From assembly GCA_000687655.1 (NCBI GenBank), contig JHWR01000009.1, forward strand, positions 1 to 64,000: a stretch of 64,000 nt of DNA, read 5' to 3'. Origin of the DNA: Lachnospiraceae bacterium YSB2008. Its GTDB lineage: Bacteria > Bacillota > Clostridia > Lachnospirales > Lachnospiraceae. The translations under genes and the position numbers were made by a program. Positions 1-64,000 of the stretch are shown in pieces (position 1 is the first letter of the stretch; each line of letters opens with the position of its first letter). The notes under the pieces were generated by a model that worked only from the letters and a program-made list of their open reading frames with translations, searched no databases and was not told the DNA's origin.

Positions 1-370
1 CAGTGGCAACAAAATAAGATGGATTCCACAAATGTCCACCCCATAGCTGTTTTTTGATCTCAGGATGTTTAAGGAATAACCACCGGGCAGTATTGCCTTT
101 AAGAATTTTGATTGCATCCGACAGTCTGATCTGTGGTTTGCAATCTACAAGAAGATGAATATGATCAGGCATTATCTCCATTGCTAAAGGAACCATATCC
201 AAAGATTTAAGTGTTTCAAGAAGATACTTTCTAACATCCGTCTCGATTTCACCTATAAATATGGGCTTTCTATACTTGGTAACCCATACGATATGATACT
301 GCAAAGAGTAAATATATCCACGACCATGAGTAACATCTTTAGGTAATATAAAATAAACATTTTTATCCAT
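1..370 (-). CDS. tnpA: IS200/IS605-family transposase TnpA (3' end outside window)
   Basis: This is a HUH-type single-strand DNA transposase that moves IS200/IS605 elements by peel-and-paste. The frame opens at the ATG at 370 and runs off the window at base 1 after 123 codons, so the C-terminal part is missing. Family hallmarks are visible: YHIVWVTKYRKP near residue 24, the HUH-type metal motif in PDHIHLLV near residue 65, and the GGHLWNPSYF stretch near residue 112. The catalytic tyrosine usually lies just beyond this point and would fall outside the window. No TnpB-like gene is visible on the inner side because the window ends. The family assignment is secure; whether the element is intact cannot be judged. 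Confidence 0.93.
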   Translation of the reverse strand, partial: MDKNVYFILPKDVTHGRGYIYSLQYHIVWVTKYRKPIFIGEIETDVRKYLLETLKSLDMVPLAMEIMPDHIHLLVDCKPQIRLSDAIKILKGNTARWLFLKHPEIKKQLWGGHLWNPSYFVAT

Positions 371-393
371 GTATTTATTATACCATATGTATA

Positions 394-487
394 GGCTAAA
401 CTCAAGAAAATGCCGCCTAACTCACGACTAAAGTCACGAGTGTGCGGCGGCTAATCATCAAAACGAGCGTGCCAAACGAGCTTAGCC
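394..487. mobile_element. Left-end nested hairpin of the IS200/IS605 element
   Basis: Just upstream of tnpA sits an imperfect palindrome at 412-451. Outer arms GCCGCC/GGCGGC enclose a broken stem around a gact-aa-agtc core. It is nested inside a weaker repeat, GGCTAAACTC (394-403) versus GAGCTTAGCC (478-487), 9 of 10 paired. Read on the minus strand the hairpin is followed by ATTTTCTT, so it could also act as a terminator. IS200-type elements carry such subterminal hairpins for TnpA recognition and to block read-in transcription. A TTGAT pentamer lies on the minus strand at 457-461, but the exact element boundary is not established. It begins within a few bases of the thioesterase stop. Confidence 0.6.
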
Positions 488-495
488 TTGATGTG

Positions 496-1317
496 TTATC
501 GAATAAACTCACACACTAGTTTTGCCTCTCCTGCTTCATCATTTAAAACAACTATATATCCTTCGTCAGTTGTTTCGATGACCGGATATATAACATCTCC
601 CAGTTTTGACTGCTTTTTATATTCAGCACGAAATACACTGGTTCTGAAATCTGCCGGAAGCTGTGCTGTTGCAATTGCAACGTACTGGGCATTGTTCACG
701 TGATTATTGGTATCCAAATGTTCTCCGGATACAACTATAGAGTGCGGGAACCATACATTTCCACTTTCTGCAATACTCTCTGTATTCGAAGAATTCCCGT
801 CTGCCTTTTTACCGAGAATACCAATACCTTTCATGAATTCTACATCAATCTTTCCCTTCAATATCTGTTCTTCTTCCGAAACAGGAATATCAAATTCAGA
901 GAACCTTCTCTCAATCGGGACATCCAGTCCGTAGGCTTCCAGTTCTTTTGCAGGAACATTCTTTTCAGGGCGATTTTCTACAACATTTACATATGCCCAA
1001 TCAGAAAGAGCATAAATCAGCGGTTCACCACTGACGCTTCTGATCAGAAAACTTCTTTTTCCTATAAAGTACTTAAATCCAGACGCCCATGTAATGATTT
1101 CTATATCTTCACAATACTCCGGTCTTCTCAATATATGTATCTGCCAATTAGTAAGCATCCATGATGTGTGATGTTCACTCAACCATTGAAGTCCTACCTC
1201 CTTATCTTCTGCCTCAAAAGTGCAGCAATCCTGAAAATAATTAACTATAGAAACCAGCGACAGTCTCTTATCAGCTGCCAACTCACTATATCTGACTCTC
1301 GATTTAAAACTATACAT
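496..1317 (-). CDS. Acyl-ACP thioesterase (FatA/FatB-like)
   Basis: The predicted role is hydrolysis of acyl-ACP to free fatty acid in the cytoplasm, ending type II fatty acid synthesis. The 273-residue protein has the double hot-dog layout of bacterial acyl-ACP thioesterases. The N-terminal half carries LTNWQIHILRRPEY and TWASGFKYFIGKRSF. The C-terminal half carries DTNNHVNNAQY near residue 200, holding the conserved Asn and His of the second hot-dog fold. Length matches the bacterial family (about 240-270). It lies about 150 bp downstream of comEC on the same strand, and its 3' end abuts the IS200-type left end. No terminator other than the IS hairpin is visible. Chain-length specificity cannot be read. 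Confidence 0.9.
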   Translation of the reverse strand: MYSFKSRVRYSELAADKRLSLVSIVNYFQDCCTFEAEDKEVGLQWLSEHHTSWMLTNWQIHILRRPEYCEDIEIITWASGFKYFIGKRSFLIRSVSGEPLIYALSDWAYVNVVENRPEKNVPAKELEAYGLDVPIERRFSEFDIPVSEEEQILKGKIDVEFMKGIGILGKKADGNSSNTESIAESGNVWFPHSIVVSGEHLDTNNHVNNAQYVAIATAQLPADFRTSVFRAEYKKQSKLGDVIYPVIETTDEGYIVVLNDEAGEAKLVCEFIR

Positions 1318-1468
1318 ATCACACCTATTATCCTTAATAACCTTAATTATCTATTGTTTACATTATTCGGTATAACTCACTATTGATAACTTGTTCATAT
1401 TCATAAACCAATCATTCCGGAGTTTATCATACGGCTGGCATCTTTTTCAAGATATATGACGGTATTCT

Positions 1469-4075
1469 TCAATAGTTAATTATTACCGCTCCTTCCAGAT
1501 CGGTACGGTATATCCGTATTCCGCGTTCTTCCAATCTATCCAAGGTTTCAGGGGCAGGGTGCCCGTACATGTTATGCCGGCCGCAGGAAATGATAGCTAT
1601 ATCCGGAGAGACAAAATCAAGAAACTCATCTGACGATGAATACTTCGAACCATGATGAGGGCACGCTATAACAAGCTTTTTATTCCTATCCAAAAGAGAG
1701 CTAATATATCCATCCTCAAGAATCAACCTCTCTGCTTCAGAACTTATATCTCCGGTATAAAGTATCTGCACATCTTTATATGTCATAATCGAAACGAGCG
1801 AATAATCATTTCCTGAATTGTGGTCCTCATCCAACTGATTCTTCAAAATGTCAGCATGATTATCATAACCATTTCCATCGGGATATATAATGTCAAATGT
1901 AATGTCCCCGAAGCTTACCCGGTCACCGGCATTCAGATGCATATAGTCTTTTCCAAAGTTTGACCTGATTTCCGACAAAGGTTCATCGATTTCCGTCCCG
2001 AGCGGAAGCGCCACTTCTGAAATCTCAATCCCGTAGAGCTCACGGTTTCTTATCAGTTCTGCTATCCCGCTTATATGATCTTTATCCGAATGTGTGATAA
2101 AGCAGATATCAATCCTGCTTATCCCGTAGTACTTAAGTGCAGGAACAAGAGCATATTCACCGACCTTTTCCTGTGAACTTGAACCTGCATCATAAATATA
2201 ATTACCGGACGTTCCGCCGTGAATGATAAACCCGTTCCCCTGACCAACATCAAGAAAGACTACTCCTTTGTCATTCATATTTCTAACAGAAGTTGTAGCA
2301 ATAAAGAGAATGTACAGCAAGACTCCCGCAGCTATATATATCAAAAGTCTTCCAAGCTTCTCTTTCGTTGTTATTTCGATTGAATACTTCAGCTGCCGAT
2401 TTCTTTTCATCCCTCGCTTTATTCTTCTTGAAAATCTCCGGATTGGTCCGGATTGAAACTTCCTTACCGCCCCCGGTTGAATCAGTCCTGCCGGCTTGTT
2501 GTTTTTCAGTTTGCCTGTCCACTTTACTTTTGCCGAAAGTCCTTCATAGTAAACAGTAAATGCATATATAAGAATCACAAGCATCACATAGTATATCCAT
2601 ATCCACCCTATAGTCGTATGTCCCGGAATCAACCTGTTGAAAGGAAGTTTTATCATGACTCTGCAAAGAAATTCATACAGTTTTAGAACGGTTTCAGCCA
2701 GATATCCTGCCACCCTTCCGGGGTCAAAATATCCCAACATATCTGATATACTTCCCGGAACAAAACCGCCCAGAATTCCCGCTACGAATCCTGCAGCAAC
2801 AACAACAGTCAGAAGTGGTACTACAATCAGGTTGAGCAGCATGCCGTAAAGAGGCACTTCGTAATAGTAATATATGACGATAGGCAGCATCGTTACATTT
2901 ATAGAAAAAGACATGACAAATGAAACGACTGCCCCTTTAACATACTTCCTGTATTTAAGCGGCACCCGGAGAAAACGTTCTCTTCCGAACAGAACTTTGT
3001 ACATATGGCTTCCTACCATCACTCCAAAAGCCGCAGCAACACTCATGATGCATCCGGCACTGAGTGTAATATATGGAGTGAAGAGGCTCATGATAATAAG
3101 TGCTATGACGAGAGAGGTCGCCATGTCATCTGTCCTCCTGAACTTCTCGCCCCACATTGAAATGATCAGCATTATCACAGCTCTCATGGTAGACGCTGCA
3201 AAACCGGTCATAGTCCCATACATGAGCAGTATTGACATGGATATAAGCACTGCAGCTGTATTTGGTATTCCTGTACTTCGAAGCATCTTTCTGATAAATG
3301 CACCGATAAGCATTACATGCAGGGATGATATTGCCAGTATGTGGATTATTCCGTTTTCCTGATAAAGTTTCTTTATCTCATCATCTATTCCACCTCTCTC
3401 TCCTAGTATCATGGCAGAAACAATACCTGCGGATTTAGGCGACATATTTCTGTAAATGCCTTCTTTCATCCTGCACCTTATCAAGAAAAGTACATATCGA
3501 GCATAATTCTTCTTTCCGGTCTTTTGGATGTTTTCTGTTCTCAAGCGACAGCACACGCCTTTACCGGTATAATAATCCTTCTCACTGTATCCACCCGGAT
3601 TGGAAGCGGTCTTCAGTTCCTCAGTATCCCCGTTGATCAAAACTATATCCCCTTCAGTATATGGAATCTCCCCTGATTCCGAATCTGTTTCATCCTCTCC
3701 GTCCCTGCTCAAAACTATAAGGAATTTCCTCCCCCTCTTCACATCCTTTACTGTCATTGAAATGGTCTTTTCTTTTTCATTGATCGAGATTATATCTGCC
3801 TTTAAATCTGCGATGCGCGGATTACTGTCATCGGTATTTACCATGGAATCCCTATATCTATATGCGATTCCGATTGTGAGTCCCAGCACAAGAAATAAAA
3901 AATGCAACAGATACGAGCATTTTTTTCTTTGCTCAGAGTATCTGTTGCATATTATTACAATTATCAGTGACAGCGCCGCTGCCGATATGAAGACTTCCCA
4001 TTTGCTGATAAACGAAACGGCCATGATCTCCCCCATCAGAATCAGAGCCCCCGTCCAGACTAACGGTCTTCTCAA
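1469..4075 (-). CDS. comEC: ComEC/Rec2-family DNA uptake channel with MBL domain
   Basis: This is an inner-membrane protein that, in competent bacteria, passes single-stranded DNA into the cytoplasm. The 868-residue protein starts with two membrane segments and a soluble OB-like stretch (about residues 60-180), continues with a multi-helix Competence domain (about 215-510, with GIIHILAISSLHVMLIG) and ends in a metallo-beta-lactamase-like domain (about 620-868). That domain carries FLDVGQGNGFIIH and the metal motif THSDKDHISG near residue 660, plus ACPHHGSKYSSS and SCGRHNMYGHP. All three canonical regions are present and the length is full. No other competence genes are nearby, so transformation may be conditional or absent. 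It lies 78 bp after the lipoprotein gene on the same strand and is probably co-transcribed. Confidence 0.95.
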   Translation of the reverse strand: MRRPLVWTGALILMGEIMAVSFISKWEVFISAAALSLIIVIICNRYSEQRKKCSYLLHFLFLVLGLTIGIAYRYRDSMVNTDDSNPRIADLKADIISINEKEKTISMTVKDVKRGRKFLIVLSRDGEDETDSESGEIPYTEGDIVLINGDTEELKTASNPGGYSEKDYYTGKGVCCRLRTENIQKTGKKNYARYVLFLIRCRMKEGIYRNMSPKSAGIVSAMILGERGGIDDEIKKLYQENGIIHILAISSLHVMLIGAFIRKMLRSTGIPNTAAVLISMSILLMYGTMTGFAASTMRAVIMLIISMWGEKFRRTDDMATSLVIALIIMSLFTPYITLSAGCIMSVAAAFGVMVGSHMYKVLFGRERFLRVPLKYRKYVKGAVVSFVMSFSINVTMLPIVIYYYYEVPLYGMLLNLIVVPLLTVVVAAGFVAGILGGFVPGSISDMLGYFDPGRVAGYLAETVLKLYEFLCRVMIKLPFNRLIPGHTTIGWIWIYYVMLVILIYAFTVYYEGLSAKVKWTGKLKNNKPAGLIQPGAVRKFQSGPIRRFSRRIKRGMKRNRQLKYSIEITTKEKLGRLLIYIAAGVLLYILFIATTSVRNMNDKGVVFLDVGQGNGFIIHGGTSGNYIYDAGSSSQEKVGEYALVPALKYYGISRIDICFITHSDKDHISGIAELIRNRELYGIEISEVALPLGTEIDEPLSEIRSNFGKDYMHLNAGDRVSFGDITFDIIYPDGNGYDNHADILKNQLDEDHNSGNDYSLVSIMTYKDVQILYTGDISSEAERLILEDGYISSLLDRNKKLVIACPHHGSKYSSSDEFLDFVSPDIAIISCGRHNMYGHPAPETLDRLEERGIRIYRTDLEGAVIINY

Positions 4076-4153
4076 AAACTATTCACCCCTCTTATCTGTC
4101 GACATATTTCACACGAAATATGCACCTTGCATATCATAGGTAAAACAAAAATA

Positions 4154-4648
4154 TTACATATAAATAAACGAAGCATCCGTATATGTAGCTTTATCTACTG
4201 AAGTTCCTCCTTCATCCAGAACATCTATTACAACCTTGTTAATATTATGAATCTGAACAAGTGTCTTTACCAGTGCAGCTTTTATCATAAGCCTGCTTTC
4301 CTCATTTGAAGAAACATCCTGAATCGTGATTATGACATTACTGTTTTCATCAACCGTGTATCCTACATACTGCATCACTTCAGGAACAGTAAATTCTGTC
4401 ATGATTTCTTCAACTGCTGCAGGTATGGATTCCGGCTGCTTCAACTGATATCTTTCACTTCTCTCCTGAATACGGTCATCACCCACTTCATATATTGTGA
4501 CCATGCTGTTCTCATTTATGATTCCTGTAACAGAAAGGGCAGTTGAATCCTCCTTATCCTTCTTACCACATGAATTAAGGAATGTTACGGACACAAGAAG
4601 CAGCACCAGGATATATGCAGTTTTATAACAAAGCTTATTCCTTCTCAT
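4154..4648 (-). CDS. GerMN-domain-like lipoprotein
   Basis: The start is placed at the ATG at 4648 (MRRNKLCYK), after GGTGA and inside the kinase gene. A longer in-frame reading from 4735 would put a long tail before the signal peptide. The protein has a lipoprotein signal with lipobox LNSC about residue 27, then roughly 135 residues outside the membrane. The region around PAAVEEIMTEF and KAALVKTLVQIHNINKVVIDV resembles the GerMN fold found in spore germination protein GerM and in other cell-surface lipoproteins. That similarity is by eye and moderate. The gene overlaps the kinase 3' end by 14 bp, which suggests coupled translation and a functional link to the kinase. Confidence 0.65.
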   Translation of the reverse strand: MRRNKLCYKTAYILVLLLVSVTFLNSCGKKDKEDSTALSVTGIINENSMVTIYEVGDDRIQERSERYQLKQPESIPAAVEEIMTEFTVPEVMQYVGYTVDENSNVIITIQDVSSNEESRLMIKAALVKTLVQIHNINKVVIDVLDEGGTSVDKATYTDASFIYM

Positions 4649-6104
4649 TTGATTCACCGGTCTTCTGATCTGACACTCTGTACTTCTGACTGATTGGAAA
4701 CTTGATAGTAAATGTCGTTCCATTTCCGAATTCACTGTAAAGCTTTATGGTTCCACCATGTGAGAATATTATATTTCTCGCTATGGCAAGTCCGAGACCT
4801 GTACCTCCTGTACTTCGGCTTCTTGCCTTATCCACACGATAGAATCTGTCAAAAACCTTATCCTTTGCATCATCCGGAATACCTATACCGGAATCTGCAA
4901 CCTTGATATAGAAAAACTTGGCGTCAGCATTAAGAGTAATCCTTACCCATCCATTATCAACGTTATATTTTATGGCATTGGTTATTATGTTTGAAATAAC
5001 GAGGAGAAGCTTAACCTCATCAACCTCAGCTATTACATCTTTATATGCATTGTACTGAATCTCTATACCTCTTGCCTCTGCTATAGGTGATACTCTCTTG
5101 ATGATAATCTCTATAAGTTCCCCTATACTGTGCTCTTCAAGATTGAGCTCAGAATTTCTCTTGTCCGTTTTAACAAGCGTAAGAAGATCATTGATAAGCT
5201 TGGTCTCTCGGTCAACCTCATCTATGATATCTCCCATGAATTCCCTGTAATCATCAGCACTTGCGTTTTCATTCTGTACAAGTGATTCCGCAAGAACCTT
5301 CATGGAAGTCATCGGGGTCTTCAGCTCGTGCGATACATTTGAAACAAATTCCTGTCTGGCATCATCTATGGAATCAAGTTTGCCCAGGACATTATTGTAA
5401 TTGTCAGCAAGATATCGGACTTCCTGAAATCCTCTTACTTCGATCTCAGTATCGAAGTTTCCTTCAGCTATGTTACCTATCTGCTCATTTACTGAATTAA
5501 GTTCTCTTACTGCAACTCTTGAAACGAACAATGCATACAGTACTCCAAGGAGAAGCACTATAAAAAGCGCCACAACATTGACGTGAAGTATCTGCTCATG
5601 AATGGCATTTACCCTTGCAGTAGAGGCAACAGAAAGTACAGCTCCTCTTATAACGCCTTTATCATCCTTAACAGGAATGATGACTGTTGAATCACCATTT
5701 TTTACTGTCTTTATGGATGCCTTTTTTCCCGTCATGACGTCGATTACATCACGTGAGACTATATAAAGGTAGTCATTCCTGTTTTCAGCAAGACTTTCCG
5801 AATCAGCGATTATGGAATAATCCCTTCCTATCGCCAGTATTCTTCCTTCCTGGCCTATGGAAGCTTCTTCGACATATGCATCAAAATGCGCTTTGTCATA
5901 ATTCTCATCCAGCATTCGATCAGCAATCCTGCCGGCGATATTCTCATTCATGAATATGACATTCTGATCGGTACTTCTGTAAGAAAAGAAAAGCACGATG
6001 GATGACACAGCCGCAAGGCTTATGACAAGCAGGAATATCATGGTTACAGCCACAAAGCTCCTGAGACTAATATGAAATTTTTCGCTTTTCTTTTCTTCGT
6101 TCAT
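4635..6104 (-). CDS. Membrane sensor histidine kinase, no adjacent response regulator
   Basis: The 489-residue kinase has a first membrane helix at about 15-37, an extracytoplasmic sensor region of about 130 residues, a second helix near 178-198, a HAMP domain, then HisKA with FVSNVSHELKTPM (phosphorylated His near 260). The ATPase domain shows N-box NAIKYN, G1 DSGIGIP, F-box FYRVDKARS and G2 GGTGLGLAI. All catalytic motifs are intact. No PAS domain is evident, which argues against a WalK assignment. Its start codon overlaps the ppk1 stop by one base (TGATG), so the two are probably translationally coupled. No response regulator is encoded anywhere in the window, so its partner must lie elsewhere. 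Confidence 0.93.
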   Translation of the reverse strand: MNEEKKSEKFHISLRSFVAVTMIFLLVISLAAVSSIVLFFSYRSTDQNVIFMNENIAGRIADRMLDENYDKAHFDAYVEEASIGQEGRILAIGRDYSIIADSESLAENRNDYLYIVSRDVIDVMTGKKASIKTVKNGDSTVIIPVKDDKGVIRGAVLSVASTARVNAIHEQILHVNVVALFIVLLLGVLYALFVSRVAVRELNSVNEQIGNIAEGNFDTEIEVRGFQEVRYLADNYNNVLGKLDSIDDARQEFVSNVSHELKTPMTSMKVLAESLVQNENASADDYREFMGDIIDEVDRETKLINDLLTLVKTDKRNSELNLEEHSIGELIEIIIKRVSPIAEARGIEIQYNAYKDVIAEVDEVKLLLVISNIITNAIKYNVDNGWVRITLNADAKFFYIKVADSGIGIPDDAKDKVFDRFYRVDKARSRSTGGTGLGLAIARNIIFSHGGTIKLYSEFGNGTTFTIKFPISQKYRVSDQKTGESNEKE

Positions 6105-8167
6105 CAGTCAGTCATCTTAATTCCTGCAAGCTCATAAGCTTTGTCGTACAGCTTCTCCTGAGCATTTACAGGTGGTTCTGTATGTGTAACATATCTATAA
6201 ATTCCATCAGCGCCCTGTTCTCTTGCCTTAACATTATCCGCAAGGCAGAGATTGAAGAGCTCTCGTACTTCATCTTTAATGTCCGGATCAAGTATCGGCG
6301 TAGCCACCTCTACTCTTCTGACAGTATTTCTGGTCATGAAGTCAGCTGAAGCGATATATATCTCTTCGCGCTCACCCTTACCGAATATATAAATCCTCGA
6401 ATGTTCAAGGAATCTTCCGACGATACTGATAATTCTGATATTATCAGTCTTGCCCGGAATCTTGGAATGAAGACAGCATATACCTCTTATGACCATCTCA
6501 ACCTTAACACCGGCCTCAGAAGCCTCTATGATCTTATCTATGATTTTCTTGTCAGTAAGTGAATTGATCTTGAATCCGAGATATCCTTCACCACCGTCTT
6601 TTGCTATCTGTATCTCACTGTTGATCCTGTCTATGATCTTGTTCTGCAGACACTTAGGAGCAACGAGAAGACTCTGCGTAGTCTTCATAACCTCGCCGAG
6701 TGAAAGAGTCTGGAATACCTTGGCAGCCTCTGCACCGATCTTTTCATTTGCTGTCATAACACTGAGATCTGTGTAAAGACGGGCAGTCTTTTCATTATAG
6801 TTACCGGTTCCGATCTGAGTTATATACTTAACTCCGTCGGCTGTACGCATGGTTATAAGGCACAGTTTACTGTGAACCTTTAATCCGTTCAGACCGTAAA
6901 TGACATGACAGCCGGCCTGCTCGAGCATACGTGACCATCCTATATTGTTTTCTTCATCGAATCTGGCTTTGAGCTCGACAAGTACGTCAACCTGCTTTCC
7001 ATTTTCAGCCGCTTCAACAAGAGCTTCTATGACCTTACTCTGCTTTGCAAGACGATAAAGTGTCATCTTGATGGACACAACTTCAGGATCATTTGCAGCC
7101 TCGTGAAGCATATTAAGGAACGGTCTTATGCTCTCATATGGATATGAAAGGAACTTATCCTTCTCAAGTATCTGTGGAAGAAGCGGTTTTCTCTCATCAA
7201 AATCATTTGATTTCTGAGGAATCCTCTTCTCATAGAAAAGCTCTGATTTATTTCTGAGTGAATCCTGAATATCGAATACGAAAGACATATCAAGAGGAGA
7301 CTGTATCTTGAACGCCATATTCTTATCTATCTTAAGTGTCTTAACTATGGACTTAAGAGCTGACTCGTCTATATCTCTTGTATACTCTATACGTACAGGA
7401 GTGAGCTTACGTCTCTGCTTGATAACCTCCTCCATATGATCACGGTAGTTCAGTTCCTCGTCATAAACCTTATCAGCATCTATATCTGCATTTCTTGTGA
7501 CTCTGAAAAGAGTCTTGCTTACTATATTATAGCCCTGGAAAACTTCCGGTATGAAATGAAGTATCAGCTCCTCAGCGAGCATATATACTCCTTTTCGGCC
7601 CGGTATCTCTATAAGCCTTTTGAACATTCCATTGTTACATGGAATGATACCTATCCTCTTCTTATTACTCTTTGTTCCGAGAACAGCAGCTGCACATATC
7701 TCATTATTCTTAAGAAATGGAAATGGCTGTTTCTTACTTACAGTAATAGGTGAAAGAAGCGGCATGATTTCTCTCTCGAAGTACATTCTGAGATATTCAC
7801 CTTCAGATTCAGCAAGCTTCGAGAAACGTATGATGTGTATATCTTCTTTCTCAAGCTCCGTCATAAGCTTCTTATATGTTGCATCTTTTCTTTTAGTAAG
7901 TTCCCTTACTCTTTCTCTGATAGCTTCAAGCTGTTCGCCCGGAGTCATGTTGGTCTTATTTTCTCTCTGTTCGTCACCAAGAAGCATCTCATCATGGAGA
8001 GACCCTACTCTGACCATGAAGAACTCATCCAGATTTGTCTGGAATATGGAAATGAAACTCAGTCTTTCACAAAGAGGATTTCTCTCATCCTCTGCTTCCT
8101 CCAGAACTCTTTCGTTGAATTTGAGCCATGATAATTCTCTGTTTTCGTATAATTCCTGCATTTGCAA
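6104..8167 (-). CDS. ppk1: Polyphosphate kinase 1
   Basis: The enzyme reversibly polymerises the gamma phosphate of ATP into inorganic polyphosphate. The 687-residue protein has the normal PPK1 order: N-terminal ENRELSWLKFNERVL, the head domain, and two phospholipase D-like C-terminal domains. The autophosphorylated His is in GLKVHSKLCLI near residue 432. The second domain shows CCLHSKIPG and RFLEHSRIYIFG. Length and motifs are complete. A strong GGAGG site lies 8 bases before the ATG. It is the first gene of a ppk1/kinase/lipoprotein/comEC run. A palindrome immediately upstream may control it. Confidence 0.97.
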   Translation of the reverse strand: MQMQELYENRELSWLKFNERVLEEAEDERNPLCERLSFISIFQTNLDEFFMVRVGSLHDEMLLGDEQRENKTNMTPGEQLEAIRERVRELTKRKDATYKKLMTELEKEDIHIIRFSKLAESEGEYLRMYFEREIMPLLSPITVSKKQPFPFLKNNEICAAAVLGTKSNKKRIGIIPCNNGMFKRLIEIPGRKGVYMLAEELILHFIPEVFQGYNIVSKTLFRVTRNADIDADKVYDEELNYRDHMEEVIKQRRKLTPVRIEYTRDIDESALKSIVKTLKIDKNMAFKIQSPLDMSFVFDIQDSLRNKSELFYEKRIPQKSNDFDERKPLLPQILEKDKFLSYPYESIRPFLNMLHEAANDPEVVSIKMTLYRLAKQSKVIEALVEAAENGKQVDVLVELKARFDEENNIGWSRMLEQAGCHVIYGLNGLKVHSKLCLITMRTADGVKYITQIGTGNYNEKTARLYTDLSVMTANEKIGAEAAKVFQTLSLGEVMKTTQSLLVAPKCLQNKIIDRINSEIQIAKDGGEGYLGFKINSLTDKKIIDKIIEASEAGVKVEMVIRGICCLHSKIPGKTDNIRIISIVGRFLEHSRIYIFGKGEREEIYIASADFMTRNTVRRVEVATPILDPDIKDEVRELFNLCLADNVKAREQGADGIYRYVTHTEPPVNAQEKLYDKAYELAGIKMTD

Positions 8168-8181
8168 TTCCTCCGTAAGTT

Positions 8182-8199
8182 TATAACTACACAGTTATA
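8182..8199. promoter_or_regulatory. 18-bp inverted repeat in the ppk1 leader
   Basis: TATAACT-ACAC-AGTTATA has perfect 7-bp arms and ends 15 bases before the ppk1 start, next to the ribosome site. It could be an operator or a leader hairpin. No protein family can be assigned from the sequence. Confidence 0.4.
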
Positions 8200-8296
8200 G
8201 TTATGATAACACATTTTAAGGTAATAATCCAATCTAACCAAATATAAATAATCCAATCAGGCCGACAATAAATTATTAGTTTCAGCCGATTTTTAG

Positions 8297-8326
8297 TTGG
8301 ACTTTATTATGAAATAAGAGTAAAAT
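8297..8326 (+). promoter_or_regulatory. Predicted sigma-A promoter for the LemA-family gene
   Basis: TTGGAC at 8297-8302 and TAAAAT at 8321-8326 are 18 bp apart, giving a start near 8333 and a leader of about 34 bases with AGAGG before the ATG at 8367. Confidence 0.5.
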
Positions 8327-8366
8327 GGACTGCGTATGAAAATTATTCGTTAAAGAGGTAAGAAAC

Positions 8367-8969
8367 ATGTCACAGCTCTTATCATTCGTATCATTTCTGA
8401 CTGAAGATGAAAGCATTACTGCTACAGCTGACAGAACCATAAAGTTTGTGGAAGCATTCGGTGTTGTCGTTATAATACTGATTGTTTTCTTAGGTATAGT
8501 CTATCTCAGAAATCTTATCCAGATTACCGAGCTTGACAACAAAGCTAAAAATGCAGGCGGGCATATAGACACACTCATATGGGATCTGAACTTCAACAAA
8601 AATAAGATAATACCTATTCTTGAAGAAGCCGGTGTAAAGATTCCTGCTGAAACAAAGAAAGAGCCAATGCTCTCTCTTGGAATGAGTCCTGCAACACAGC
8701 TTTATAATTATAATCTTATGAAGGAAGCTGAGAAAACTCTCAGGGACCTTATAGATAATAATCCTTCTTTAAAGAACGAAGAGCTTGATACGCTTCTTAA
8801 TAAGTACAAAGAGATATACACCGAGCTTATACCTGCAACGGATAAATACAACAAAGCAGTAAAGGTCTATAACGATTATATAAGTCATTTTCCGGCTAAC
8901 ATCATTGCAGACCATAAGAGTAAGAATAAACGCAATCCATTTATATATAATGCTGAGGAGAGCAAATAG
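8367..8969 (+). CDS. LemA-family membrane protein
   Basis: This 200-residue protein has one membrane helix near residues 30-50 and a helical cytoplasmic or peripheral domain after it. The C-terminal stretch YNKAVKVYNDYISHFPANIIA matches the conserved end of the LemA family (tandem YN motifs followed by FPaniiA). The middle part, NFNKNKIIPILEE, corresponds to the usual LIPnLve region but is divergent. LemA proteins are widespread and of uncertain function, often surface linked. The gene is transcribed alone from its own promoter and is divergent from ppk1. The next gene has a separate promoter. Confidence 0.75.
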   Translation: MSQLLSFVSFLTEDESITATADRTIKFVEAFGVVVIILIVFLGIVYLRNLIQITELDNKAKNAGGHIDTLIWDLNFNKNKIIPILEEAGVKIPAETKKEPMLSLGMSPATQLYNYNLMKEAEKTLRDLIDNNPSLKNEELDTLLNKYKEIYTELIPATDKYNKAVKVYNDYISHFPANIIADHKSKNKRNPFIYNAEESK

Positions 8970-9055
8970 ATTTACATAATTCTGTAACACAGCTTTACAT
9001 AATATTTACACTTTTGGCACATTGTTAAACACATTGCCACACAATCTTCATATTT

Positions 9056-9072
9056 TGTTACAAAAGTGTTAC
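9056..9072 (+). promoter_or_regulatory. WalR (YycF)-like direct repeat
   Basis: TGTTAC-AAAAG-TGTTAC is a perfect match to the published WalR box, TGT(A/T)A(A/T/C)-N5-TGT(A/T)A(A/T/C). It lies about 11 bp upstream of the predicted -35 of the M23 peptidase gene, a position suited to activation. WalRK in Firmicutes controls wall hydrolases, so site and target agree. No walR gene is in the window. Confidence 0.6.
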
Positions 9073-9082
9073 AAATTTACTC

Positions 9083-9111
9083 TTCCATTTATGAAAAAAC
9101 TATGCTATAAT
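9083..9111 (+). promoter_or_regulatory. Predicted promoter of the M23 peptidase gene
   Basis: The extended -10 TGCTATAAT ends at 9111 with a poor -35 (TTCCAT, 9083-9088) at 17 bp. Transcription would start near 9118. A weak -35 plus an upstream direct repeat fits activator dependence. The start near 9118 excludes the upstream ATG at 9113 as translation start. Confidence 0.6.
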
Positions 9112-9151
9112 CATGAAGCCAATGATTATAATATATAACGGAGGTAAAAAA

Positions 9152-10492
9152 GTGAGATCAAAACTTAGAAAATCGATCTCCAAGGGACTTATAGGCGTAA
9201 TGCTTATCGGTACCGGTCTCTCCATGGCAAATGTACCGGCGTCAACGGTTCATGCTGAAAAGGAGAAGACTAAAGAAGAGATTGAGAAAGAAAAAGAAGA
9301 GATTGAACAGGAAAAGAAAGAAAAAGAATCTGAACTCTCTCAGCTGAACTCAGCAAAGAAGAAGATTCTTGATGAGATTGAAGTTCTCGACGGAAAGATA
9401 GTTGATTCTGAAGATAAGATCAGAGAACTCACCAACGAGAGAAACAAGCTTGAATCTGAAATATCTGTTATCGACCTTAAGCTCCAGAATGCTTACGTTG
9501 CTGAAAATAATCAGTACGCTGAGATGAAGGAACGTATAAGATTCGCATATGAGAACAACGATGTTGAATATATCGATGCTCTTCTCGCTGTAACAGATTT
9601 CGACAACATCAACAATGCTGCCGAATATGTTTCAAAGATTTCTGCATATGATCAGGCTCAGCTGAATTCACTTATCAAGATTGAAGCTGAAATATCTGAA
9701 TATCAGGAAACACTTGAGCAGAACCTGACAAGCATCAACACTCTTAAGAGCGATGCTGAAACAGAGAAAGCTAATCTTGTTGAAAACGAAGCTGCTAAGC
9801 AGGCAAAGGTTAAGGAATTCAACGGAGAGATTACTGAAACTCAGATTGATATAGCAGAACTTGCAGAGCTTGAAAGACAGGCTGATGCCGAGCTCGAAAG
9901 ACTCGCTGCTGCTGCTCCTAAGGTTGTCACTGTTACCGAAACAGTAACTGAGACCATAACTGTAGAGGTTCCTGTAACAAAGACTGTTACTAAGCCTTCA
10001 AAGACAGCAAGTAGTACTGATGCAACAAAGACAACTACTCAGACTACTACAGAGGTTCAGACTCAGACAGTAACAAAGCAGGTTCAGGTAGCAAGCTTCT
10101 CAGGTGGTTTCATATGGCCTTGCCCATCAAGCCACAGAATCACTTCTACATTCGGTGGACGTGCATCACCTGGTGGTATCGGTTCTACTAACCACAAGGG
10201 TATCGATATCGGCGCAGGTTCAGGATCAAGCGTAGTTGCTGCCGCAGGCGGTGCAGTATACTTCGTAGGTTATAACAGAGCAAGAGGAAATTATGTCATG
10301 GTTAACCATGGCGGCGGATTCGTAACTGTTTACCAGCATCTTTCAGGATTCAACTGTTCAGTCGGACAGGCAGTATCACAGGGTGATTGTATCGGTTTCG
10401 TAGGTTCAACAGGATACAGTACAGGACCTCACCTCCACTTCGAGGTAGTCATCAACGGAACACCTGTTAACCCACTCGGTTACGTACACTAA
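9152..10492 (+). CDS. Secreted coiled-coil M23 (LytM-type) peptidoglycan peptidase
   Basis: The start is placed at the GTG at 9152, which follows GGAGG (9140-9144) by 7 bases; an in-frame ATG at 9113 lies ahead of the predicted transcript start. The 446-residue product has a signal peptide ending near VHA-E (about residue 36), a long Glu/Lys-rich coiled coil to about 250, a Thr/Val-rich linker with TVTETVTET-type repeats, and a C-terminal LytM domain. Zinc ligands are in HKGIDIG near 347 and HLHFE near 427, so the domain should be active. The architecture resembles EnvC/CwlO/PcsB-type hydrolases, in which a coiled coil is thought to gate a cell-separation or elongation hydrolase. Confidence 0.95.
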   Translation: MRSKLRKSISKGLIGVMLIGTGLSMANVPASTVHAEKEKTKEEIEKEKEEIEQEKKEKESELSQLNSAKKKILDEIEVLDGKIVDSEDKIRELTNERNKLESEISVIDLKLQNAYVAENNQYAEMKERIRFAYENNDVEYIDALLAVTDFDNINNAAEYVSKISAYDQAQLNSLIKIEAEISEYQETLEQNLTSINTLKSDAETEKANLVENEAAKQAKVKEFNGEITETQIDIAELAELERQADAELERLAAAAPKVVTVTETVTETITVEVPVTKTVTKPSKTASSTDATKTTTQTTTEVQTQTVTKQVQVASFSGGFIWPCPSSHRITSTFGGRASPGGIGSTNHKGIDIGAGSGSSVVAAAGGAVYFVGYNRARGNYVMVNHGGGFVTVYQHLSGFNCSVGQAVSQGDCIGFVGSTGYSTGPHLHFEVVINGTPVNPLGYVH

Positions 10493-10504
10493 TTAAAAAA
10501 CGTT

Positions 10505-10535
10505 GGGCGGATTCATTTGAATCCGCCCTTTCTTT
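10505..10535 (+). terminator. Intrinsic terminator of the M23 gene
   Basis: GGGCGGATTC-attt-GAATCCGCCC is a perfect 10-bp stem followed by TTTCTTT, 12 bases after the stop. Confidence 0.92.
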
Positions 10536-10577
10536 ATGTCATTCCGGATACTCCGGATATCTCAGGTATATATACAT

Positions 10578-10608
10578 AAAGCGGCGTACATTATATGTAC
10601 GCCGCTTT
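10578..10608. terminator. Bidirectional terminator after the GH9 gene
   Basis: A perfect 14-bp stem, AAAGCGGCGTACAT / ATGTACGCCGCTTT, with loop TAT lies 12 bases past the minus-strand GH9 stop. Confidence 0.88.
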
Positions 10609-10619
10609 ATTAATTGATA

Positions 10620-12896
10620 TTACTTAGTATTTGCAAGCTCACCTGCCATAAGATATATGAGCGGTGAGTTCCAATAGATTGTTACTTCGTTAGTTGAATA
10701 GCTCTGTGAGTTATCTGCGTAGCACTTAGCTGCCGGTGTGTCCTTAAGTACATTCTGTACAAATGGATCCTCCAGATTACTGTCAGGGCCTCCTGAAAGC
10801 ATTCCAGGCACTGCCTTTCCGGTTGCCTGTGAAGGTCTGTGGTGTGGATGTTCCGGTGAGATTGCTCCGAATCCTGTAAGGAAACAGTAACCCGTTGCAT
10901 TATTACCAAATAAGTAGTTCAGCTGCTTGTCTGCTACTGCTTTATTATCTGATCCTATAACATCCTTCATCATAAGGACGAATTCTCCGTTGTTTGCTAT
11001 AGTCATGTTACTTCCCCATGGATATGTACCAACTATAGATGAGCCGTATGAATAAGAATTCGTATTGTCTACGATATCCTTACACATTGCTTCTGCTTCT
11101 TTCTTTACTGTATCCTTTGTTCCTGCATCAGCACCATCTGCTGTGAGATAAGCATATCCGCCGTATCCGGCAACGCCCTGCCATCCGAGTGAGTATCCGT
11201 TGTCCGGAAGTTCCTTCTTCATAGCATCCTCATAGCTCTTATTCCCTGTTGTCTTAAAGAGTTCTGCATATGCCCAGAATCTCTCATCAACATCATTTAC
11301 ATCTTCATATTCACCTGTTGTTACATCACTTGGGTTCTTATAACCCTTTGTATCTCTTGGAGTCTTCTGCAGGTATTCGGCTGCCTTCTTCGCTGCAGCC
11401 AGGCATTTATCTGCATAAGCCTTATCTGAATCTGCATATACTCTCGAAGCTATCGACATAACTGCCGCGAAGTCGGCTGTTGCTGTTGTACTTACAGGCA
11501 TTACCACAAGCTGATCTGTCTCTTCCTCCGGCATTACCTCGTTAGGGAAGGTCTTACATGTTACCTTATGATATACACCGCCGTCATCGCTCTGCATCTT
11601 AAGAAGCCAGTCAAGCTCATATCTTGCTTCATCGAGAATGTCAGGCGTTCCATTTCCACTTTCAGGAATTCCTACTGCATCATCGAATACATCCGGATAG
11701 TTCTCATAAGCCAGAAGAATATCTGCTGCCGCCTTAGCACCTGCTACCGAATATCTTCCGTAATCACCTGCATCATGCCATCCACCTGAAACATCCAGGG
11801 TCTTTGAATTATCCTCATAAAGCACTGCTTTTTCTGAGTGGCAGACAGGATGTGCGAAGTCTCCTGCAAGGTCACTGCTGAGCTCCGTACCGCATCTCTG
11901 ATAGTAGAGCATCTTGATGGAAGCCTTGAAAGCCTCTTCATATACATCCTTACCAATCTTGAAGCTTGCTGAAACGATATCGCCGGATTCTACGTGATAG
12001 GTTCCTTCATCCTTAACAGATGAAAAGTCGAATACCGCTTCCTTTTCGCCTGTATCAGGATCATCTGTTCCTGCTCCTACTTTTTCCTCAAGAACAGCTT
12101 CGCCTGTCTTCTCATCTATGAGCTTAACATCACTGTTAAGTGCATCACCCATGATTGTTGCTGTCTTTGTGGAACCCGGAAGATAGCCTATCTGATTAAC
12201 TGCAATATCAGGAACTTCTATTTCTCCTGCTCCTGCAACCTTATTTGAATCATCCTCAAGAGTCAGAACAAAGTTATCAAAGAATATATGATGTTCGCCG
12301 ATTCCCTCATCGATCCCCTCAACAAGACCCGTATTGAAACAGAATCTCGGTGCCGGATCAGATGTCTCACTCATTGTAAATGTATATTCATAACTCTGAG
12401 TCTCAGTTCCCAGTTCTACTATCTCTTTGTAGTAGGCATGGTAATCACCGCCGTTGATCTGAAATCTCATTTCCACCGGTCTTTCTTTCTCACTGCGTGC
12501 ATCGAATGTCAGCTTATACACACAGCCCTCATCAAGAGCAAAACCGTCATGGTATATCTGAACTCCGTGTTCAACTGTTCCTATATCGGAAACCTTCAGA
12601 TCAAGCTCACCGTCCGAATTGACTGAAATCTCACCAACTCCGTTCTCGCAATAAGTGAACCACTCCTCTATTCCATTTGAGAAATCTCCATTTGTGATAA
12701 GATTTCCGCCTTCGGCTACTTCGACATCCTCGGTAGTGTCTGTAGCGTCTTCCGGGGTAGCCTCTGTCGATTCTGTCACCGCCTCTTTGGTTGTAGCTTC
12801 AGTCGTCGCCGTTTCCTTTCCGCATCCCATCATCTGGAACACGAGAGCCACGGAGAGACCCGCAACCAGGGCACTCCTTAAAACCTTTTTTCTCAT
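10620..12896 (-). CDS. Lipid-anchored glycoside hydrolase family 9 endoglucanase
   Basis: This enzyme cleaves beta-1,4-glucan (cellulose or related glucans) at the cell surface. The 758-residue product has a lipoprotein signal (MMGC, Cys25), an acidic Thr/Glu-rich linker to about 62, a CBM4/9-like module (about 65-212, LITNGDFSNGIEEW), an Ig-like CelD_N domain (about 228-315, VNQIGYLPGS) and a GH9 catalytic domain from about 320. Catalytic features are WHDAGDYGRY near 370 (Asp pair), the HPHHRPS signature near 682 and the acid Glu in STNEVTIYWN near 736. No dockerin or SLH repeats are seen, so attachment is by lipid. It sits 49 bp after the transglutaminase gene on the same strand and has a strong terminator. 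Confidence 0.95.
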   Translation of the reverse strand: MRKKVLRSALVAGLSVALVFQMMGCGKETATTEATTKEAVTESTEATPEDATDTTEDVEVAEGGNLITNGDFSNGIEEWFTYCENGVGEISVNSDGELDLKVSDIGTVEHGVQIYHDGFALDEGCVYKLTFDARSEKERPVEMRFQINGGDYHAYYKEIVELGTETQSYEYTFTMSETSDPAPRFCFNTGLVEGIDEGIGEHHIFFDNFVLTLEDDSNKVAGAGEIEVPDIAVNQIGYLPGSTKTATIMGDALNSDVKLIDEKTGEAVLEEKVGAGTDDPDTGEKEAVFDFSSVKDEGTYHVESGDIVSASFKIGKDVYEEAFKASIKMLYYQRCGTELSSDLAGDFAHPVCHSEKAVLYEDNSKTLDVSGGWHDAGDYGRYSVAGAKAAADILLAYENYPDVFDDAVGIPESGNGTPDILDEARYELDWLLKMQSDDGGVYHKVTCKTFPNEVMPEEETDQLVVMPVSTTATADFAAVMSIASRVYADSDKAYADKCLAAAKKAAEYLQKTPRDTKGYKNPSDVTTGEYEDVNDVDERFWAYAELFKTTGNKSYEDAMKKELPDNGYSLGWQGVAGYGGYAYLTADGADAGTKDTVKKEAEAMCKDIVDNTNSYSYGSSIVGTYPWGSNMTIANNGEFVLMMKDVIGSDNKAVADKQLNYLFGNNATGYCFLTGFGAISPEHPHHRPSQATGKAVPGMLSGGPDSNLEDPFVQNVLKDTPAAKCYADNSQSYSTNEVTIYWNSPLIYLMAGELANTK

Positions 12897-12945
12897 ACCC
12901 TTTTCTCCTCTTGGTTTATATTATTTTGTTTTGTTTTAGATTAAC

Positions 12946-15102
12946 TTATGAATCCCCCAAAGGGGTTTTGTGCAGCAGGGATCTAAACTTCCTACTTTGC
13001 AAGTATATAGCCAGCTTCCTTGAGCTGTCAACAAGCTCATCAGTAGCATCTTCACCTCTGAATCTTACTTTATAATAATCATCAAAAAGCCCCTTCAGTT
13101 TATCCGACAGTTCTTCATCCGGAACTGCAAGCGCATAATCATATATCGAATATGTCTTAGCACCCTTAAGCAGTCTGTCATCTATAGTCTTTCTTATGTG
13201 GCTTACATTGTATGCAAGTTTATCATTTGGAGAAAGCATCATATATCTCACAAAAAGAACCAGTCTGATAAGCAACAGGACGACTATTACAAAAGACATC
13301 ATAGCCGCTACATAGTAGCCTATCTTTCTTGCAAGAATACGATTAAATGAAGTGTTTTTCTTTTGCGCTGCCGGCGTTTGTTCTATAACTGTGTCGTCAG
13401 GAACAATGTCCGGAATGTTCGGTTCATAGTTTGGCTTTTCTTTTTCTGTTTCAACTTCTTCCTCTTCATCCTCCGGAAGAGTAAGTCCCCAGCCCATATC
13501 TTCGGTAGTATTCATAACAGGCGTCGGTTCAAATCTTACCCAGCCGAAACCTTCGATATAACCTTCGGCCCAGCCATGCGCTTCATTTCCAAGCACCTTT
13601 TCCTTTCTTGATGAAAGTTTATGTGCAAACCCGACTGAATATCTGGCAGGTATTCCGCATGATCTCATCAAAAGGATCATCGAGGATGCATAATATATAC
13701 AGTAACCACTCTTCTTTTCAAAGAGGAATTCATCTATATAGTTTTCTGACTTACTGTAATCGACAGATGTATTGTATTCATAAGTTCTCAGATATGCCTC
13801 GATAGCCTTAGCTTTATCATAATCTGTTTCTGCGTCTTTCGTAATATCCTGAGCCAGCTGACGCACCCTGTCTGTTGCCATTGAAGCATCCAGATACGGA
13901 GCAAAGTCCTTTTCACCTGCTGCGATGCTTTCATACTCCTGCCTCGAAATGACTGCAGACAGTCTGAGATGATATACTTCCCACGTATAATCCTCCAGGA
14001 CTTCATAATCTGCATACGATACATTTTCCTGTTCCATAACCTCTATGAGATAAGGACTTGCCGTATCGAGCGCCATGTAATGCAGACTGAATCTATAACC
14101 TTTTCCGTGTCGGCCCTCAGAGAAGTCCGATATACTGTCTATAGTAAGGACATTTTCAGGAGCAATCATATCTTCTGTCCTGAGGTATTTATACTCAACA
14201 GACATCTTTCTGACTTTAGAGAAGCATGCGGCTTTTTTCTTATCTACCCCTGCATTGTAAAGAGCATTTATATATTCTGCAAACCATGCTTTTCTTGATT
14301 CATCGACTTTTCCGTCAAAGCCCTGTGCACTCATGTTCGCAGAGCTTCTGCCCTTCAGATATACCATACCCTTTGTATAGTCAGAATCGATCGCGAGTTC
14401 TTCTTTTGAATTCTTTTTCAGCCCTCCGCCTATACTGCTTTTGTCTGAATATCCCGTGAAGCCTACACCCCTCGATCCGAAAAGGCTGCCCATGTATTCC
14501 ATTTCATCCATAGTAGTATCGAATGTTTCTTCAACCTTCTCAACAATCCTGTATGCGAATTCCCAGCTGAGCGGTTCGTCCTTTACCGGAAGGAAAAATG
14601 CAGCAATTCCCATAATAAGGAATACTGATATAAAATACACAGCCTCATTACGAAGAAGATATCCGACAGAGAAGAATATGAGTATAGCCAGCGCTATTGC
14701 TGAAACAAGAGATATCTCGAGCGGATTATAAAGTACAACACCGATCAGGAGCAGTGCTGAAAGAATCAAATATTTAACCCTTACCAATTCAAATGTTCTG
14801 AGAATATAAATGATAAGGATTATACCCAGACTCACGAGAAGATTCCAGGTCAGTACTCTGTCTCTGAACAGCAGCATCAGAAGCGGCGTGATCACGGCAG
14901 AAGCCATGATGTCCCACTTCTCCCTGCCAAGCAAAAAGAATACTACTGTAATTCCCATATGCATGACAAAATAACAGAGCACAAAGACTATGCTTACTCT
15001 GTCTGATACAACTCTGCTGAAAAGCTCTGCTACCAATACTGCAAGGCTCAAATATATAGGCATCATAAGAAGATACGTTTTTTTCTTATCTCTTTCTGTC
15101 AA
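12946..15102 (-). CDS. Membrane transglutaminase-like protein of the MoxR/DUF58 cluster
   Basis: The 718-residue protein has about seven membrane helices in its first 200 residues, an extracytoplasmic region, a transglutaminase core and one more helix near 615 before a cytoplasmic tail. The papain-type triad is visible: Cys in SGYCIYYASS near 466, His in EAHGWAEGY near 508 and the acidic FEPTP motif near 524, where Glu takes the usual Asp place, as is common in this subfamily. Proteins of this type are encoded with MoxR and DUF58 partners and may act on surface proteins or peptides; the substrate is unknown. Its start overlaps the DUF58 gene by 17 bp. Confidence 0.88.
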   Translation of the reverse strand: MTERDKKKTYLLMMPIYLSLAVLVAELFSRVVSDRVSIVFVLCYFVMHMGITVVFFLLGREKWDIMASAVITPLLMLLFRDRVLTWNLLVSLGIILIIYILRTFELVRVKYLILSALLLIGVVLYNPLEISLVSAIALAILIFFSVGYLLRNEAVYFISVFLIMGIAAFFLPVKDEPLSWEFAYRIVEKVEETFDTTMDEMEYMGSLFGSRGVGFTGYSDKSSIGGGLKKNSKEELAIDSDYTKGMVYLKGRSSANMSAQGFDGKVDESRKAWFAEYINALYNAGVDKKKAACFSKVRKMSVEYKYLRTEDMIAPENVLTIDSISDFSEGRHGKGYRFSLHYMALDTASPYLIEVMEQENVSYADYEVLEDYTWEVYHLRLSAVISRQEYESIAAGEKDFAPYLDASMATDRVRQLAQDITKDAETDYDKAKAIEAYLRTYEYNTSVDYSKSENYIDEFLFEKKSGYCIYYASSMILLMRSCGIPARYSVGFAHKLSSRKEKVLGNEAHGWAEGYIEGFGWVRFEPTPVMNTTEDMGWGLTLPEDEEEEVETEKEKPNYEPNIPDIVPDDTVIEQTPAAQKKNTSFNRILARKIGYYVAAMMSFVIVVLLLIRLVLFVRYMMLSPNDKLAYNVSHIRKTIDDRLLKGAKTYSIYDYALAVPDEELSDKLKGLFDDYYKVRFRGEDATDELVDSSRKLAIYLQSRKFRSLLHKTPLGDS

Positions 15103-16153
15103 TTCTCAGAAGCTTCCCTTCATCCTCACGATATACAGCCATGGAACCACCTACGGCTTCCATCTTTTCAAGCACTTCATTTTCATCTACATCGGCACTC
15201 TTACTTACAGTTTCCGGAAGTCTTTCCATATAAAACTTCTGGAAGGTATCATAATTCTCAACCAGCCACTCTTTGGTACCGCTTCCGTATTTATATACAA
15301 ATCTCACCGGTCTCTTCTGCTTTGCAAACCAGTTTGCAGCTGAAACCAGATATTCCATCATATAATCTCTTTTTACGGTGTCACTGCCTTCTCCTGTCAG
15401 TATTGCAATGCTCATGAGTCCGGAATTCTGTCTCTCAGGAAGTCTGACATACAGTTTGCCTGATCTGGCATAATTCTTCCAATGAACCCTGTTCATGCTG
15501 TCGCCTTCCATATACTTACGGATCTCATTTCCGAGCGTCTCTTCATGAGTTTCCAGTCTGTATGGCTTTGACCCTGTCTCATCCTCAGCATAAAGCCTGC
15601 TCATTTCGCGCTCTGCAATATCCGTCACGATAGGAAGCACAGTCACTCTGAGCGGAGTCGGAATATCATAAGTAAGACCCATGATCCCGAAGCAGTCTGT
15701 CAGTTTTATCTCTTTGATTCCGGCCACATATGCCCCTGCATAATTACAGGTAATCTCTGTATCAATATTCATTTTTTCTTTAGCCGCAAGAGAAAATCTG
15801 TTATCTGCAAATGGATCGCGGAATTCAGAAACATCATCCGTCGTAATGATCCTTATTCCCGCAATCGGGATTATCCCAGAATTTTCGAATGAAATCTGAC
15901 AGGATACAGGAGTCTTCTTATAGAGAACATGTCCCCCTGCCTCCTGATAGACTCTGAATACAAATCTCGTATAAAGTATATGTATAAATGATAAAACCGG
16001 ATAAAGCAGAAATGAAAAGAATAAGACATAAGTAAGCTTTCCGCCCTGATTACTTACCAATACTACTGAAGCAATGAGTAATATAAGGTAAATGATCCTC
16101 GCAAAGCCCATCCTATGTCTTATTATAAATTGGTATAACTTAGTATCTTTCAC
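15086..16153 (-). CDS. DUF58 domain membrane protein
   Basis: The 355-residue protein has two N-terminal membrane helices (about 14-60), a beta-rich middle part and the DUF58 signature GDSMNRVHWKNYARSGKLYVR-type block near residue 217. DUF58 proteins accompany MoxR ATPases and are often vWA-like, perhaps clients or adaptors of the AAA+ ring. The gene lies 12 bp after moxR and overlaps the transglutaminase gene, so the three are surely co-expressed. Biochemical function is unknown. Confidence 0.88.
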   Translation of the reverse strand: MKDTKLYQFIIRHRMGFARIIYLILLIASVVLVSNQGGKLTYVLFFSFLLYPVLSFIHILYTRFVFRVYQEAGGHVLYKKTPVSCQISFENSGIIPIAGIRIITTDDVSEFRDPFADNRFSLAAKEKMNIDTEITCNYAGAYVAGIKEIKLTDCFGIMGLTYDIPTPLRVTVLPIVTDIAEREMSRLYAEDETGSKPYRLETHEETLGNEIRKYMEGDSMNRVHWKNYARSGKLYVRLPERQNSGLMSIAILTGEGSDTVKRDYMMEYLVSAANWFAKQKRPVRFVYKYGSGTKEWLVENYDTFQKFYMERLPETVSKSADVDENEVLEKMEAVGGSMAVYREDEGKLLRIDRKR

Positions 16154-16165
16154 TGACTTTTCGTC

Positions 16166-17140
16166 CTACTCCGGTCTCTTGATCTTATCGATAACTCTTG
16201 TTATCAGCTGCTTTCCAGTATAGCGGTCCATATGTGCTTTCGCAGTAAGGACCAGCCTGTGTGGCAGACATACTCCTGACATCTCGATGATGTCTTCAGG
16301 AATAACGTAATCTCTTCCTTTGATAAATGCATTTGCCCTTGAAGCTGACAGAAGCTCCAGGCTCGCTCTCGGGCTGAGACCGTACTCAAGCTCTTCCAGT
16401 CTTCTTGTATCGTCTACTATCTTAAGTGCATAATCAACAAGTTCATCCTTGATGATCACTTCATTTACAGCTTTCTTCATCTCAAGAATATCATCTATGG
16501 TCAGCACTGATTCTGTAGCCTGAACCAGTTCTCCGGTGAGGAAGCTCTGTGCCATCTTCTTCTGCATATCAGCGCTTGGATATCCTATGGAAAGCTTCAT
16601 AAGGAATCGGTCAAGCTGCGCTTCAGGAAGCGGATATGTTCCAAGCTGTTCTGACGGATTCTCTGTAGCTATAACCATGAAAGGATCAGGAAGTATAAAT
16701 GTTTTTCCATCGATGGTAACCTGCTTCTCTTCCATAGCTTCAAGCAGAGCTGACTGAGTTCTCGGTGCAGTCCTGTTTATCTCATCTGCAAGTATCATAT
16801 GATTATGTATAGGACCTTTAACAATGCTGAAAACCTGTTCCTGCTGATTGAATATCGAAGTTCCTGTTATATCTGTCGGAAGTGTATCCGGTGTGAACTG
16901 TATTCTTGCAAATGAAGCTTTGACCGAAAGTGCCAGTGCTTTTGCAAGTGTAGTCTTTCCTACACCCGGAACATCCTCTATGAGAACATGTCCTCCTGAC
17001 AGTAATGCAACTATCAGATCATGGACTATCTCATCCTTTCCTATGAACTTCTTTCCTATATTTGACTTTAATTCTTTTATTTTGTCCTGCATATTACTCT
17101 CTCTCGTTATATCTTTCGTGGTAATCAAATTATCATTCAT
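16166..17140 (-). CDS. MoxR-family AAA+ ATPase
   Basis: A 324-residue AAA+ ATPase with Walker A GVGKTTLAKA near residue 58, Walker B MILADEINRT near 117, the EAMEEKQVT sensor region and the C-terminal lid (YGLSPRASLELL). MoxR proteins act as chaperones that assemble or activate membrane or secreted partners, here probably the DUF58 and transglutaminase products. The ATG lies inside the 3' end of the small lipoprotein gene (8-bp overlap). Confidence 0.95.
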   Translation of the reverse strand: MNDNLITTKDITRESNMQDKIKELKSNIGKKFIGKDEIVHDLIVALLSGGHVLIEDVPGVGKTTLAKALALSVKASFARIQFTPDTLPTDITGTSIFNQQEQVFSIVKGPIHNHMILADEINRTAPRTQSALLEAMEEKQVTIDGKTFILPDPFMVIATENPSEQLGTYPLPEAQLDRFLMKLSIGYPSADMQKKMAQSFLTGELVQATESVLTIDDILEMKKAVNEVIIKDELVDYALKIVDDTRRLEELEYGLSPRASLELLSASRANAFIKGRDYVIPEDIIEMSGVCLPHRLVLTAKAHMDRYTGKQLITRVIDKIKRPE

Positions 17141-17342
17141 CTACTTCAGTTGCCTTTTCCTGAACGTCCTGAACATTCTTATTGTATTCGTCAACAACGT
17201 CCTGAGCTTTTTCCTTCTGTTCGACTTCTATCTCGACCAGGTTCTTCTCTCTTTCCTCAGCCTCAGCCTTTCTGTCACGACAGCCCGCAAAGGAAAGAAG
17301 CATAAGCAGCGACAGTCCTAAGCATATAATCCTTTTCTTCAT
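17133..17342 (-). CDS. Small charged lipoprotein in the MoxR operon
   Basis: The start is the ATG at 17342, preceded by AAGGAG at 8 bases; an upstream ATG at 17372 lacks this and would spoil the signal peptide. The 69-residue product is MKKR, a hydrophobic stretch and lipobox FAGC, then about 50 very charged residues rich in Glu, Lys and Val that look like one helix or short coiled coil. No family is recognised. It lies 16 bp after the solute-binding protein gene and overlaps moxR by 8 bp, so its expression is tied to both. Confidence 0.75.
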   Translation of the reverse strand: MKKRIICLGLSLLMLLSFAGCRDRKAEAEEREKNLVEIEVEQKEKAQDVVDEYNKNVQDVQEKATEVDE

Positions 17343-17358
17343 ATATTTACTCCTTCGA

Positions 17359-19383
17359 TTACTTTGTCTCAACCTTATACAGTTCTCTTGTCCATTTGTA
17401 GAATCCTGTCAGATCAGGCGCCAGGCTGTTTATATTCACTCTTTCAGTAGAAGCAACAGTAACATTCATCCTCTGATAAGTCGGAAGGATAACTCCCCAT
17501 TCTTCTATCTTGTCATAGCACTGTTTGAAGAGTGCTCTCTTCTGTCCCTGATCACCTGTATTGAACGTTTTAATTATCAGAGCATCCAGCTCTTCATCTG
17601 CTATATCAAAGTATCTTACAGCAGAGCCCGGTGGATATTCAGGATTGCTTCCGGAATAATAATTCTGGTAAACATCAGGGTCTGTAGATGTATTAAAGGC
17701 TGCCACCCACATGGATATCGATTCATCATCTATTCCATTCCAGAAGCTTGCGTCTGCCACAACGTCATGTATATTCAGGGTTATACCCATTTCAGCAAGT
17801 GTTTTTTCTGAATCCTTAAGCGTTTTATATATTCCGTGACTGCCTGTACCTTCTCCGATTATATATATATCAAATTCAGTCAGTCCTCCTTCCGGAGCAG
17901 CGACCACCTTGCCATCGGTCACCGTATATCCTGCCTTCTCGAAGAACCCGAGTGCAGCTGTTTTAGCAGACAGAACTTTTTCCTCCTGAGGAGTATCTGA
18001 ATTATATATAGTCTTTCCGTCCTTATCTTTTGAAAAGGCTATCCTGTAGCCTGCCTCATCCTTCTTTGGTGCCGCCCAGGATACATCTGATTCAGGATAT
18101 TCTATAACATGTGCAGTTTCTCCATAAAAATCAGCGATTGAGTCCTCCCTGTAAACAGAAAAAACTGTCATAAGCGCTCTTCTCAGGCTTTTTGATTCAT
18201 CGCTTCCCGAATCATCGCCAACTTTTATTACATTTGCGCTTATTCCAATGTATCCGTATCCCAGATTATCCATAGGAAATGCCGTGATCTTATCACCGGT
18301 CACTTCTCCATTCGAATTTGCCTTGGACATTTCGTTTATCTGATCCAATGAATAATTGGACATCATAACGTCGATGCTTCCATCCATTATGGAAGGAATC
18401 ATCTTACTGTCCAGACATGCTTTTAAATCCACTGTTTTTATCTTTGGTTCCCCAAGATAGAAATTCTTATTGGCGGTAAGCATGATGGTCCACTGTCCAT
18501 CATCTGTTTTTTTCATATCCTCCAATACATATGGTCCTGTTCCGAGCGGCATATCATCCTTTGAATGGACTGACGAAAGATCACCCTTTGTAAATCCGAA
18601 CTTTCCTTCATCATAGTCATACTCGCTCTTATCACCATAATAGTGAAGTGCTCCTACATTCATATAGAGCAGAGGACAGTTTGAATAAAATTTATCTGAA
18701 TGGACACGGAGCTTATAGTCATCCAGCTTCTCTATTCCTTTTATTACAGTAACTTCATCATCTGTCAGATACTCATACAATCCCGAGATAGCCCCTGTGC
18801 TGAAACCATAGTAGCCATCATATGAAGGATCACAGTAAACATATATCGAGAATATAACATCATCAATTGTCATCTTCTCACCATCTGAAAAGTATATGTC
18901 ATCTCTTATTGTCAGGTCATAATAACCTGAACCGTCATCATTCTTTACCCCGACAGTAGATGCTATTCCTGAATAAGTATATTCCTTTTCGTTGAAGGTG
19001 CGTGTTTCTCCTTCTATACCATTTGTAACATATACACCTTCTCTGTCAGTATCAAACAGTCTGAGATTGATGAGTGACATGATATCCGTATCCAGGCCTG
19101 TCGATCCGAAAAATGGAGACAGACAGGTAAAACTCTCGCCCGTTCCTATAACAAGTTCCGCTCTCTCACTCTCATCAGGCGTAAGGACCTCGGTATCCTG
19201 TTCAGTGGATGCTTCAGTTACTGAAGCAGTTTCTGTTGTATCTTCCTCAGTAACCTCTTCTGTTTCCTTTTCAGTAACTTTTGATATTAAGCTCTTTATC
19301 TTTTCAACAGGATTAAACTTACATCCCGTAAGACATGTAAGACAAAGTGCTGCGACCAGGATTATGGATATCAGTTTTTTCAT
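17359..19383 (-). CDS. ABC solute-binding lipoprotein, family 5 (peptide/nickel type)
   Basis: The start is the ATG at 19383, which overlaps the rsuA stop as ATGA and follows GAGG at a good distance; an ATG two codons earlier is less well placed. The 674-residue product has lipobox LTGC (Cys21), an acidic Thr/Glu linker to about 70, then a periplasmic-binding fold of the oligopeptide/nickel class (TIRDDIYFSDGEKMTIDDVIFS near 150, PLGTGPYVLEDM near 265). No permease or ATPase genes accompany it. It lies in an operon with rsuA upstream and the MoxR set downstream, so it may work as a surface receptor or borrow another transporter. Confidence 0.88.
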   Translation of the reverse strand: MKKLISIILVAALCLTCLTGCKFNPVEKIKSLISKVTEKETEEVTEEDTTETASVTEASTEQDTEVLTPDESERAELVIGTGESFTCLSPFFGSTGLDTDIMSLINLRLFDTDREGVYVTNGIEGETRTFNEKEYTYSGIASTVGVKNDDGSGYYDLTIRDDIYFSDGEKMTIDDVIFSIYVYCDPSYDGYYGFSTGAISGLYEYLTDDEVTVIKGIEKLDDYKLRVHSDKFYSNCPLLYMNVGALHYYGDKSEYDYDEGKFGFTKGDLSSVHSKDDMPLGTGPYVLEDMKKTDDGQWTIMLTANKNFYLGEPKIKTVDLKACLDSKMIPSIMDGSIDVMMSNYSLDQINEMSKANSNGEVTGDKITAFPMDNLGYGYIGISANVIKVGDDSGSDESKSLRRALMTVFSVYREDSIADFYGETAHVIEYPESDVSWAAPKKDEAGYRIAFSKDKDGKTIYNSDTPQEEKVLSAKTAALGFFEKAGYTVTDGKVVAAPEGGLTEFDIYIIGEGTGSHGIYKTLKDSEKTLAEMGITLNIHDVVADASFWNGIDDESISMWVAAFNTSTDPDVYQNYYSGSNPEYPPGSAVRYFDIADEELDALIIKTFNTGDQGQKRALFKQCYDKIEEWGVILPTYQRMNVTVASTERVNINSLAPDLTGFYKWTRELYKVETK

Positions 19384-20138
19384 AAGCATTCCTCTTCATT
19401 AAGTCTTCTGTATTCACCTATAGCCAAGTTCTCATCCAGTTTAATTTTCCCCATGGAAAGCCTCTTCAGATACACAACTTCTTTTCCAAGTGCTGCAAAC
19501 ATGCGCTTGATCTGATGATACTTCCCTTCATGTATAGTTACTTCAACTTTTGTATATTCATTATTCACGTTTTGCTCAGATACATCCTTATCCAAGCCAA
19601 ATCCATTTAGTGTTTCCGCATAACCGATTACTGTCAGCTTCGCAGGTTCCGTGATAAGACTTTCGCCATCCTCACCTATATCGATACCGTTCTCAAAGGC
19701 TGCTATATCCTCTTCAGTCACATGTCCTGTAACGACAGCTGTGTAGATTTTATCTACATGCTTTCCCGGAGCCAGCAGCCTGTGAGCCATATCTCCATCA
19801 TTTGTAATGATGAGAAGTCCTTCCGTATCTATATCGAGGCGTCCTACCGGGAAAAGATCCTTCCTCTTGGTTTCTGTAATAAGCTCAAGGACAGTTTTAT
19901 GAATTCTGTCCTCGGTAGCTGAAACATAGCCGGCAGGCTTATTGAGCATATAGTATTCATATTCACGATACTCGAGCTTTCTGCCATCGAAGGTGACCGA
20001 ATCAGTAGTTTCATCAATCTTCATGTCAGATACTTTGGCTATCGTTCCATTTACACTTATACGCCCTGCTTTTATATATTGTTTTATATTCTTTCTGGTA
20101 CCTATTCCGATCTCCGACAGATATCTATCGAGTCTCAT
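19380..20138 (-). CDS. rsuA: RsuA/RluB-type rRNA pseudouridine synthase
   Basis: The enzyme isomerises uridine to pseudouridine in rRNA. The 252-residue protein has an N-terminal S4 RNA-binding domain (MRLDRYLSEIGIGTR) and a catalytic domain with GRLDIDTEGLLIITNDG (Asp near 102). The ending HQIKRMFAALGKEVVYLKR is typical of RsuA (16S U516) more than RluB, though the exact target cannot be proven by eye. It overlaps the preceding gene by 14 bp and the next by 4 bp. Confidence 0.9.
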   Translation of the reverse strand: MRLDRYLSEIGIGTRKNIKQYIKAGRISVNGTIAKVSDMKIDETTDSVTFDGRKLEYREYEYYMLNKPAGYVSATEDRIHKTVLELITETKRKDLFPVGRLDIDTEGLLIITNDGDMAHRLLAPGKHVDKIYTAVVTGHVTEEDIAAFENGIDIGEDGESLITEPAKLTVIGYAETLNGFGLDKDVSEQNVNNEYTKVEVTIHEGKYHQIKRMFAALGKEVVYLKRLSMGKIKLDENLAIGEYRRLNEEECL

Positions 20139-20949
20139 CTAATGACCCACCATTCAGTTTAATCTTATCATTTGAATCAGAAACAAATGCATCGTAATCT
20201 GTCGAACCACCGTTCAGTTTTATCTTGTCGTCAGAATCAAATGTTTCTGAATTTCCAAACTCGTCTGTAGTTTCCGGATTATAAGTTTCCGGATTGTATG
20301 TTTCAGGAACAAATGTATCATCTGCTGCCTTCTTAACTCGTGGCTTCTTGAAATGAAGTACTACTGCCGCAAGACAGAGAAGTCCAAAAAATACAAATGC
20401 GAAGAATTCACCCAGGAGGCTTCCCTTTGTCTTTGTTGTATCAAGCTCCACATAATGTACAACAACATTGCTGTCTGAGATTCCGTAATAATCAAGCATC
20501 TCATCATAGAAGCCCTTTATCTCGCTGTCCATTGTAGAAACCTCAGCCTCAATATAGAGTGGGTTGTCTGTACCGGAATCTCTCTTCTTATCAAGGTAAT
20601 CCCATGTATCGTTCATGATGCTATTGAGCTGCTCGATATTCTTCTTCTTTTTTGTTCTGAGAGATATCATGGAACCATCATCAAGCCATATGATATAGTG
20701 CTGATCGGTACCTGTTGTAATACCGTTGGTCTTATGCTTTGTCTCTGCATAATTCTCTATAACACCATGAATATCGATTGAAACATGTTTACCCTTATAA
20801 TCTTCTATATTGGACGAAGTAAGAATTGTATTTACATTTTCACATTTACCGGCAAACATATAAGAGCCTTCTGTAACTCCTATAAATACTGCAGCGAACG
20901 TAAAGAACAGAACGCCAACGATAAGTCCGATCACATTTTTTGTTGTCAT
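20125..20949 (-). CDS. Two-helix membrane protein with repeated acidic tail
   Basis: I do not recognise the family. The 274-residue protein has a helix near residues 6-26, about 155 residues predicted outside, a second helix near 187-207 and a cytoplasmic tail. The tail contains two copies of DKIKLNGGS and a doubled ETYNP, clearly from short internal duplications that are also visible in the DNA. The outer part contains YIIWLDDGSMISLRTKKKK. It overlaps rsuA by 14 bp and begins 43 bp after corA. Possible roles include a membrane scaffold whose tail binds a partner. Confidence 0.75.
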   Translation of the reverse strand: MTTKNVIGLIVGVLFFTFAAVFIGVTEGSYMFAGKCENVNTILTSSNIEDYKGKHVSIDIHGVIENYAETKHKTNGITTGTDQHYIIWLDDGSMISLRTKKKKNIEQLNSIMNDTWDYLDKKRDSGTDNPLYIEAEVSTMDSEIKGFYDEMLDYYGISDSNVVVHYVELDTTKTKGSLLGEFFAFVFFGLLCLAAVVLHFKKPRVKKAADDTFVPETYNPETYNPETTDEFGNSETFDSDDKIKLNGGSTDYDAFVSDSNDKIKLNGGSLDETR

Positions 20950-20992
20950 TTGTTGTTTCTCCTTTGACCTTTTAACTTTTTAACCCTTATAT

Positions 20993-21910
20993 CTATAGCC
21001 ACTTCTTCTTTTTAAAGAACCACAGCCCGCAGACTATGATAAGAAGACTTACGCCTATGACCGCCGGATATCCCCATTTGGCATTAAGCTCGGGCATATA
21101 CCGGAAGTTCATTCCGTACCATCCTACTATAAGAGTCAGCGGCATAAATATCGATGTAACTACTGTAAGCAGAGTCATGATACGGTTCTGCTTAACATCT
21201 ATCTGCGTATGATACATATCTCGAAGCTGCATGGTATAGTCTCGAAGCGATGTTGCTGTATCATGAAGCCTTGTAACCCTGTCAGTAAACAGTCTGAAAT
21301 AACGCGTATTCTCCGGCTGGAAGAAGTTATTCTCATTCTCCTGAAGCTCCTGTCCGAAGTCTATGAGCTGTTCATAATGAACTCTGAGTGCACGAAGGTC
21401 ACTTCGAATCTCATTCACTCTTGCAAGTCCCGTCTCAGTTTCAGGATTCATCATATCATCCTCTATCTCATCGAGCTCGCTTTCATAGCTTTCAAGAAGA
21501 TTCAGATCCCTGCTTATTATAGTTTCAAGAAAATCATAAATGCATCGCTCCAGACATGGAACTCTCCATTTCTTTGTCCGGGCTATACGCTTCAGTATCC
21601 TGTCAACAACTCCTGTCGAATCTATGAATACTATGCCCTTCTCATCAAGCGCGAATGCGTACTGATAATCATCCCCGCAAAGGTTTCTGCGGCTCGGAAC
21701 TGAGAATGTTCCCGTAAGCGAGTCGTAGTTAACCTCGGCCTTGGTGTTATGAATATCATTAGGCTTGATATCAAGCTCGATACCCATATCGAAACTGCTC
21801 TGCTGCTTCTGCCATTCCTCGGGCGTAAGTGAAACAGCGTACTTATATTCTCCCTTATGCACTTCTTCTGCTGTACATTCCGTAAGAGATGACTTAATAA
21901 GATAGTACAT
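20993..21910 (-). CDS. corA: CorA-family divalent cation transporter
   Basis: A magnesium (or cobalt/nickel) channel of the CorA/MIT type. The start is the ATG at 21910, 9 bases after GGAGG; a longer reading from 21946 would overlap the previous gene and lacks a site. The 305-residue protein has a long cytoplasmic alpha/beta region, a stalk helix, and two C-terminal membrane helices with the signature YGMNF between them near residue 272, followed by a Lys-rich end. The usual MPEL acidic-loop element is present as MPELN. The gene stands between cvfB and the repeated-tail membrane protein. Confidence 0.93.
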   Translation of the reverse strand: MYYLIKSSLTECTAEEVHKGEYKYAVSLTPEEWQKQQSSFDMGIELDIKPNDIHNTKAEVNYDSLTGTFSVPSRRNLCGDDYQYAFALDEKGIVFIDSTGVVDRILKRIARTKKWRVPCLERCIYDFLETIISRDLNLLESYESELDEIEDDMMNPETETGLARVNEIRSDLRALRVHYEQLIDFGQELQENENNFFQPENTRYFRLFTDRVTRLHDTATSLRDYTMQLRDMYHTQIDVKQNRIMTLLTVVTSIFMPLTLIVGWYGMNFRYMPELNAKWGYPAVIGVSLLIIVCGLWFFKKKKWL

Positions 21911-21942
21911 ACATCCTGTCCTCCGGTAATCTGAGTTTATTC

Positions 21943-22767
21943 TCAATCCTTAATATCTATGGACTTCTCCCCAATAGTGATCTTTCCTTCTTTAAGGAGA
22001 TGTCCTACTGCCCTCTTAAAGGCATTCTTGCTGAGTCCGAACTCCTTCTTTATAAGTTCCTTATCAGCTTTATCATTAAATGGAAGGTGCCCGTTATAGC
22101 TCTTTATTACGGCGTAAACCATATCGGCATCTTCATTCATCTGCTCATGTATTTCTCTTCTCATGGAGAGATCTGTCTTCCCGTCATCTCTCCTCTTTAT
22201 TACTCTGCAGGTAACAGTATCCCCGACATAAATCCTGCTGAATATCTCACTTTCATGTATCAGTCCGGCATACTTATCATCTATGGCAACGAAAGCTCCG
22301 AAGCCTTTTTTATAATCATAAACAGTTCCTGTAACTGTATCTCCCTTGTTATAAGATTCATTAGGAAGCATATCATCATAGAGGCGCATGGTAAGCGCAA
22401 GCCTTCCTGATTTATCCAGATAGAGTTTGAACAGATATTCCTTTCCGGCTTCAACCTTGCAGGTCTGTTCCTTAAATGGAATGAAGAGATCTCTCTCAAG
22501 TCCAAAATCAGCAAACGCGCCGAAATCCGCCACTGACTTTACCCGGAGACGTGCTATCTCTCCAAGTGTAATGAGCGGTTCATTTACTGTAGCTATAGGC
22601 CTGTCCTTGGAATCAAGATAAACAAATACACTTATAGTATCTCCTACCTCGACATCCCTCGGAACCTGCTTCGATGGAAGAAGTACATCCTCCCTGCCAT
22701 CCGTAAGATACGCGCCCACATCTTTAATTCTGTCAATCCTCAATTGATTCCAGTTACCTATATTCAA
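21943..22767 (-). CDS. cvfB: CvfB-like S1-domain RNA-binding protein
   Basis: The 274-residue protein has three S1-like OB folds followed by a winged helix, the CvfB/YitL layout. Recognisable blocks are DVGAYLTDG near 16, SVADFGAFADFGLERDLFIPF near 80, and DYKKGFGAFVAIDDKYAGLIH near 150. The C-terminal part, GLSKNAFKRAVGHLLKEGKI, is the winged helix. CvfB affects virulence gene expression in staphylococci, and the family is common in Firmicutes. It begins 11 bp after the ABC permease gene. Confidence 0.88.
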   Translation of the reverse strand: MNIGNWNQLRIDRIKDVGAYLTDGREDVLLPSKQVPRDVEVGDTISVFVYLDSKDRPIATVNEPLITLGEIARLRVKSVADFGAFADFGLERDLFIPFKEQTCKVEAGKEYLFKLYLDKSGRLALTMRLYDDMLPNESYNKGDTVTGTVYDYKKGFGAFVAIDDKYAGLIHESEIFSRIYVGDTVTCRVIKRRDDGKTDLSMRREIHEQMNEDADMVYAVIKSYNGHLPFNDKADKELIKKEFGLSKNAFKRAVGHLLKEGKITIGEKSIDIKD

Positions 22768-22778
22768 GTCAATTCTCC

Positions 22779-24449
22779 TTAAAACATTTCTTTCATATTC
22801 TTTACTATTATCTTAGGTCCGATTACGAGGAGCCTTATCATAACACCGAGAAGTATCAGGAATGCAGCAACGTAATACGCGAAAACAGGCATTTTAAGAA
22901 GCTCGAGCATAATAAGTCCGAGTCCTATTGCAACCACACAGATAACCATCATTACAGCCATATTGAAGAAAACATTCAGATTGCCACGAAGGGCACTGTA
23001 TTCATCATCCCATTCCTTATAAGGTGCAGAGCTGTCCATTCCCATTCCGACTACTATGGATATGATATGTCCGAACAGCATTATGAAGGCATAGAATACA
23101 CACATATAAACTGAGGCATGCATATAAATACAAATGATGATATCTGTAAATATAAGTGCCGGGCATGTAAATATCATACATACCACTGCTTTAGCATACA
23201 TCTGAGTTTCATACGGAACAGGAATGAACTTAATAAGCTCAAGGTGCTGTCCCTCTCTTGTAAATGCTGTTGATGCCAGCGAATTCAGTGCAGTAGCTAT
23301 AAATGAAATGCCTATAATGATCATAAAAAGAATCATTTCTGCCCTGTCATTTCCTGTTCTGTACATGGAAATGAATGCAGCCATGCTTTCTTTCTCCTTT
23401 GTGAAATGGAGCAATGCCAGAGCACCTGCGGGCCAGAGTACATTTATATATGCACAGTTACCTGAAAAAGCCTTGGTACGAAGTATAACCTTAAGTTCCT
23501 TCTTAAGACTTGAAAGGAACTGACTTTCTTCTTTTATATCATCCTTCTTAATCTCAGCCTTTACCGATGAACCAAGTGACGCTGCAGTATAAAGTCCTTT
23601 CTGGTAAAGGAGTTTTCCAAGAAAATATAGAATAAAGAGCAGCGTTACATTTGCAAGTATGTAGAGGAAGAGTTTTAGTATACTGCCCTCACTTACGGCA
23701 TCACACAGCCATGGAACAGGGAAGAAAATGATATTGAGTACCCGAAGAAACGAATTCTCGCCACTTCCGAGAGACTCAACGTAATTCTCCATATTTACAT
23801 CGCCTATACCACGGAGTGAATATACAAAAAGCAGTGCAAAAAGAAGCAGGAATACTGTCGATATCCGATAGAACATTTTTGTATTCTTGAATTTTGCCAG
23901 TCCTGTCATAAGTATTAGACTGAATATGGCACAATATATCATGGGAACTAGCGGAATAAGAACCACGCCCACTATCATGGATATAAGTGATACCGGATGA
24001 AGTGCTGCCAACACTCCCAGGTTCTTCCCTATGGCCAATGCATATCCTACGAAAACCGCTACAAGTATCATGAATTCCATAACACTTTCGGCAAAATATG
24101 CAAACATGAATTTTGCCATCATCAGACTTTCGGATGGTATCGGAAGAGTCGTAAAATGCTCTCTGTCCGATGAAAAGAAAAGTATACTGAAAATAACCAT
24201 GATGCCAAATACCATGGAAAAAGCGGACAGTATCTGTGCTTCGAAGAGTACTCCACCTCCCGGATTCTCTACCTCAATAAGCGCCTCTGTCATAACATAG
24301 CTTATGAAGCCGACTATTGCCGTACATGGTATCATGATTCCGAGAACTGCTATAAGTGCAAGCGCTTTATACAGTGGTTTATCCGGCATTTTCATCTCAG
24401 AGTTTTTGCTGAGAACCCTCGAAAGGGATAAGATTGCTGAAATATTCAT
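22779..24449 (-). CDS. ABC exporter permease, about 12 membrane helices
   Basis: The 556-residue protein consists of two blocks of membrane helices joined by a cytoplasmic loop near residue 290-330 (SLGSSVKAEIKKDDIKEES). It has no ATPase motifs. The adjoining ATPase gene 11 bp upstream gives the partner. The size and layout match large single-chain ABC-2-type export permeases of Firmicutes. The substrate is unknown; drug, peptide or lipid export are all possible. Confidence 0.8.
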   Translation of the reverse strand: MNISAILSLSRVLSKNSEMKMPDKPLYKALALIAVLGIMIPCTAIVGFISYVMTEALIEVENPGGGVLFEAQILSAFSMVFGIMVIFSILFFSSDREHFTTLPIPSESLMMAKFMFAYFAESVMEFMILVAVFVGYALAIGKNLGVLAALHPVSLISMIVGVVLIPLVPMIYCAIFSLILMTGLAKFKNTKMFYRISTVFLLLFALLFVYSLRGIGDVNMENYVESLGSGENSFLRVLNIIFFPVPWLCDAVSEGSILKLFLYILANVTLLFILYFLGKLLYQKGLYTAASLGSSVKAEIKKDDIKEESQFLSSLKKELKVILRTKAFSGNCAYINVLWPAGALALLHFTKEKESMAAFISMYRTGNDRAEMILFMIIIGISFIATALNSLASTAFTREGQHLELIKFIPVPYETQMYAKAVVCMIFTCPALIFTDIIICIYMHASVYMCVFYAFIMLFGHIISIVVGMGMDSSAPYKEWDDEYSALRGNLNVFFNMAVMMVICVVAIGLGLIMLELLKMPVFAYYVAAFLILLGVMIRLLVIGPKIIVKNMKEMF

Positions 24450-24460
24450 ATATTACCTCT

Positions 24461-25189
24461 TTATTCGGCGTTTGTACCGACCATGTCTATAAAGATTGCT
24501 TCGAGGTCTTTTCCCAGATGTTCCTTCTGTAAGTCTTCAACAGTTCCCTGATAGAGAGACTGTCCGTGATTGATGATCATTATCCTGTCACAGAGTTTCT
24601 CTGCAACTTCGAGGACATGCGTAGAGAAAAGAACAGCATTTCCCTTCTCAGCGTGTTCCTTCATCATCTGTTTAAGTTCAAATGCCGCTGTAGGATCAAG
24701 TCCTGTCATAGGTTCATCAAGAATCCATGCCGGCGGGTTATGTATAAGAGCTGCTATGACCATGGTCTTCTGTCTCATACCATGAGAATACTCTCTCATC
24801 GGACGGCCCAGAGAATCCCTGATACCGAATCGATCTGCCAGCTCATTTATCCTGTCTTCCCTCTTGTCCATAGGGACTTTATATAGATTAGCAATATAAT
24901 TTATGTATTCAATACCTGAAAGCTGCAGGAGTATATCAGGATTATCTGCCACATAGGCAAAGCTTTCCTTTGCCTTGATCGGGTCCTGAACTATATCAAA
25001 TCCATTTATGGTTGCAACACCTTCAGTAGGCTTAAGTATACCTGTCAGCATTTTGATAGCCGTCGTCTTACCCGCACCATTCGGCCCCGCAAAGCCTACA
25101 ATCTCGCCGGGTTTGATCTCAAACGAAAGGTTATCTACTGCTTTAAAATCCTTTCCATAAACCATGGTAAGATTCTCTGCTTTAATCAT
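24461..25189 (-). CDS. ABC transporter ATP-binding protein
   Basis: A 242-residue ATPase with Walker A GPNGAGKTT near 35-43, a Q-loop, a slightly unusual signature YSHGMRQK, Walker B AWILDEPMTGLDP and the switch His in LFSTHVLE. It resembles CcmA/BcrA-type exporter ATPases. It pairs with the 12-helix permease directly downstream. A strong GGAGG site precedes the ATG. Confidence 0.95.
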   Translation of the reverse strand: MIKAENLTMVYGKDFKAVDNLSFEIKPGEIVGFAGPNGAGKTTAIKMLTGILKPTEGVATINGFDIVQDPIKAKESFAYVADNPDILLQLSGIEYINYIANLYKVPMDKREDRINELADRFGIRDSLGRPMREYSHGMRQKTMVIAALIHNPPAWILDEPMTGLDPTAAFELKQMMKEHAEKGNAVLFSTHVLEVAEKLCDRIMIINHGQSLYQGTVEDLQKEHLGKDLEAIFIDMVGTNAE

Positions 25190-25229
25190 GTAACACCTCC
25201 AAAAAAACTGCGAAGACTCAGTCCATGTA

Positions 25230-25253
25230 ATTATATCATGATACGCATTATCA
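25230..25253 (-). promoter_or_regulatory. Predicted -10 with TATCA/TGATA half-sites before the ABC exporter
   Basis: The minus-strand -10 TATAAT is at 25230-25235. It overlaps the palindrome TATCATGATA (25234-25243), which shares a half-site with TGATA-CGCAT-TATCA (25239-25253). The -35 is not clear. Overlapping half-sites at the -10/spacer would suit a repressor. Confidence 0.4.
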
Positions 25254-25280
25254 ATAAATAAAAAAGTATTGAAAAAGTGC

Positions 25281-25309
25281 TTGCTTTTTCCAAATGACTA
25301 TAATATAAT
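25281..25309 (+). promoter_or_regulatory. Promoter of tRNA-Gln
   Basis: TTGCTT at 25281-25286 and TATAAT at 25304-25309 are 17 bp apart, 26 bases before the tRNA 5' end. Confidence 0.65.
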
Positions 25310-25334
25310 AGCCTTCGTTGCAAGAAAAGAATAT

Positions 25335-25407
25335 TGGGCTATCGCCAAATGGTAAGGCACCGGACTCTGACTCCGGCATTTTCTAGGTTCGAATCCTAGT
25401 AGCCCAG
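25335..25407 (+). tRNA. tRNA-Gln (anticodon CUG)
   Basis: A complete cloverleaf: acceptor stem TGGGCTA/TAGCCCA, anticodon stem CCGGA/TCCGG with loop CTCTGAC (anticodon CTG), and T stem CTAGG/CCTAG around TTCGAAT. The CCA end is not encoded. It stands alone, with its own promoter and terminator. Confidence 0.96.
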
Positions 25408-25411
25408 CTAC

Positions 25412-25445
25412 AGGGAGTATGTGAAAACATACTCCCTATTTCTAT
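25412..25445 (+). terminator. Terminator of tRNA-Gln
   Basis: AGGGAGTATGT-gaaa-ACATACTCCCT is an 11-bp stem followed by ATTTCT. Confidence 0.75.
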
Positions 25446-25462
25446 GCCGTTAATCCAAACAA

Positions 25463-25495
25463 AAAGCTCTGCAGTCATATTGACCGCAGAGCTTT
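25463..25495 (-). terminator. Terminator of the SSF symporter gene
   Basis: A stem AAAGCTCTGC/GCAGAGCTTT with an inner GTC/GAC; on the minus strand it ends in TTTTTG. Confidence 0.85.
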
Positions 25496-25516
25496 CTAAT
25501 ATTTATGTATTATATT

Positions 25517-27070
25517 CTACTTTCCAAGGTTCTCCTTCTCAGGAACGGATACTACAGTTTCGTAGCAGGAGAACACTTCATCCATCTTATCCATTGGAGG
25601 CTTCGGTGAAATTAAGCTTACCAGTGGAACTATGATGAGACCTGCTATCATTGTTGCAGCACCTGCATTTATAGGACTCTTGATAACCGGGTGGATCATA
25701 TTGAATAATGTGAAGCCTACACCAACTATGTAGCTAGCCCATACAGAAGCCTTTGTAACCTTCTTGCTGTAAAGTCCATACATAAATGGAGCGAGGAATG
25801 CTCCTGCAAGTGCTCCCCATGAAACACCCATGAGCTGAGCTATGAATGTTGGAGGATTGAATGCTATTACCACTGAAATGATAATGAAGCACATAACGAA
25901 GACCTGCATAAGTCTGAGCTGAGTCTTCTCTTTCAGATCCTTCTTCATGAGTGGCTTGATAAGGTCAAGTGTAAGTGTTGAGCTTGAAGTCAGAACAAGT
26001 GATGACAGTGTAGACATTGAAGCTGAGAAAACAAGCACAACAACTATACCTATAAGAACATCAGGAAGTGTAGAGAGCATACTTGGTACTATGTTATCAA
26101 ATGCAATCTTTACAGTTCCGTCCGGCTGAACAAGTTTAACACCTTCGATATCTCCGAACAGACGTCCGAAACCACCGAGGAAATAGCATCCGCCTGCTAT
26201 GATAATTGCAAAGAATGTAGAAACAACAGTACCTGTCTTAACTGCTTTCTCATCCTTTATAGCATAGAACTTCTGAACCATCTGTGGAAGTCCCCATGTA
26301 CCGAGTGATGTAAGAACAACAACTCCGAGAAGGCTGAGTGGATCAGGTCCGAAGAAACTTGCGAAGAGTCCCTGGCTTCCCTGAAGTGCAGGTGCAGTAA
26401 CTGTAGGATCAGTTTCAATAAGTGAAAGCTCCTTAACAGCATTCATGAAACCGCCCTGTCCATGAAGAACTGCGATTATAACAGCACAAATACCTATAAG
26501 CATTATGATACCCTGAACAAAGTCGTTCAAAGCAGTTGCCATATATCCACCGACAACTACATATACGCCGGTAAGAAGTGCCATAACTATTACACATATA
26601 CGATAATCAACATTGAAAGCCATTCCGAAAAGCTTTGACAGACCGTTATATACACCTGCTGTATATGGTACAAGGAATATGAATGCTATAACAGAACCTG
26701 CAAGTCTGAGTGCCTTTGAATCAAATCTCTTTCCAAAATACTCAGGCATAGTCTTTGCATCAAGCTTCTGTGTCATGATTCTTGTTCTTCTACCAAGAAC
26801 AAGCCATGCAAGAAGGCTTCCTATAAATGCATTTCCAAGACCTATCCATGTAGATGAAAGACCGAACTTCCATCCGAACTGTCCTGCATAACCTATGAAT
26901 ACAACTGATGAGAAATAGGATGTACCGAACGCAAATGCCGATATCCAAGGTCCTACTGTACGTCCGCCAAGAACGTAATCATTTACATTCTTAGCTTTTG
27001 ATCTTGAATAAAATCCGATAGCTATCATAGCACCGAAGAATATTACAAGAAGAATAACTTTGATTGCCAT
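25517..27070 (-). CDS. Sodium:solute symporter (SSF family)
   Basis: The 517-residue protein has about 13 membrane helices and the SSF hallmarks: YVLGGRTVGPW near 32, FGTSYFSSVVFIGYAG near 50 and the segment VYVVVGGYMATALNDFVQGIIM near 175. This places it in the PutP/PanF branch that couples Na+ to uptake of amino acids, pantothenate or other solutes. The exact substrate cannot be told. It is a single-gene unit with a very good promoter and a terminator. Confidence 0.9.
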   Translation of the reverse strand: MAIKVILLVIFFGAMIAIGFYSRSKAKNVNDYVLGGRTVGPWISAFAFGTSYFSSVVFIGYAGQFGWKFGLSSTWIGLGNAFIGSLLAWLVLGRRTRIMTQKLDAKTMPEYFGKRFDSKALRLAGSVIAFIFLVPYTAGVYNGLSKLFGMAFNVDYRICVIVMALLTGVYVVVGGYMATALNDFVQGIIMLIGICAVIIAVLHGQGGFMNAVKELSLIETDPTVTAPALQGSQGLFASFFGPDPLSLLGVVVLTSLGTWGLPQMVQKFYAIKDEKAVKTGTVVSTFFAIIIAGGCYFLGGFGRLFGDIEGVKLVQPDGTVKIAFDNIVPSMLSTLPDVLIGIVVVLVFSASMSTLSSLVLTSSSTLTLDLIKPLMKKDLKEKTQLRLMQVFVMCFIIISVVIAFNPPTFIAQLMGVSWGALAGAFLAPFMYGLYSKKVTKASVWASYIVGVGFTLFNMIHPVIKSPINAGAATMIAGLIIVPLVSLISPKPPMDKMDEVFSCYETVVSVPEKENLGK

Positions 27071-27131
27071 TACTTTTTACCCCTTTAGCGTTTTAGTGTT
27101 TTATCGCTTTACTGTACTAAAGCCAAAGTGT

Positions 27132-27160
27132 ATTCTACCTTATAGAGATGTGCATGTCAA
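27132..27160 (-). promoter_or_regulatory. Promoter of the SSF symporter gene
   Basis: On the minus strand TTGACA (27155-27160), 17 bp, TAGAAT (27132-27137). The start would be near 27125, giving a leader of about 55 bases. Confidence 0.75.
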
Positions 27161-27200
27161 CCTAAAAAAACATAAAAATCCCGTACGTAGTAAACAAAAA

Positions 27201-27230
27201 GAATCGAGGTTCAAATATGAACCTCGATTC
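27201..27230 (-). terminator. Terminator of the DHH/73-residue protein unit
   Basis: A perfect 13-bp stem, GAATCGAGGTTCA / TGAACCTCGATTC, followed on the minus strand by TTTTTG. Confidence 0.9.
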
Positions 27231-27245
27231 GCTGTAAACGCTTAG

Positions 27246-27467
27246 CTAAACTATCTTTTTCAGCTCATCCTCAGCCACCGAACAACTACTGCAGAAAGCT
27301 TGAAGTTCCTTGTCATTTCGGATCAGCATATAATCACGAAACCTGCCTGTCGATACATTTACAAAACCAGCCACTCTCTCACCTGTGCAAATGCTGGTCT
27401 TTAATGCCGGCTGTTCGTGATCTCTGTCATATGATATTGGATCTATCTTTTTCTTCTTTCCAAACAT
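27246..27467 (-). CDS. Small conserved-looking protein, 73 residues
   Basis: I cannot name the family. It begins MFGKKKKIDP, then KTSICTGERVAGFVNVSTGRF and YMLIRNDKELQAFCSSC, ending EDELKKIV. No membrane helix or signal is seen, so it is likely cytoplasmic. The three cysteines include an FCSSC pair that could bind a metal or form a disulfide. It is 27 bp downstream of the DHH gene and shares its promoter and terminator. Confidence 0.75.
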   Translation of the reverse strand: MFGKKKKIDPISYDRDHEQPALKTSICTGERVAGFVNVSTGRFRDYMLIRNDKELQAFCSSCSVAEDELKKIV

Positions 27468-27494
27468 CCTGCCATACCACGCGGTACTGATATA

Positions 27495-28421
27495 CTAATT
27501 ACCGTTCAACTTAGCTATAATATTCGGAAGCTCAGCATCAACTTTATCATTATCCAGCTGGCAGGTTCCTGCATTTGCATGTCCGCCGCCGCCATAGCTG
27601 AGGCAAAGCTCACCGATATTGAAATCACTAACCTTATTGATGATGGACTTACCTATCATAACTGCAGTGTTCTGCTTCTTGAAGCCCCATGCAACATGAA
27701 CTGAAATCTCAATCTCAGGCCACATAGCATATACCATGAAACGGTTTCCTGTGTAGATAGTCTCTTCATTTCTGAGATCTATCACTGCTACCTTATCATG
27801 TATGGTCGTAACCTTCTCAAGCTGTGCCTTGAAGAGTTCCTGCTGCTGGAAATACATATCTACTCTTTCCTTTACATCAGGAAGAGCCAGAACCTGATCA
27901 ACATTATGGTCAACACAGTAATCGATCAGCTCCATCATAAGGTCATAGTTTGATATCCTGAAATCGTGGAAACGTCCAAGTCCTGTACGTGCATCCATGA
28001 GGAAATTCATAAGAACCCATCCTGTAGGATTCAGTATCTCTTCCTCAGTAAAATCAGCACTGTCGCCCTTATCAACAGCTATCATTATCTCTTCAGATAC
28101 TCTTTTGAACTTTTCAGCACCGCCATAATAGTCATATACTACACGTGCTGCAGATCTTGCATCCCCATCTATGATATATTTGCCCTTGTAGTCCTCTTCC
28201 TTATTTCTGAGAAGTTCACTCTCATGGTGATCGAAAGCAAGTCCGACCCGCTTATCAAATGGAAGGTTGGTCGTAATATCATTCTCTGTAAGCTCAATCT
28301 TACCATCCTGAACATCCTTAGGATGTACAAATTTGATATCATCTATAAGGTCAAGTTCCTTCAAAAGCATGGCGCATACAAGACCGTCAAAATCACTTCT
28401 TGTAACTAATCTTTTCTTCAT
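27495..28421 (-). CDS. DHH/DHHA1-family phosphoesterase
   Basis: The start is at the ATG at 28421 (MKKRLVTRSDFDG), right after a GGAGGAGAGGGG purine run; an upstream ATG lies seven codons before. The 308-residue protein has the DHH motifs: RSDFDGL near 8, the metal motif FDHHES near 65 and the DHHA1 motif GGGGHANAGT near 285. Relatives include NrnA-type oligoribonucleases, cyclic-dinucleotide hydrolases and exopolyphosphatase-like proteins; the substrate cannot be fixed by eye. It lacks membrane or PAS domains, so it is not GdpP-like. Confidence 0.9.
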   Translation of the reverse strand: MKKRLVTRSDFDGLVCAMLLKELDLIDDIKFVHPKDVQDGKIELTENDITTNLPFDKRVGLAFDHHESELLRNKEEDYKGKYIIDGDARSAARVVYDYYGGAEKFKRVSEEIMIAVDKGDSADFTEEEILNPTGWVLMNFLMDARTGLGRFHDFRISNYDLMMELIDYCVDHNVDQVLALPDVKERVDMYFQQQELFKAQLEKVTTIHDKVAVIDLRNEETIYTGNRFMVYAMWPEIEISVHVAWGFKKQNTAVMIGKSIINKVSDFNIGELCLSYGGGGHANAGTCQLDNDKVDAELPNIIAKLNGN

Positions 28422-28453
28422 TTTCCCCTCTCCTCCAAACATCTATAACGTGA

Positions 28454-28500
28454 AAGTGTATGACCGATTCAAGAAGAAACCCCATCTCGGTCATACACTT
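28454..28500. promoter_or_regulatory. 14-bp perfect inverted repeat at the DHH operon start site
   Basis: AAGTGTATGACCGA (28454-28467) and TCGGTCATACACTT (28487-28500) are perfect complements 19 bases apart. The distal arm covers the predicted transcription start near 28496. No U-run follows on either strand, so it is not a typical terminator. It could be an operator with two sites or a 5'-terminal mRNA hairpin. Confidence 0.55.
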
Positions 28501-28502
28501 AT

Positions 28503-28531
28503 AAAATACCATATTTAAGCTGTATTAACAA
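28503..28531 (-). promoter_or_regulatory. Promoter of the DHH operon
   Basis: On the minus strand TTGTTA (28526-28531), 17 bp, TATTTT (28503-28508), between the surface protein stop and the DHH start. Confidence 0.55.
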
Positions 28532-28537
28532 CTTAGA

Positions 28538-31500
28538 TTATTTGTTTTTTTCCGGTTCATTTTTAGCCTTTTTACGTCTGATGACGATCACAGATATTAT
28601 TCCTGCCAATGCCACTGCCATGACAATGATTATAGGAATAATAGGCATTGAGTCACCCGTCTTAACCGCTGTAGTAGTCTTATCTGTTTTAGACTTTGTA
28701 GAAGATGTAATAACCGGATTTTCTACTTCTTCAAGTGTGAATATCGCATCATTTCCAACCTGAACAGTTGCTGTCTCTCCACCATTCAGCACCTTGCCCG
28801 GTCCATTCTTAGCTGCAAGTGCGCTTTCAAGAACCTTGACAGTAAGTGTAACCTTGCCTTCTTTTTCAGACGGCACATCTTTAATGGTCCATGTAACTGT
28901 ACCTGCATCCTTATCATATACGCCGTCATCGGATGCTTCTACAAATTCAACATTTGCATCAAGCTTGTCAACGATAACAATATCGGCAGGATCGTTCAAA
29001 TAATTTGTATATGAAATCTCATATACTATCTTCTCACCGACCTTAACCTCACCGAGCTTTCCATTTCCAACATAAGGAGATACTTCTCTCTTATGAGGAG
29101 CAACCAGTGTTTCAGGTGTATCCACTACAGGATTCTTAACAAGGTCAAGTGAATAAGCCTTGTCATTTCCAACCTTAACAGTTGAAGTTTTGCCACCATT
29201 TACTATTTCGCCAGGACCACCCTTAGAACTGAGTGCACTTCTAAGAACTTTGACAGTAAGTGTAACGCTTCCTTCCTTGCCAGCAGGGACATTACTTAAG
29301 GTCCACTTAACAGTGCCGTCTTCATTCTTTCCACCGTCAGATGCCTCAACAAATTCTACATTCGGATCAAGCTTATCTGTAATTACGATGTCAGCTGCCG
29401 AATCTTTATAATTCTTGTAGGTGATTTCGTAAACAATCTCTTCGCCTACAGTAACATTTCCAAGAAGTCCATTTCCTTCATATGGAGAAACCTCCATCTT
29501 AGAAGGCATAGTAACCGGATTCAGAACTTCATCAAGTTTAAATACCGGATCATTTCCAACCTGAACAGTCGCAGTATCTCCGCCATTAATAACGGTTCCA
29601 GGACCGCCGTTTGACTCAAGTGCAGTTTCCAGAACTTTTACTGTAAGAGTTACACTGCCCTTCTGACCTGCTGGAACGCTATCAAGATTCCATGTAACTA
29701 CTCCATCACTTTCAGTACCACCATTAGATGCACTTACAAATTCAACATTCTCATCAAGCTTATCCTTTATAACGATGTCCTCAGCACTTGAGCTGTAGTT
29801 AGTATAATTAATAGAATAAGTTATCTGATCACCGGCACAAACTCCGCCAAGCTCACCATTACCCTGATATGGAGAAACCTCCTCCTTAGTTGGAGGAATA
29901 ACCTTGTCATAGACGTTATGAGCAAAAAACTCGACAAACTCACTAAATCTGTCTCCACTATTAATATCAGTATAATCGCCTAAAACTTCAGGAGTTGCAA
30001 CTGCCATCCCAGTACTTGACTGATTACCAACATGAAGTAGATCTTTCTTTCCGTCACCTCTGTTTACATTTTCAGTTTCTATATATGAATATCTATAAAT
30101 CCATGTATTACCATCCTGGTCAACCACAACCTTTGGTACAGTATCAATGTCCTCTTCAACATCTACCATACCTGGATATACATCGTAATCATATACAAGT
30201 CCAGAACCAGATGTACCAATCGTAGTATTTTTACTATGCGTGTTATCATCATATAAATTCATTTCAGGATCATATCCTTGATATTGCTCTATATTCTTGT
30301 CAAAGACAGAATCAGGATTGGAATTATCAATATTCTGAACAACATTAAACTTAATATCTTTAACCGGATCTTTTGGTTTTATTATATTACCATTAGAATC
30401 TCTTAAATCGTTGGAAATATTAATAGCAACTTGATTCATACCAGAAATAGTTGCGGTACCACCAAGTACAAAGTCCATTCCACTGGTACCAGAACTTAAA
30501 ATCTCTCCATTTATGTTTGGATGACTTCCTTGCAGAGGCGGACATTCATTTTTATCATCGAAATAATCAAAGGTTGATTCAACTGTAACAGTACCTTTTT
30601 TTGATAATTTGTTACCTTCTGCATCATACAATTGACCATAAATAGGATGCTCAAACATAAAATCTACATCAGGTTCAACCGCTGTAACCTTATATAAAAT
30701 TCGATTATCTAATCTATCCTCTTTTGTTTGAGAACCAAAATTTACCGCCCATATCAAACCAACCTCATTATCCGGAATATTCAAAGGAGCGCAATTTGCC
30801 ACTTTAAAAATACCATCTATACGAACCTGATTTTCACTAAATTCTGTAGCATTATTGGAAGAATACCCAGTAACGATAAATTGGTTTTCTAACTTGTCAC
30901 CTACGCTACCATCAGGATTTCTCTTATATGTCTCAATAACAGCTTCACGAAGATGTTTTTGACTGACTTCATATTCTTGATTAATAACAAACCTTCTATC
31001 TGAATCAGAACTATTTTTATTAATCGTTAAAACATGATTACCATTTTCATCATAATACATACCATAAGCAAGTTTGATTTCCGCTTGAACGTTATCTTTT
31101 ATAGAAATATCAATATGATTAACTTGATGATTCTTTATCATATTAAGAGGATAAGAATCATGACCATATGCAGTATTTTCAGCAACATGAACATATGAAA
31201 GAACTTGATCAGGATTGGCAAAATAGAATTTTACCCCATTAGCAGAATCAGCTCCGCCAACTATTCTATTTTCATTTTCATCAATAGTTAAGTACTTACC
31301 ATCGATAGATTTAATCGTATTTAAATTAAAATCAATATCTAATTCACACTCATCATCAAGTCTTTCCAAAGTCGTAACAGTATTAGGCTTTACATTTGGA
31401 TCAGACTTTTTTTCAACTTTCACAACAGGTTCTTTAGAAAGTGCCTTATCAACTGACGGATCAATAAATGTATATCCATTCAATGTAGCTTGATCATCGG

Positions 31501-32497
31501 AACCATAATCATATCCGTCCGAAACAAATTTTAATACTGCTTTACCGTTTTGTTTATAAAATGTCCAAGCAAATGTATCATTTGAAACAACAGTATTATT
31601 TACAGAGTCATAACTTACAACAGGAGATAATGTACCATCTTCTTTTACGGTATAGACATTTTGTCCCTTTTGAGCAACAAGAAAATATGGCCTTCCTTGT
31701 TCATAATAAGAATTACCATTAGGAGAGTTATCATCTGTATTAATTCCATCATATTCTGGTAGCGCACCAACAATTATTGTTGCTGTAACAGAAAAACTAT
31801 CCTGCTCATATGTAAGTTCAGATGCATTTGAACTCAAATCAACATCATCAATAACTTCCACTCCCTCATCAGCAAAGTGGACAATGTTTAAATCAGCCCC
31901 CTCGGCTACATCTAAAGCATCATCGTATTCAATCTTTACTTCTACAGGAGATTCCGGCTCAACCTTCTCTCCATTTGCAAGTATCTCAATATCAAAGAAG
32001 CGGGCAAATGAAATGTTATCTGGACTGTTCTGATCAAGTGCAACTGCAGCTTTATCCAGATAATAATCATACTTGACTGAACCCTCTGTGAATTCCTTCA
32101 CGGATACTGATAGTTCATCCTCTGCATATGGAAGGCTTCCTTCCGGTGCATTTATAGTGATATCGCACTTGCTTTCTTCCACGCGAACATGAAGAGTCTT
32201 TGCAGCCATAATGGTTGGGTCATCCTCTTCTTCGTCCTCGTCAGCTTCGTCTGCATCATCTGAAACAGAATCTGCGACTGACTCATCATTATCTGCGACA
32301 TCTGTCACTTCATCATTAGTTACATCTGCCGTATCTGTTTCTGCAACTTCCTCGGCAGGTGCTGCATCTGTTACAGTAGCTTCATCACTCGAGGCCGCAA
32401 CCTTCTGAAGCATTCCCGGTCTGGTAACAGAGAATACCATTGCTACTACAAGTAACAATGCCAGCATTTTCCTATGTTTCTCATAGAAAACCTTCAT
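28538..32497 (-). CDS. Large cell-surface protein with three DUF11-type repeats
   Basis: The start is the ATG at 32497 with AGGAGG about 7 bases before; an earlier ATG at 32551 has no such site. The 1,319-residue product has a signal peptide (to about AAS, residue 36), an acidic Asp/Glu/Ala/Thr-rich stretch to about 100, an unrecognised body of about 750 residues, then three tandem repeats of about 130 residues. Each repeat opens with VSPYxGNGxLG, contains ITYxxxYTNY-like and xDKLDxNVEFV segments and ends with GNDxxFxLxxVxNPV. The C-end is VKTGDSMP, one membrane helix, then RRKKAKNEPEKNK. The layout is that of a wall-sorted protein, but no LPXTG is seen. The body is more AT-rich than the ends. 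Confidence 0.85.
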   Translation of the reverse strand: MKVFYEKHRKMLALLLVVAMVFSVTRPGMLQKVAASSDEATVTDAAPAEEVAETDTADVTNDEVTDVADNDESVADSVSDDADEADEDEEEDDPTIMAAKTLHVRVEESKCDITINAPEGSLPYAEDELSVSVKEFTEGSVKYDYYLDKAAVALDQNSPDNISFARFFDIEILANGEKVEPESPVEVKIEYDDALDVAEGADLNIVHFADEGVEVIDDVDLSSNASELTYEQDSFSVTATIIVGALPEYDGINTDDNSPNGNSYYEQGRPYFLVAQKGQNVYTVKEDGTLSPVVSYDSVNNTVVSNDTFAWTFYKQNGKAVLKFVSDGYDYGSDDQATLNGYTFIDPSVDKALSKEPVVKVEKKSDPNVKPNTVTTLERLDDECELDIDFNLNTIKSIDGKYLTIDENENRIVGGADSANGVKFYFANPDQVLSYVHVAENTAYGHDSYPLNMIKNHQVNHIDISIKDNVQAEIKLAYGMYYDENGNHVLTINKNSSDSDRRFVINQEYEVSQKHLREAVIETYKRNPDGSVGDKLENQFIVTGYSSNNATEFSENQVRIDGIFKVANCAPLNIPDNEVGLIWAVNFGSQTKEDRLDNRILYKVTAVEPDVDFMFEHPIYGQLYDAEGNKLSKKGTVTVESTFDYFDDKNECPPLQGSHPNINGEILSSGTSGMDFVLGGTATISGMNQVAINISNDLRDSNGNIIKPKDPVKDIKFNVVQNIDNSNPDSVFDKNIEQYQGYDPEMNLYDDNTHSKNTTIGTSGSGLVYDYDVYPGMVDVEEDIDTVPKVVVDQDGNTWIYRYSYIETENVNRGDGKKDLLHVGNQSSTGMAVATPEVLGDYTDINSGDRFSEFVEFFAHNVYDKVIPPTKEEVSPYQGNGELGGVCAGDQITYSINYTNYSSSAEDIVIKDKLDENVEFVSASNGGTESDGVVTWNLDSVPAGQKGSVTLTVKVLETALESNGGPGTVINGGDTATVQVGNDPVFKLDEVLNPVTMPSKMEVSPYEGNGLLGNVTVGEEIVYEITYKNYKDSAADIVITDKLDPNVEFVEASDGGKNEDGTVKWTLSNVPAGKEGSVTLTVKVLRSALSSKGGPGEIVNGGKTSTVKVGNDKAYSLDLVKNPVVDTPETLVAPHKREVSPYVGNGKLGEVKVGEKIVYEISYTNYLNDPADIVIVDKLDANVEFVEASDDGVYDKDAGTVTWTIKDVPSEKEGKVTLTVKVLESALAAKNGPGKVLNGGETATVQVGNDAIFTLEEVENPVITSSTKSKTDKTTTAVKTGDSMPIIPIIIVMAVALAGIISVIVIRRKKAKNEPEKNK

Positions 32498-32586
32498 AAA
32501 CTGTCCTCCTATAAAGTTTTTAGTTTTCTCAATGTACCATGCAAAATGCAAAACATGGCATGATAAAAAATTAGATAGATATCAGA

Positions 32587-32615
32587 ATTATATATTATTG
32601 CGGTACCAATAGCAA
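32587..32615 (-). promoter_or_regulatory. Promoter of the surface protein gene
   Basis: On the minus strand TTGCTA (32610-32615), 17 bp, TATAAT (32587-32592). The start near 32580 gives a leader of about 80 bases. Confidence 0.65.
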
Positions 32616-32631
32616 CCCCAGAGCCTTATTT

Positions 32632-32673
32632 ACATAAGAATACACACCTTTCACATAAGAAATCACACCTTTT
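32632..32673. repeat. Two 21-bp tandem direct repeats in a divergent promoter region
   Basis: Two adjacent units beginning ACATAAGAA and ending CACACCTTT, at 32632-32652 and 32653-32673, match at 18 of 21 positions. They lie about 50-90 bp upstream of the predicted surface-protein start and between two divergent promoters. This 375-bp intergenic stretch (32498-32872) holds no gene. Confidence 0.65.
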
Positions 32674-32736
32674 ATCATTTCAAACTCGTCCAAGCAGAAA
32701 GATGTTACCAGTCATGATCATCAGCGTTTCATTCAC

Positions 32737-32765
32737 TTGTTATTTTTAAGTATATTTGGTATATT
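32737..32765 (+). promoter_or_regulatory. Promoter of the SDR dehydrogenase gene
   Basis: TTGTTA (32737-32742), 17 bp, TATATT (32760-32765), with a TGG before the -10. The leader is about 100 bases. Confidence 0.6.
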
Positions 32766-32872
32766 AGATAGGAGGAAAACATCTCAGCCTAAGATTCTTA
32801 AGTCATGGCTTGGAAACTGGTTTTCAACACTTATTACTTATAGATTTTTCAATACATCCAAAGGAGAATGAC

Positions 32873-33646
32873 ATGAAGAATTATTTTGATCTTACAGACA
32901 ATGTTGCAATTGTTACCGGTGCATCAACAGGACTTGGCGTTCAGATGGCGAAAGCACTCGCAAACCAGGGTGCCAAGATAGTATGTTTGGCAAGAAGACA
33001 GAACCTTATAGATGAGGTTGCTGCAGACATCACCAAGGAATTTGGAGTTGAAGCCATAGGTATAAAGTGTGACATTACAGATACTGAAAATGTAAATGCC
33101 GCAGTAGATACAGTACTTGAGAAATTCGGACGCATTGATATTCTTATCAATAACGCAGGCACCGGTGCTGTTGCACCTGCTGAGGATATTACTGATGAGC
33201 AGTTCAAGAACGAAATGGATATAGATCTCTTTGGTTCATTCAAAGTTGCCAGAGCTGTTGCAAAAAAGGCTATGATTCCTGCTAAGTACGGACGTATCAT
33301 CAATATCGCTTCCATGTACGGTATGGTCGGAAACAAGGTAGCTCCTGCAACTCCATATCACGCTGCAAAGGGTGGCGTCGTAAATCTTACCAGAGCTCTT
33401 GCTGCTGAATGGGGTAAATATGGCATAACAGTTAATTCAATCTGCCCGGGTTACTTCTACTCACCTCTTACAAAGGAGACACTCGACAGTGACTTCTTCC
33501 AGGCAAATGCAAAGACTATGATTCCTCTTGAAAGATACGGAAACGAAGGCGAGCTTGATACAGCAACTCTCTTCCTTTCATCACCTGCTTCAACTTACGT
33601 AACAGGAGTTATCCTTCCGGTAGATGGCGGTTATACTTCGATGTAA
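32873..33646 (+). CDS. Short-chain dehydrogenase/reductase
   Basis: The start is the ATG at 32873 after AAGGAG; an upstream in-frame ATG at 32810 has no ribosome site. The 257-residue protein is a classical SDR: nucleotide motif TGASTGLG near 16, NNAG near 94, catalytic Ser in INIASMYG and YHAAK with Tyr near 162. The ending YVTGVILPVDGGYTSM is typical. The closest types are gluconate 5-dehydrogenase and 3-oxoacyl-ACP reductase-like enzymes; the substrate is open. It is a single-gene unit with its own promoter and terminator. Confidence 0.92.
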   Translation: MKNYFDLTDNVAIVTGASTGLGVQMAKALANQGAKIVCLARRQNLIDEVAADITKEFGVEAIGIKCDITDTENVNAAVDTVLEKFGRIDILINNAGTGAVAPAEDITDEQFKNEMDIDLFGSFKVARAVAKKAMIPAKYGRIINIASMYGMVGNKVAPATPYHAAKGGVVNLTRALAAEWGKYGITVNSICPGYFYSPLTKETLDSDFFQANAKTMIPLERYGNEGELDTATLFLSSPASTYVTGVILPVDGGYTSM

Positions 33647-33660
33647 CAATTAAGATTACG

Positions 33661-33695
33661 AAAGGCGCGGTCACAAATGTGACAGCGCCTTTTTT
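33661..33695 (+). terminator. Terminator of the SDR gene
   Basis: Stem AAAGGCGC-g-GTCAC / GTGAC-a-GCGCCTTT with loop AAAT, followed by a T-run. Confidence 0.88.
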
Positions 33696-33728
33696 GTGTC
33701 TTATTCAGTTCCGAACAGTTATGCTTAA

Positions 33729-34712
33729 TTAAGCAAATGCTGCAGTGATGATTGCCATTGAATATACTTCAGCGGCTGTACATCCTCTGGACAGATCATT
33801 GATAGGTGAATTAAGTCCGAGAAGTATAGGACCGTAAGCTTCGAAATTACCCATTCTCTGAGCTATCTTATAACCAATATTTCCTGCATTGATATCAGGG
33901 AATATAAATGTATTTGCATGTCCGGCAACCTGAGATGTCGGATATTTCTTACTTGCAACTGCAGGTGAAACAGCAGCATCAAACTGCATCTCACCATCTA
34001 TAGGAATGTCAGGATTACGTTCCTTAGTCTTCTTTGCAGCATTCCTCATCTTCTCAACATCCTCGCCCTTAGCAGAACCATCAGTTGAGTAACTGAGGAA
34101 TGCAACCTGAGGGTCTATTCCGAATATCTTTGCACACTTAATAGTCTCTTCTGCAATTTCAACAAGCTCGTCCTCATTTGGCTTTATATTGATACTGCAG
34201 TCACCCATTGCGAGTACTTCGCTCTTACCTGTTGCACCCGGTCTTACAAGAATGAAGCAGGATGAAACTATCTTATTTCCCGGCTTTGTCTTGATGAGCT
34301 GAAGTGCAGGTCTTACTGTATCAGCAGTTGAATATGTTGCACCGCCGAGAAGACAGTCTGCATAACCCATCTTTACAAGCATGGTACCGAAATAATTAGG
34401 CTGAAGGAGTATCTCTCTTGCTCTTCTCTCTGTAAGACCTTTGCTCTTTCTGAGTTCGAGGATCTCATCTACCATTTTATCAAAATCAGCAAAGTTAGCA
34501 GGATCTATAATATTGGCTCCACGGATATTAAAACCGCAGTCCTCTGCTTTTTCATAAATATCATTTGGATTACCAACCAGAACCGGCTTCAGAAAGCTGC
34601 TGGCAAGAAGTCGTGAAGATGCCTCAAGAACACGTGCATCTGTACCTTCTGTGAAAACTATAGTCTTTGGATTTGTCTTAAGCTTTTCTATAAGCATCCT
34701 AAAACCATACAT
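33729..34712 (-). CDS. pta: Phosphate acetyltransferase
   Basis: The enzyme converts acetyl-CoA and phosphate to acetyl phosphate and CoA. The 327-residue protein is of the short Pta type without an N-terminal regulatory domain. It shows TIVFTEGTDARVLEA near 18, GGATYSTADTVRPALQ near 120, SYSTDGSAKG near 208 and the ending GYKIAQRMGNFEAYGPILLGLNSPINDLSRG, all diagnostic. GGGGAGG precedes the ATG. The acetate kinase gene usually found next to it is not in the window. Confidence 0.95.
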   Translation of the reverse strand: MYGFRMLIEKLKTNPKTIVFTEGTDARVLEASSRLLASSFLKPVLVGNPNDIYEKAEDCGFNIRGANIIDPANFADFDKMVDEILELRKSKGLTERRAREILLQPNYFGTMLVKMGYADCLLGGATYSTADTVRPALQLIKTKPGNKIVSSCFILVRPGATGKSEVLAMGDCSINIKPNEDELVEIAEETIKCAKIFGIDPQVAFLSYSTDGSAKGEDVEKMRNAAKKTKERNPDIPIDGEMQFDAAVSPAVASKKYPTSQVAGHANTFIFPDINAGNIGYKIAQRMGNFEAYGPILLGLNSPINDLSRGCTAAEVYSMAIITAAFA

Positions 34713-34771
34713 AATATAAACCTCCCCATATATTTATAAGAAATGTATCGATATAACAAAACACGCCATAT

Positions 34772-34800
34772 ATTATATCACTTTGCAGTTATTCTTTCAA
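34772..34800 (-). promoter_or_regulatory. Promoter of pta
   Basis: On the minus strand TTGAAA (34795-34800), 17 bp, TATAAT (34772-34777), with a start near 34765. Confidence 0.75.
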
Positions 34801-34838
34801 ATACTTGAGCGCTTGTGATGTGTGTGTTCCATTTATAA

Positions 34839-35504
34839 TTATCTCTCATAGTTCAGCATATAGTCTGCAGCCACCATAAGATCTTTTGCCACATAATTAA
34901 TGTGAGTCATAAGGTCCTCATCGGGCTCAGTCATATCGGGAACCATGATGGTATGACAGCCTGCCCGGCTTGCAGAAAGTATACCATTAGGGGCATCCTC
35001 CACTGCAAAAGCCATATCCGGAGTTACTCCCATTCTCTCTGCCGCATACTGATAGACATCCGGTGAAGGTTTTCTATGTGCAACTGATTTTGCACTTATG
35101 ACTTCATCGAAGTAATCATAGAGCCCTGCCCTCTTCAGATAATCCTCTGTCTTTTTTATTTCGGTAGCGGTTGCAACTCCGAGCCGCACTCCATTTCCCC
35201 TGAGTTTTGTAAGAGCCTCCTTCACCATAGGTTTAAGAGGTATATCCATTCCTTCCATAACAGGTTCCATAAGTTTCTTTCTGTATTCACGGAGATCATC
35301 ATATGCTGTAGGAATGCCTGTCAGCTTTTCACCTAGAATAAGCCCATACTCTCTTGCAAGGCTTCTGAAGCTGAGAATATCCTCCTTTGTTAAGTCAAAC
35401 CCAAGCTCCTCTGCTGCAATCCCCCAGTATTTCTGATATATCTTTTCTGTGTCAATAAGTGTTCCGTCCATATCGAACAAGGCTGTTTTTATACGTCTAT
35501 CCAT
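34839..35504 (-). CDS. HAD-superfamily hydrolase (beta-phosphoglucomutase-like)
   Basis: The 221-residue protein has HAD motif I FDMDGTLIDTE near residue 10, a helical C1 cap, motif II VATAT near 114, the Lys region AKSVAHRKPSPDVY near 142 and motif III AVEDAPNGILSA near 168. This is the subfamily that includes phosphoglycolate phosphatases and beta-phosphoglucomutases; no specific substrate can be read. It lies 13 bp after pgeF on the same strand and is probably co-transcribed with it. Confidence 0.92.
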   Translation of the reverse strand: MDRRIKTALFDMDGTLIDTEKIYQKYWGIAAEELGFDLTKEDILSFRSLAREYGLILGEKLTGIPTAYDDLREYRKKLMEPVMEGMDIPLKPMVKEALTKLRGNGVRLGVATATEIKKTEDYLKRAGLYDYFDEVISAKSVAHRKPSPDVYQYAAERMGVTPDMAFAVEDAPNGILSASRAGCHTIMVPDMTEPDEDLMTHINYVAKDLMVAADYMLNYER

Positions 35505-35517
35505 TTTTATCTCTCTT

Positions 35518-36390
35518 TCAGATTAACGAAATAATTCCTGCATTCAGGCCTCTCTTCCCATTGGTAAATCTATGGGAGAAGAATACATCATGATACTTCA
35601 TGGTACAGAGCCCGGAACAATATATATGTTCCCTGAGAACACCATCAGCCATGAGTAATGCCGTATTCGCATTCCATAGACTGAGCTGATACTTTCCGTT
35701 CGTTTTTTCATAGTAAATATCCGAACGCTGAGCGGCATCCACAATTGCTGCATCTATTGCATCTATTACCGTTTTATCAACTTCATAGTTTTCAATCCCT
35801 ATGGAAGGTCCTATAGCCACTTTAATATCTGAAGGATCAGAGCCATATAGCTCTGCCATCTTTCTTATCACTTTTCCGGCTATTCCAAGCGTTGTACCAC
35901 GCCACCCGGCATGAGCGGATGCGATAACTCCATTTACGGGATCATGAAAAAGAAGTGGCACACAATCCGCTCCAAATACAATGAGCGGAAGATTCTTTAC
36001 ATTTGTAATCTGCGCATCTATCTCAAAATGTGTGAGCGACCGGGTTATACCATCTCCTGCATCCTTCTCTTCGGCTATCAGAATATTGGTCTTGTGAACC
36101 TGATTCGGACAGGATATCCTCGAACTGTCTATACCAATACTTTTACCTATCCTTCTGTAGTTTTCCATGACACTTTCCCTGTCATCATCAAGATTCGTGG
36201 CCAGATTGAGAGAACGGAATATGCCCACACTCACTCCACCGAGTCTGGTAGAGAAGCCGTGGCGTATACCGGGAGCAGTAAATCCTGTCATCTCTATATA
36301 TGGAACAGTATCTCTGTTAACCACCTTCATCTCCGATGTGTCATTTATATCGTTAATGAACTCCAAGTCATTCATCATAAGCGTCCCCAT
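35518..36390 (-). CDS. pgeF: PgeF/YfiH laccase-domain purine nucleoside phosphorylase
   Basis: A multicopper-polyphenol-oxidase-like protein of the PgeF/YfiH family, reported to correct peptidoglycan editing errors and to act on purine nucleosides. The 290-residue product shows RHGFSTRLGGVS near 42, CPNQVHKTNI near 95, GADCVPLLFHDP near 140 and SAHAGWRGTT near 158, with the conserved Cys and His of the metal site. An alternative start at 36378 has a better-spaced GGGGA. It is divergent from the XRE gene. Confidence 0.93.
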   Translation of the reverse strand: MGTLMMNDLEFINDINDTSEMKVVNRDTVPYIEMTGFTAPGIRHGFSTRLGGVSVGIFRSLNLATNLDDDRESVMENYRRIGKSIGIDSSRISCPNQVHKTNILIAEEKDAGDGITRSLTHFEIDAQITNVKNLPLIVFGADCVPLLFHDPVNGVIASAHAGWRGTTLGIAGKVIRKMAELYGSDPSDIKVAIGPSIGIENYEVDKTVIDAIDAAIVDAAQRSDIYYEKTNGKYQLSLWNANTALLMADGVLREHIYCSGLCTMKYHDVFFSHRFTNGKRGLNAGIISLI

Positions 36391-36452
36391 TTACTTTTAT
36401 TTGTGGTATATTGTAATAGAAAATAACCTATGTCTTCAAGAAGGAGTTTCTT

Positions 36453-36695
36453 ATGGTCTTTGAAACAGACGAAAAGCTTTACAGTACCCTGGAAGAAAAC
36501 ATCAAATACTTCAGAAACAAAGCAGGCTTGTCCCAGAAAGAGCTTGCCGAAAAATCCGGAGTCAGTCTGAGTTATATATCAAAACTGGAATCGCATGTAT
36601 GTATGAAAAATGTATCGATATCCACTCTTAACCGTATTGCAAACGCCCTGGATATAAGGCTTGCAAGATTGTTTGAGAAAAGGCCTAAGTTTTAG
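36453..36695 (+). CDS. XRE-family HTH regulator, 80 residues
   Basis: A small DNA-binding protein consisting almost only of a lambda-repressor-like helix-turn-helix: NIKYFRNKAGLSQKELAEKSGVSLSYISKLE, then ISTLNRIANALDIRLARLF. AAGAAGGAG lies 6 bases before the ATG. It is divergent from pgeF across a 62-bp gap, so autoregulation and control of pgeF are possible. No phage genes surround it. The tRNA-Arg promoter starts 2 bp after its stop. Confidence 0.92.
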   Translation: MVFETDEKLYSTLEENIKYFRNKAGLSQKELAEKSGVSLSYISKLESHVCMKNVSISTLNRIANALDIRLARLFEKRPKF

Positions 36696-36696
36696 C

Positions 36697-36725
36697 TTGA
36701 CGTATATTGAAACAGGTTATATAAT
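36697..36725 (+). promoter_or_regulatory. Promoter of tRNA-Arg
   Basis: TTGACG (36697-36702), 17 bp, TATAAT (36720-36725), 27 bases before the tRNA. Confidence 0.75.
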
Positions 36726-36752
36726 ACCTATTGCTGTTCGAAAGACAGATAA

Positions 36753-36826
36753 GCGTTCTTAGCTCAGCTGGATAGAGCGTCTGGCTACGGACCAGAAGGT
36801 CGGGGGTTCGAATCCTCTAGGACGCA
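36753..36826 (+). tRNA. tRNA-Arg (anticodon ACG)
   Basis: Acceptor stem GCGTTCT/AGGACGC (one G-U), anticodon stem TCTGG/CCAGA with loop CTACGGA, T loop TTCGAAT. CCA is not encoded. The ACG anticodon is normally edited to ICG. Confidence 0.96.
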
Positions 36827-36833
36827 TAAAAGA

Positions 36834-36862
36834 AGCCGCAAACTTATGTTTGCGGCTTTTGT
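36834..36862 (+). terminator. Terminator of tRNA-Arg
   Basis: AGCCGCAAAC-ttat-GTTTGCGGCT, a 10-bp perfect stem, followed by TTTTG. It lies 14 bases past the ftsH stop and may serve both strands. Confidence 0.85.
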
Positions 36863-36871
36863 TATATCTTA

Positions 36872-39157
36872 CTATTTCTCCCAAGGCATCTTGACTTCTT
36901 TAGGTGCAAGCTCCTCATCACTCGGATCCTCAACAGGGCCTTCCATGCCTTCATATATCGGCTCTGTATCTTCGTCCGGTACATCAACATCATAGTTAGG
37001 AAGCTCCGGTCCTACATCCTGAGATGTATATGCCTCTTCCACCTCAGTCTTAACCTTTGTCTTTTTCTTTTTCTTCGCGCCCTTGGCAGCAGCCTTGATC
37101 TCTGCTTTAAGAGTCTTAGCAACTTTGGATACCTTGCTCTGCTTAACTGACTCTTCTATCTCAAGGCGTTCAGCTGCACTGAGTTCTGAATAAACTCTGT
37201 GCTTCTTTGCAACCTCATTATATATCCTCATGAACTCTTCACCGGTTATAGTTTCATGCTCAATCAGATAAGCTGCAATAGCATCAAGAATCTTCTCATT
37301 CTTCTTAAGAAGTATATATGCTTTCTTGTATGCCTTATTAATGATATTCCTTACTTCAGTATCTATATCAGCAGCAGTCTCATCCGAACAGTTCAGATAA
37401 GTTCTTCTGTCAAGGTACTCACCTGTCATATCCTCAAGCTGAACCATACCGAATTTTTCAGACATACCATACATGGTAACCATTGCTCTTGCACGCTTAG
37501 TTGCCTGCTCTATATCGTTTGACGCTCCATTTGTAACAGAATCAAACTTGATAGCTTCTGCAGCACGACCACCCATGGTGATGACTATGTCATTTTCCAT
37601 CTCAGTTTTGGTCTCAAGATACTTCTCTTCTTCAGGAACCTGCCATACATATCCGAGTGCACCGTTTGTTCTCGGTATTATAGTGATACGCTGAACAGGC
37701 ATTGTATTCTTCTGAAGAGTAGTAAGAAGCGCATGTCCTGTCTCGTGATATGCAACTATACGTTTCTCCTCAGGACTCAGAAGTCGGTCTTTCTTTTCCT
37801 TACCGGCAAAGACTACTTCAACTGATTCCATGAGATCCTTCTGTGATACAAGGTTTCTCTTATTTTTAACAGCAAGAATAGCTGCTTCATTTATGATATT
37901 CGCAAGATCGGCACCTACTGCACCACTTGTTGCAAGTGCGAGTTCATGGAGGTTAACAGTTTCATCCAGTTTAACATCCTTACTGTGAACTCTGAGGATA
38001 TCTTCTCTTCCCTTGAGATCCGGTTTTTCAACAACAACACGTCTGTCGAAACGTCCCGGTCTGAGAAGTGCCTTATCAAGAACTTCAGGTCTGTTAGTAG
38101 CCGCAAGAACTATGATACCCTTGCTGCTGTCGAAACCATCCATTTCTGCAAGAAGCTGGTTCAGAGTCTGTTCTCTCTCTGAATCGCCACCCATGTGTCT
38201 GGTATCACGACTGCGTCCTATGGCATCAATCTCGTCAATGAAGACTATACAAGGTGCCATACTGTTTGCCTGCTTGAAGAGGTCTCTTACACGCGAAGCA
38301 CCTACACCGACATAGAGCTCTACGAACTCTGAACCGGATATAGAGAAAAATGGAACGTCAGCCTCACCTGCAACCGCCTTTGCAAGAAGCGTCTTACCTG
38401 TACCCGGAGGGCCTACCAGAAGCGCCCCCTTCGGAAGCTTGGCACCTATATCAACGTACTTATCAGGATTGTGAAGGAAGTCAACCATCTCCTCGAGGGA
38501 TTCCTTAGCTTCTTCTTCTCCGGCAACATCTTTAAATGTAATGCCGGTCTTCTTCTGAACATACATCTTGGCATTTGATTTGCCAACTCCCATGATACCG
38601 CTGCCCTTGGTCACATTCCTGAGTATCAGTGACATGACAAAGTATATGACTACAAGCATTATGATATAGAAGATTATCGATCTGATAAATGCTGTGCTTC
38701 CTTCATCAATAACTGTAAACTTAACCTTTGCTGATTTCAGTCTGTCTACAAGCTTATAATCATCTGTTCTTACAACGGTATACTTAACAGTCTGAGCAGG
38801 ATTGTCCTGAGTTTTTGGTGTGAATTCTATACGGTTAGTATAGATTTCAACATCTGTAACTTCGCCCGAATCAAGCTTCTCAAGGAATTCGCTGTAGCTG
38901 ATTTCCTTTGTTCCTGCATTCATGAAATTCTTATACTGAAGTATGAATATCAGCGACAGTACTACAGATATGATAAGAACTATGATCGTGGAACTGAATC
39001 CCCCCGGTCTTCTGCTGTTATCATTATTGTTTATATCATTGTTATTGTTTCTGTTGTTGTAGTCATTCCTCTTCTTGAAATTATAGTCATTATCGTAGTT
39101 TCCACCACCCTGACCATCATAATCATTCTTAGGATTTGAACTTAAAAATCTTGACAT
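36872..39157 (-). CDS. ftsH: ATP-dependent zinc metalloprotease FtsH
   Basis: A membrane-anchored AAA+ protease that degrades damaged membrane and regulatory proteins. The 761-residue protein has an Asn/Asp/Arg-rich cytoplasmic start of about 50 residues, helices near 56-76 and 163-183, Walker A GPPGTGKT near 247, Walker B VFIDEID near 306, the SRH region near 360 and the zinc motif HETGH near 470. After the peptidase comes a long Lys-rich then acidic tail (about 680-761), making it longer than most FtsH (about 610-700). It lies 23 bp after glyA. Confidence 0.97.
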
Positions 39158-39180
39158 ATTAATCTCTCATCATTAATCAA

Positions 39181-40428
39181 CTAGAACATCTCTCCGCCAT
39201 AAAGTGGATATCTGTCTGTAATATCTTTAACAAGTGCTTCAGCCTTAGCCATATCCTTATCGATGATAGCAGCCTTGAATGCATCTGCTATGATATACAT
39301 ATCTTCCTTAACAGCACCACGTGTTGTTACTGCAGGTGTACCAACTCTGATACCACTTGTAACAAATGGGCTCTTTGGATCGTTTGGAACTGTATTTTTA
39401 TTAACTGTTATATGTACTTCATCAAGAAGCTTCTCAACTTCCTTACCTGTAAGTCCAAGGTTCTGAAGGTCAACAAGCATAAGGTGATTGTCTGTACCGC
39501 CTGATACTATATTGAAGCCTCTCTCCTGAAGTGCACTTGCAAGTGTAGCTGCGTTCTCAACAACTCTTGACATATACTCCTTGTACTCATCTGAAAGAGC
39601 TTCCTTGAAGCAAACTGCCTTACCTGCGATAACATGCATGAGCGGACCACCCTGGATTCCTGGGAATACAGCCTTATTAAAGTTATACTTCTCATTTACA
39701 GCATTGCTGCAGAGTATCATACCACCTCTAGGTCCACGAAGTGTCTTATGTGTTGTTGTAGTTGTGATATCTGCATATGGGATTGGGCTCATGTGCTTTC
39801 CTGCTGCAACAAGTCCTGCGATATGAGCCATATCTACCATGAGAACTGCTCCTACTTCATCAGCTATCTCACGGAACTTCTTGAAATCAATCTCTCTTGC
39901 ATATGCTGATGCACCTGCAACGATAAGCTTAGGCTGGCATTCCTTAGCTATACGAAGAACCTCATCGTAATCTATACGTCCCTCATCGTTTACTCCGTAA
40001 GGAACACAGTTGTAATTCTTACCTGACATATTTACCGGTGAACCGTGAGTAAGGTGTCCGCCGTGATCAAGGTTCATACCCATAAATGTATCGCCCGGTT
40101 CAAGTACTGCAAAGAATACTGCCATATTTGCCTGAGCTCCTGAATGCGGCTGAACATTTACATACTCTGCACCGAAAAGCTCTTTTGCTCTTTCTCTTGC
40201 AAGATCTTCAACTACATCAACGAACTGGCATCCACCGTAGTATCTCTTTCCGGGATAACCTTCTGCGTACTTATTTGTAAGTGGGCTTCCCATAGCAGCC
40301 ATAACTGCCTTAGAAGCAATATTCTCAGAAGCTATAAGCTCCAGATTCTGATTCTGACGATTGATCTCATCAGTCATAGCTGCAGCAACTTCTGCATCAC
40401 CCTTAAGTATCTCTTCAAAACTATACAT
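39181..40428 (-). CDS. glyA: Serine hydroxymethyltransferase
   Basis: A PLP enzyme that interconverts serine and glycine while loading tetrahydrofolate with a one-carbon unit. The 415-residue protein matches the family length. It shows [12 protein letters not shown] near 31, [15 protein letters not shown] near 52, the PLP Lys in [14 protein letters not shown] near 226 and the ending PLYGGEMF-like. It lies between uraA and ftsH, 30 bp after uraA with GGAGG before the ATG. It links metabolically to metH at 53889. Confidence 0.97.
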
Positions 40429-40458
40429 TTTTATTTTCCTCCTTGAATATATCTTACA

Positions 40459-41898
40459 CTACTTTGCGTCATCAGTAGCTTCTTTTCCATTTTTATTCAT
40501 GTTTTCAAAATCAAAGTCCTTACCCGGAAGCACTGCATTGAGTATGATACCCACAAGTGCGCCTACAGCAAGACCTGAAAGTGATATTGTAATCTTGGCA
40601 CCTGCCGGACCAACCTGGAAGGCAACCGCACCTGCTGCACTGTACTTAATACCTATTGAAAGCACAAGTATAAGGGCTGCAATGATTACATTTCTTGTCT
40701 TATTGAAATCAACTTTATTTTCAACAATGTTTCGTACACCGACTGCTGATATCATTCCGTAGAGTACAAGTGAGATGCCACCGAGTACCGGAACAGGCAT
40801 AGCAGATATGCATGCTGCTATCTTTGGTGAGAAACTGAATACTATCGCAAATACTGCCGCGAGTCTGACAACCACCGGATCAAATACTCTTGAAAGTGTA
40901 AGCACTCCTGTATTCTCTCCATAAGTAGTATTTGCAGGTGCTCCGAAGAGTGATGCAATAGTCGTAGCAAGTCCGTCACCAGTAAGGGTTCTGTGAAGTC
41001 CCGGATCTGCTATATAGTTTCTGTCTACCGTTGAAGATATAGCTGATATATCTCCTATATGCTCTACTATTGTTGCGAGGGCTATAGGCACTATAGTAAA
41101 TATAGATGATATCAGGAGTTTTACATCCGGCTCCTTTAACATATGGAATACCGTATCCTGATACTGAAATGGAAGTCCTATCCATGGTGCAGTCTTTATG
41201 GCCTCTATCTTTGCTGTATCAAGAAGCTGAAGTGACTCAAATCCACCGAGACATATGATGGACTTTTCTCCTATTGTAACAGTCTCTCCAAATGCAATAG
41301 CAAGTATCACTGCTACAAATGATGCGCCGAGAACGCCTATTATGATAGGAACTATCTTGATCATTCCCTTACCAAAAATATTGCAGATGATTATTATCAG
41401 TATGGCTATTACCGCAATCAGCCAGTTTGTTGAACAGTTATCAACTGCTGACTGTGAAAGCGTCAGACCGATTGCAACTATGATTGGTCCCGTTACTATC
41501 GGTGGAAAATACTTCATGACCTCATTCGCACCAAAAGCCTTGAATAATCCGGCAAGGATAATATATACAAGTCCTGCGCAGGCAACTCCGAAACATGCGT
41601 ATGGGAGAAGCTCAGGTTCTCCATTAGGTGCTATGGCAAAGTATCCTGCAAGAAATGCAAATGATGAGCCGAGGAATACAGGCACCTTTCTCTTGGTCAC
41701 AAGATGAAACAGAAGCGTTCCCAGTCCGGCGAACAGAAGTGTTGCTGAAACCGAAAGTCCTGTAAGTGCAGGGACAAGAACCGTCGAACCAAACATTGCA
41801 AACATATGCTGAAGTCCGAGTACTATCATCTTTGGAGTACCAAGCGTTTTGGCATCATATACAGCAGGTGCCAATTCCTTGTTTTCATTATTTTCCAT
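40459..41898 (-). CDS. uraA: Uracil/xanthine permease (NCS2 family)
   Basis: A proton-coupled nucleobase permease with about 14 membrane helices in 479 residues. It carries GLQHMFAMFGSTVLVPALTG near 28, FLGSSFAFLAG near 75 and the family region TTIASLFGAPANTTYGENTGVL near 310, with the Glu that contacts the pyrimidine ring. UraA is more likely than a xanthine permease by these motifs. A good promoter lies before it. No PyrR-type leader is evident. Confidence 0.92.
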   Translation of the reverse strand: MENNENKELAPAVYDAKTLGTPKMIVLGLQHMFAMFGSTVLVPALTGLSVSATLLFAGLGTLLFHLVTKRKVPVFLGSSFAFLAGYFAIAPNGEPELLPYACFGVACAGLVYIILAGLFKAFGANEVMKYFPPIVTGPIIVAIGLTLSQSAVDNCSTNWLIAVIAILIIIICNIFGKGMIKIVPIIIGVLGASFVAVILAIAFGETVTIGEKSIICLGGFESLQLLDTAKIEAIKTAPWIGLPFQYQDTVFHMLKEPDVKLLISSIFTIVPIALATIVEHIGDISAISSTVDRNYIADPGLHRTLTGDGLATTIASLFGAPANTTYGENTGVLTLSRVFDPVVVRLAAVFAIVFSFSPKIAACISAMPVPVLGGISLVLYGMISAVGVRNIVENKVDFNKTRNVIIAALILVLSIGIKYSAAGAVAFQVGPAGAKITISLSGLAVGALVGIILNAVLPGKDFDFENMNKNGKEATDDAK

Positions 41899-41965
41899 AA
41901 GAAAACCTCCATCTTATTAAACTATATTGAGGTGAGTCTTCTCTCTCGAAAACACACCACCCTAT

Positions 41966-41994
41966 ATAATACCTTTAAGGGAGCTTTTTTACAA
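41966..41994 (-). promoter_or_regulatory. Promoter of the uraA-glyA-ftsH run
   Basis: On the minus strand TTGTAA (41989-41994), 17 bp, TATTAT (41966-41971), with a start near 41959. Confidence 0.65.
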
Positions 41995-42002
41995 TTGTTT
42001 TT

Positions 42003-42365
42003 TCAAGAAGCCACTTCACTCGTTGCGACTATATCCACTCCTGTTCCTGCCACATTCTTCAGAACAGTATCCCCTATGTAAACAGGCTTCTTAACAGTAA
42101 CTGTTTTGAGTTCACGAACTATATCAAATATTTTATCCTTAGGAATATCTGAGGCAGTTTTAACAGAAACCACTGTTCCACCCTCTACTTTAACACTGGA
42201 AGTAACAATCCTTGTCGGAGCTGTCAGCTCTTTTCTGGCATACGCATCACCCCTCGGACAGGTATTTCCGGTTACAGAAAGAATCTCTCCTCCCTTCATC
42301 GTAACACTTATCTGGCATCCCAGAGGACAGCATATACATGTGAGTTCCTTTACTTCTTCATTCAT
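42003..42365 (-). CDS. DUF1667 redox-associated protein
   Basis: A 120-residue cytoplasmic protein with CICCPLGCQISV near residue 10 and NTCPRGDAYARKEL near 32, cysteine clusters that suggest an iron-sulfur centre, and the remainder typical of DUF1667. Members are nearly always encoded with two flavoproteins of the glycerol-phosphate oxidase type, as here. It is 17 bp after the FAD oxidoreductase gene. The usual explanation is electron transfer within that complex. Confidence 0.9.
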   Translation of the reverse strand: MNEEVKELTCICCPLGCQISVTMKGGEILSVTGNTCPRGDAYARKELTAPTRIVTSSVKVEGGTVVSVKTASDIPKDKIFDIVRELKTVTVKKPVYIGDTVLKNVAGTGVDIVATSEVAS

Positions 42366-42382
42366 GGTCTGTGTCCCCCTTT

Positions 42383-43648
42383 CTACGATTCTTCTATTCT
42401 GACAGTTATAGTCTTTGGTCTTTCGTTTTCCTCAAAATACTTTTTCAGTATCAGAAGCTCCTCCATCTCTCCGGGTGCGACTACAGGTCTTTTCTTTGAA
42501 ACTATAACCTTATCGTCAAAGAGAAGCTGAACGGTACATTTCTTTATTACCCTTCCCACTCTGAAACGAAGTGTCAGCCTGTCACTGAGAGTATCCGGAT
42601 CTATCTTTGCAGGGACAGTGTATCTTGCTCCATCTGTTGCAATTATATCTATATATGAACTCTCTTTTGCATCGGTTCCGTTCTTAATATATTCAGCAGC
42701 ATGAAGACCTGCTGCAGATGCTTCTTCAGAAACGTAATCAACCAGATCATGCACATGAAGAACGTTTCCGCATGCAAATACGCCGTCGATATTTGTCGCG
42801 AGGTTGTTATCCACGACAGGACCTCCCGTAACCGGGCTTATAGTAACATTCATCTCGCGGGACAGTTCATTTTCAGGAAGAAGTCCACAGGAAAGAAGAA
42901 GCGTATCACAAGGAATCTCTTCTTCGGTTCCCGGTATCGGTACATTCTTTTCGTCTACCGCTGCTATCGTAACGCTTTCAACTCTTTCCTTGCCCTTAAT
43001 ATCAACTACTGTGTGTGAAAGCATCAGCGGTATATCAAAATCATTCAGGCACTGAACTATATTTCTCTTAAGTCCTCCGGAATAAGGCATGAGTTCCGCT
43101 ACCACCTTAACCTTTGCACCTTCCAGAGTCATACGTCTTGCCATAATAAGACCTATATCTCCTGAGCCAAGTATTACAACCTCTCTGCCCGGCATAACTC
43201 CTTCAATATTTACCATACGCTGGGCCGTGCCTGCAGTATATATTCCTGCCGGTCTGAATCCCGGTATGTTCAGGGCACCTCTCGGTCTCTCCCTGCAGCC
43301 CATCGCAAGTATTATCGCATCCGCCCGGAAGTTTTCTATCCCCCTGTCTCTGCTCATGAGAGTAACCTGCTTTTCAGGAGATACATTTATTACCATGGTA
43401 TTAAGAACATAAGGAATCTCAAGTTCTTTTACTCTCTTCTCGAATCTTGCGGCATATTCAGGCCCGGTAAGTTCTTCCTTAAATGTATGAAGCCCGAATC
43501 CGTTATGTATGCACTGATTAAGAATACCTCCAAGTCTGTCGTCTCTTTCGACTATGAGGATATCGTCAATTCCATTTTCTTTTGCAGCTACTGCCGCAGC
43601 AAGGCCTGCAGGACCGCCGCCTATTATTATAAGACTCTTCTTATCCAT
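42383..43648 (-). CDS. FAD/NAD(P)-dependent oxidoreductase, glpO/DUF1667 module
   Basis: The start is the ATG at 43648, after GGGGGTGA and 11 bp past the previous stop; a TTG six codons earlier is less likely. The 421-residue protein has FAD motif IIGGGPAGLAAA, a second dinucleotide motif ILGSGDIGLIMARRM near 160 and a FAD-closing segment DGVFACGNVLHVHDLVD near 290. It is like the second flavoprotein in three-gene clusters that accompany GlpO-like proteins and DUF1667, probably passing electrons between the substrate oxidase and NAD or an acceptor. Confidence 0.9.
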   Translation of the reverse strand: MDKKSLIIIGGGPAGLAAAVAAKENGIDDILIVERDDRLGGILNQCIHNGFGLHTFKEELTGPEYAARFEKRVKELEIPYVLNTMVINVSPEKQVTLMSRDRGIENFRADAIILAMGCRERPRGALNIPGFRPAGIYTAGTAQRMVNIEGVMPGREVVILGSGDIGLIMARRMTLEGAKVKVVAELMPYSGGLKRNIVQCLNDFDIPLMLSHTVVDIKGKERVESVTIAAVDEKNVPIPGTEEEIPCDTLLLSCGLLPENELSREMNVTISPVTGGPVVDNNLATNIDGVFACGNVLHVHDLVDYVSEEASAAGLHAAEYIKNGTDAKESSYIDIIATDGARYTVPAKIDPDTLSDRLTLRFRVGRVIKKCTVQLLFDDKVIVSKKRPVVAPGEMEELLILKKYFEENERPKTITVRIEES

Positions 43649-43659
43649 GCGATCACCCC

Positions 43660-45096
43660 CTACCAAGCATCCTTAATCTCGCCGACTATGAGTTCCGAGC
43701 CGGCCTGATTCTTCTTTATCTCATAAATGCTCTGTCCGGTCTCTCTTTCAAGGATTTCTATAAGTCTTGGGGTACAGAAGCCGGCCTGGCATCTTCCCAT
43801 TCCTGCTCTGACCCGTCTCTTGATTCCGTCGAGCGTTTTTGCCCCGAGAGGCCTTCTGATTGCATCAAGTATTTCGCCTTCTGTGATCATCTCGCATCGG
43901 CAGATGATCTGACCGTAAGAAGGATCCCTGCTTATGAGTTCTTCCTTCTCTGAATCCGAAAGCTCCATAAACCTAGGAGTACCCTTTCTTTCATCTATGA
44001 AATCATCCTTCTGCTTCATATCAAGTATGCCGGTCACTATATCCTTTACATAGACACCGACAGCAGGTGCACTTGAAAGGCCCGGAGATGCTATTCCCAG
44101 AACATCTACGAATCCCGGAGCGTCCTTGACCTCTTCTATAATGAAGTCTCCTCCCGGCTCATGTGCCCTGAGTCCTGCAAATGAAGTGATAACTGTTTTC
44201 AGAGGTATATCCTTAACAGAACGTGCAGAATCGGCTGCAACTTTTGCCAGCCCCTCACGTGTTGTGCACAGAGCCTCTTTGTCCTCTAAGTTATCAGCAG
44301 TAGGTCCAACAAGAAGGTTGCCGTGAGTTGTAGGTGTTACCAGAATGCCCTTTCCCATCTTTGATGGGAGCTGGAATATCGTATGGCTTATATGCTTTCC
44401 TGCAGTTTTATCAAGAAGCATATACTCTCCTCTTCTTGGTATGATGTTTCTCTTCTCTGCAGAAACCATATTGTGAAGAGTGTCTGCATATACACCGGCA
44501 GCATTTATTACTACCTTTGTCTCATATTCACCTTTATCTGTCGTGACTCTGTAACCGCTGTCCTTCTTTGAAATTCCTGTAACCTTCTCTGAAAGTTTAA
44601 ACTCAGCCCCGTTAGCAGCAGCATTCTCCGCAAATGCAATATTCATAAGAAATGGACATACTATGCCTCCGGTAGGAACATGGAGCACGGCATAAACTCC
44701 ATCCGCAAGATTTGGTTCAAGCTTAAGAGCCTCTTCTCTACTAAGAATCTCTATTCCCGGAACTCCGTTCTTCTCTCCTCTTTCCTTCAGCTCCTCAAGC
44801 TTCTGTACCTCGTCTTCGTTCCAGCAGACGACCATCGATCCATTTCTTATAAATGGAAAATCAAGTTTCCTGGAAAGCTCATCCATCATTCCATTTCCCA
44901 TGACATTAAGACGGGCCTTGAGTGTACCCGGTCTTGCGTCATGGCCTGCATGAACTATGCCGCTGTTTGCCTTGCTGGTTCCCTCACAGACATCGGATTC
45001 CTTCTCGATGACACAGAGTTTTATATCATATCTTGATAATTCTCTTGCTATGGCAGAGCCTGAAACCCCGGCTCCGATAACTATCACGTCATACAT
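43660..45096 (-). CDS. Glycerol-3-phosphate dehydrogenase-like flavoprotein with BFD [2Fe-2S] domain
   Basis: The 478-residue protein has N-terminal FAD motif VIGAGVSGSAIARELSRYD, a DAO-type substrate domain (LHVPTGGIVCPFLM near 140) and a C-terminal bacterioferritin-associated-ferredoxin-like domain with four cysteines: ICRCE near 413 and GRCQAGFC near 447. This is the GlpA/LhgO-like type. A glycerol-3-phosphate or 2-hydroxyacid substrate is possible. No glycerol kinase or facilitator is near. It is 17 nt upstream of nothing else, being first of the three-gene module. Confidence 0.9.
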   Translation of the reverse strand: MYDVIVIGAGVSGSAIARELSRYDIKLCVIEKESDVCEGTSKANSGIVHAGHDARPGTLKARLNVMGNGMMDELSRKLDFPFIRNGSMVVCWNEDEVQKLEELKERGEKNGVPGIEILSREEALKLEPNLADGVYAVLHVPTGGIVCPFLMNIAFAENAAANGAEFKLSEKVTGISKKDSGYRVTTDKGEYETKVVINAAGVYADTLHNMVSAEKRNIIPRRGEYMLLDKTAGKHISHTIFQLPSKMGKGILVTPTTHGNLLVGPTADNLEDKEALCTTREGLAKVAADSARSVKDIPLKTVITSFAGLRAHEPGGDFIIEEVKDAPGFVDVLGIASPGLSSAPAVGVYVKDIVTGILDMKQKDDFIDERKGTPRFMELSDSEKEELISRDPSYGQIICRCEMITEGEILDAIRRPLGAKTLDGIKRRVRAGMGRCQAGFCTPRLIEILERETGQSIYEIKKNQAGSELIVGEIKDAW

Positions 45097-45121
45097 TTAT
45101 GCCACCCCTCTCTGTTTTGCT

Positions 45122-45832
45122 TTACCTGTCTTTCTTTATCCCCAATACATAGAAAGGATGTCCTACGCCATCCTTGTAACCCGTTACTGCAGCATAAAGG
45201 CTCTTGTAAGTCTTTCCGCCGGCATAATCATTATGTATCCTGTATTTTCCTCTGTCATATGTGATACACATAGTATGTATCATTCTTGCAGGGTTGTACC
45301 TTACGTTATAAGTTGTGAATATAAACGTATCGTAATCATTCGAAAGCTTCTTCACAGCTCTTTCCGTGACCTTTACAGGTGAAAGGCTCTTCACCTTATA
45401 TCCCTCACGGACAAAATATCTCTTCAAAGCACCGGGTGAGGTACCGAATACTCCTCTGGCAGATATTCCATGTCCGGAGAATTCCTTGAGAAGTTCCGGA
45501 AATGTAATGTTGTCCTTTACATCACTTCTTATATTCAAGTCATGTATGGCATTATATACAGCTATTACTTCACACGAATTATCAGCCGCAGTTATATCAC
45601 GGCCGTCAAAAAAGAGCTTCCTGGCAAGCTTGGCATTTGTACCATAGAGGAAGTTCGTCATAAGATACTGCTTTTCTATGAAGCCTTTATGAATGATGTC
45701 ATTCTTGCCCGATGTCAGTTTATCCCACTCAGCCTTGTTGTTCTCAAACTGCTCTATTGTCTTCTTTTTTGAGAATCGCCATGAGGTCAGGATATAGAAG
45801 AAAAGGGTAAGAATATCCAGAATTCTATGCAT
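45122..45832 (-). CDS. Papain-like-fold (C39-type) membrane-associated protein, unassigned
   Basis: The start is set at the ATG at 45832 (AAGGTGAG 9 bases before), overlapping the channel gene by 8 bp. The 236-residue protein has a hydrophobic N-terminal segment (about 4-18) and then a soluble domain. The order Cys87 (NSCEVIAVYNAIHDL), His186 (MIHTMCITYDRGKY) and a following IHND near 198 matches the Cys-His-Asx layout of C39-like cysteine peptidases and bacteriocin-processing domains. The overall match is by pattern only, so activity is unproven. Its overlap with a K+ channel is notable. It could instead be a catalytically inert papain-like domain. Confidence 0.6.
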   Translation of the reverse strand: MHRILDILTLFFYILTSWRFSKKKTIEQFENNKAEWDKLTSGKNDIIHKGFIEKQYLMTNFLYGTNAKLARKLFFDGRDITAADNSCEVIAVYNAIHDLNIRSDVKDNITFPELLKEFSGHGISARGVFGTSPGALKRYFVREGYKVKSLSPVKVTERAVKKLSNDYDTFIFTTYNVRYNPARMIHTMCITYDRGKYRIHNDYAGGKTYKSLYAAVTGYKDGVGHPFYVLGIKKDR

Positions 45833-46865
45833 GAGGGTTCTCACCTTTCTGACTGTAAATGACCAATATATCACCTTCGTGAAGCACAACATCACCTCTC
45901 GGAATCATCATGTTTTCTCCACGTCTTATGAACATAATGAAAGTATCTGAGGACATATCTATATCCTTTATAGCTTTATCAACCCATGGATCCCCACGTT
46001 TCAGCACAGTCTGCTGCATATCGGCCGGAAGCCTTACCGAATCAGCCCCTGCTATAGCATAGTCTCCTATGCTTTTGAGCCTTGTATACTGTTCCACGAA
46101 ACCGGCGGAAATAATACCTGTAGGGATAGCAACAACTCCGACACCGAGGAATGCTATGATGATTCCAAGGATTTTACCCATCGTAGTGATCGGATAAATA
46201 TCACCATATCCAACGGTAAGAAGCGTCGAGGCTGACCACCATATTCCTGAAAATGCATTGCTGAAAACCTCCGGCTGCACAGGATTCTCAAGACTGTACA
46301 TGCAGAGGCTGGAAGCTACCATCAATGTTACAATAATGAAAACCGACGAAAGAAGCTGTTGTTTTTTGCTTACAATAACCTCAGTTATAACATTCAGAGA
46401 ATCAAAGTATTCGTTAATTCGGAAAAGCCTGAGTATTCTTGCAACACGGAACATTCTGAACGCTGCTGCTCCGGCAGGGAAGAATATAGGAAGATAATTC
46501 GGAAGGAATGAAAGAAGGTCTATCACTCCCCAGAATGAAAAGATATATTTGACTGTTGCTTTAGAAACAGAATTGCCGGGATACAGATACCTGGCTGTTA
46601 TAAGTCTTAAGACATAATCTATGGCAAAGAAAAACAGAGTCCCCTGCTCAACCATAGTGAGCAGCCCACCTATCTTCATGGACATACTTGAATAAGTATT
46701 CATTATGGTAGCTATGAGATTCAATACGAGTGCGCTCGTACTTATAATATCGTATGCCTGATTCACGGGTTCATCAACAACACCTACAGACACCATTCGG
46801 AAAACCTTATACAGGAAATCCTTATCCCCAATGTTACTGCTTTTTTTTGCACTCTTGCCAGCCAT
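45825..46865 (-). CDS. Voltage-gated K+ channel with TrkA-C-like tail
   Basis: The 346-residue protein has about six membrane helices, with an Arg-rich S4-like segment FRMFRVARILRLFRI near 140 and the selectivity filter LTVGYGDIYPIT near 218. After the pore helix S6 a cytoplasmic tail ends in a domain like TrkA-C (AGADSVRLPADMQ to GDILVIYSQ). No RCK-N nucleotide fold is obvious. This is a Kv-type channel, possibly ligand gated. It overlaps the papain-like-fold gene by 8 bp. Confidence 0.93.
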   Translation of the reverse strand: MAGKSAKKSSNIGDKDFLYKVFRMVSVGVVDEPVNQAYDIISTSALVLNLIATIMNTYSSMSMKIGGLLTMVEQGTLFFFAIDYVLRLITARYLYPGNSVSKATVKYIFSFWGVIDLLSFLPNYLPIFFPAGAAAFRMFRVARILRLFRINEYFDSLNVITEVIVSKKQQLLSSVFIIVTLMVASSLCMYSLENPVQPEVFSNAFSGIWWSASTLLTVGYGDIYPITTMGKILGIIIAFLGVGVVAIPTGIISAGFVEQYTRLKSIGDYAIAGADSVRLPADMQQTVLKRGDPWVDKAIKDIDMSSDTFIMFIRRGENMMIPRGDVVLHEGDILVIYSQKGENPHA

Positions 46866-47055
46866 ATCGTATCCTTCTTAATCATTAAATCCTGCTACTT
46901 TTTTATCAGTCCTCTTAAGTGTATACACTACCTCATAATCTATCATATTTCGGTTAAAATATCTATCATTTACTTGATGGATAAACTTTGATATCATGAA
47001 CTCGGTGCCATGCGCACTGATCAGATTTAAAGTATATCTAAGGAGTGTTCAAACC

Positions 47056-48666
47056 ATGCTGAATGCAAAGGAAAGAATCAGTATTCTGAAAGAGGCTTTC
47101 AAGAGCCTTAAACGTCATTACTTTATTAATATCATGGTAATTTTCGTGCTCGGAATCATTATCAAAGGTGGTTACCAGTACGCTACCGACGTTGCAAGCG
47201 ACAGGTCCGCTCAGGGTGCTTTGATTACAACAATAGCCAACAATACTACGGACGACACAAAAATAATGCAGGTGGACAATCCATCGAATACCGATATCCT
47301 TATTTCCTTTACTGAGAATATACTTCACAGATCACTTAAGCCGGATACTACCGGAACCAAATATACCAAAGGTGTTTTTTCAGTATTTGTAAATGAAACG
47401 GCCGGCAGCAATTCATTTATCTTCGGTATCATAAGCGGTATAAACAAACTGGTTTTCGGAGGGAAGATTGCATCCTCCGTCATAATGTTCATTATTGCTA
47501 TACTGAGCTTTCTTGCGATCCTATACATACACAATGTCATCATAATAGGAAAGAACCGATATTATCTGGAGGAAAGACGCTATACTGAAACCCGTCCGAC
47601 TCTTCTTCTCTTCGGCTACCGAGAAGGCCGAATGAAGAATATAGTCTGGGTTATGTTTAATAAATACCTGCTTCAGTTTCTTTGGAACCTTACAATAATC
47701 GGCGGTGTCATAAAGCATTATGAGTACCTTATGATTCCTTACATTCTTGCAGAGAATCCGAGCGTAGAGCTTCGTCAGGCATTCAAGCTTTCCAAGGCAC
47801 TTATGCGTGGAGAAAAATGGAACGCTTTTCTTCTTGACCTGACACTGTTTCCACTCGAATTAATATCACTCTTTACATACAATCTGTCATCAGTATTCTT
47901 TTCAGATGCATATTCAGAGTGTGTAAGAGCCGAACTATACATGAGACTGAGAGCAGCAAAGTCTGCTTCTATCGAAGGAGCTGAGGATGTTTTAAATGAC
48001 TTTATGCTCGATATTTCCGAACCTGCAGATCGAGCTTATCCATCAGACAGGGAACATATCGATCTTCCATCCAAGCTTTCTCTCTCTTCACTTAAATATG
48101 ACTATAAACGTGATTACTGTTTCACATCTATAGTACTTCTCTTCTTCACTTATTCACTTGTTGGATGGGTATGGGAAGTTATATATACTCTTGCAGCACA
48201 GGGTGTACTGGCTAACAGAGGAACCATGAACGGCCCTTGGCTTCCTATATATGGCGTAGGCGGACTGCTTATAATACTTCTGCTCAAGCCTTTCAGAGAT
48301 AAACCTTGGGTTCTCTTCTTAACCTCATTCACAACTTGTGGAATTCTTGAGTATTTTACCTCATGGGCACTTGAATACTTTGTTCATAAGAAATGGTGGG
48401 ATTATACCGGATTCTTCCTGAATATTAACGGAAGGGTATGTCTGGAAGGACTTTTAGTATTCGGACTCGCAGGCGTTGCATTTACATATATATTCTCGCC
48501 TATGCTCGACGAAATATATAAAAGGATACCTGAAAAAAAGAAAAAGATTATATGTATAGTGCTTTTGGTGCTTTTCGCAGCCGATCTTGCTGTATCTGCG
48601 GTGCATCCAAATGAAGGAGCCGGAATAACAACATCCCGGCTGATCAATCTGATTATACAAATGTAA
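47056..48666 (+). CDS. DUF975 / ABC_trans_CmpB fusion membrane protein
   Basis: The start is the ATG at 47056 with AAGGAG about 10 bases before; an ATG at 46996 is in-frame but without such a site. The 536-residue protein has a DUF975-like N-half (YLMIPYILAENPSVELRQAFKLSKALMRG near 230, six or so helices) and a C-half of the type CmpB/putative ABC transporter family (YSLVGWVWEVIY near 370, RGTMNGPWLPIYGVGG, WWDYTGFFLNINGRVCLEG). Both halves are membrane proteins of unknown role. I infer a fusion of two families that are usually separate. Its last 14 bases overlap acyP convergently. Confidence 0.8.
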   Translation: MLNAKERISILKEAFKSLKRHYFINIMVIFVLGIIIKGGYQYATDVASDRSAQGALITTIANNTTDDTKIMQVDNPSNTDILISFTENILHRSLKPDTTGTKYTKGVFSVFVNETAGSNSFIFGIISGINKLVFGGKIASSVIMFIIAILSFLAILYIHNVIIIGKNRYYLEERRYTETRPTLLLFGYREGRMKNIVWVMFNKYLLQFLWNLTIIGGVIKHYEYLMIPYILAENPSVELRQAFKLSKALMRGEKWNAFLLDLTLFPLELISLFTYNLSSVFFSDAYSECVRAELYMRLRAAKSASIEGAEDVLNDFMLDISEPADRAYPSDREHIDLPSKLSLSSLKYDYKRDYCFTSIVLLFFTYSLVGWVWEVIYTLAAQGVLANRGTMNGPWLPIYGVGGLLIILLLKPFRDKPWVLFLTSFTTCGILEYFTSWALEYFVHKKWWDYTGFFLNINGRVCLEGLLVFGLAGVAFTYIFSPMLDEIYKRIPEKKKKIICIVLLVLFAADLAVSAVHPNEGAGITTSRLINLIIQM

Positions 48667-48925
48667 CTTTGAATTTACGCTCATCCTCGATAATGGGGAT
48701 GGGCGTTCTTTCTATATCTTCAATTCTGATATAGATGTCATCTTTGAGACACTCCAGGAGCATATCTATAGCTTCACGCTGTCCCTGGACTTCCATGGTT
48801 ACAGAGCCGTCCCATTCGTTCCTGACCCAGCCTGTAAGACCGTAGTTTCTTGCAGTATACTTTGATGTATATCTGAAGCCGACTCCCTGAACATCTCCTC
48901 TGACTACTATTCTCTCTCTTATCAT
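48653..48925 (-). CDS. acyP: Acylphosphatase
   Basis: A 90-residue protein that hydrolyses acyl phosphates such as acetyl phosphate. The signature VQGVGFRYTSKYTARNYGLTGWVRN spans about residues 13-37, with the catalytic Arg and Asn present. The length is typical. It overlaps the DUF975/CmpB gene tail by 14 bp on the other strand. Confidence 0.95.
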   Translation of the reverse strand: MIRERIVVRGDVQGVGFRYTSKYTARNYGLTGWVRNEWDGSVTMEVQGQREAIDMLLECLKDDIYIRIEDIERTPIPIIEDERKFKVTFV

Positions 48926-49255
48926 ATGATTCCTATTCTTTCTACCTATCCATCATAGAACACTAAACAAACATCTTAAAAATAAAAATGCTGATTCGTT
49001 GATATGTGTAATTACAGTGATAATACTAGCACACTGAATTAGGTATATCAATTATTGGCACAATGAAAAACAACCCATTCACTGTTCTGAACGGGTTGTT
49101 TTTCATTATCTAATCTAATTGAGAAAACTTTTAAGAAAAGTTATATAAGGTGTTTATGATGTAACTATAAAATATAAATATGAACAAAGTATGACATGCC
49201 ATAAAATTAAATGTAAACAATACGTAACCCATCGATAAACAGATTATACCCGGAT
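48926..49255. other. 330-bp intergenic stretch
   Basis: No gene or tRNA is seen. The only clear element is the terminator hairpin at 49062-49107; the rest is AT-rich. Confidence 0.7.
49062..49107 (-). terminator. Bidirectional hairpin downstream of azlCD
   Basis: A 15-bp perfect inverted repeat, AATGAAAAACAACCC / GGGTTGTTTTTCATT, with an inner TTCA/TGAA. A T-run is read on either strand. It is about 150 bases past the azlD stop. Confidence 0.75.
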
Positions 49256-49573
49256 TTACACTAAAGAAATAACCAGATCCACTGCAAATACAGCCAGGCA
49301 GGCAAGCAGCGCAACCTCTGTAAGACTCCTTTTTTTCAGTGCAAGGAGTACTGCCACAGTAATTCCCACAAGGGCTGACCAAATGCTTCCTGTAGCAAAA
49401 AGAGCTGCCGGTATAGTCATGCTTGTAAGAACAGCATACGGTATATAGTGCAGGAATGACTTGATGAATCTGTTTTCGATTTTTTCCTTAACAAGCACAA
49501 AAGGAATAACCCTGATCAGGTAAGTCGAGCCTGCCATTATGAGTAAATATATAAAAAATATTTTTTTATCCAT
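49256..49573 (-). CDS. azlD: AzlD-like branched-chain amino acid exporter subunit
   Basis: A 105-residue protein of four membrane helices, with TYLIRVIPFVLVKEKIENRFIKSFLHYIPYAVLTSMTIPA typical of AzlD. It forms the small partner to AzlC, 10 bp upstream. Together they export branched-chain amino acids or analogues in relatives such as BrnFE and AzlCD. Confidence 0.9.
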   Translation of the reverse strand: MDKKIFFIYLLIMAGSTYLIRVIPFVLVKEKIENRFIKSFLHYIPYAVLTSMTIPAALFATGSIWSALVGITVAVLLALKKRSLTEVALLACLAVFAVDLVISLV

Positions 49574-49583
49574 TTATACTTCC

Positions 49584-50318
49584 TTACAAAACTTCAGTCT
49601 CAATAACTTTATCATTTTCCTGATCCGAGTCTTCTTCATTAACCGGGAACAGAAGCGCTCCCACTACCGCTGCAACGATGGCTGATATACTTATGGCAAT
49701 ACCAATAGAGACATTCTTCATATATGGGACATATATAAATGCCGTTGCAAGAGCAGCCGCTATGATAACAACAACAGAAACACTCAGTTTGCCTTTCATA
49801 TCAGGAACTACGATAGCTATAAACATGCCATATATTGCGAGCCCTAAGGCGCTCATTACATTTTCAGGAAGTACATTTCCGAGGATAGCTCCAAGGAAGG
49901 TTCCAAGTGCCCATCCAAAATAAGGGATAACCGAAAGGCCTGCGAAGAAGGGAACTGTTACCTCCTTCTCATTACTTGCCACTGCAAATATCTCATCTGT
50001 CATAAAGAAACCAAGAAGCCACCTTTTGATCCCGCGGAACTTATCCTCAAGCTTCTGTGAAAGTGACACAGACATGAAGGAGTATCTGACATTTATAGTC
50101 AGCTGGGATATCAGCATGGACAGATAATATCCCGGTGCAGTCATGATACCTATTCCGGCGAACTGTCCTGCAGAAGTCACTGTCGTCATGGAGATAAGTA
50201 CTGCTTCCCACCATGTGAATCCATATGAAATTGCTATGATGCCAAACGTAAATGACACAGACAGGTATCCAAGTCCAATGGGAATTCCCGCCTTTAGTCC
50301 TCTTTTAAAGTCTTTCAT
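49584..50318 (-). CDS. azlC: AzlC-family amino acid exporter subunit
   Basis: The 244-residue protein has about six or seven membrane helices with LGYLSVSFTFGIIAISYGFTWWEAVLISMTTVTSAGQFAG near residue 16, diagnostic of AzlC, and an acidic end. It is the large subunit of an AzlCD exporter. Its transcription should be regulated by the palindrome next to its start site. Confidence 0.92.
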   Translation of the reverse strand: MKDFKRGLKAGIPIGLGYLSVSFTFGIIAISYGFTWWEAVLISMTTVTSAGQFAGIGIMTAPGYYLSMLISQLTINVRYSFMSVSLSQKLEDKFRGIKRWLLGFFMTDEIFAVASNEKEVTVPFFAGLSVIPYFGWALGTFLGAILGNVLPENVMSALGLAIYGMFIAIVVPDMKGKLSVSVVVIIAAALATAFIYVPYMKNVSIGIAISISAIVAAVVGALLFPVNEEDSDQENDKVIETEVL

Positions 50319-50356
50319 CAGGTAATCACCTAAACCAATTAATTAATGCTGATAAT

Positions 50357-50371
50357 CATTCGAATCGAATG
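50357..50371. promoter_or_regulatory. 15-bp palindrome just after the azlCD start
   Basis: CATTCGA-A-TCGAATG is perfectly symmetrical. It lies at about +5 to +19 relative to the predicted azlC start, a classic operator position. The regulator is not in the window. Confidence 0.6.
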
Positions 50372-50382
50372 CACACCGATTT

Positions 50383-50411
50383 ACTTTATTCCAAATTGCA
50401 ATTACTGTCAA
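50383..50411 (-). promoter_or_regulatory. Promoter of azlCD
   Basis: On the minus strand TTGACA (50406-50411), 17 bp, TAAAGT (50383-50388), with a start near 50376. Confidence 0.65.
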
Positions 50412-50535
50412 TGATAAGTATTTTTTACTATAAAAATGGATGAAAAAGTGATAAAATATCCATTGTATGTAAAATATGGAGAGGGAGCGTCATATATGGC
50501 GTTACCCTGCTGCAAAAAACAGGAGGTAAAAAGTT

Positions 50536-51213
50536 ATGCAGTATGAAGTAGTTGGCGGAAATCTGCCGGTAGTAAAGCTTGCTCTTGATGCAGGTGATGC
50601 TGTTCAGTGTGAATCTGGTGCAATGAGCTGGATGGATGATGGTATCAAGATGCAGACATCAGGCGGCGGTGTTGGTAAAATGTTAGGAAGAATGTTCACA
50701 GGTGAGTCTCTCATGCTCAACACATATACAGCTGAGCGTCCAGGTGAGATAGCATTTGCTTCAAGCTTCCCTGGTTCAATCATGGCTGTTGAAGTAAATC
50801 CAAGTGTTCCTGTTATTGCTCAGAAGAGCGCTTTCCTTGCTTCTTATGGCAATATTGAAGTATCTGTTCACGTTCAGAAGAAGATCGGTGGCGGTTTCTT
50901 CGGTGGTGAAGGTTTCCTTATGCAGAAGTATTCAGGTCAGGGTATCGTATTTCTTGAGATCGATGGTTCTGCTGTTGAGTATACACTTCAGCCAGGCGAG
51001 AGAAAGATCGTAGATACAGGATACCTTGCAATGATGGATTCAACTGTTGAACTTAATGTTGAAACAGTTAAGGGTGTTAAGAATGTACTCTTCGGTGGTG
51101 AAGGTCTCTTCAATACAGTACTTACAGGTCCTGGACGTATCGTTCTTCAGACTATGCCTATCTCAGGTACAGCTATGGAGCTTTACAAGTACATGCCACA
51201 TCCAAGCAACTAA
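50536..51213 (+). CDS. AIM24/TIGR00266-family protein
   Basis: The 225-residue protein has the AIM24 beta-helical layout: LPVVKLALDAGDAVQCESGAMSWMDDGIKMQT near the start, GEIAFASSFPGSIMAVEV, then GEGLFNTVLTGPGRIVLQTMP near 195. Function is unknown; in yeast mitochondria the homologue supports inner-membrane structure. It has no membrane helix. A strong AGGAGG site precedes the ATG and codon use is that of a well-expressed gene. It is followed in 20 bp by the DUF212 gene. Confidence 0.92.
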   Translation: MQYEVVGGNLPVVKLALDAGDAVQCESGAMSWMDDGIKMQTSGGGVGKMLGRMFTGESLMLNTYTAERPGEIAFASSFPGSIMAVEVNPSVPVIAQKSAFLASYGNIEVSVHVQKKIGGGFFGGEGFLMQKYSGQGIVFLEIDGSAVEYTLQPGERKIVDTGYLAMMDSTVELNVETVKGVKNVLFGGEGLFNTVLTGPGRIVLQTMPISGTAMELYKYMPHPSN

Positions 51214-51233
51214 TCATAATTTAGAATTGTCGT

Positions 51234-51692
51234 ATGGAATACATAAAGCTTTTCTTTACTAACCGAATACTTATAGCAGGGCTCCTCGGATGGGCTGCCG
51301 CGCAGGTACTTAAGACAATCATCTATCTTATTATCAACAAAGAATTAAGACTTGAACGTCTTTTCGGCGACGGTGGCATGCCAAGCGGTCACTCTGCTAC
51401 GGTTTCAGCAGTGGCGCTTTCCACAGGTCTTGAATGTGGTTTCGATTCAGCAGTATTTGCTGTAGCCTTCATTATGGCCATAATCGTAATGCATGATGCT
51501 GCAGGCGTACGTCTTGAAACAGGAAAACAGGCCAAGGTCATAAATGATATGATGGAAATGTTCCAACGACTTGGAAAAACCGATATCCCGGCCGAACAAC
51601 AGCTTAAGGAATTTGTCGGACATACTCCTATCCAAGTCGCAGCCGGATCAGTACTCGGTATAGTCGTAGCACTTGTATTTCATTTTATATGA
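51234..51692 (+). CDS. DUF212 divergent PAP2-like membrane protein
   Basis: A 152-residue protein with four membrane helices and the signature GDGGMPSGHSATVSA near residue 43 and MHDAAGVRLETGKQAKVIN near 87. These resemble the phosphatidic acid phosphatase-like DUF212 family. The substrate is unknown. It lies 20 bp after the AIM24-type gene. Confidence 0.9.
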   Translation: MEYIKLFFTNRILIAGLLGWAAAQVLKTIIYLIINKELRLERLFGDGGMPSGHSATVSAVALSTGLECGFDSAVFAVAFIMAIIVMHDAAGVRLETGKQAKVINDMMEMFQRLGKTDIPAEQQLKEFVGHTPIQVAAGSVLGIVVALVFHFI

Positions 51693-51700
51693 TTAATCAA

Positions 51701-51744
51701 AAGGACGGCTCTGAATGGTTTTATAACCGATCAGAGCCGTCCTT
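51701..51744. terminator. Bidirectional terminator
   Basis: AAGGACGGCTCTGA / TCAGAGCCGTCCTT is a perfect 14-bp stem around a 16-base loop, between the converging DUF212 and PTS genes. Confidence 0.85.
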
Positions 51745-51767
51745 CTTCATTCTGTTCAATTCAGAGA

Positions 51768-52916
51768 TTATTTATTCTCTTCCTTCTTTTCTTCTTCCTT
51801 AACTTCCTTCTTGTCATCCTTCTTCATATCGAGCTTCATATCGCCTTCCTTTACCCAGCCGATCTTCTTAAGGATTTCATTGAAGATTATTGAGAGTATT
51901 GCAGGGAGCACAACTGATATAAGTATAAGCCCTATCCAGTCAAAGGCTGTTATTCCTGCCTTTGTTCCTTCTGCAACATCATTAACCCATCCTGAGTATA
52001 CTCCGATCTGACCTACAAGTCCGCAGGTACCCATACCGGATGATATCGCCGCACCATTCATTTCCATCTTGAAAAGACATGTTGCGATAGGTCCCGTAAT
52101 AGCGGATGCAAGTGTAGGTGCTATCCATATCTTAGGATTCTTTACTATGTTTGGCATCTGGAGCATTGATGTTCCGAGTCCCTGTGAAACAAGACCGCCC
52201 CATCCATTTTCTTTGAATGAAATAGCCGCGAAACCGATCATCTGTGCAGAACATCCTGCAACTGCAGCTCCACCGGCAAGTCCTGTAAGACCAAGGGCAG
52301 AACATATAGCAGCTGAAGAAATAGGTAATGTAAGTGCTATACCAACTATTACTGAAACAAGTATTCCCATTACAAGTGGCTGCTGTTCTGTTGCAAACAT
52401 TATTACATCACCAAGCTTCATGGCAATCTTTCCAAGGAATGGTGCTATAAGCCATGAAAGGAATACTCCGATTCCGATCGTTACGATAGGTGTTACAAGT
52501 ATATCAACTTTAGTTTCTTTTGAGATGGCCTTTCCGAACTCTGCAGCTATTATGGCGATAAAAAGAACTGCCAGAGGTCCGCCCGCACCACCAAGTGCAT
52601 TTGCAGAGAAACCTACAGTTATAAGCGAGAAAAGTACAAGTGGTGGACTCTTAAGCGCATGACCTATAGCACATGCCATTGCAGCACCGCTCATTGCCAT
52701 TGCCAGTCCGCCAACTGTGTAATCAGTACCGGCTATAGTAGCAACTGTACTTGTCAGAAATCCAATATGGAACTGAGTTCCTATCGTATTAATAATAGTA
52801 CCAATAAGAAGTGATGCGAAAAGTCCCTGTGCCATGGCGCCGAGAGCATCGATACCATATCGCTTAAGGGATATCTCGATATCCTTCTTTTTCATAAAAG
52901 CTTTTACTTTTTCCAT
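51768..52916 (-). CDS. PTS-like IIC-type permease (PTS_EIIC_2)
   Basis: The 382-residue protein has about nine membrane helices, with KRYGIDALGAMAQGLFASLLIGTI near 18, GLAMAMSGAAMACAIGHALKSPPLVLFS near 68 and a Lys/Glu-rich tail. These match the PTS_EIIC_2 family. No IIA or IIB component or HPr is nearby, so it may not act as a typical PTS. The substrate is unknown. It is a single-gene unit with a good promoter and an operator-like repeat. Confidence 0.85.
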   Translation of the reverse strand: MEKVKAFMKKKDIEISLKRYGIDALGAMAQGLFASLLIGTIINTIGTQFHIGFLTSTVATIAGTDYTVGGLAMAMSGAAMACAIGHALKSPPLVLFSLITVGFSANALGGAGGPLAVLFIAIIAAEFGKAISKETKVDILVTPIVTIGIGVFLSWLIAPFLGKIAMKLGDVIMFATEQQPLVMGILVSVIVGIALTLPISSAAICSALGLTGLAGGAAVAGCSAQMIGFAAISFKENGWGGLVSQGLGTSMLQMPNIVKNPKIWIAPTLASAITGPIATCLFKMEMNGAAISSGMGTCGLVGQIGVYSGWVNDVAEGTKAGITAFDWIGLILISVVLPAILSIIFNEILKKIGWVKEGDMKLDMKKDDKKEVKEEEKKEENK

Positions 52917-52948
52917 GATGAAACATTTGCTCCTTTAAGTTTCTATAA

Positions 52949-52973
52949 TGTGAACATATCATATTTATTCACA
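52949..52973. promoter_or_regulatory. Inverted repeat at +2 to +26 of the PTS IIC gene
   Basis: TGTGAA-N13-TTCACA with partial symmetry inside. It begins right after the predicted start near 52975. It is too wide for a CRP site. Operator by position. Confidence 0.5.
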
Positions 52974-52981
52974 ACTTCGGA

Positions 52982-53010
52982 ATTATACAATTATTGGATT
53001 GATTGTGCAA
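52982..53010 (-). promoter_or_regulatory. Promoter of the PTS IIC gene
   Basis: On the minus strand TTGCAC (53005-53010), 17 bp, TATAAT (52982-52987). Confidence 0.7.
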
Positions 53011-53048
53011 CTTTTTTAAAAAGGAAAAACCGTTTCATAACAAAAAAA

Positions 53049-53081
53049 CTGAGTCGAAAGGCTCATCACCTCTCGACTCAG
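53049..53081 (-). terminator. Terminator of the prepilin-like gene
   Basis: CTGAGTCGA / TCGACTCAG with inner AGG/CCT; a long T-run follows on the minus strand. It is 18 bases past the stop. Confidence 0.85.
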
Positions 53082-53098
53082 CATAAGGAATTCGTTGT

Positions 53099-53755
53099 TT
53101 AATTGTCTCTATACTCTGCGCAAGTATCAGGATATATACGATAATCCGGCTGGACGCTTCCACTTTTATGTCCGATCCAAACCTCAGGCATATCATTGTC
53201 CAGACGTCTGTATACTATCCAGCATTCAGGAGCAGCCTTACCATTCTGAGCTTTTCTGTACCTAAACTCAATAGTACTGAATGTCTTACCGTTAAATGAA
53301 TATTGCTTTCCTTTTCCCGTCCAAACACCATCCTTGGCACTTTCCTGATAGAGAGACATAAGGAATTCATTTACCCAGTATTTTTCGAAATTACTCTGAT
53401 CATGTGCTATCTTGAATGAAGCATTCTCCCAACCATTGAAATCAATACCTCTGCACCATGTTACAGGAACTATGTAATACTGATAACCTTTTTCATCGGT
53501 AACCTTTGTCTTTCCACCCGTCTGCTGATCCGTCTCATACCAGCCTTTCATAGCTCCTTCTGAGCCACCGGACATAGCATAATATGCAGCATTATAAATC
53601 AGCTCTGCATTCTGAACATCAACCGCTTTCCTTGCCCTTGTTATATATCTGACAAGAGCGATTGTAAGAGACGAAGCAAGTATAGCCATAATAGCAATTA
53701 TTATTATGAGCTCAACAAGCGAGAAACCTTTATTGTTACTGCGTTTATGTAACAT
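53099..53755 (-). CDS. Prepilin-type N-terminal cleavage/methylation domain protein
   Basis: The 218-residue protein begins MLHKRSNNKGFSLVELIIIIAIMA, a class III (type IV pilin) signal with cleavage after Gly10 and methylated Phe11, followed by a helix to about 43 and a soluble C-domain of 170 residues rich in aromatic residues. No pilus assembly genes (ATPase, peptidase, platform) are in the window. It may be a pseudopilin that uses a remote machinery. It has its own promoter region and terminator. Confidence 0.9.
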   Translation of the reverse strand: MLHKRSNNKGFSLVELIIIIAIMAILASSLTIALVRYITRARKAVDVQNAELIYNAAYYAMSGGSEGAMKGWYETDQQTGGKTKVTDEKGYQYYIVPVTWCRGIDFNGWENASFKIAHDQSNFEKYWVNEFLMSLYQESAKDGVWTGKGKQYSFNGKTFSTIEFRYRKAQNGKAAPECWIVYRRLDNDMPEVWIGHKSGSVQPDYRIYPDTCAEYRDN

Positions 53756-53850
53756 AGCCTCTACCTCCTACCACTAATATACGAATAAAAACAAATACCT
53801 AAGGTTATGTTACCACAAAGCCAGCAAAGTAGCAACGAAGTTTTACAGTA

Positions 53851-53880
53851 ATTATACCGCTTGTTCATACTTTGTTCATA
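53851..53880 (-). promoter_or_regulatory. -10 element and 11-bp-spaced direct repeats before the prepilin gene
   Basis: The minus-strand -10 TATAAT is at 53851-53856. TATGAACAA occurs twice, at 53872-53880 and 53861-53869, one helical turn apart, covering the -35 region, which lacks a TTGACA-like hexamer. Such an arrangement suits an activator. Confidence 0.45.
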
Positions 53881-53888
53881 TTTTCATA

Positions 53889-56405
53889 TTATTTTATACT
53901 GTTATTCAATTCTTCAGCATATCTGACGGTTTCCATTGCATCCCTGCAGAACCTGTCTGCACCGATAGAATCAGAGTATTTCTGAGTCATAACTGCTCCG
54001 CCTACGGCAACCTTTACCCATGGAGCCTGCTCTCTGAGAAGTTTTATCGTGTTTTCCATTGCAGGAACAGTCGTCGTCATAAGCGCACTGAGACCTACCA
54101 TATCTGCATGCAGTTCTATTACCTTGTCTACTATCTCCTGCTCGGGAACATCTTTGCCAAGATCTGTTACATCAAAACCGTAATTCTCCAGGATAAGCCT
54201 GACAATATTCTTTCCTATATCATGAATATCACCGTGAACAGTTGCTATTACTATTTTAAAATCACTGTTTGATTTTTCTGATTCCGCAGAATCAGCAGCT
54301 TTACTACTATCCATTGCATCTGACTCATTACTCAGTACAGATGCTGCCTTGATCTTTTCAAAAGCCTCTTTAGAAGCTTCTGCAGCCATAAGAAGCTGCG
54401 GAAGATATACTTTTTTCGCCTCAAAATCTTCACCGACAATATTCAGCGCAGGGATAATCTCAGTCTGAACTATTTCCAAAGGTGGCATATCTTTGAGGAG
54501 TTCGTCAGTTATGCTGCCCGCTTTCTCACGAAGGCCTCGTATGATTGCATTCTGAAGTGGGCTTACTGAGGGTCCGGCAGCACCACTGTTAACAGCATCA
54601 GCGCCAGGCGCTTTACCTGCCTCACCGGCTGTTCCATTTGACCCTGAGGCCGCTTCGCTTCCTGCCGGAACCAGCGTAGGAAGGCTAGATTCATATTCTA
54701 TGTATTCCGAACAATTCGGATCCATGTCATGAAGAGCTTTAAATGAATGATACACCTGCATCATTTCACGTGAAAACGGGTTCATTATAGCCGCTGACAG
54801 TCCCCATGTCAGAGTAACCGCAAAGAATGTGGATGTGATTACATTTCTTGCAGGAAGACCAAATGAGACATTGGACACGCCGAGCGAAGTATTCACTCCC
54901 AGATCATGCCTTATATCATGAACAGCCTGCATGGTCGCAAGCGCAGCCTTTGTATCTGCACTTATTGTCATAGCGAGCGGATCAAATATGATATCCTTCT
55001 TCTTTATTCCATATTCTTCTGCCTTGGCAAGAATCTTCTTTGCTATAGCCACACGACCGTCTGCAGTTTCAGGTATTCCATCCTCATCGAGAGTAAGCGC
55101 TACAACAAATCCTCCATACTTTGCAACAAGAGGGAATACCGCTTCCATAACTTCGAGCTTTCCATTTACGGAATTGACCATAGCCTTGCCGTTATATATT
55201 CTGAGCGCAGCTTCCATCGCAATCGGATCTGATGTATCAACCTGAAGCGGAAGATCTGTTACTGCCTGAAGTTCTGTAACAACGTTCTTTATCATTGCCA
55301 CTTCATCTATCTCAGGAAGGCCGACATTTACATCAAGTGCATGAACTCCTGCATCTACCTGCTTAAGTCCTTCTCCCAGTATATAATCTATGTCATTTTC
55401 ACGAAGAGCCTGCTTAAAACGTTTCTTTCCTGTAGGATTGATTCGCTCACCTATAAGTATCGGCTCTTTACCGAACTCTACTGCATGAGTATATGAAGAT
55501 ATGAGACTTCTTCCCTTTTCAGTCACAGGGACCGGTTCTGTATCAGTGAGTGCATCAGCTACAGCTTTTATATAATCAGGTGTCGTTCCACAGCATCCGC
55601 CAACTATACGCACACCTTTTTCTACAAGTTTCTTGATAGATTCAGCAAACTCCGGTGGGAAAACGTCATAAACCGTCTTTCCGTCTTCTACCTTAGGAAG
55701 CCCGGCATTCGGCTTGATCAGGACAGGCACCGATGCATATTCAAGGTATTCTTCCATCACTCCTACCAGCTGATCCGGTCCGAGCGAACAGTTTGCGCCC
55801 ACAGCATCTGCTCCCATACCTTCAAGCATAGCAACCATAGCAGCAGGACTCGCGCCTGTCATGAGCTTACTATCACTACCGTACGCATTTGACACGAATA
55901 CAGGAAGATTACTGTTTTCTTTTGCAGCAAGAAGCGCAGCCTTTGTTTCGTAACTGTCATTCATGGTTTCTATAAATATGAGATCTGCTCCTGCAGCAGC
56001 TCCTAACTGAACTGTCTTTGAGAATACTTTAACAGCTTCCTCAAATTCAAAATCACCGTATGGCTTTAGGAGTCGTCCAATCGGTCCTATATCAAGCGCC
56101 ACATACTTCTCTGATTTTTTCTCTGAAAGCTCAGCTGCTTTCCTTGCATTTCCGATAGCCGCTTCGACAATTTCTTTTAATTCTGCCTCATCAAACTTAA
56201 GAATATTCGCACCGAATGTATTTGAAAGCACTACATTTGTTCCTGCATCAAAATAAGCCCTGTGGATTTTTACGATTTCATCCGCATGGCTTATATTCCA
56301 TCTTTCCGGCAATTCTCCGGGCATAAGGCCTGCCGCCTGAAGCAGTGTTCCCATACCTCCATCAAGAAATACCAGATTATCTTTCATATATTCGAGAATA
56401 TTCAT
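53889..56405 (-). CDS. metH: Cobalamin-dependent methionine synthase without activation domain
   Basis: The enzyme transfers methyl from methyltetrahydrofolate to homocysteine via cobalamin. In 838 residues it has the homocysteine domain (DGGMGTLLQAAGLMPGE near 15; zinc Cys pair in VGGCCGTTPD near 270), the pterin-binding domain (GERINPTGKKRFKQAL near 318), a cap and the B12 domain with DIHDIGKNIV near 727. Two Ser/Ala/Gly-rich linkers lie near 580-620 and 690-712. The C-terminal reactivation domain of E. coli MetH is missing and encoded by the gene before it, 26 bp away. Confidence 0.95.
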   Translation of the reverse strand: MNILEYMKDNLVFLDGGMGTLLQAAGLMPGELPERWNISHADEIVKIHRAYFDAGTNVVLSNTFGANILKFDEAELKEIVEAAIGNARKAAELSEKKSEKYVALDIGPIGRLLKPYGDFEFEEAVKVFSKTVQLGAAAGADLIFIETMNDSYETKAALLAAKENSNLPVFVSNAYGSDSKLMTGASPAAMVAMLEGMGADAVGANCSLGPDQLVGVMEEYLEYASVPVLIKPNAGLPKVEDGKTVYDVFPPEFAESIKKLVEKGVRIVGGCCGTTPDYIKAVADALTDTEPVPVTEKGRSLISSYTHAVEFGKEPILIGERINPTGKKRFKQALRENDIDYILGEGLKQVDAGVHALDVNVGLPEIDEVAMIKNVVTELQAVTDLPLQVDTSDPIAMEAALRIYNGKAMVNSVNGKLEVMEAVFPLVAKYGGFVVALTLDEDGIPETADGRVAIAKKILAKAEEYGIKKKDIIFDPLAMTISADTKAALATMQAVHDIRHDLGVNTSLGVSNVSFGLPARNVITSTFFAVTLTWGLSAAIMNPFSREMMQVYHSFKALHDMDPNCSEYIEYESSLPTLVPAGSEAASGSNGTAGEAGKAPGADAVNSGAAGPSVSPLQNAIIRGLREKAGSITDELLKDMPPLEIVQTEIIPALNIVGEDFEAKKVYLPQLLMAAEASKEAFEKIKAASVLSNESDAMDSSKAADSAESEKSNSDFKIVIATVHGDIHDIGKNIVRLILENYGFDVTDLGKDVPEQEIVDKVIELHADMVGLSALMTTTVPAMENTIKLLREQAPWVKVAVGGAVMTQKYSDSIGADRFCRDAMETVRYAEELNNSIK

Positions 56406-56431
56406 GTTACTTATCCTCCGTATTATGTCAA

Positions 56432-57115
56432 CTATTCATTAAGTCCGATTATTGCTGTCACCGATTTTGAAGGTGACATGAGATATGATGCATTGAGCGT
56501 AATTCCAAGTCTCTTTTCAGCATTTACAAGTTTAAGAACATCAGGCTGAACCGTTATAGGAAGGTCTCCGAAGCCCGGTGAATATCTGGGTTTCGCTGTA
56601 AGTCCCTCTTCTTCTGCCGTGATGGATATCTCTCTGTTAAATGTATCGCATAGTGCTTCTGCCCTCTCAGCCCCAAGTCCCTGAAGAAGAAGTCCTCTTA
56701 TACTGTCAGTACGTTCATACCTTCTGATGAGCATATCAATTCCTGCGCCGACTGTTGCCGCAAATATAACTGCTTTTGAACATCCTTCAAGATTCTTTGC
56801 CAGATCTTCCGATTCCTGTTCAAATGGAAGTAAAACTTTTCCTGCATTCCAGCTTATAGGAACTACTGAGTAAGCCACGCGATAAGTGAAGCTGTTTCCG
56901 GCCAGTTTTATTATATCATCCAGAAGCTTCGTCAGTTCATCTGATTCCTCACCCAGATATGACTCGTCAAAACGTCCGAGTCCCTGTCTACGCAGAACTT
57001 CAGCCGGAATTCCCGAATACCGCAGCACTTCCCCGCGCCTGATTGGTGTTACATCCGCTTCATTATACTCTTTATATCCAGGGATTAACAAATCTCTAAG
57101 AATCAATCCTTGCAT
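56432..57115 (-). CDS. Stand-alone methionine synthase activation domain protein
   Basis: This protein supplies the S-adenosylmethionine-binding reactivation function missing from the MetH next door. The start is uncertain: the ATG at 57115 (227 residues) overlaps parE by 20 bp, and a TTG at 57154 would give a longer form; neither has an ideal site. The C-terminal part RYSPGFGDLPITVQPDVLKLVNAEKRLGI near 170 and SYLMSPSKSVTAIIGL at the end are typical of the domain. It probably acts with electron donors such as flavodoxin. Confidence 0.88.
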   Translation of the reverse strand: MQGLILRDLLIPGYKEYNEADVTPIRRGEVLRYSGIPAEVLRRQGLGRFDESYLGEESDELTKLLDDIIKLAGNSFTYRVAYSVVPISWNAGKVLLPFEQESEDLAKNLEGCSKAVIFAATVGAGIDMLIRRYERTDSIRGLLLQGLGAERAEALCDTFNREISITAEEEGLTAKPRYSPGFGDLPITVQPDVLKLVNAEKRLGITLNASYLMSPSKSVTAIIGLNE

Positions 57116-59021
57116 CCTTACTGTTTTCCTCAATATATGCACGTCTAGGTGCAACCTCAGTACCCATCAATGTCTTTGTGATGGAGCTGGCTTCTGCCAT
57201 ACTTGCGATAGCTACCTGTTTCAGGACTCTGTGTTCAGGATCCATCGTTGTCTCAAACAGCTGATCAGCGTCCATTTCACCAAGTCCTTTGTATCTCTGG
57301 ATAGTAAACTTAGTCTTGTGAGACGCTCTGTACTTTTCCAGTTCATCATCTGAATAGAGATACTGTGCCTTCTTTCCTTCACCGACTCTGTAAAGTGGAG
57401 GGATTGCAATATATATATGGCCTTCGTTAATAAGCTCCGGATAGAATCTGTAGAAAAATGTTAGAAGAAGCGTCGCAATATGCGCGCCATCTACATCCGC
57501 ATCCGTCATGATTATTATCTTATTGTAGTTCAGCTTGGTTATATCGAAATCATTTCCAAAGCCCTGAGAGAAACCGCAGCCAAATGCATTGATGAGCGCT
57601 TTAATCTCAGCATTTTCAAGCACCTTGGAAACAGGAACTTTTTCAACGTTGAGAATCTTTCCTCTAAGAGGAAGTATAGCCTGGTACTTTCTGTTACGTG
57701 CAGATTTTGCTGAACCGCCGGCAGAATCACCCTCGACTATAAATATCTCACATTTATCAGCTTCATTGCTCTCCTGGCGTACGAGCTTTCCATTTCCTTC
57801 AAAAGAGAATTTACTGAGATTTACTTTTGCCTTGCTCTTTGCCTTCTCCTTTGCAGTCTCTACAGCCCTGTCCACTATATCCTTAAGAACATCATAGTTT
57901 CTGTCGAAATAAACAGTAAGCTGCTCACGCATTATAGCATCCATGGCATTTGTGACATCAGTATTTGAAAGCCTGGTCTTAGTCTGTCCTTCAAACTGAG
58001 GATCAGGGTGCTTTACTGAAACTATGGCCTGAATACCCTGTCTTATATCTGCGCCCGAAAGATTGGAATCCTTCTCTTTAAGAACTCCCAGTTCATTTCT
58101 GGCATAGTTATTTATAATCTTTGCAAAACCTGACTTAAATCCGGATACATGAGTACCGCCTTCAGGATTTGTAATATTGTTTGTAAATCCTATAACATTT
58201 TCGTCGCCATCTTCTGTTGCAACGAAAACTATGTCTGCTTTAATACCGTTCTTTTCACCACTTATGGATACAACAGGAGAAGTCTTTGTCAGATCCTTGG
58301 ATATATCCTCAACAAAGGCTGTAAGTCCACCAGGCTGGCTGAACACTTCCGGCTCATAACCATCTCTTTTATTCTCATAGATTATTGTAAGCTCAGGATT
58401 AAGATAAGATGTTTCCTTCAATCTCTGTCTTATCGCAGATGATTTGAACTTGACTGTCTCAAATATCCCCTCATCCGGATAAAGTGTAACTGAAGTTCCG
58501 GTCTTCTTTCCTCTCTGCTGAGGTTCGGAAGGAAGAAGTCCGTCTACAAGCTTGGTTGTTGGCTTACCATATGCATATGAGTCATGATATATCATTCCGT
58601 CACGGTAAACATCAACTATAAGTTTCTTTGAGAGTGCGTTTACAACAGCAGAACCAACACCATGGAGACCACCGCTTATCTTATATACCGAATCATTGAA
58701 CTTACCACCTGAATGAAGCACCGTAAAAACAACCCTCTCCGAAGGCTTCTTCTCTGTAGGATGCATATCAACAGGTATTCCTCGACCATCATCTGTTATG
58801 GTTGCGGAGCCGTCCTCGTTGAGCGTTACATTTATGTTCTTACAGAAACCGGCAAGATGCTCATCTACAGCATTGTCTATGATTTCCTGAACCAGATGAT
58901 TAAGGCCCGTTCTGCCTGTACTGCCAATATACATACCCGGTCTGAGTCTTACAGGCTCAAGTCCTTTCAGAACCTTAATGTCCTCGCCGGTATAATCCAT
59001 TCTTTCTTCTTTCTTCGCCAT
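57096..59021 (-). CDS. parE: Type IIA topoisomerase subunit B (ParE-like)
   Basis: This ATPase subunit of topoisomerase IV (or gyrase) is 641 residues. It shows the GHKL ATPase motifs EIIDNAVDEH near 46, DDGRGIPVD near 77 and GGLHGVGSAVVNALS near 115, then the TOPRIM motifs EGDSAGGSA near 427 and DADVDGAHI near 505, ending with QRYKGLGEMDADQLFETTMDP. It lies directly before the A subunit, 15 bp apart. ParE is preferred over GyrB because of the A-subunit features and because the gyrase pair usually sits near dnaA, but the call is not certain. Confidence 0.85.
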   Translation of the reverse strand: MAKKEERMDYTGEDIKVLKGLEPVRLRPGMYIGSTGRTGLNHLVQEIIDNAVDEHLAGFCKNINVTLNEDGSATITDDGRGIPVDMHPTEKKPSERVVFTVLHSGGKFNDSVYKISGGLHGVGSAVVNALSKKLIVDVYRDGMIYHDSYAYGKPTTKLVDGLLPSEPQQRGKKTGTSVTLYPDEGIFETVKFKSSAIRQRLKETSYLNPELTIIYENKRDGYEPEVFSQPGGLTAFVEDISKDLTKTSPVVSISGEKNGIKADIVFVATEDGDENVIGFTNNITNPEGGTHVSGFKSGFAKIINNYARNELGVLKEKDSNLSGADIRQGIQAIVSVKHPDPQFEGQTKTRLSNTDVTNAMDAIMREQLTVYFDRNYDVLKDIVDRAVETAKEKAKSKAKVNLSKFSFEGNGKLVRQESNEADKCEIFIVEGDSAGGSAKSARNRKYQAILPLRGKILNVEKVPVSKVLENAEIKALINAFGCGFSQGFGNDFDITKLNYNKIIIMTDADVDGAHIATLLLTFFYRFYPELINEGHIYIAIPPLYRVGEGKKAQYLYSDDELEKYRASHKTKFTIQRYKGLGEMDADQLFETTMDPEHRVLKQVAIASMAEASSITKTLMGTEVAPRRAYIEENSKDARIDS

Positions 59022-59036
59022 ATCCTGTTCAACCTT

Positions 59037-61247
59037 TTACTTTGATTTCTTATTTCCCTTGCCGCCACGTTTTACAGCCTTCATATCTGACAGGCTGAGT
59101 TCGCCAAATGTATCGTTATTGTTGCCGCTTATAGCACTTGCTACACTGTCACCCTTTCTGAGTGATATAAGTGTAACTCCTCCGGCTCCCTTGCCCTGAA
59201 CAGGAAGTTCATCCGATCTTACCTTGATAGAGTAGCCGCCTTCTGTCTCTGCAACAACATATTCTTCTTCAAATCCAACATAAACAACCGCTGCCTTAAT
59301 GGCCTGGCTGGTCTTTCGGCTCGTATCAAAGAGCATTGAATTTACTCTCTTTGCCTTACCGTCTTTGGTTACAAATACAAAGTTTCTTGAGAAATCAAGC
59401 TCTGACATTGCGATAACCGCAACAACATCAGCAGTATTTGCCATTCCGCAGAACTCAAATATCTGGATACCCTTGTCAGTAATCCTGAACTTCTTATCCT
59501 TCTTCGTCTGCTTCTTAAGAATTTCAGATACCCTGATGATATGAATCATACCGTCACTGTCAAATACAGCAAGCCTGTCATCACTCATGCAATTAACTGC
59601 AAAGCGATAAGGCACATCCTGATTCTTCTCAAACATTGCCCTAGGTGCAGACTTCACATAGAAGAACCTGTCAAGAAGCACTGTCTCCTCAGTAGCCTGT
59701 ACAACTTCCTTCTCAAGAACCACTTCACCGAGATTCTCTATTACTGTTCTTCTCGGGATAGCGTATCTCTTCTTAAGATCCTCAATATCCTCAATCATCT
59801 GCTTCATCATAGCCTTATCGGATTTGAGGAGCTTTGTATATTTTGCAAGAAGCTTCTCAGCTTCAGCAAGTTCCTTCTTAAGTGCGTCGATTTCAAGTCC
59901 AATGAGCTTCTGCAGTCTCATTGCAAGGATTGCATCAGTCTGTCTTTCTGTGAAATGCAGTTCCTTAGCATCTGCTTCCGAACCTTTGTATCTGAACTTG
60001 ATATTCTCGGTCTTACCGAACATGAGGCACTCTCTTGCATCCTTAGGATTCTTTGAACCACGAAGAATCTCTATGATAAGATCGATAACGTCAACGGCCT
60101 CAAGAAGTCCTTCCTTAACTTCCTTGACTTCTTCCTGTTCTTTCTTCAGTGCAGTATACTTATCGCGGTAAACGGTCCATTTATACTCAGTATAAGTTTC
60201 AAGAACACGTTTCAGCCCCATAACTTCAGGGTGTTTGTTATAGATACAGTTAATATTTACGCCGTATGTATCCTCAAGTCCTGCCTTTTTATAGAGGACA
60301 TTGATAATCTTCTGAATCTCTTCATCTGTGGTACCCTTCTTAACATCGATACACAGACACTCGCCATCTTTTCCACCTCGGTCAGCAATATCCACAACCG
60401 CCGGAAGACTGCCTTTACGAACGAGATCCGCAACCGTGTTAAGGAACTTCTCAGTAGAACCGATCATAGTAAACGGAATCTCTGTCACACATATAGACTT
60501 TCTTCCTCGTCCGGCGTCTCTTATCTCAACCTTTCCACGCACGCGGAGTCTGCCGAGTCCGGTCTCATATATATTTCTCAGAGTTTCTCTGTCAACATTT
60601 ATGATTCCGCCCGTTGCAAAATCAGGTCCTTTAACAATCTCCAGAAGTTCATCAAGAGTTATGTCCGGATTCTCAAGATAAGCTATCTCAGCATCAGCTA
60701 TCTCTCCAAGGTTGTGTGTAGGGATATTCGTAGCCATTCCGACAGCGATTCCCGTAGCACCACTTGTGAGCATATTAGGAATAAGAAATGGAATGTGCAC
60801 CGGTTCCTTCTCCGTTCCATCGAAGTTCGGAACAAAATCACAATACTTAAGATCCTTAAGCCCCTCTTCCGCATACTTGCTTATACGAGCCTCTGTATAA
60901 CGCATGGCAGCTGCGCCTGAACCTGACAGATCACCAAAGTTACCGTGTGGATCTACAAGAGGTATAGGCAGTTTCCAGTTCTGCGCAAGATTTACAAGGC
61001 CCTCATATATAGAGCTGTCACCGTGAGGATGGTATTTACCCATCGTATCACCTACGATACGCGCACATTTTCTGTGAGGAGCCTCTGGCTTTGTCAGCTC
61101 TGAAAGCGAATACAGAATTCTCCTCTGAACAGGCTTAAGTCCATCCTTTACATCAGGAAGTGCTCTTTCTGTGATAACGGACATGGCGTAATCGACGTAA
61201 TCCTGCCCCATCTCCTCTTCATAATCAACTGATTTTATCTTTTCCAT
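59037..61247 (-). CDS. parC: Type IIA topoisomerase subunit A (ParC-like)
   Basis: The start is at the ATG at 61247 (MEKIKSVDYEEEMGQ), where homologues usually begin, with AAGGA before it. The 736-residue protein shows the quinolone-region motif HPHGDSSIYEGLV near 75, the catalytic Tyr in AAMRYTEARI near 115 and a beta-pinwheel C-domain. The GyrA-box (QRRGGKG) needed for DNA wrapping is not found, only KRGGKGNKKSK at the very end, which favours ParC. Its promoter is clear. Confidence 0.87.
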   Translation of the reverse strand: MEKIKSVDYEEEMGQDYVDYAMSVITERALPDVKDGLKPVQRRILYSLSELTKPEAPHRKCARIVGDTMGKYHPHGDSSIYEGLVNLAQNWKLPIPLVDPHGNFGDLSGSGAAAMRYTEARISKYAEEGLKDLKYCDFVPNFDGTEKEPVHIPFLIPNMLTSGATGIAVGMATNIPTHNLGEIADAEIAYLENPDITLDELLEIVKGPDFATGGIINVDRETLRNIYETGLGRLRVRGKVEIRDAGRGRKSICVTEIPFTMIGSTEKFLNTVADLVRKGSLPAVVDIADRGGKDGECLCIDVKKGTTDEEIQKIINVLYKKAGLEDTYGVNINCIYNKHPEVMGLKRVLETYTEYKWTVYRDKYTALKKEQEEVKEVKEGLLEAVDVIDLIIEILRGSKNPKDARECLMFGKTENIKFRYKGSEADAKELHFTERQTDAILAMRLQKLIGLEIDALKKELAEAEKLLAKYTKLLKSDKAMMKQMIEDIEDLKKRYAIPRRTVIENLGEVVLEKEVVQATEETVLLDRFFYVKSAPRAMFEKNQDVPYRFAVNCMSDDRLAVFDSDGMIHIIRVSEILKKQTKKDKKFRITDKGIQIFEFCGMANTADVVAVIAMSELDFSRNFVFVTKDGKAKRVNSMLFDTSRKTSQAIKAAVVYVGFEEEYVVAETEGGYSIKVRSDELPVQGKGAGGVTLISLRKGDSVASAISGNNNDTFGELSLSDMKAVKRGGKGNKKSK

Positions 61248-61327
61248 ATTGTTTGCTATCCTTTTATGATTCTTAAAATCAGAAAACCAAGTTTCCAATT
61301 AGCATGTCTTGTGCCAAACAGTTTGTA

Positions 61328-61356
61328 ATTATACCATATATAGCGATTCTTTTCAA
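61328..61356 (-). promoter_or_regulatory. Promoter of the parC-parE-metH operon
   Basis: On the minus strand TTGAAA (61351-61356), 17 bp, TATAAT (61328-61333) with an extended TGG. The start is near 61321, giving a leader of about 75 bases. Confidence 0.8.
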
Positions 61357-61377
61357 TCTAAATAACAGCTAAGTCGG

Positions 61378-61406
61378 TTGAAAGCATAGGTTTCTCATGT
61401 TATAAT
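61378..61406 (+). promoter_or_regulatory. Promoter of the SpoIIE-type phosphatase gene
   Basis: TTGAAA (61378-61383), 17 bp, TATAAT (61401-61406); the start is near 61413. Confidence 0.8.
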
Positions 61407-61449
61407 AATTCTGTATGTACTTATAATAGATATAAATCGGAGGTTGTCT

Positions 61450-63219
61450 ATGAAGTCTATGAAAAAGAAGGGAAAAGGGCGTAGAACTCTTGCTTACCAG
61501 ATATTCACACTCTTTCTGGCAGGCATTATTTTAGTTGATGTCCTGTCTTATTTTGGAATAAAAACATTTGTATCCAGGACTATACTCCGACAGAAAGAAA
61601 CCATGTCCGAGGGAATAGCTCTTGATGTTGACAATTCCGTAAAAGAATACGCTTCATATGACCTTGTTCTTGAATATCTGCTAGAGCACCAGGATGACGG
61701 CCTTGATCTTGAGTACGACAAAAGTGTCGAAACCAAGGCAAAAACTGCAGCCTTCCTGAAACGAAACCCTGAGCTTGATCTCAAGACAGTGACCAAGGAA
61801 GAATTTGAGGCGCTGACAGAGGACGATAAAAAGATCTATTCTGAAATAGTATTCAACAATCTGCTGATACGTTTCAATTCCATAAAAGCTTCATATGATA
61901 TTTCTTTCTTATACATATTTGCCGCTGAGGACAGTTATGATAAAGGCACATTCATAATCAGTGCCTCAGACGGAACTCAGACAAGAGGCACCGAAGTCGG
62001 AAATGCATATATATTCGGCACAGTTGCAGAGAATAATCCGGAGCAGGCTGCATTCTTTAAAAACTTAGATCATGAGGGTATACCCCAGTGTCAGGTTTAT
62101 AATAAAAATTTTCTGGACACTTACAGATATATGTTCCAGATAGGTGATATGAACATCGTCACCGGGATGACATTCGATATTTCTGAGATTGAATCCTCTG
62201 TAGCAACCATTACTCGCCAGTACCTGATACTCTTCACCATTCTTATGGTTTTACTCGTCATATTCTGTAGATTGCTTCTCCAGACATACGCTGTACGTCC
62301 GCTTAAGAAGCTTGAAAATAATGTAAATGAATATGCTGCAAATAAAGATGGCGAGAAAGTTAAAAAACAGCTTGAAACTATAACTGTTCAGAATGAGATT
62401 GGTTCTCTTTCCGATGGAATCTTTGAGATGATATGTGAGATTGAAACTCACTTGAAGGAGATAAAGGAAGTTACTGCTGAAAACGAACGTATCAGCGTAG
62501 AGCTTGATCTGGCTCAGAAAATACAGACAGACATGCTTCCAAGTACCTTCCCTGACAATAAGCACTTTGCCATCTATGCAACTACGGATCCTGCAAAAGA
62601 AGTCGGAGGTGACTTCTATGACTTCTTTATGCCTGACGAGGATCACATAGTTCTTGTTATGGCAGACGTTTCAGGAAAGGGTGTTCCGGCATCCCTCTTC
62701 ATGGTCATCGCCAAGGCACTCATCAAGAACAGAATGCTTCTGGGAGGTTCTCTGTCAGAAGTACTGAGGGATGTCAATTCACAGCTTTCCGAAGGAAATG
62801 CCGAAGGAATGTTTGTTACCGTATGGCTTGCAGTCGTTGATCTCAGAACAGGCAAAGGTATTGCAGCTAATGCCGGTCATGAACATCCGGTATTACGTCA
62901 TAAAGACGGCTCATACGAGCTTATAAAGTATCGTCACTCCATGGCTCTTGCAATGATTCCTGACGTTCCTTTTGAAGAACACGAATTTGAACTGGCTCCG
63001 GGTGACCGTATATTTGTTTATACTGACGGCCTTCCTGAAGCAAGACGCGGCGACGGTGAATTCTACGGAACAACCCGAATGCTGGAAGCTCTTAACCAGG
63101 AGCCTGATGTGAATCCTCAGAAAACCATTGAAAATGTAACGAACAATATGTCATCATTTGTAGCCGGTGCAGAGCAGTTTGATGACGTTACCATAATGGT
63201 ATTTGACTATATTGGTTAA
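61450..63219 (+). CDS. Membrane PP2C/SpoIIE-type Ser phosphatase with sensor
   Basis: The start is the ATG at 61450, 6 bases after GGAGG; a TTG at 61444 is also in frame. The 589-residue protein has a helix near 20-40, an extracellular sensor of about 215 residues, a second helix near 260-283, a HAMP domain, a coiled coil and a SpoIIE phosphatase domain with GGDFYDFF near 390, DVSGKGVPASLFM near 407 and TDGLPEARR near 525. The metal-binding Asp residues are present. It should dephosphorylate an anti-anti-sigma factor in response to an external signal; such a partner is not in the window. Confidence 0.92.
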   Translation: MKSMKKKGKGRRTLAYQIFTLFLAGIILVDVLSYFGIKTFVSRTILRQKETMSEGIALDVDNSVKEYASYDLVLEYLLEHQDDGLDLEYDKSVETKAKTAAFLKRNPELDLKTVTKEEFEALTEDDKKIYSEIVFNNLLIRFNSIKASYDISFLYIFAAEDSYDKGTFIISASDGTQTRGTEVGNAYIFGTVAENNPEQAAFFKNLDHEGIPQCQVYNKNFLDTYRYMFQIGDMNIVTGMTFDISEIESSVATITRQYLILFTILMVLLVIFCRLLLQTYAVRPLKKLENNVNEYAANKDGEKVKKQLETITVQNEIGSLSDGIFEMICEIETHLKEIKEVTAENERISVELDLAQKIQTDMLPSTFPDNKHFAIYATTDPAKEVGGDFYDFFMPDEDHIVLVMADVSGKGVPASLFMVIAKALIKNRMLLGGSLSEVLRDVNSQLSEGNAEGMFVTVWLAVVDLRTGKGIAANAGHEHPVLRHKDGSYELIKYRHSMALAMIPDVPFEEHEFELAPGDRIFVYTDGLPEARRGDGEFYGTTRMLEALNQEPDVNPQKTIENVTNNMSSFVAGAEQFDDVTIMVFDYIG

Positions 63220-63273
63220 TTATGTCAAAATATGATACCTACATATCATATAGATCAAGGATTATTAATCAAA

Positions 63274-64000
63274 ATGGAAAACAAGAAAAAAAGAAACAAC
63301 CTGATTGATATCATGAAGGGACTGCTTATTCTTGATGTTGCAGTGTATCATCTGATATACCGGGTTAAGGGAAGTATGTTCGATAATATAGTCCGGGAAA
63401 TAGGTTATCTTGCCATACCGATGTTCTTCTGTCTTGCAGGATACTTCTACCGTGACATAACCGGTTCTCTCATATCCGGTATCTGGAAACGAATCAAGAA
63501 GATACTCTTTCCGGTACTTGGAGTATCCGGAGTCCTTCTTTTACTCTTCGGCCCTTATTATATGCTCGTCCACCACTATACAGCCCACGACTGGCTTGGT
63601 GATATTCTGATGACCTATCTGAGACCTGAATTGATGGCTATCATATTACCGGAATTCAGCGGCGGTCAGTTGTTTAATAACATATCACCAGTGTGGTTTA
63701 TCTGGACACTTCTTTTTTCAACTCTGCTGTTTCTCCTATGCATGGAGTTTGCAAAGAAGAATAATGCAAGATTGATCATAACAACGATAGTACTGCTTGC
63801 CATCGGAATTGTGATGTATGTTCTTATACCTGCATTTTCATGGTGTCTCCAGATGACTCCATTCTATGCAGGAATCATGATGCTTGGCGTAATACTCAAT
63901 AGATTCACTGTTTTTGAGAAGCTCGAAAAGATCAACCTAGGAATATCTTCTGTAATAATGATTGCAGCGGCAATCGCTCATTATTTCATTTTTATGAATT
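63274..64000 (+). CDS. Acyltransferase family 3-like membrane protein (3' end outside window)
   Basis: The visible 242 residues start MENKKKRNNLIDIMKGLLILDVAVYHLIY, the typical acyltransferase-3 beginning with an IDxxKGLxI motif and the conserved His in helix 1, followed by at least six membrane helices (SPVWFIWTLLFS near 148). Members O-acetylate surface polysaccharides or other substrates. The ribosome site AAGG is far from the ATG, so the start is less certain. It lies 54 bp after the phosphatase gene. Confidence 0.85.
   Translation, partial: MENKKKRNNLIDIMKGLLILDVAVYHLIYRVKGSMFDNIVREIGYLAIPMFFCLAGYFYRDITGSLISGIWKRIKKILFPVLGVSGVLLLLFGPYYMLVHHYTAHDWLGDILMTYLRPELMAIILPEFSGGQLFNNISPVWFIWTLLFSTLLFLLCMEFAKKNNARLIITTIVLLAIGIVMYVLIPAFSWCLQMTPFYAGIMMLGVILNRFTVFEKLEKINLGISSVIMIAAAIAHYFIFMN

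Follow-up and report, generated by a model that had tools for sequence, protein, structure and literature searches.

A candidate WalR/MtrA-type operator at an M23 peptidase promoter and a predicted wall-hydrolase regulon in Lachnospiraceae

A direct repeat stands upstream of a gene for a secreted coiled-coil M23 peptidase (9152..10492, + strand; PF01551, 1.9e-32; GTG start) in Lachnospiraceae bacterium YSB2008, and it raises the question of whether a WalR-like two-component system controls this gene and, if so, which proteins compose it. The window, i.e. the whole stretch of DNA that was analysed, comprises the first 64,000 nucleotides of contig JHWR01000009.1. The operator box TGTTACAAAAGTGTTAC occupies 9056..9072 on the + strand and matches TGTTAC-N5-TGTTAC with 0 mismatches, its two half-sites lying in a direct repeat with a period of 11 bp (copies of TGTTACAAA at positions 9056 and 9067). 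Behind it lies a predicted sigma-A-type promoter (9082..9111, +), found by promoter scoring and conserved in two relatives, with a weak -35 candidate CTTCCA (9082-9087), a spacer of 18 nt and an extended -10 TGCTATAAT (TG-C-TATAAT, 9103-9111); the start of transcription is predicted from the promoter score at about 9118. A generic promoter scan did not list the promoter at 9082-9111. The original prediction of an exact WalR-type box, a weak -35 with an extended -10 and a downstream M23 peptidase was thus accurate in its description of the locus, and its interpretation appears mainly right. Judging from the sequence comparisons that follow, the box is very probably a real docking site of a WalR/MtrA-like two-component regulator.

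The likely start codon of the M23 gene is GTG at 9152, behind the ribosome-binding site GGAGG (9140..9144, +). It was chosen because of this Shine-Dalgarno sequence and the alignment with relatives, and was preferred to ATG at 9113, which adjoins the -10. An intrinsic terminator follows the gene (10505..10528, +), and next to it lies a glycosyl hydrolase family 9 cellulase gene with CBM_4_9 (10620-12896). In the two nearest relatives, whose M23 proteins are the closest homologs (~80% identity), the box and the promoter block 3' of it are identical in 37 of 38 columns, and the sequence farther upstream of the box has diverged. When the 30 highest-ranking M23 matches of the genus are considered, among them the window gene, the box is exact at 7 and has one mismatch at 5 (12/30), compared with no occurrence of the control pattern at 0 or 1 mismatch; five homologs of 44-47% identity carry it with 1 mismatch. 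The other 18, among which L185 is possibly mis-oriented, lack a box at up to one mismatch.

The textbook consensus TGTWAH-N5-TGTWAH occurs 26 times in the 2.69-Mb genome versus 17 times for the reversed pattern and is not clearly enriched, so a stricter TGTWAC form was adopted. This form was chosen after the three exact sites of the own genome had been seen, and the other genomes serve as the independent test. Counted as strand matches, in which each palindromic place scores twice, TGTWAC-N5-TGTWAC is found 6 times (4 places) in the own genome versus 0 for the reversed control, and 329 times versus 45 in 61 genomes of the genus, every one of which (61/61) has at least one match. The enrichment is weaker in 119 other genera of the family (370 versus 199), where 70 genomes lie above their own control and 24 below.

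The genes behind the sites are predominantly wall hydrolases. In the own genome, three of the four strict places precede genes for M23, SH3-NlpC/P60 and SH3-Hydrolase_2 proteins, so the box recurs at two further wall-hydrolase promoters, a check that the original prediction had proposed; the fourth place (C5:33729) lies between two genes that look by eye like solute-binding-protein genes. Across the genus, one locus per genome was sampled from 29 other genomes (L055-L083), and a hydrolase was sought by phmmer within 300 bp downstream of the box, with the own genome's three boxed genes and one boxed amidase locus (L057) as references. A peptidoglycan hydrolase was found just downstream at 21 of the 29 sites versus 0 of 30 control sites, namely 11 NlpC/P60, 6 Hydrolase_2, 2 M23 and 2 amidase-like genes, the last label relying on the L057/L071 match together with a motif recognised by eye; without the amidase reference the count is 19/29. 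Sites of the TGTWAH-N5-TGTWAH form are therefore present at wall-hydrolase promoters. An equal frequency of the box at random sites, which the original prediction had named as refuting it, is not what was observed. The boxes were intergenic at 26/29 sites versus 8/30 controls. Seven of the other sites comprise three within called genes and four before other genes or no gene, and in one further genome (L062, G008:C8:8532) a gene that is MurA-like by eye follows the box at a distance of 103 bp, a target with which the regulon would extend to peptidoglycan synthesis. In the family sample, a hydrolase lies downstream at 6/28 box sites. A riboswitch or other RNA element upstream of the M23 homologs and boxed genes was also considered, and Rfam at gathering threshold gave no match in the 8 loci searched.

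Several regulators could in principle read the motif, as the genome has 16 Trans_reg_C matches and another of these proteins could be the reader. The best YycF-model score among them, ~252 bits (252.2-252.8), belongs to an orphan regulator (C8:62404-63090; model hit at C8:62407-63093), which remains below the YycF/WalR equivalog cut-off (NF040534, 340 bits); it scores 240.8 bits with the RpaB model and 230.6 bits with the MtrA model, also below the cut-off of the latter (NF040689, 300 bits). The best PDB hits of the full-length protein are RegX3 and MtrA, the YycF chains there being single domains. Its DNA-binding domain is closest to WalR/VicR, with VicR 2hwv as the best named hit after two unnamed response regulators, and SaeR 4ixa and YycF 2d1v next and nearly equal; within the stretch GDxRTVDVxVRRLREKIE, two residues are not those of VicR. 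The WalR part of the original prediction therefore holds in that a WalR-like regulator exists, with VicR as its best named domain hit, and falls short in that neither the regulator (252 of 340 bits) nor its presumed kinase (277 of 725 bits) reaches the curated thresholds.

The regulator gene lies downstream of a ComEA-like SLBB/HHH gene. At E <= 1e-60 the regulator has a match in 117/120 family genomes, two of them only ~45% identical. At E <= 1e-80 it is matched in 54/61 genus genomes and was not found in the other 7, all of which carry boxes; draft gaps are possible, and among these seven one genome (G030) is rated 100% complete and another (G047) has 20 motif matches. One genome of the wider family (G152) has no match at 1e-60, yet 8 motif matches. 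The comEA-regulator operon itself carries a box with up to one mismatch at 7/30 genus loci, a count that excludes L069, which had been picked by its motif; the control pattern has nothing below 2 mismatches in 31 loci. No good box was found at this operon in the own genome. A group II intron reverse transcriptase-like gene (L053, C8:56639-57958; by eye) separates the boxed Hydrolase_2 gene from the arginine-type genes that precede the regulator.

The most serious competitor is another OmpR-family regulator, such as the protein encoded at C15:61763-62464, which would read what is still a real hydrolase operator. This protein scores 236 bits with MtrA and 234 bits with YycF and adjoins a WalK-like kinase, and the seven genus genomes that have the box and no C8 regulator match at E <= 1e-80 speak in its favor. 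However, other entries and SaeR rank nearest to its DNA-binding domain, ahead of VicR and YycF, and the best box within 400 nt upstream of its gene has 3 mismatches. The C8 gene itself has 4 mismatches within 400 nt, but its operon begins at comEA, and the comEA-regulator operon carries the box in part of the genus. We consider assignment to another OmpR-family regulator unlikely, and the most likely reader of the box appears to be the C8 regulator. Several observations weigh against this main reading: the regulator is near-universal in the family sample (115/120), where the motif enrichment is weak (370 versus 199) and few sampled sites (6/28) precede a hydrolase; both regulator and kinase are below the curated WalR/WalK cut-offs, and the best full-length PDB hits are RegX3 and MtrA; some genomes have boxes and no regulator match, the own comEA-regulator operon has no good box, 18 of the 30 M23 matches lack one, and the hydrolase references came from boxed genes.

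The most likely cognate kinase, on the evidence of gene neighborhoods, is encoded in the window. A sensor histidine kinase gene (4635..6104, - strand; HisKA + HATPase_c) without an adjacent response regulator is followed by a gene for a GerMN-domain lipoprotein, a candidate accessory sensor (4154..4735, -; exact start uncertain), and by a ComEC homolog (1469..4075, -; PF03772, 2.7e-44), which ends a conserved operon. The polyphosphate kinase gene ppk1 (6104..8167, -; PF17941 + PF13090; TIGR03705 over its cut-off) lies on the other side, and by eye it is directly upstream of the kinase at 28/30 genus kinase loci. The GerMN domain is at threshold in the window (PF10646, 23.1 versus 23 bits) and stronger in two homologous operons, and the lipoprotein nature of the product was read from its N-terminus by eye. 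Of the kinases in the genome, that of the window has the most WalK-like core, with 277 bits (238.4 in the genome scan) against the WalK equivalog, which requires 725 bits (NF033092), its best stretch being the C-terminal core; with the MtrB model it reaches 201.4 of 450 bits (NF040691), and the core shows a likeness to PnpS and PhoR as well.

In 94 of 115 genomes (one per genus, own genome included, the kinase taken as the best family homolog), the kinase homolog lies directly downstream of the C8-regulator homolog, on the same strand and within 1.2 kb. The family order, read by eye, is comEA-regulator-kinase-GerMN lipoprotein-comEC, with Pfam checks of one locus (L318, whose ComEC fragment is below threshold) and of the GerMN gene of a second. 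Since the homologs are neighbors in so many genomes, the window kinase, the GerMN lipoprotein and the C8 regulator most likely form one system. In the own genome this operon is split, with regulator and kinase in separate operons, and no kinase motif was found on the same strand within ~1.5 kb on either side of the regulator in 31 genus comEA-regulator loci. A Germane-domain gene adjoins the kinase in the window and in the two family loci scanned. At 8/30 genus loci (L204, L212, L213, L214, L216, L219, L220 and L222), a single open frame of at least 656 codons spans the kinase and the GerMN-type gene behind it. In the four of these that were scanned, the Germane domain is clear in L212 (84.9 bits), below threshold in two and without a match in one. 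The GerMN part should be extracellular, which implies an extra membrane segment in the single-frame proteins.

How the box would act depends on where it lies relative to the promoter. A simple promoter score, by which all starts are predicted, was applied to the sampled hydrolase genes and to 1050 shuffles. A near-consensus promoter was found at 20/21 hydrolase promoters versus 8/1050 shuffles, and at 17/21 versus 0/1050 the box begins at -1 to +10 of the predicted start, comprising 11/11 NlpC/P60, 5/6 Hydrolase_2 and 1/2 M23 genes. Accordingly, 16/17 sampled NlpC/P60 and Hydrolase_2 genes have a strong promoter whose predicted start is covered by the box, a repressor geometry. The NlpC/P60 and Hydrolase_2 genes of the own genome likewise have a strong promoter, and there the box is placed at its predicted start or immediately after it. 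When these two are added to the 17 sampled cases, 7 of the 19 box-over-start promoters have a further half-site in the -35/-10 spacer, where 0.31 are expected; a second box within 150 bp occurs at 7/23 promoters, a count made without a control. At the window M23 gene and in its two relatives, the box occupies -62 to -46, upstream of a weak -35, and in five other M23 homologs it lies between -59 and -42, so that 8 of the 12 boxed M23 genes (window included) show the activator position, and in 4 the box covers the start. At the two amidase-like genes the box occupies -77 to -61 and -58 to -42.

In S. aureus, activation is associated with WalR sites upstream of the -35, and repression with those that lie between the promoter elements or downstream of them (PMC10746227). 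By this rule, the window M23 gene would be activated and most of the sampled NlpC/P60 and Hydrolase_2 genes repressed. The activation foreseen by the original prediction thus fits the geometry at this M23 gene, at some M23 homologs and at the two amidase-like genes, and does not extend to most targets, where the box lies over the start and repression is predicted. Could the box at the window M23 gene also be a repressor or dual site? The box-over-start arrangement at 17/21 sampled hydrolase promoters and at 4/12 boxed M23 matches points that way, but at the window M23 gene and seven homologs the box precedes a weak -35 at -62 to -42 of the predicted start, which is an activator position for S. 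aureus WalR (PMC10746227), and we regard a repressor or dual role there as improbable. Both geometries, upstream of the -35 and over the start, are present in these genomes, the sign of control being our inference from position. The same box at the promoters of several kinds of hydrolase suggests, by its positions, that some would be switched on and others off.

The surroundings of the box offer two further readings. A second, weaker match TGTAAATATTATGTAAA lies on the - strand at 8994..9010, 45 nt upstream of the main box, and coincides with a TTTACA-N5-TTTACA direct repeat with an 11-bp period (8994-9010). With ppk1 nearby and a kinase core that also resembles PnpS and PhoR, this repeat could belong to a phosphate-type (PhoB/PhoP) array, but 21/29 sampled genus sites precede wall hydrolases and ppk1 is a neighbor only, so this reading is very improbable. 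That the box is a functionless 17-bp chance match in A+T-rich intergenic DNA is more improbable still, as the strict-form enrichment, the hydrolase association, the footprint and the promoter geometry contradict it, even if loose matches abound (the window has 6 at up to 2 mismatches versus 4.0 expected) and the genome shows no clear enrichment of the relaxed WalR consensus. Also upstream of the box, TTTACATAAT occurs twice, at 8971-8980 and 8994-9003, spaced 23 bp; this is statistically weak (2 in the window versus 0.75 expected). One relative has similar TTAACATAAT copies at a roughly equivalent place, and TTTACATAA also recurs at genus hydrolase promoters.

We therefore return to the reading that the box is an operator of an OmpR-family WalR/MtrA-type regulator, likely the C8 protein, which together with the window kinase would control hydrolase genes; we think this probable. 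In such a system, the GerMN lipoprotein would act as an accessory sensor for the kinase, and the regulator, once phosphorylated, would occupy both TGTTAC half-sites as a head-to-tail dimer. For the M23 gene, where the box (-62 to -46) lies just upstream of a poor -35, RNA polymerase recruitment and activation would be expected, and at the NlpC/P60 and Hydrolase_2 genes of the own genome, where it lies at or past the predicted start of a strong promoter, repression would be expected. With activator and repressor positions of one box, a single signal could move the targets in opposite directions: M23 (in relatives, amidase) up, and the D,L-endopeptidase and Hydrolase_2 down.

The system shares with WalRK (YycFG, VicRK) of Bacilli and Clostridioides difficile the TGTWAH-N5-TGTWAH form of the site, the wall-hydrolase targets and the occurrence of sites on either side of promoter elements. 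When WalR was overexpressed in C. difficile, two putative amidases were induced, and an NlpC/P60 gene for which two boxes are predicted was repressed (PMC9210968), a split similar to the geometry split predicted here. It differs from WalRK in that regulator and kinase are below the curated cut-offs and the gene order is comEA-regulator and ppk1-kinase-GerMN-comEC, not that of the wal operon. Moreover, NlpC/P60 genes here look repressed, whereas in B. subtilis WalR activates NlpC/P60-type enzymes. The curated WalR/WalK models may be tuned to Bacilli.

A second likeness is to MtrAB-LpqB of Actinobacteria, where response regulator, kinase and accessory lipoprotein occur together, as they do in the regulator-kinase-GerMN lipoprotein order of other genera of the family; LpqB carries a GerMN domain. 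Published reports describe the MtrA motif as a degenerate direct repeat in an 11-nt register (9-nt repeat, 2-nt spacing) that resembles GTnAC, include wall-metabolism genes in the MtrA regulon (PMC6265350) and state that the lipoprotein LpqB modulates the MtrB kinase (PMC5487470). The present module differs in that it misses the MtrA and MtrB cut-offs (230.6/300 and 201.4/450 bits), occurs in Lachnospiraceae-type genomes and is embedded among comE genes. CenKR of Alphaproteobacteria is likewise an envelope two-component system whose regulator binds a direct repeat (PMC9275681), but its motif is TGA-N8-TGA and the phylum is another. Because the cut-offs are missed and the gene order recalls MtrAB-LpqB, WalR/MtrA-type is the safe name, and the system is best called a WalR/MtrA-type wall-hydrolase regulon, the curated cut-offs not placing it within WalRK in the strict sense. 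Among the open-licence papers listed by our searches, none was devoted to a Lachnospiraceae Wal regulon; one of them (PMC8470499) mentions both WalRK and Lachnospiraceae.

Three features are new here: a regulator-kinase module that is split, an operator with two geometries, and repression as the predicted control of NlpC/P60 and Hydrolase_2 genes. A broader proposal, toward which we are almost evenly balanced and lean slightly against, is that Lachnospiraceae have a distinct, undescribed branch of WalRK/MtrAB: a comE-embedded regulator-kinase-GerMN module whose sign would be opposite to that in Bacillus, with D,L-endopeptidases repressed and M23 enzymes and amidases activated. In the genus, the operon would have broken between regulator and kinase with the regulon left intact, and kinase-GerMN fusions would place the lipoprotein within the sensor. 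For this large family of gut bacteria, the analysis derives a predicted wall-control regulon from sequence, names its operators and targets and proposes a candidate regulator and kinase as the pair in charge. Since activation and repression geometries of one operator coexist in a single genome, the position rule can be tested directly there, and the link between kinase and lipoprotein provides a handle on what such systems sense.

Two minor observations concern other elements and lineages. Six M23 homologs (L167, L170, L172, L174, L176 and L190) have a recurrent 5' element like GTATACATAA...TTATGGTAAAC, of which GTAAACATAA is a variant in L176 and L190. It lies shortly before the start codon, often just past the predicted transcription start, and occurs with or without the box; Rfam gave no match for it in L174, L176 and L190, and it is possibly another operator or an RNA element. 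Outside the genus, one family genome (G077) has 18 motif matches versus 7 for the control, including clusters of overlapping boxes, and is possibly a second lineage with an expanded regulon.
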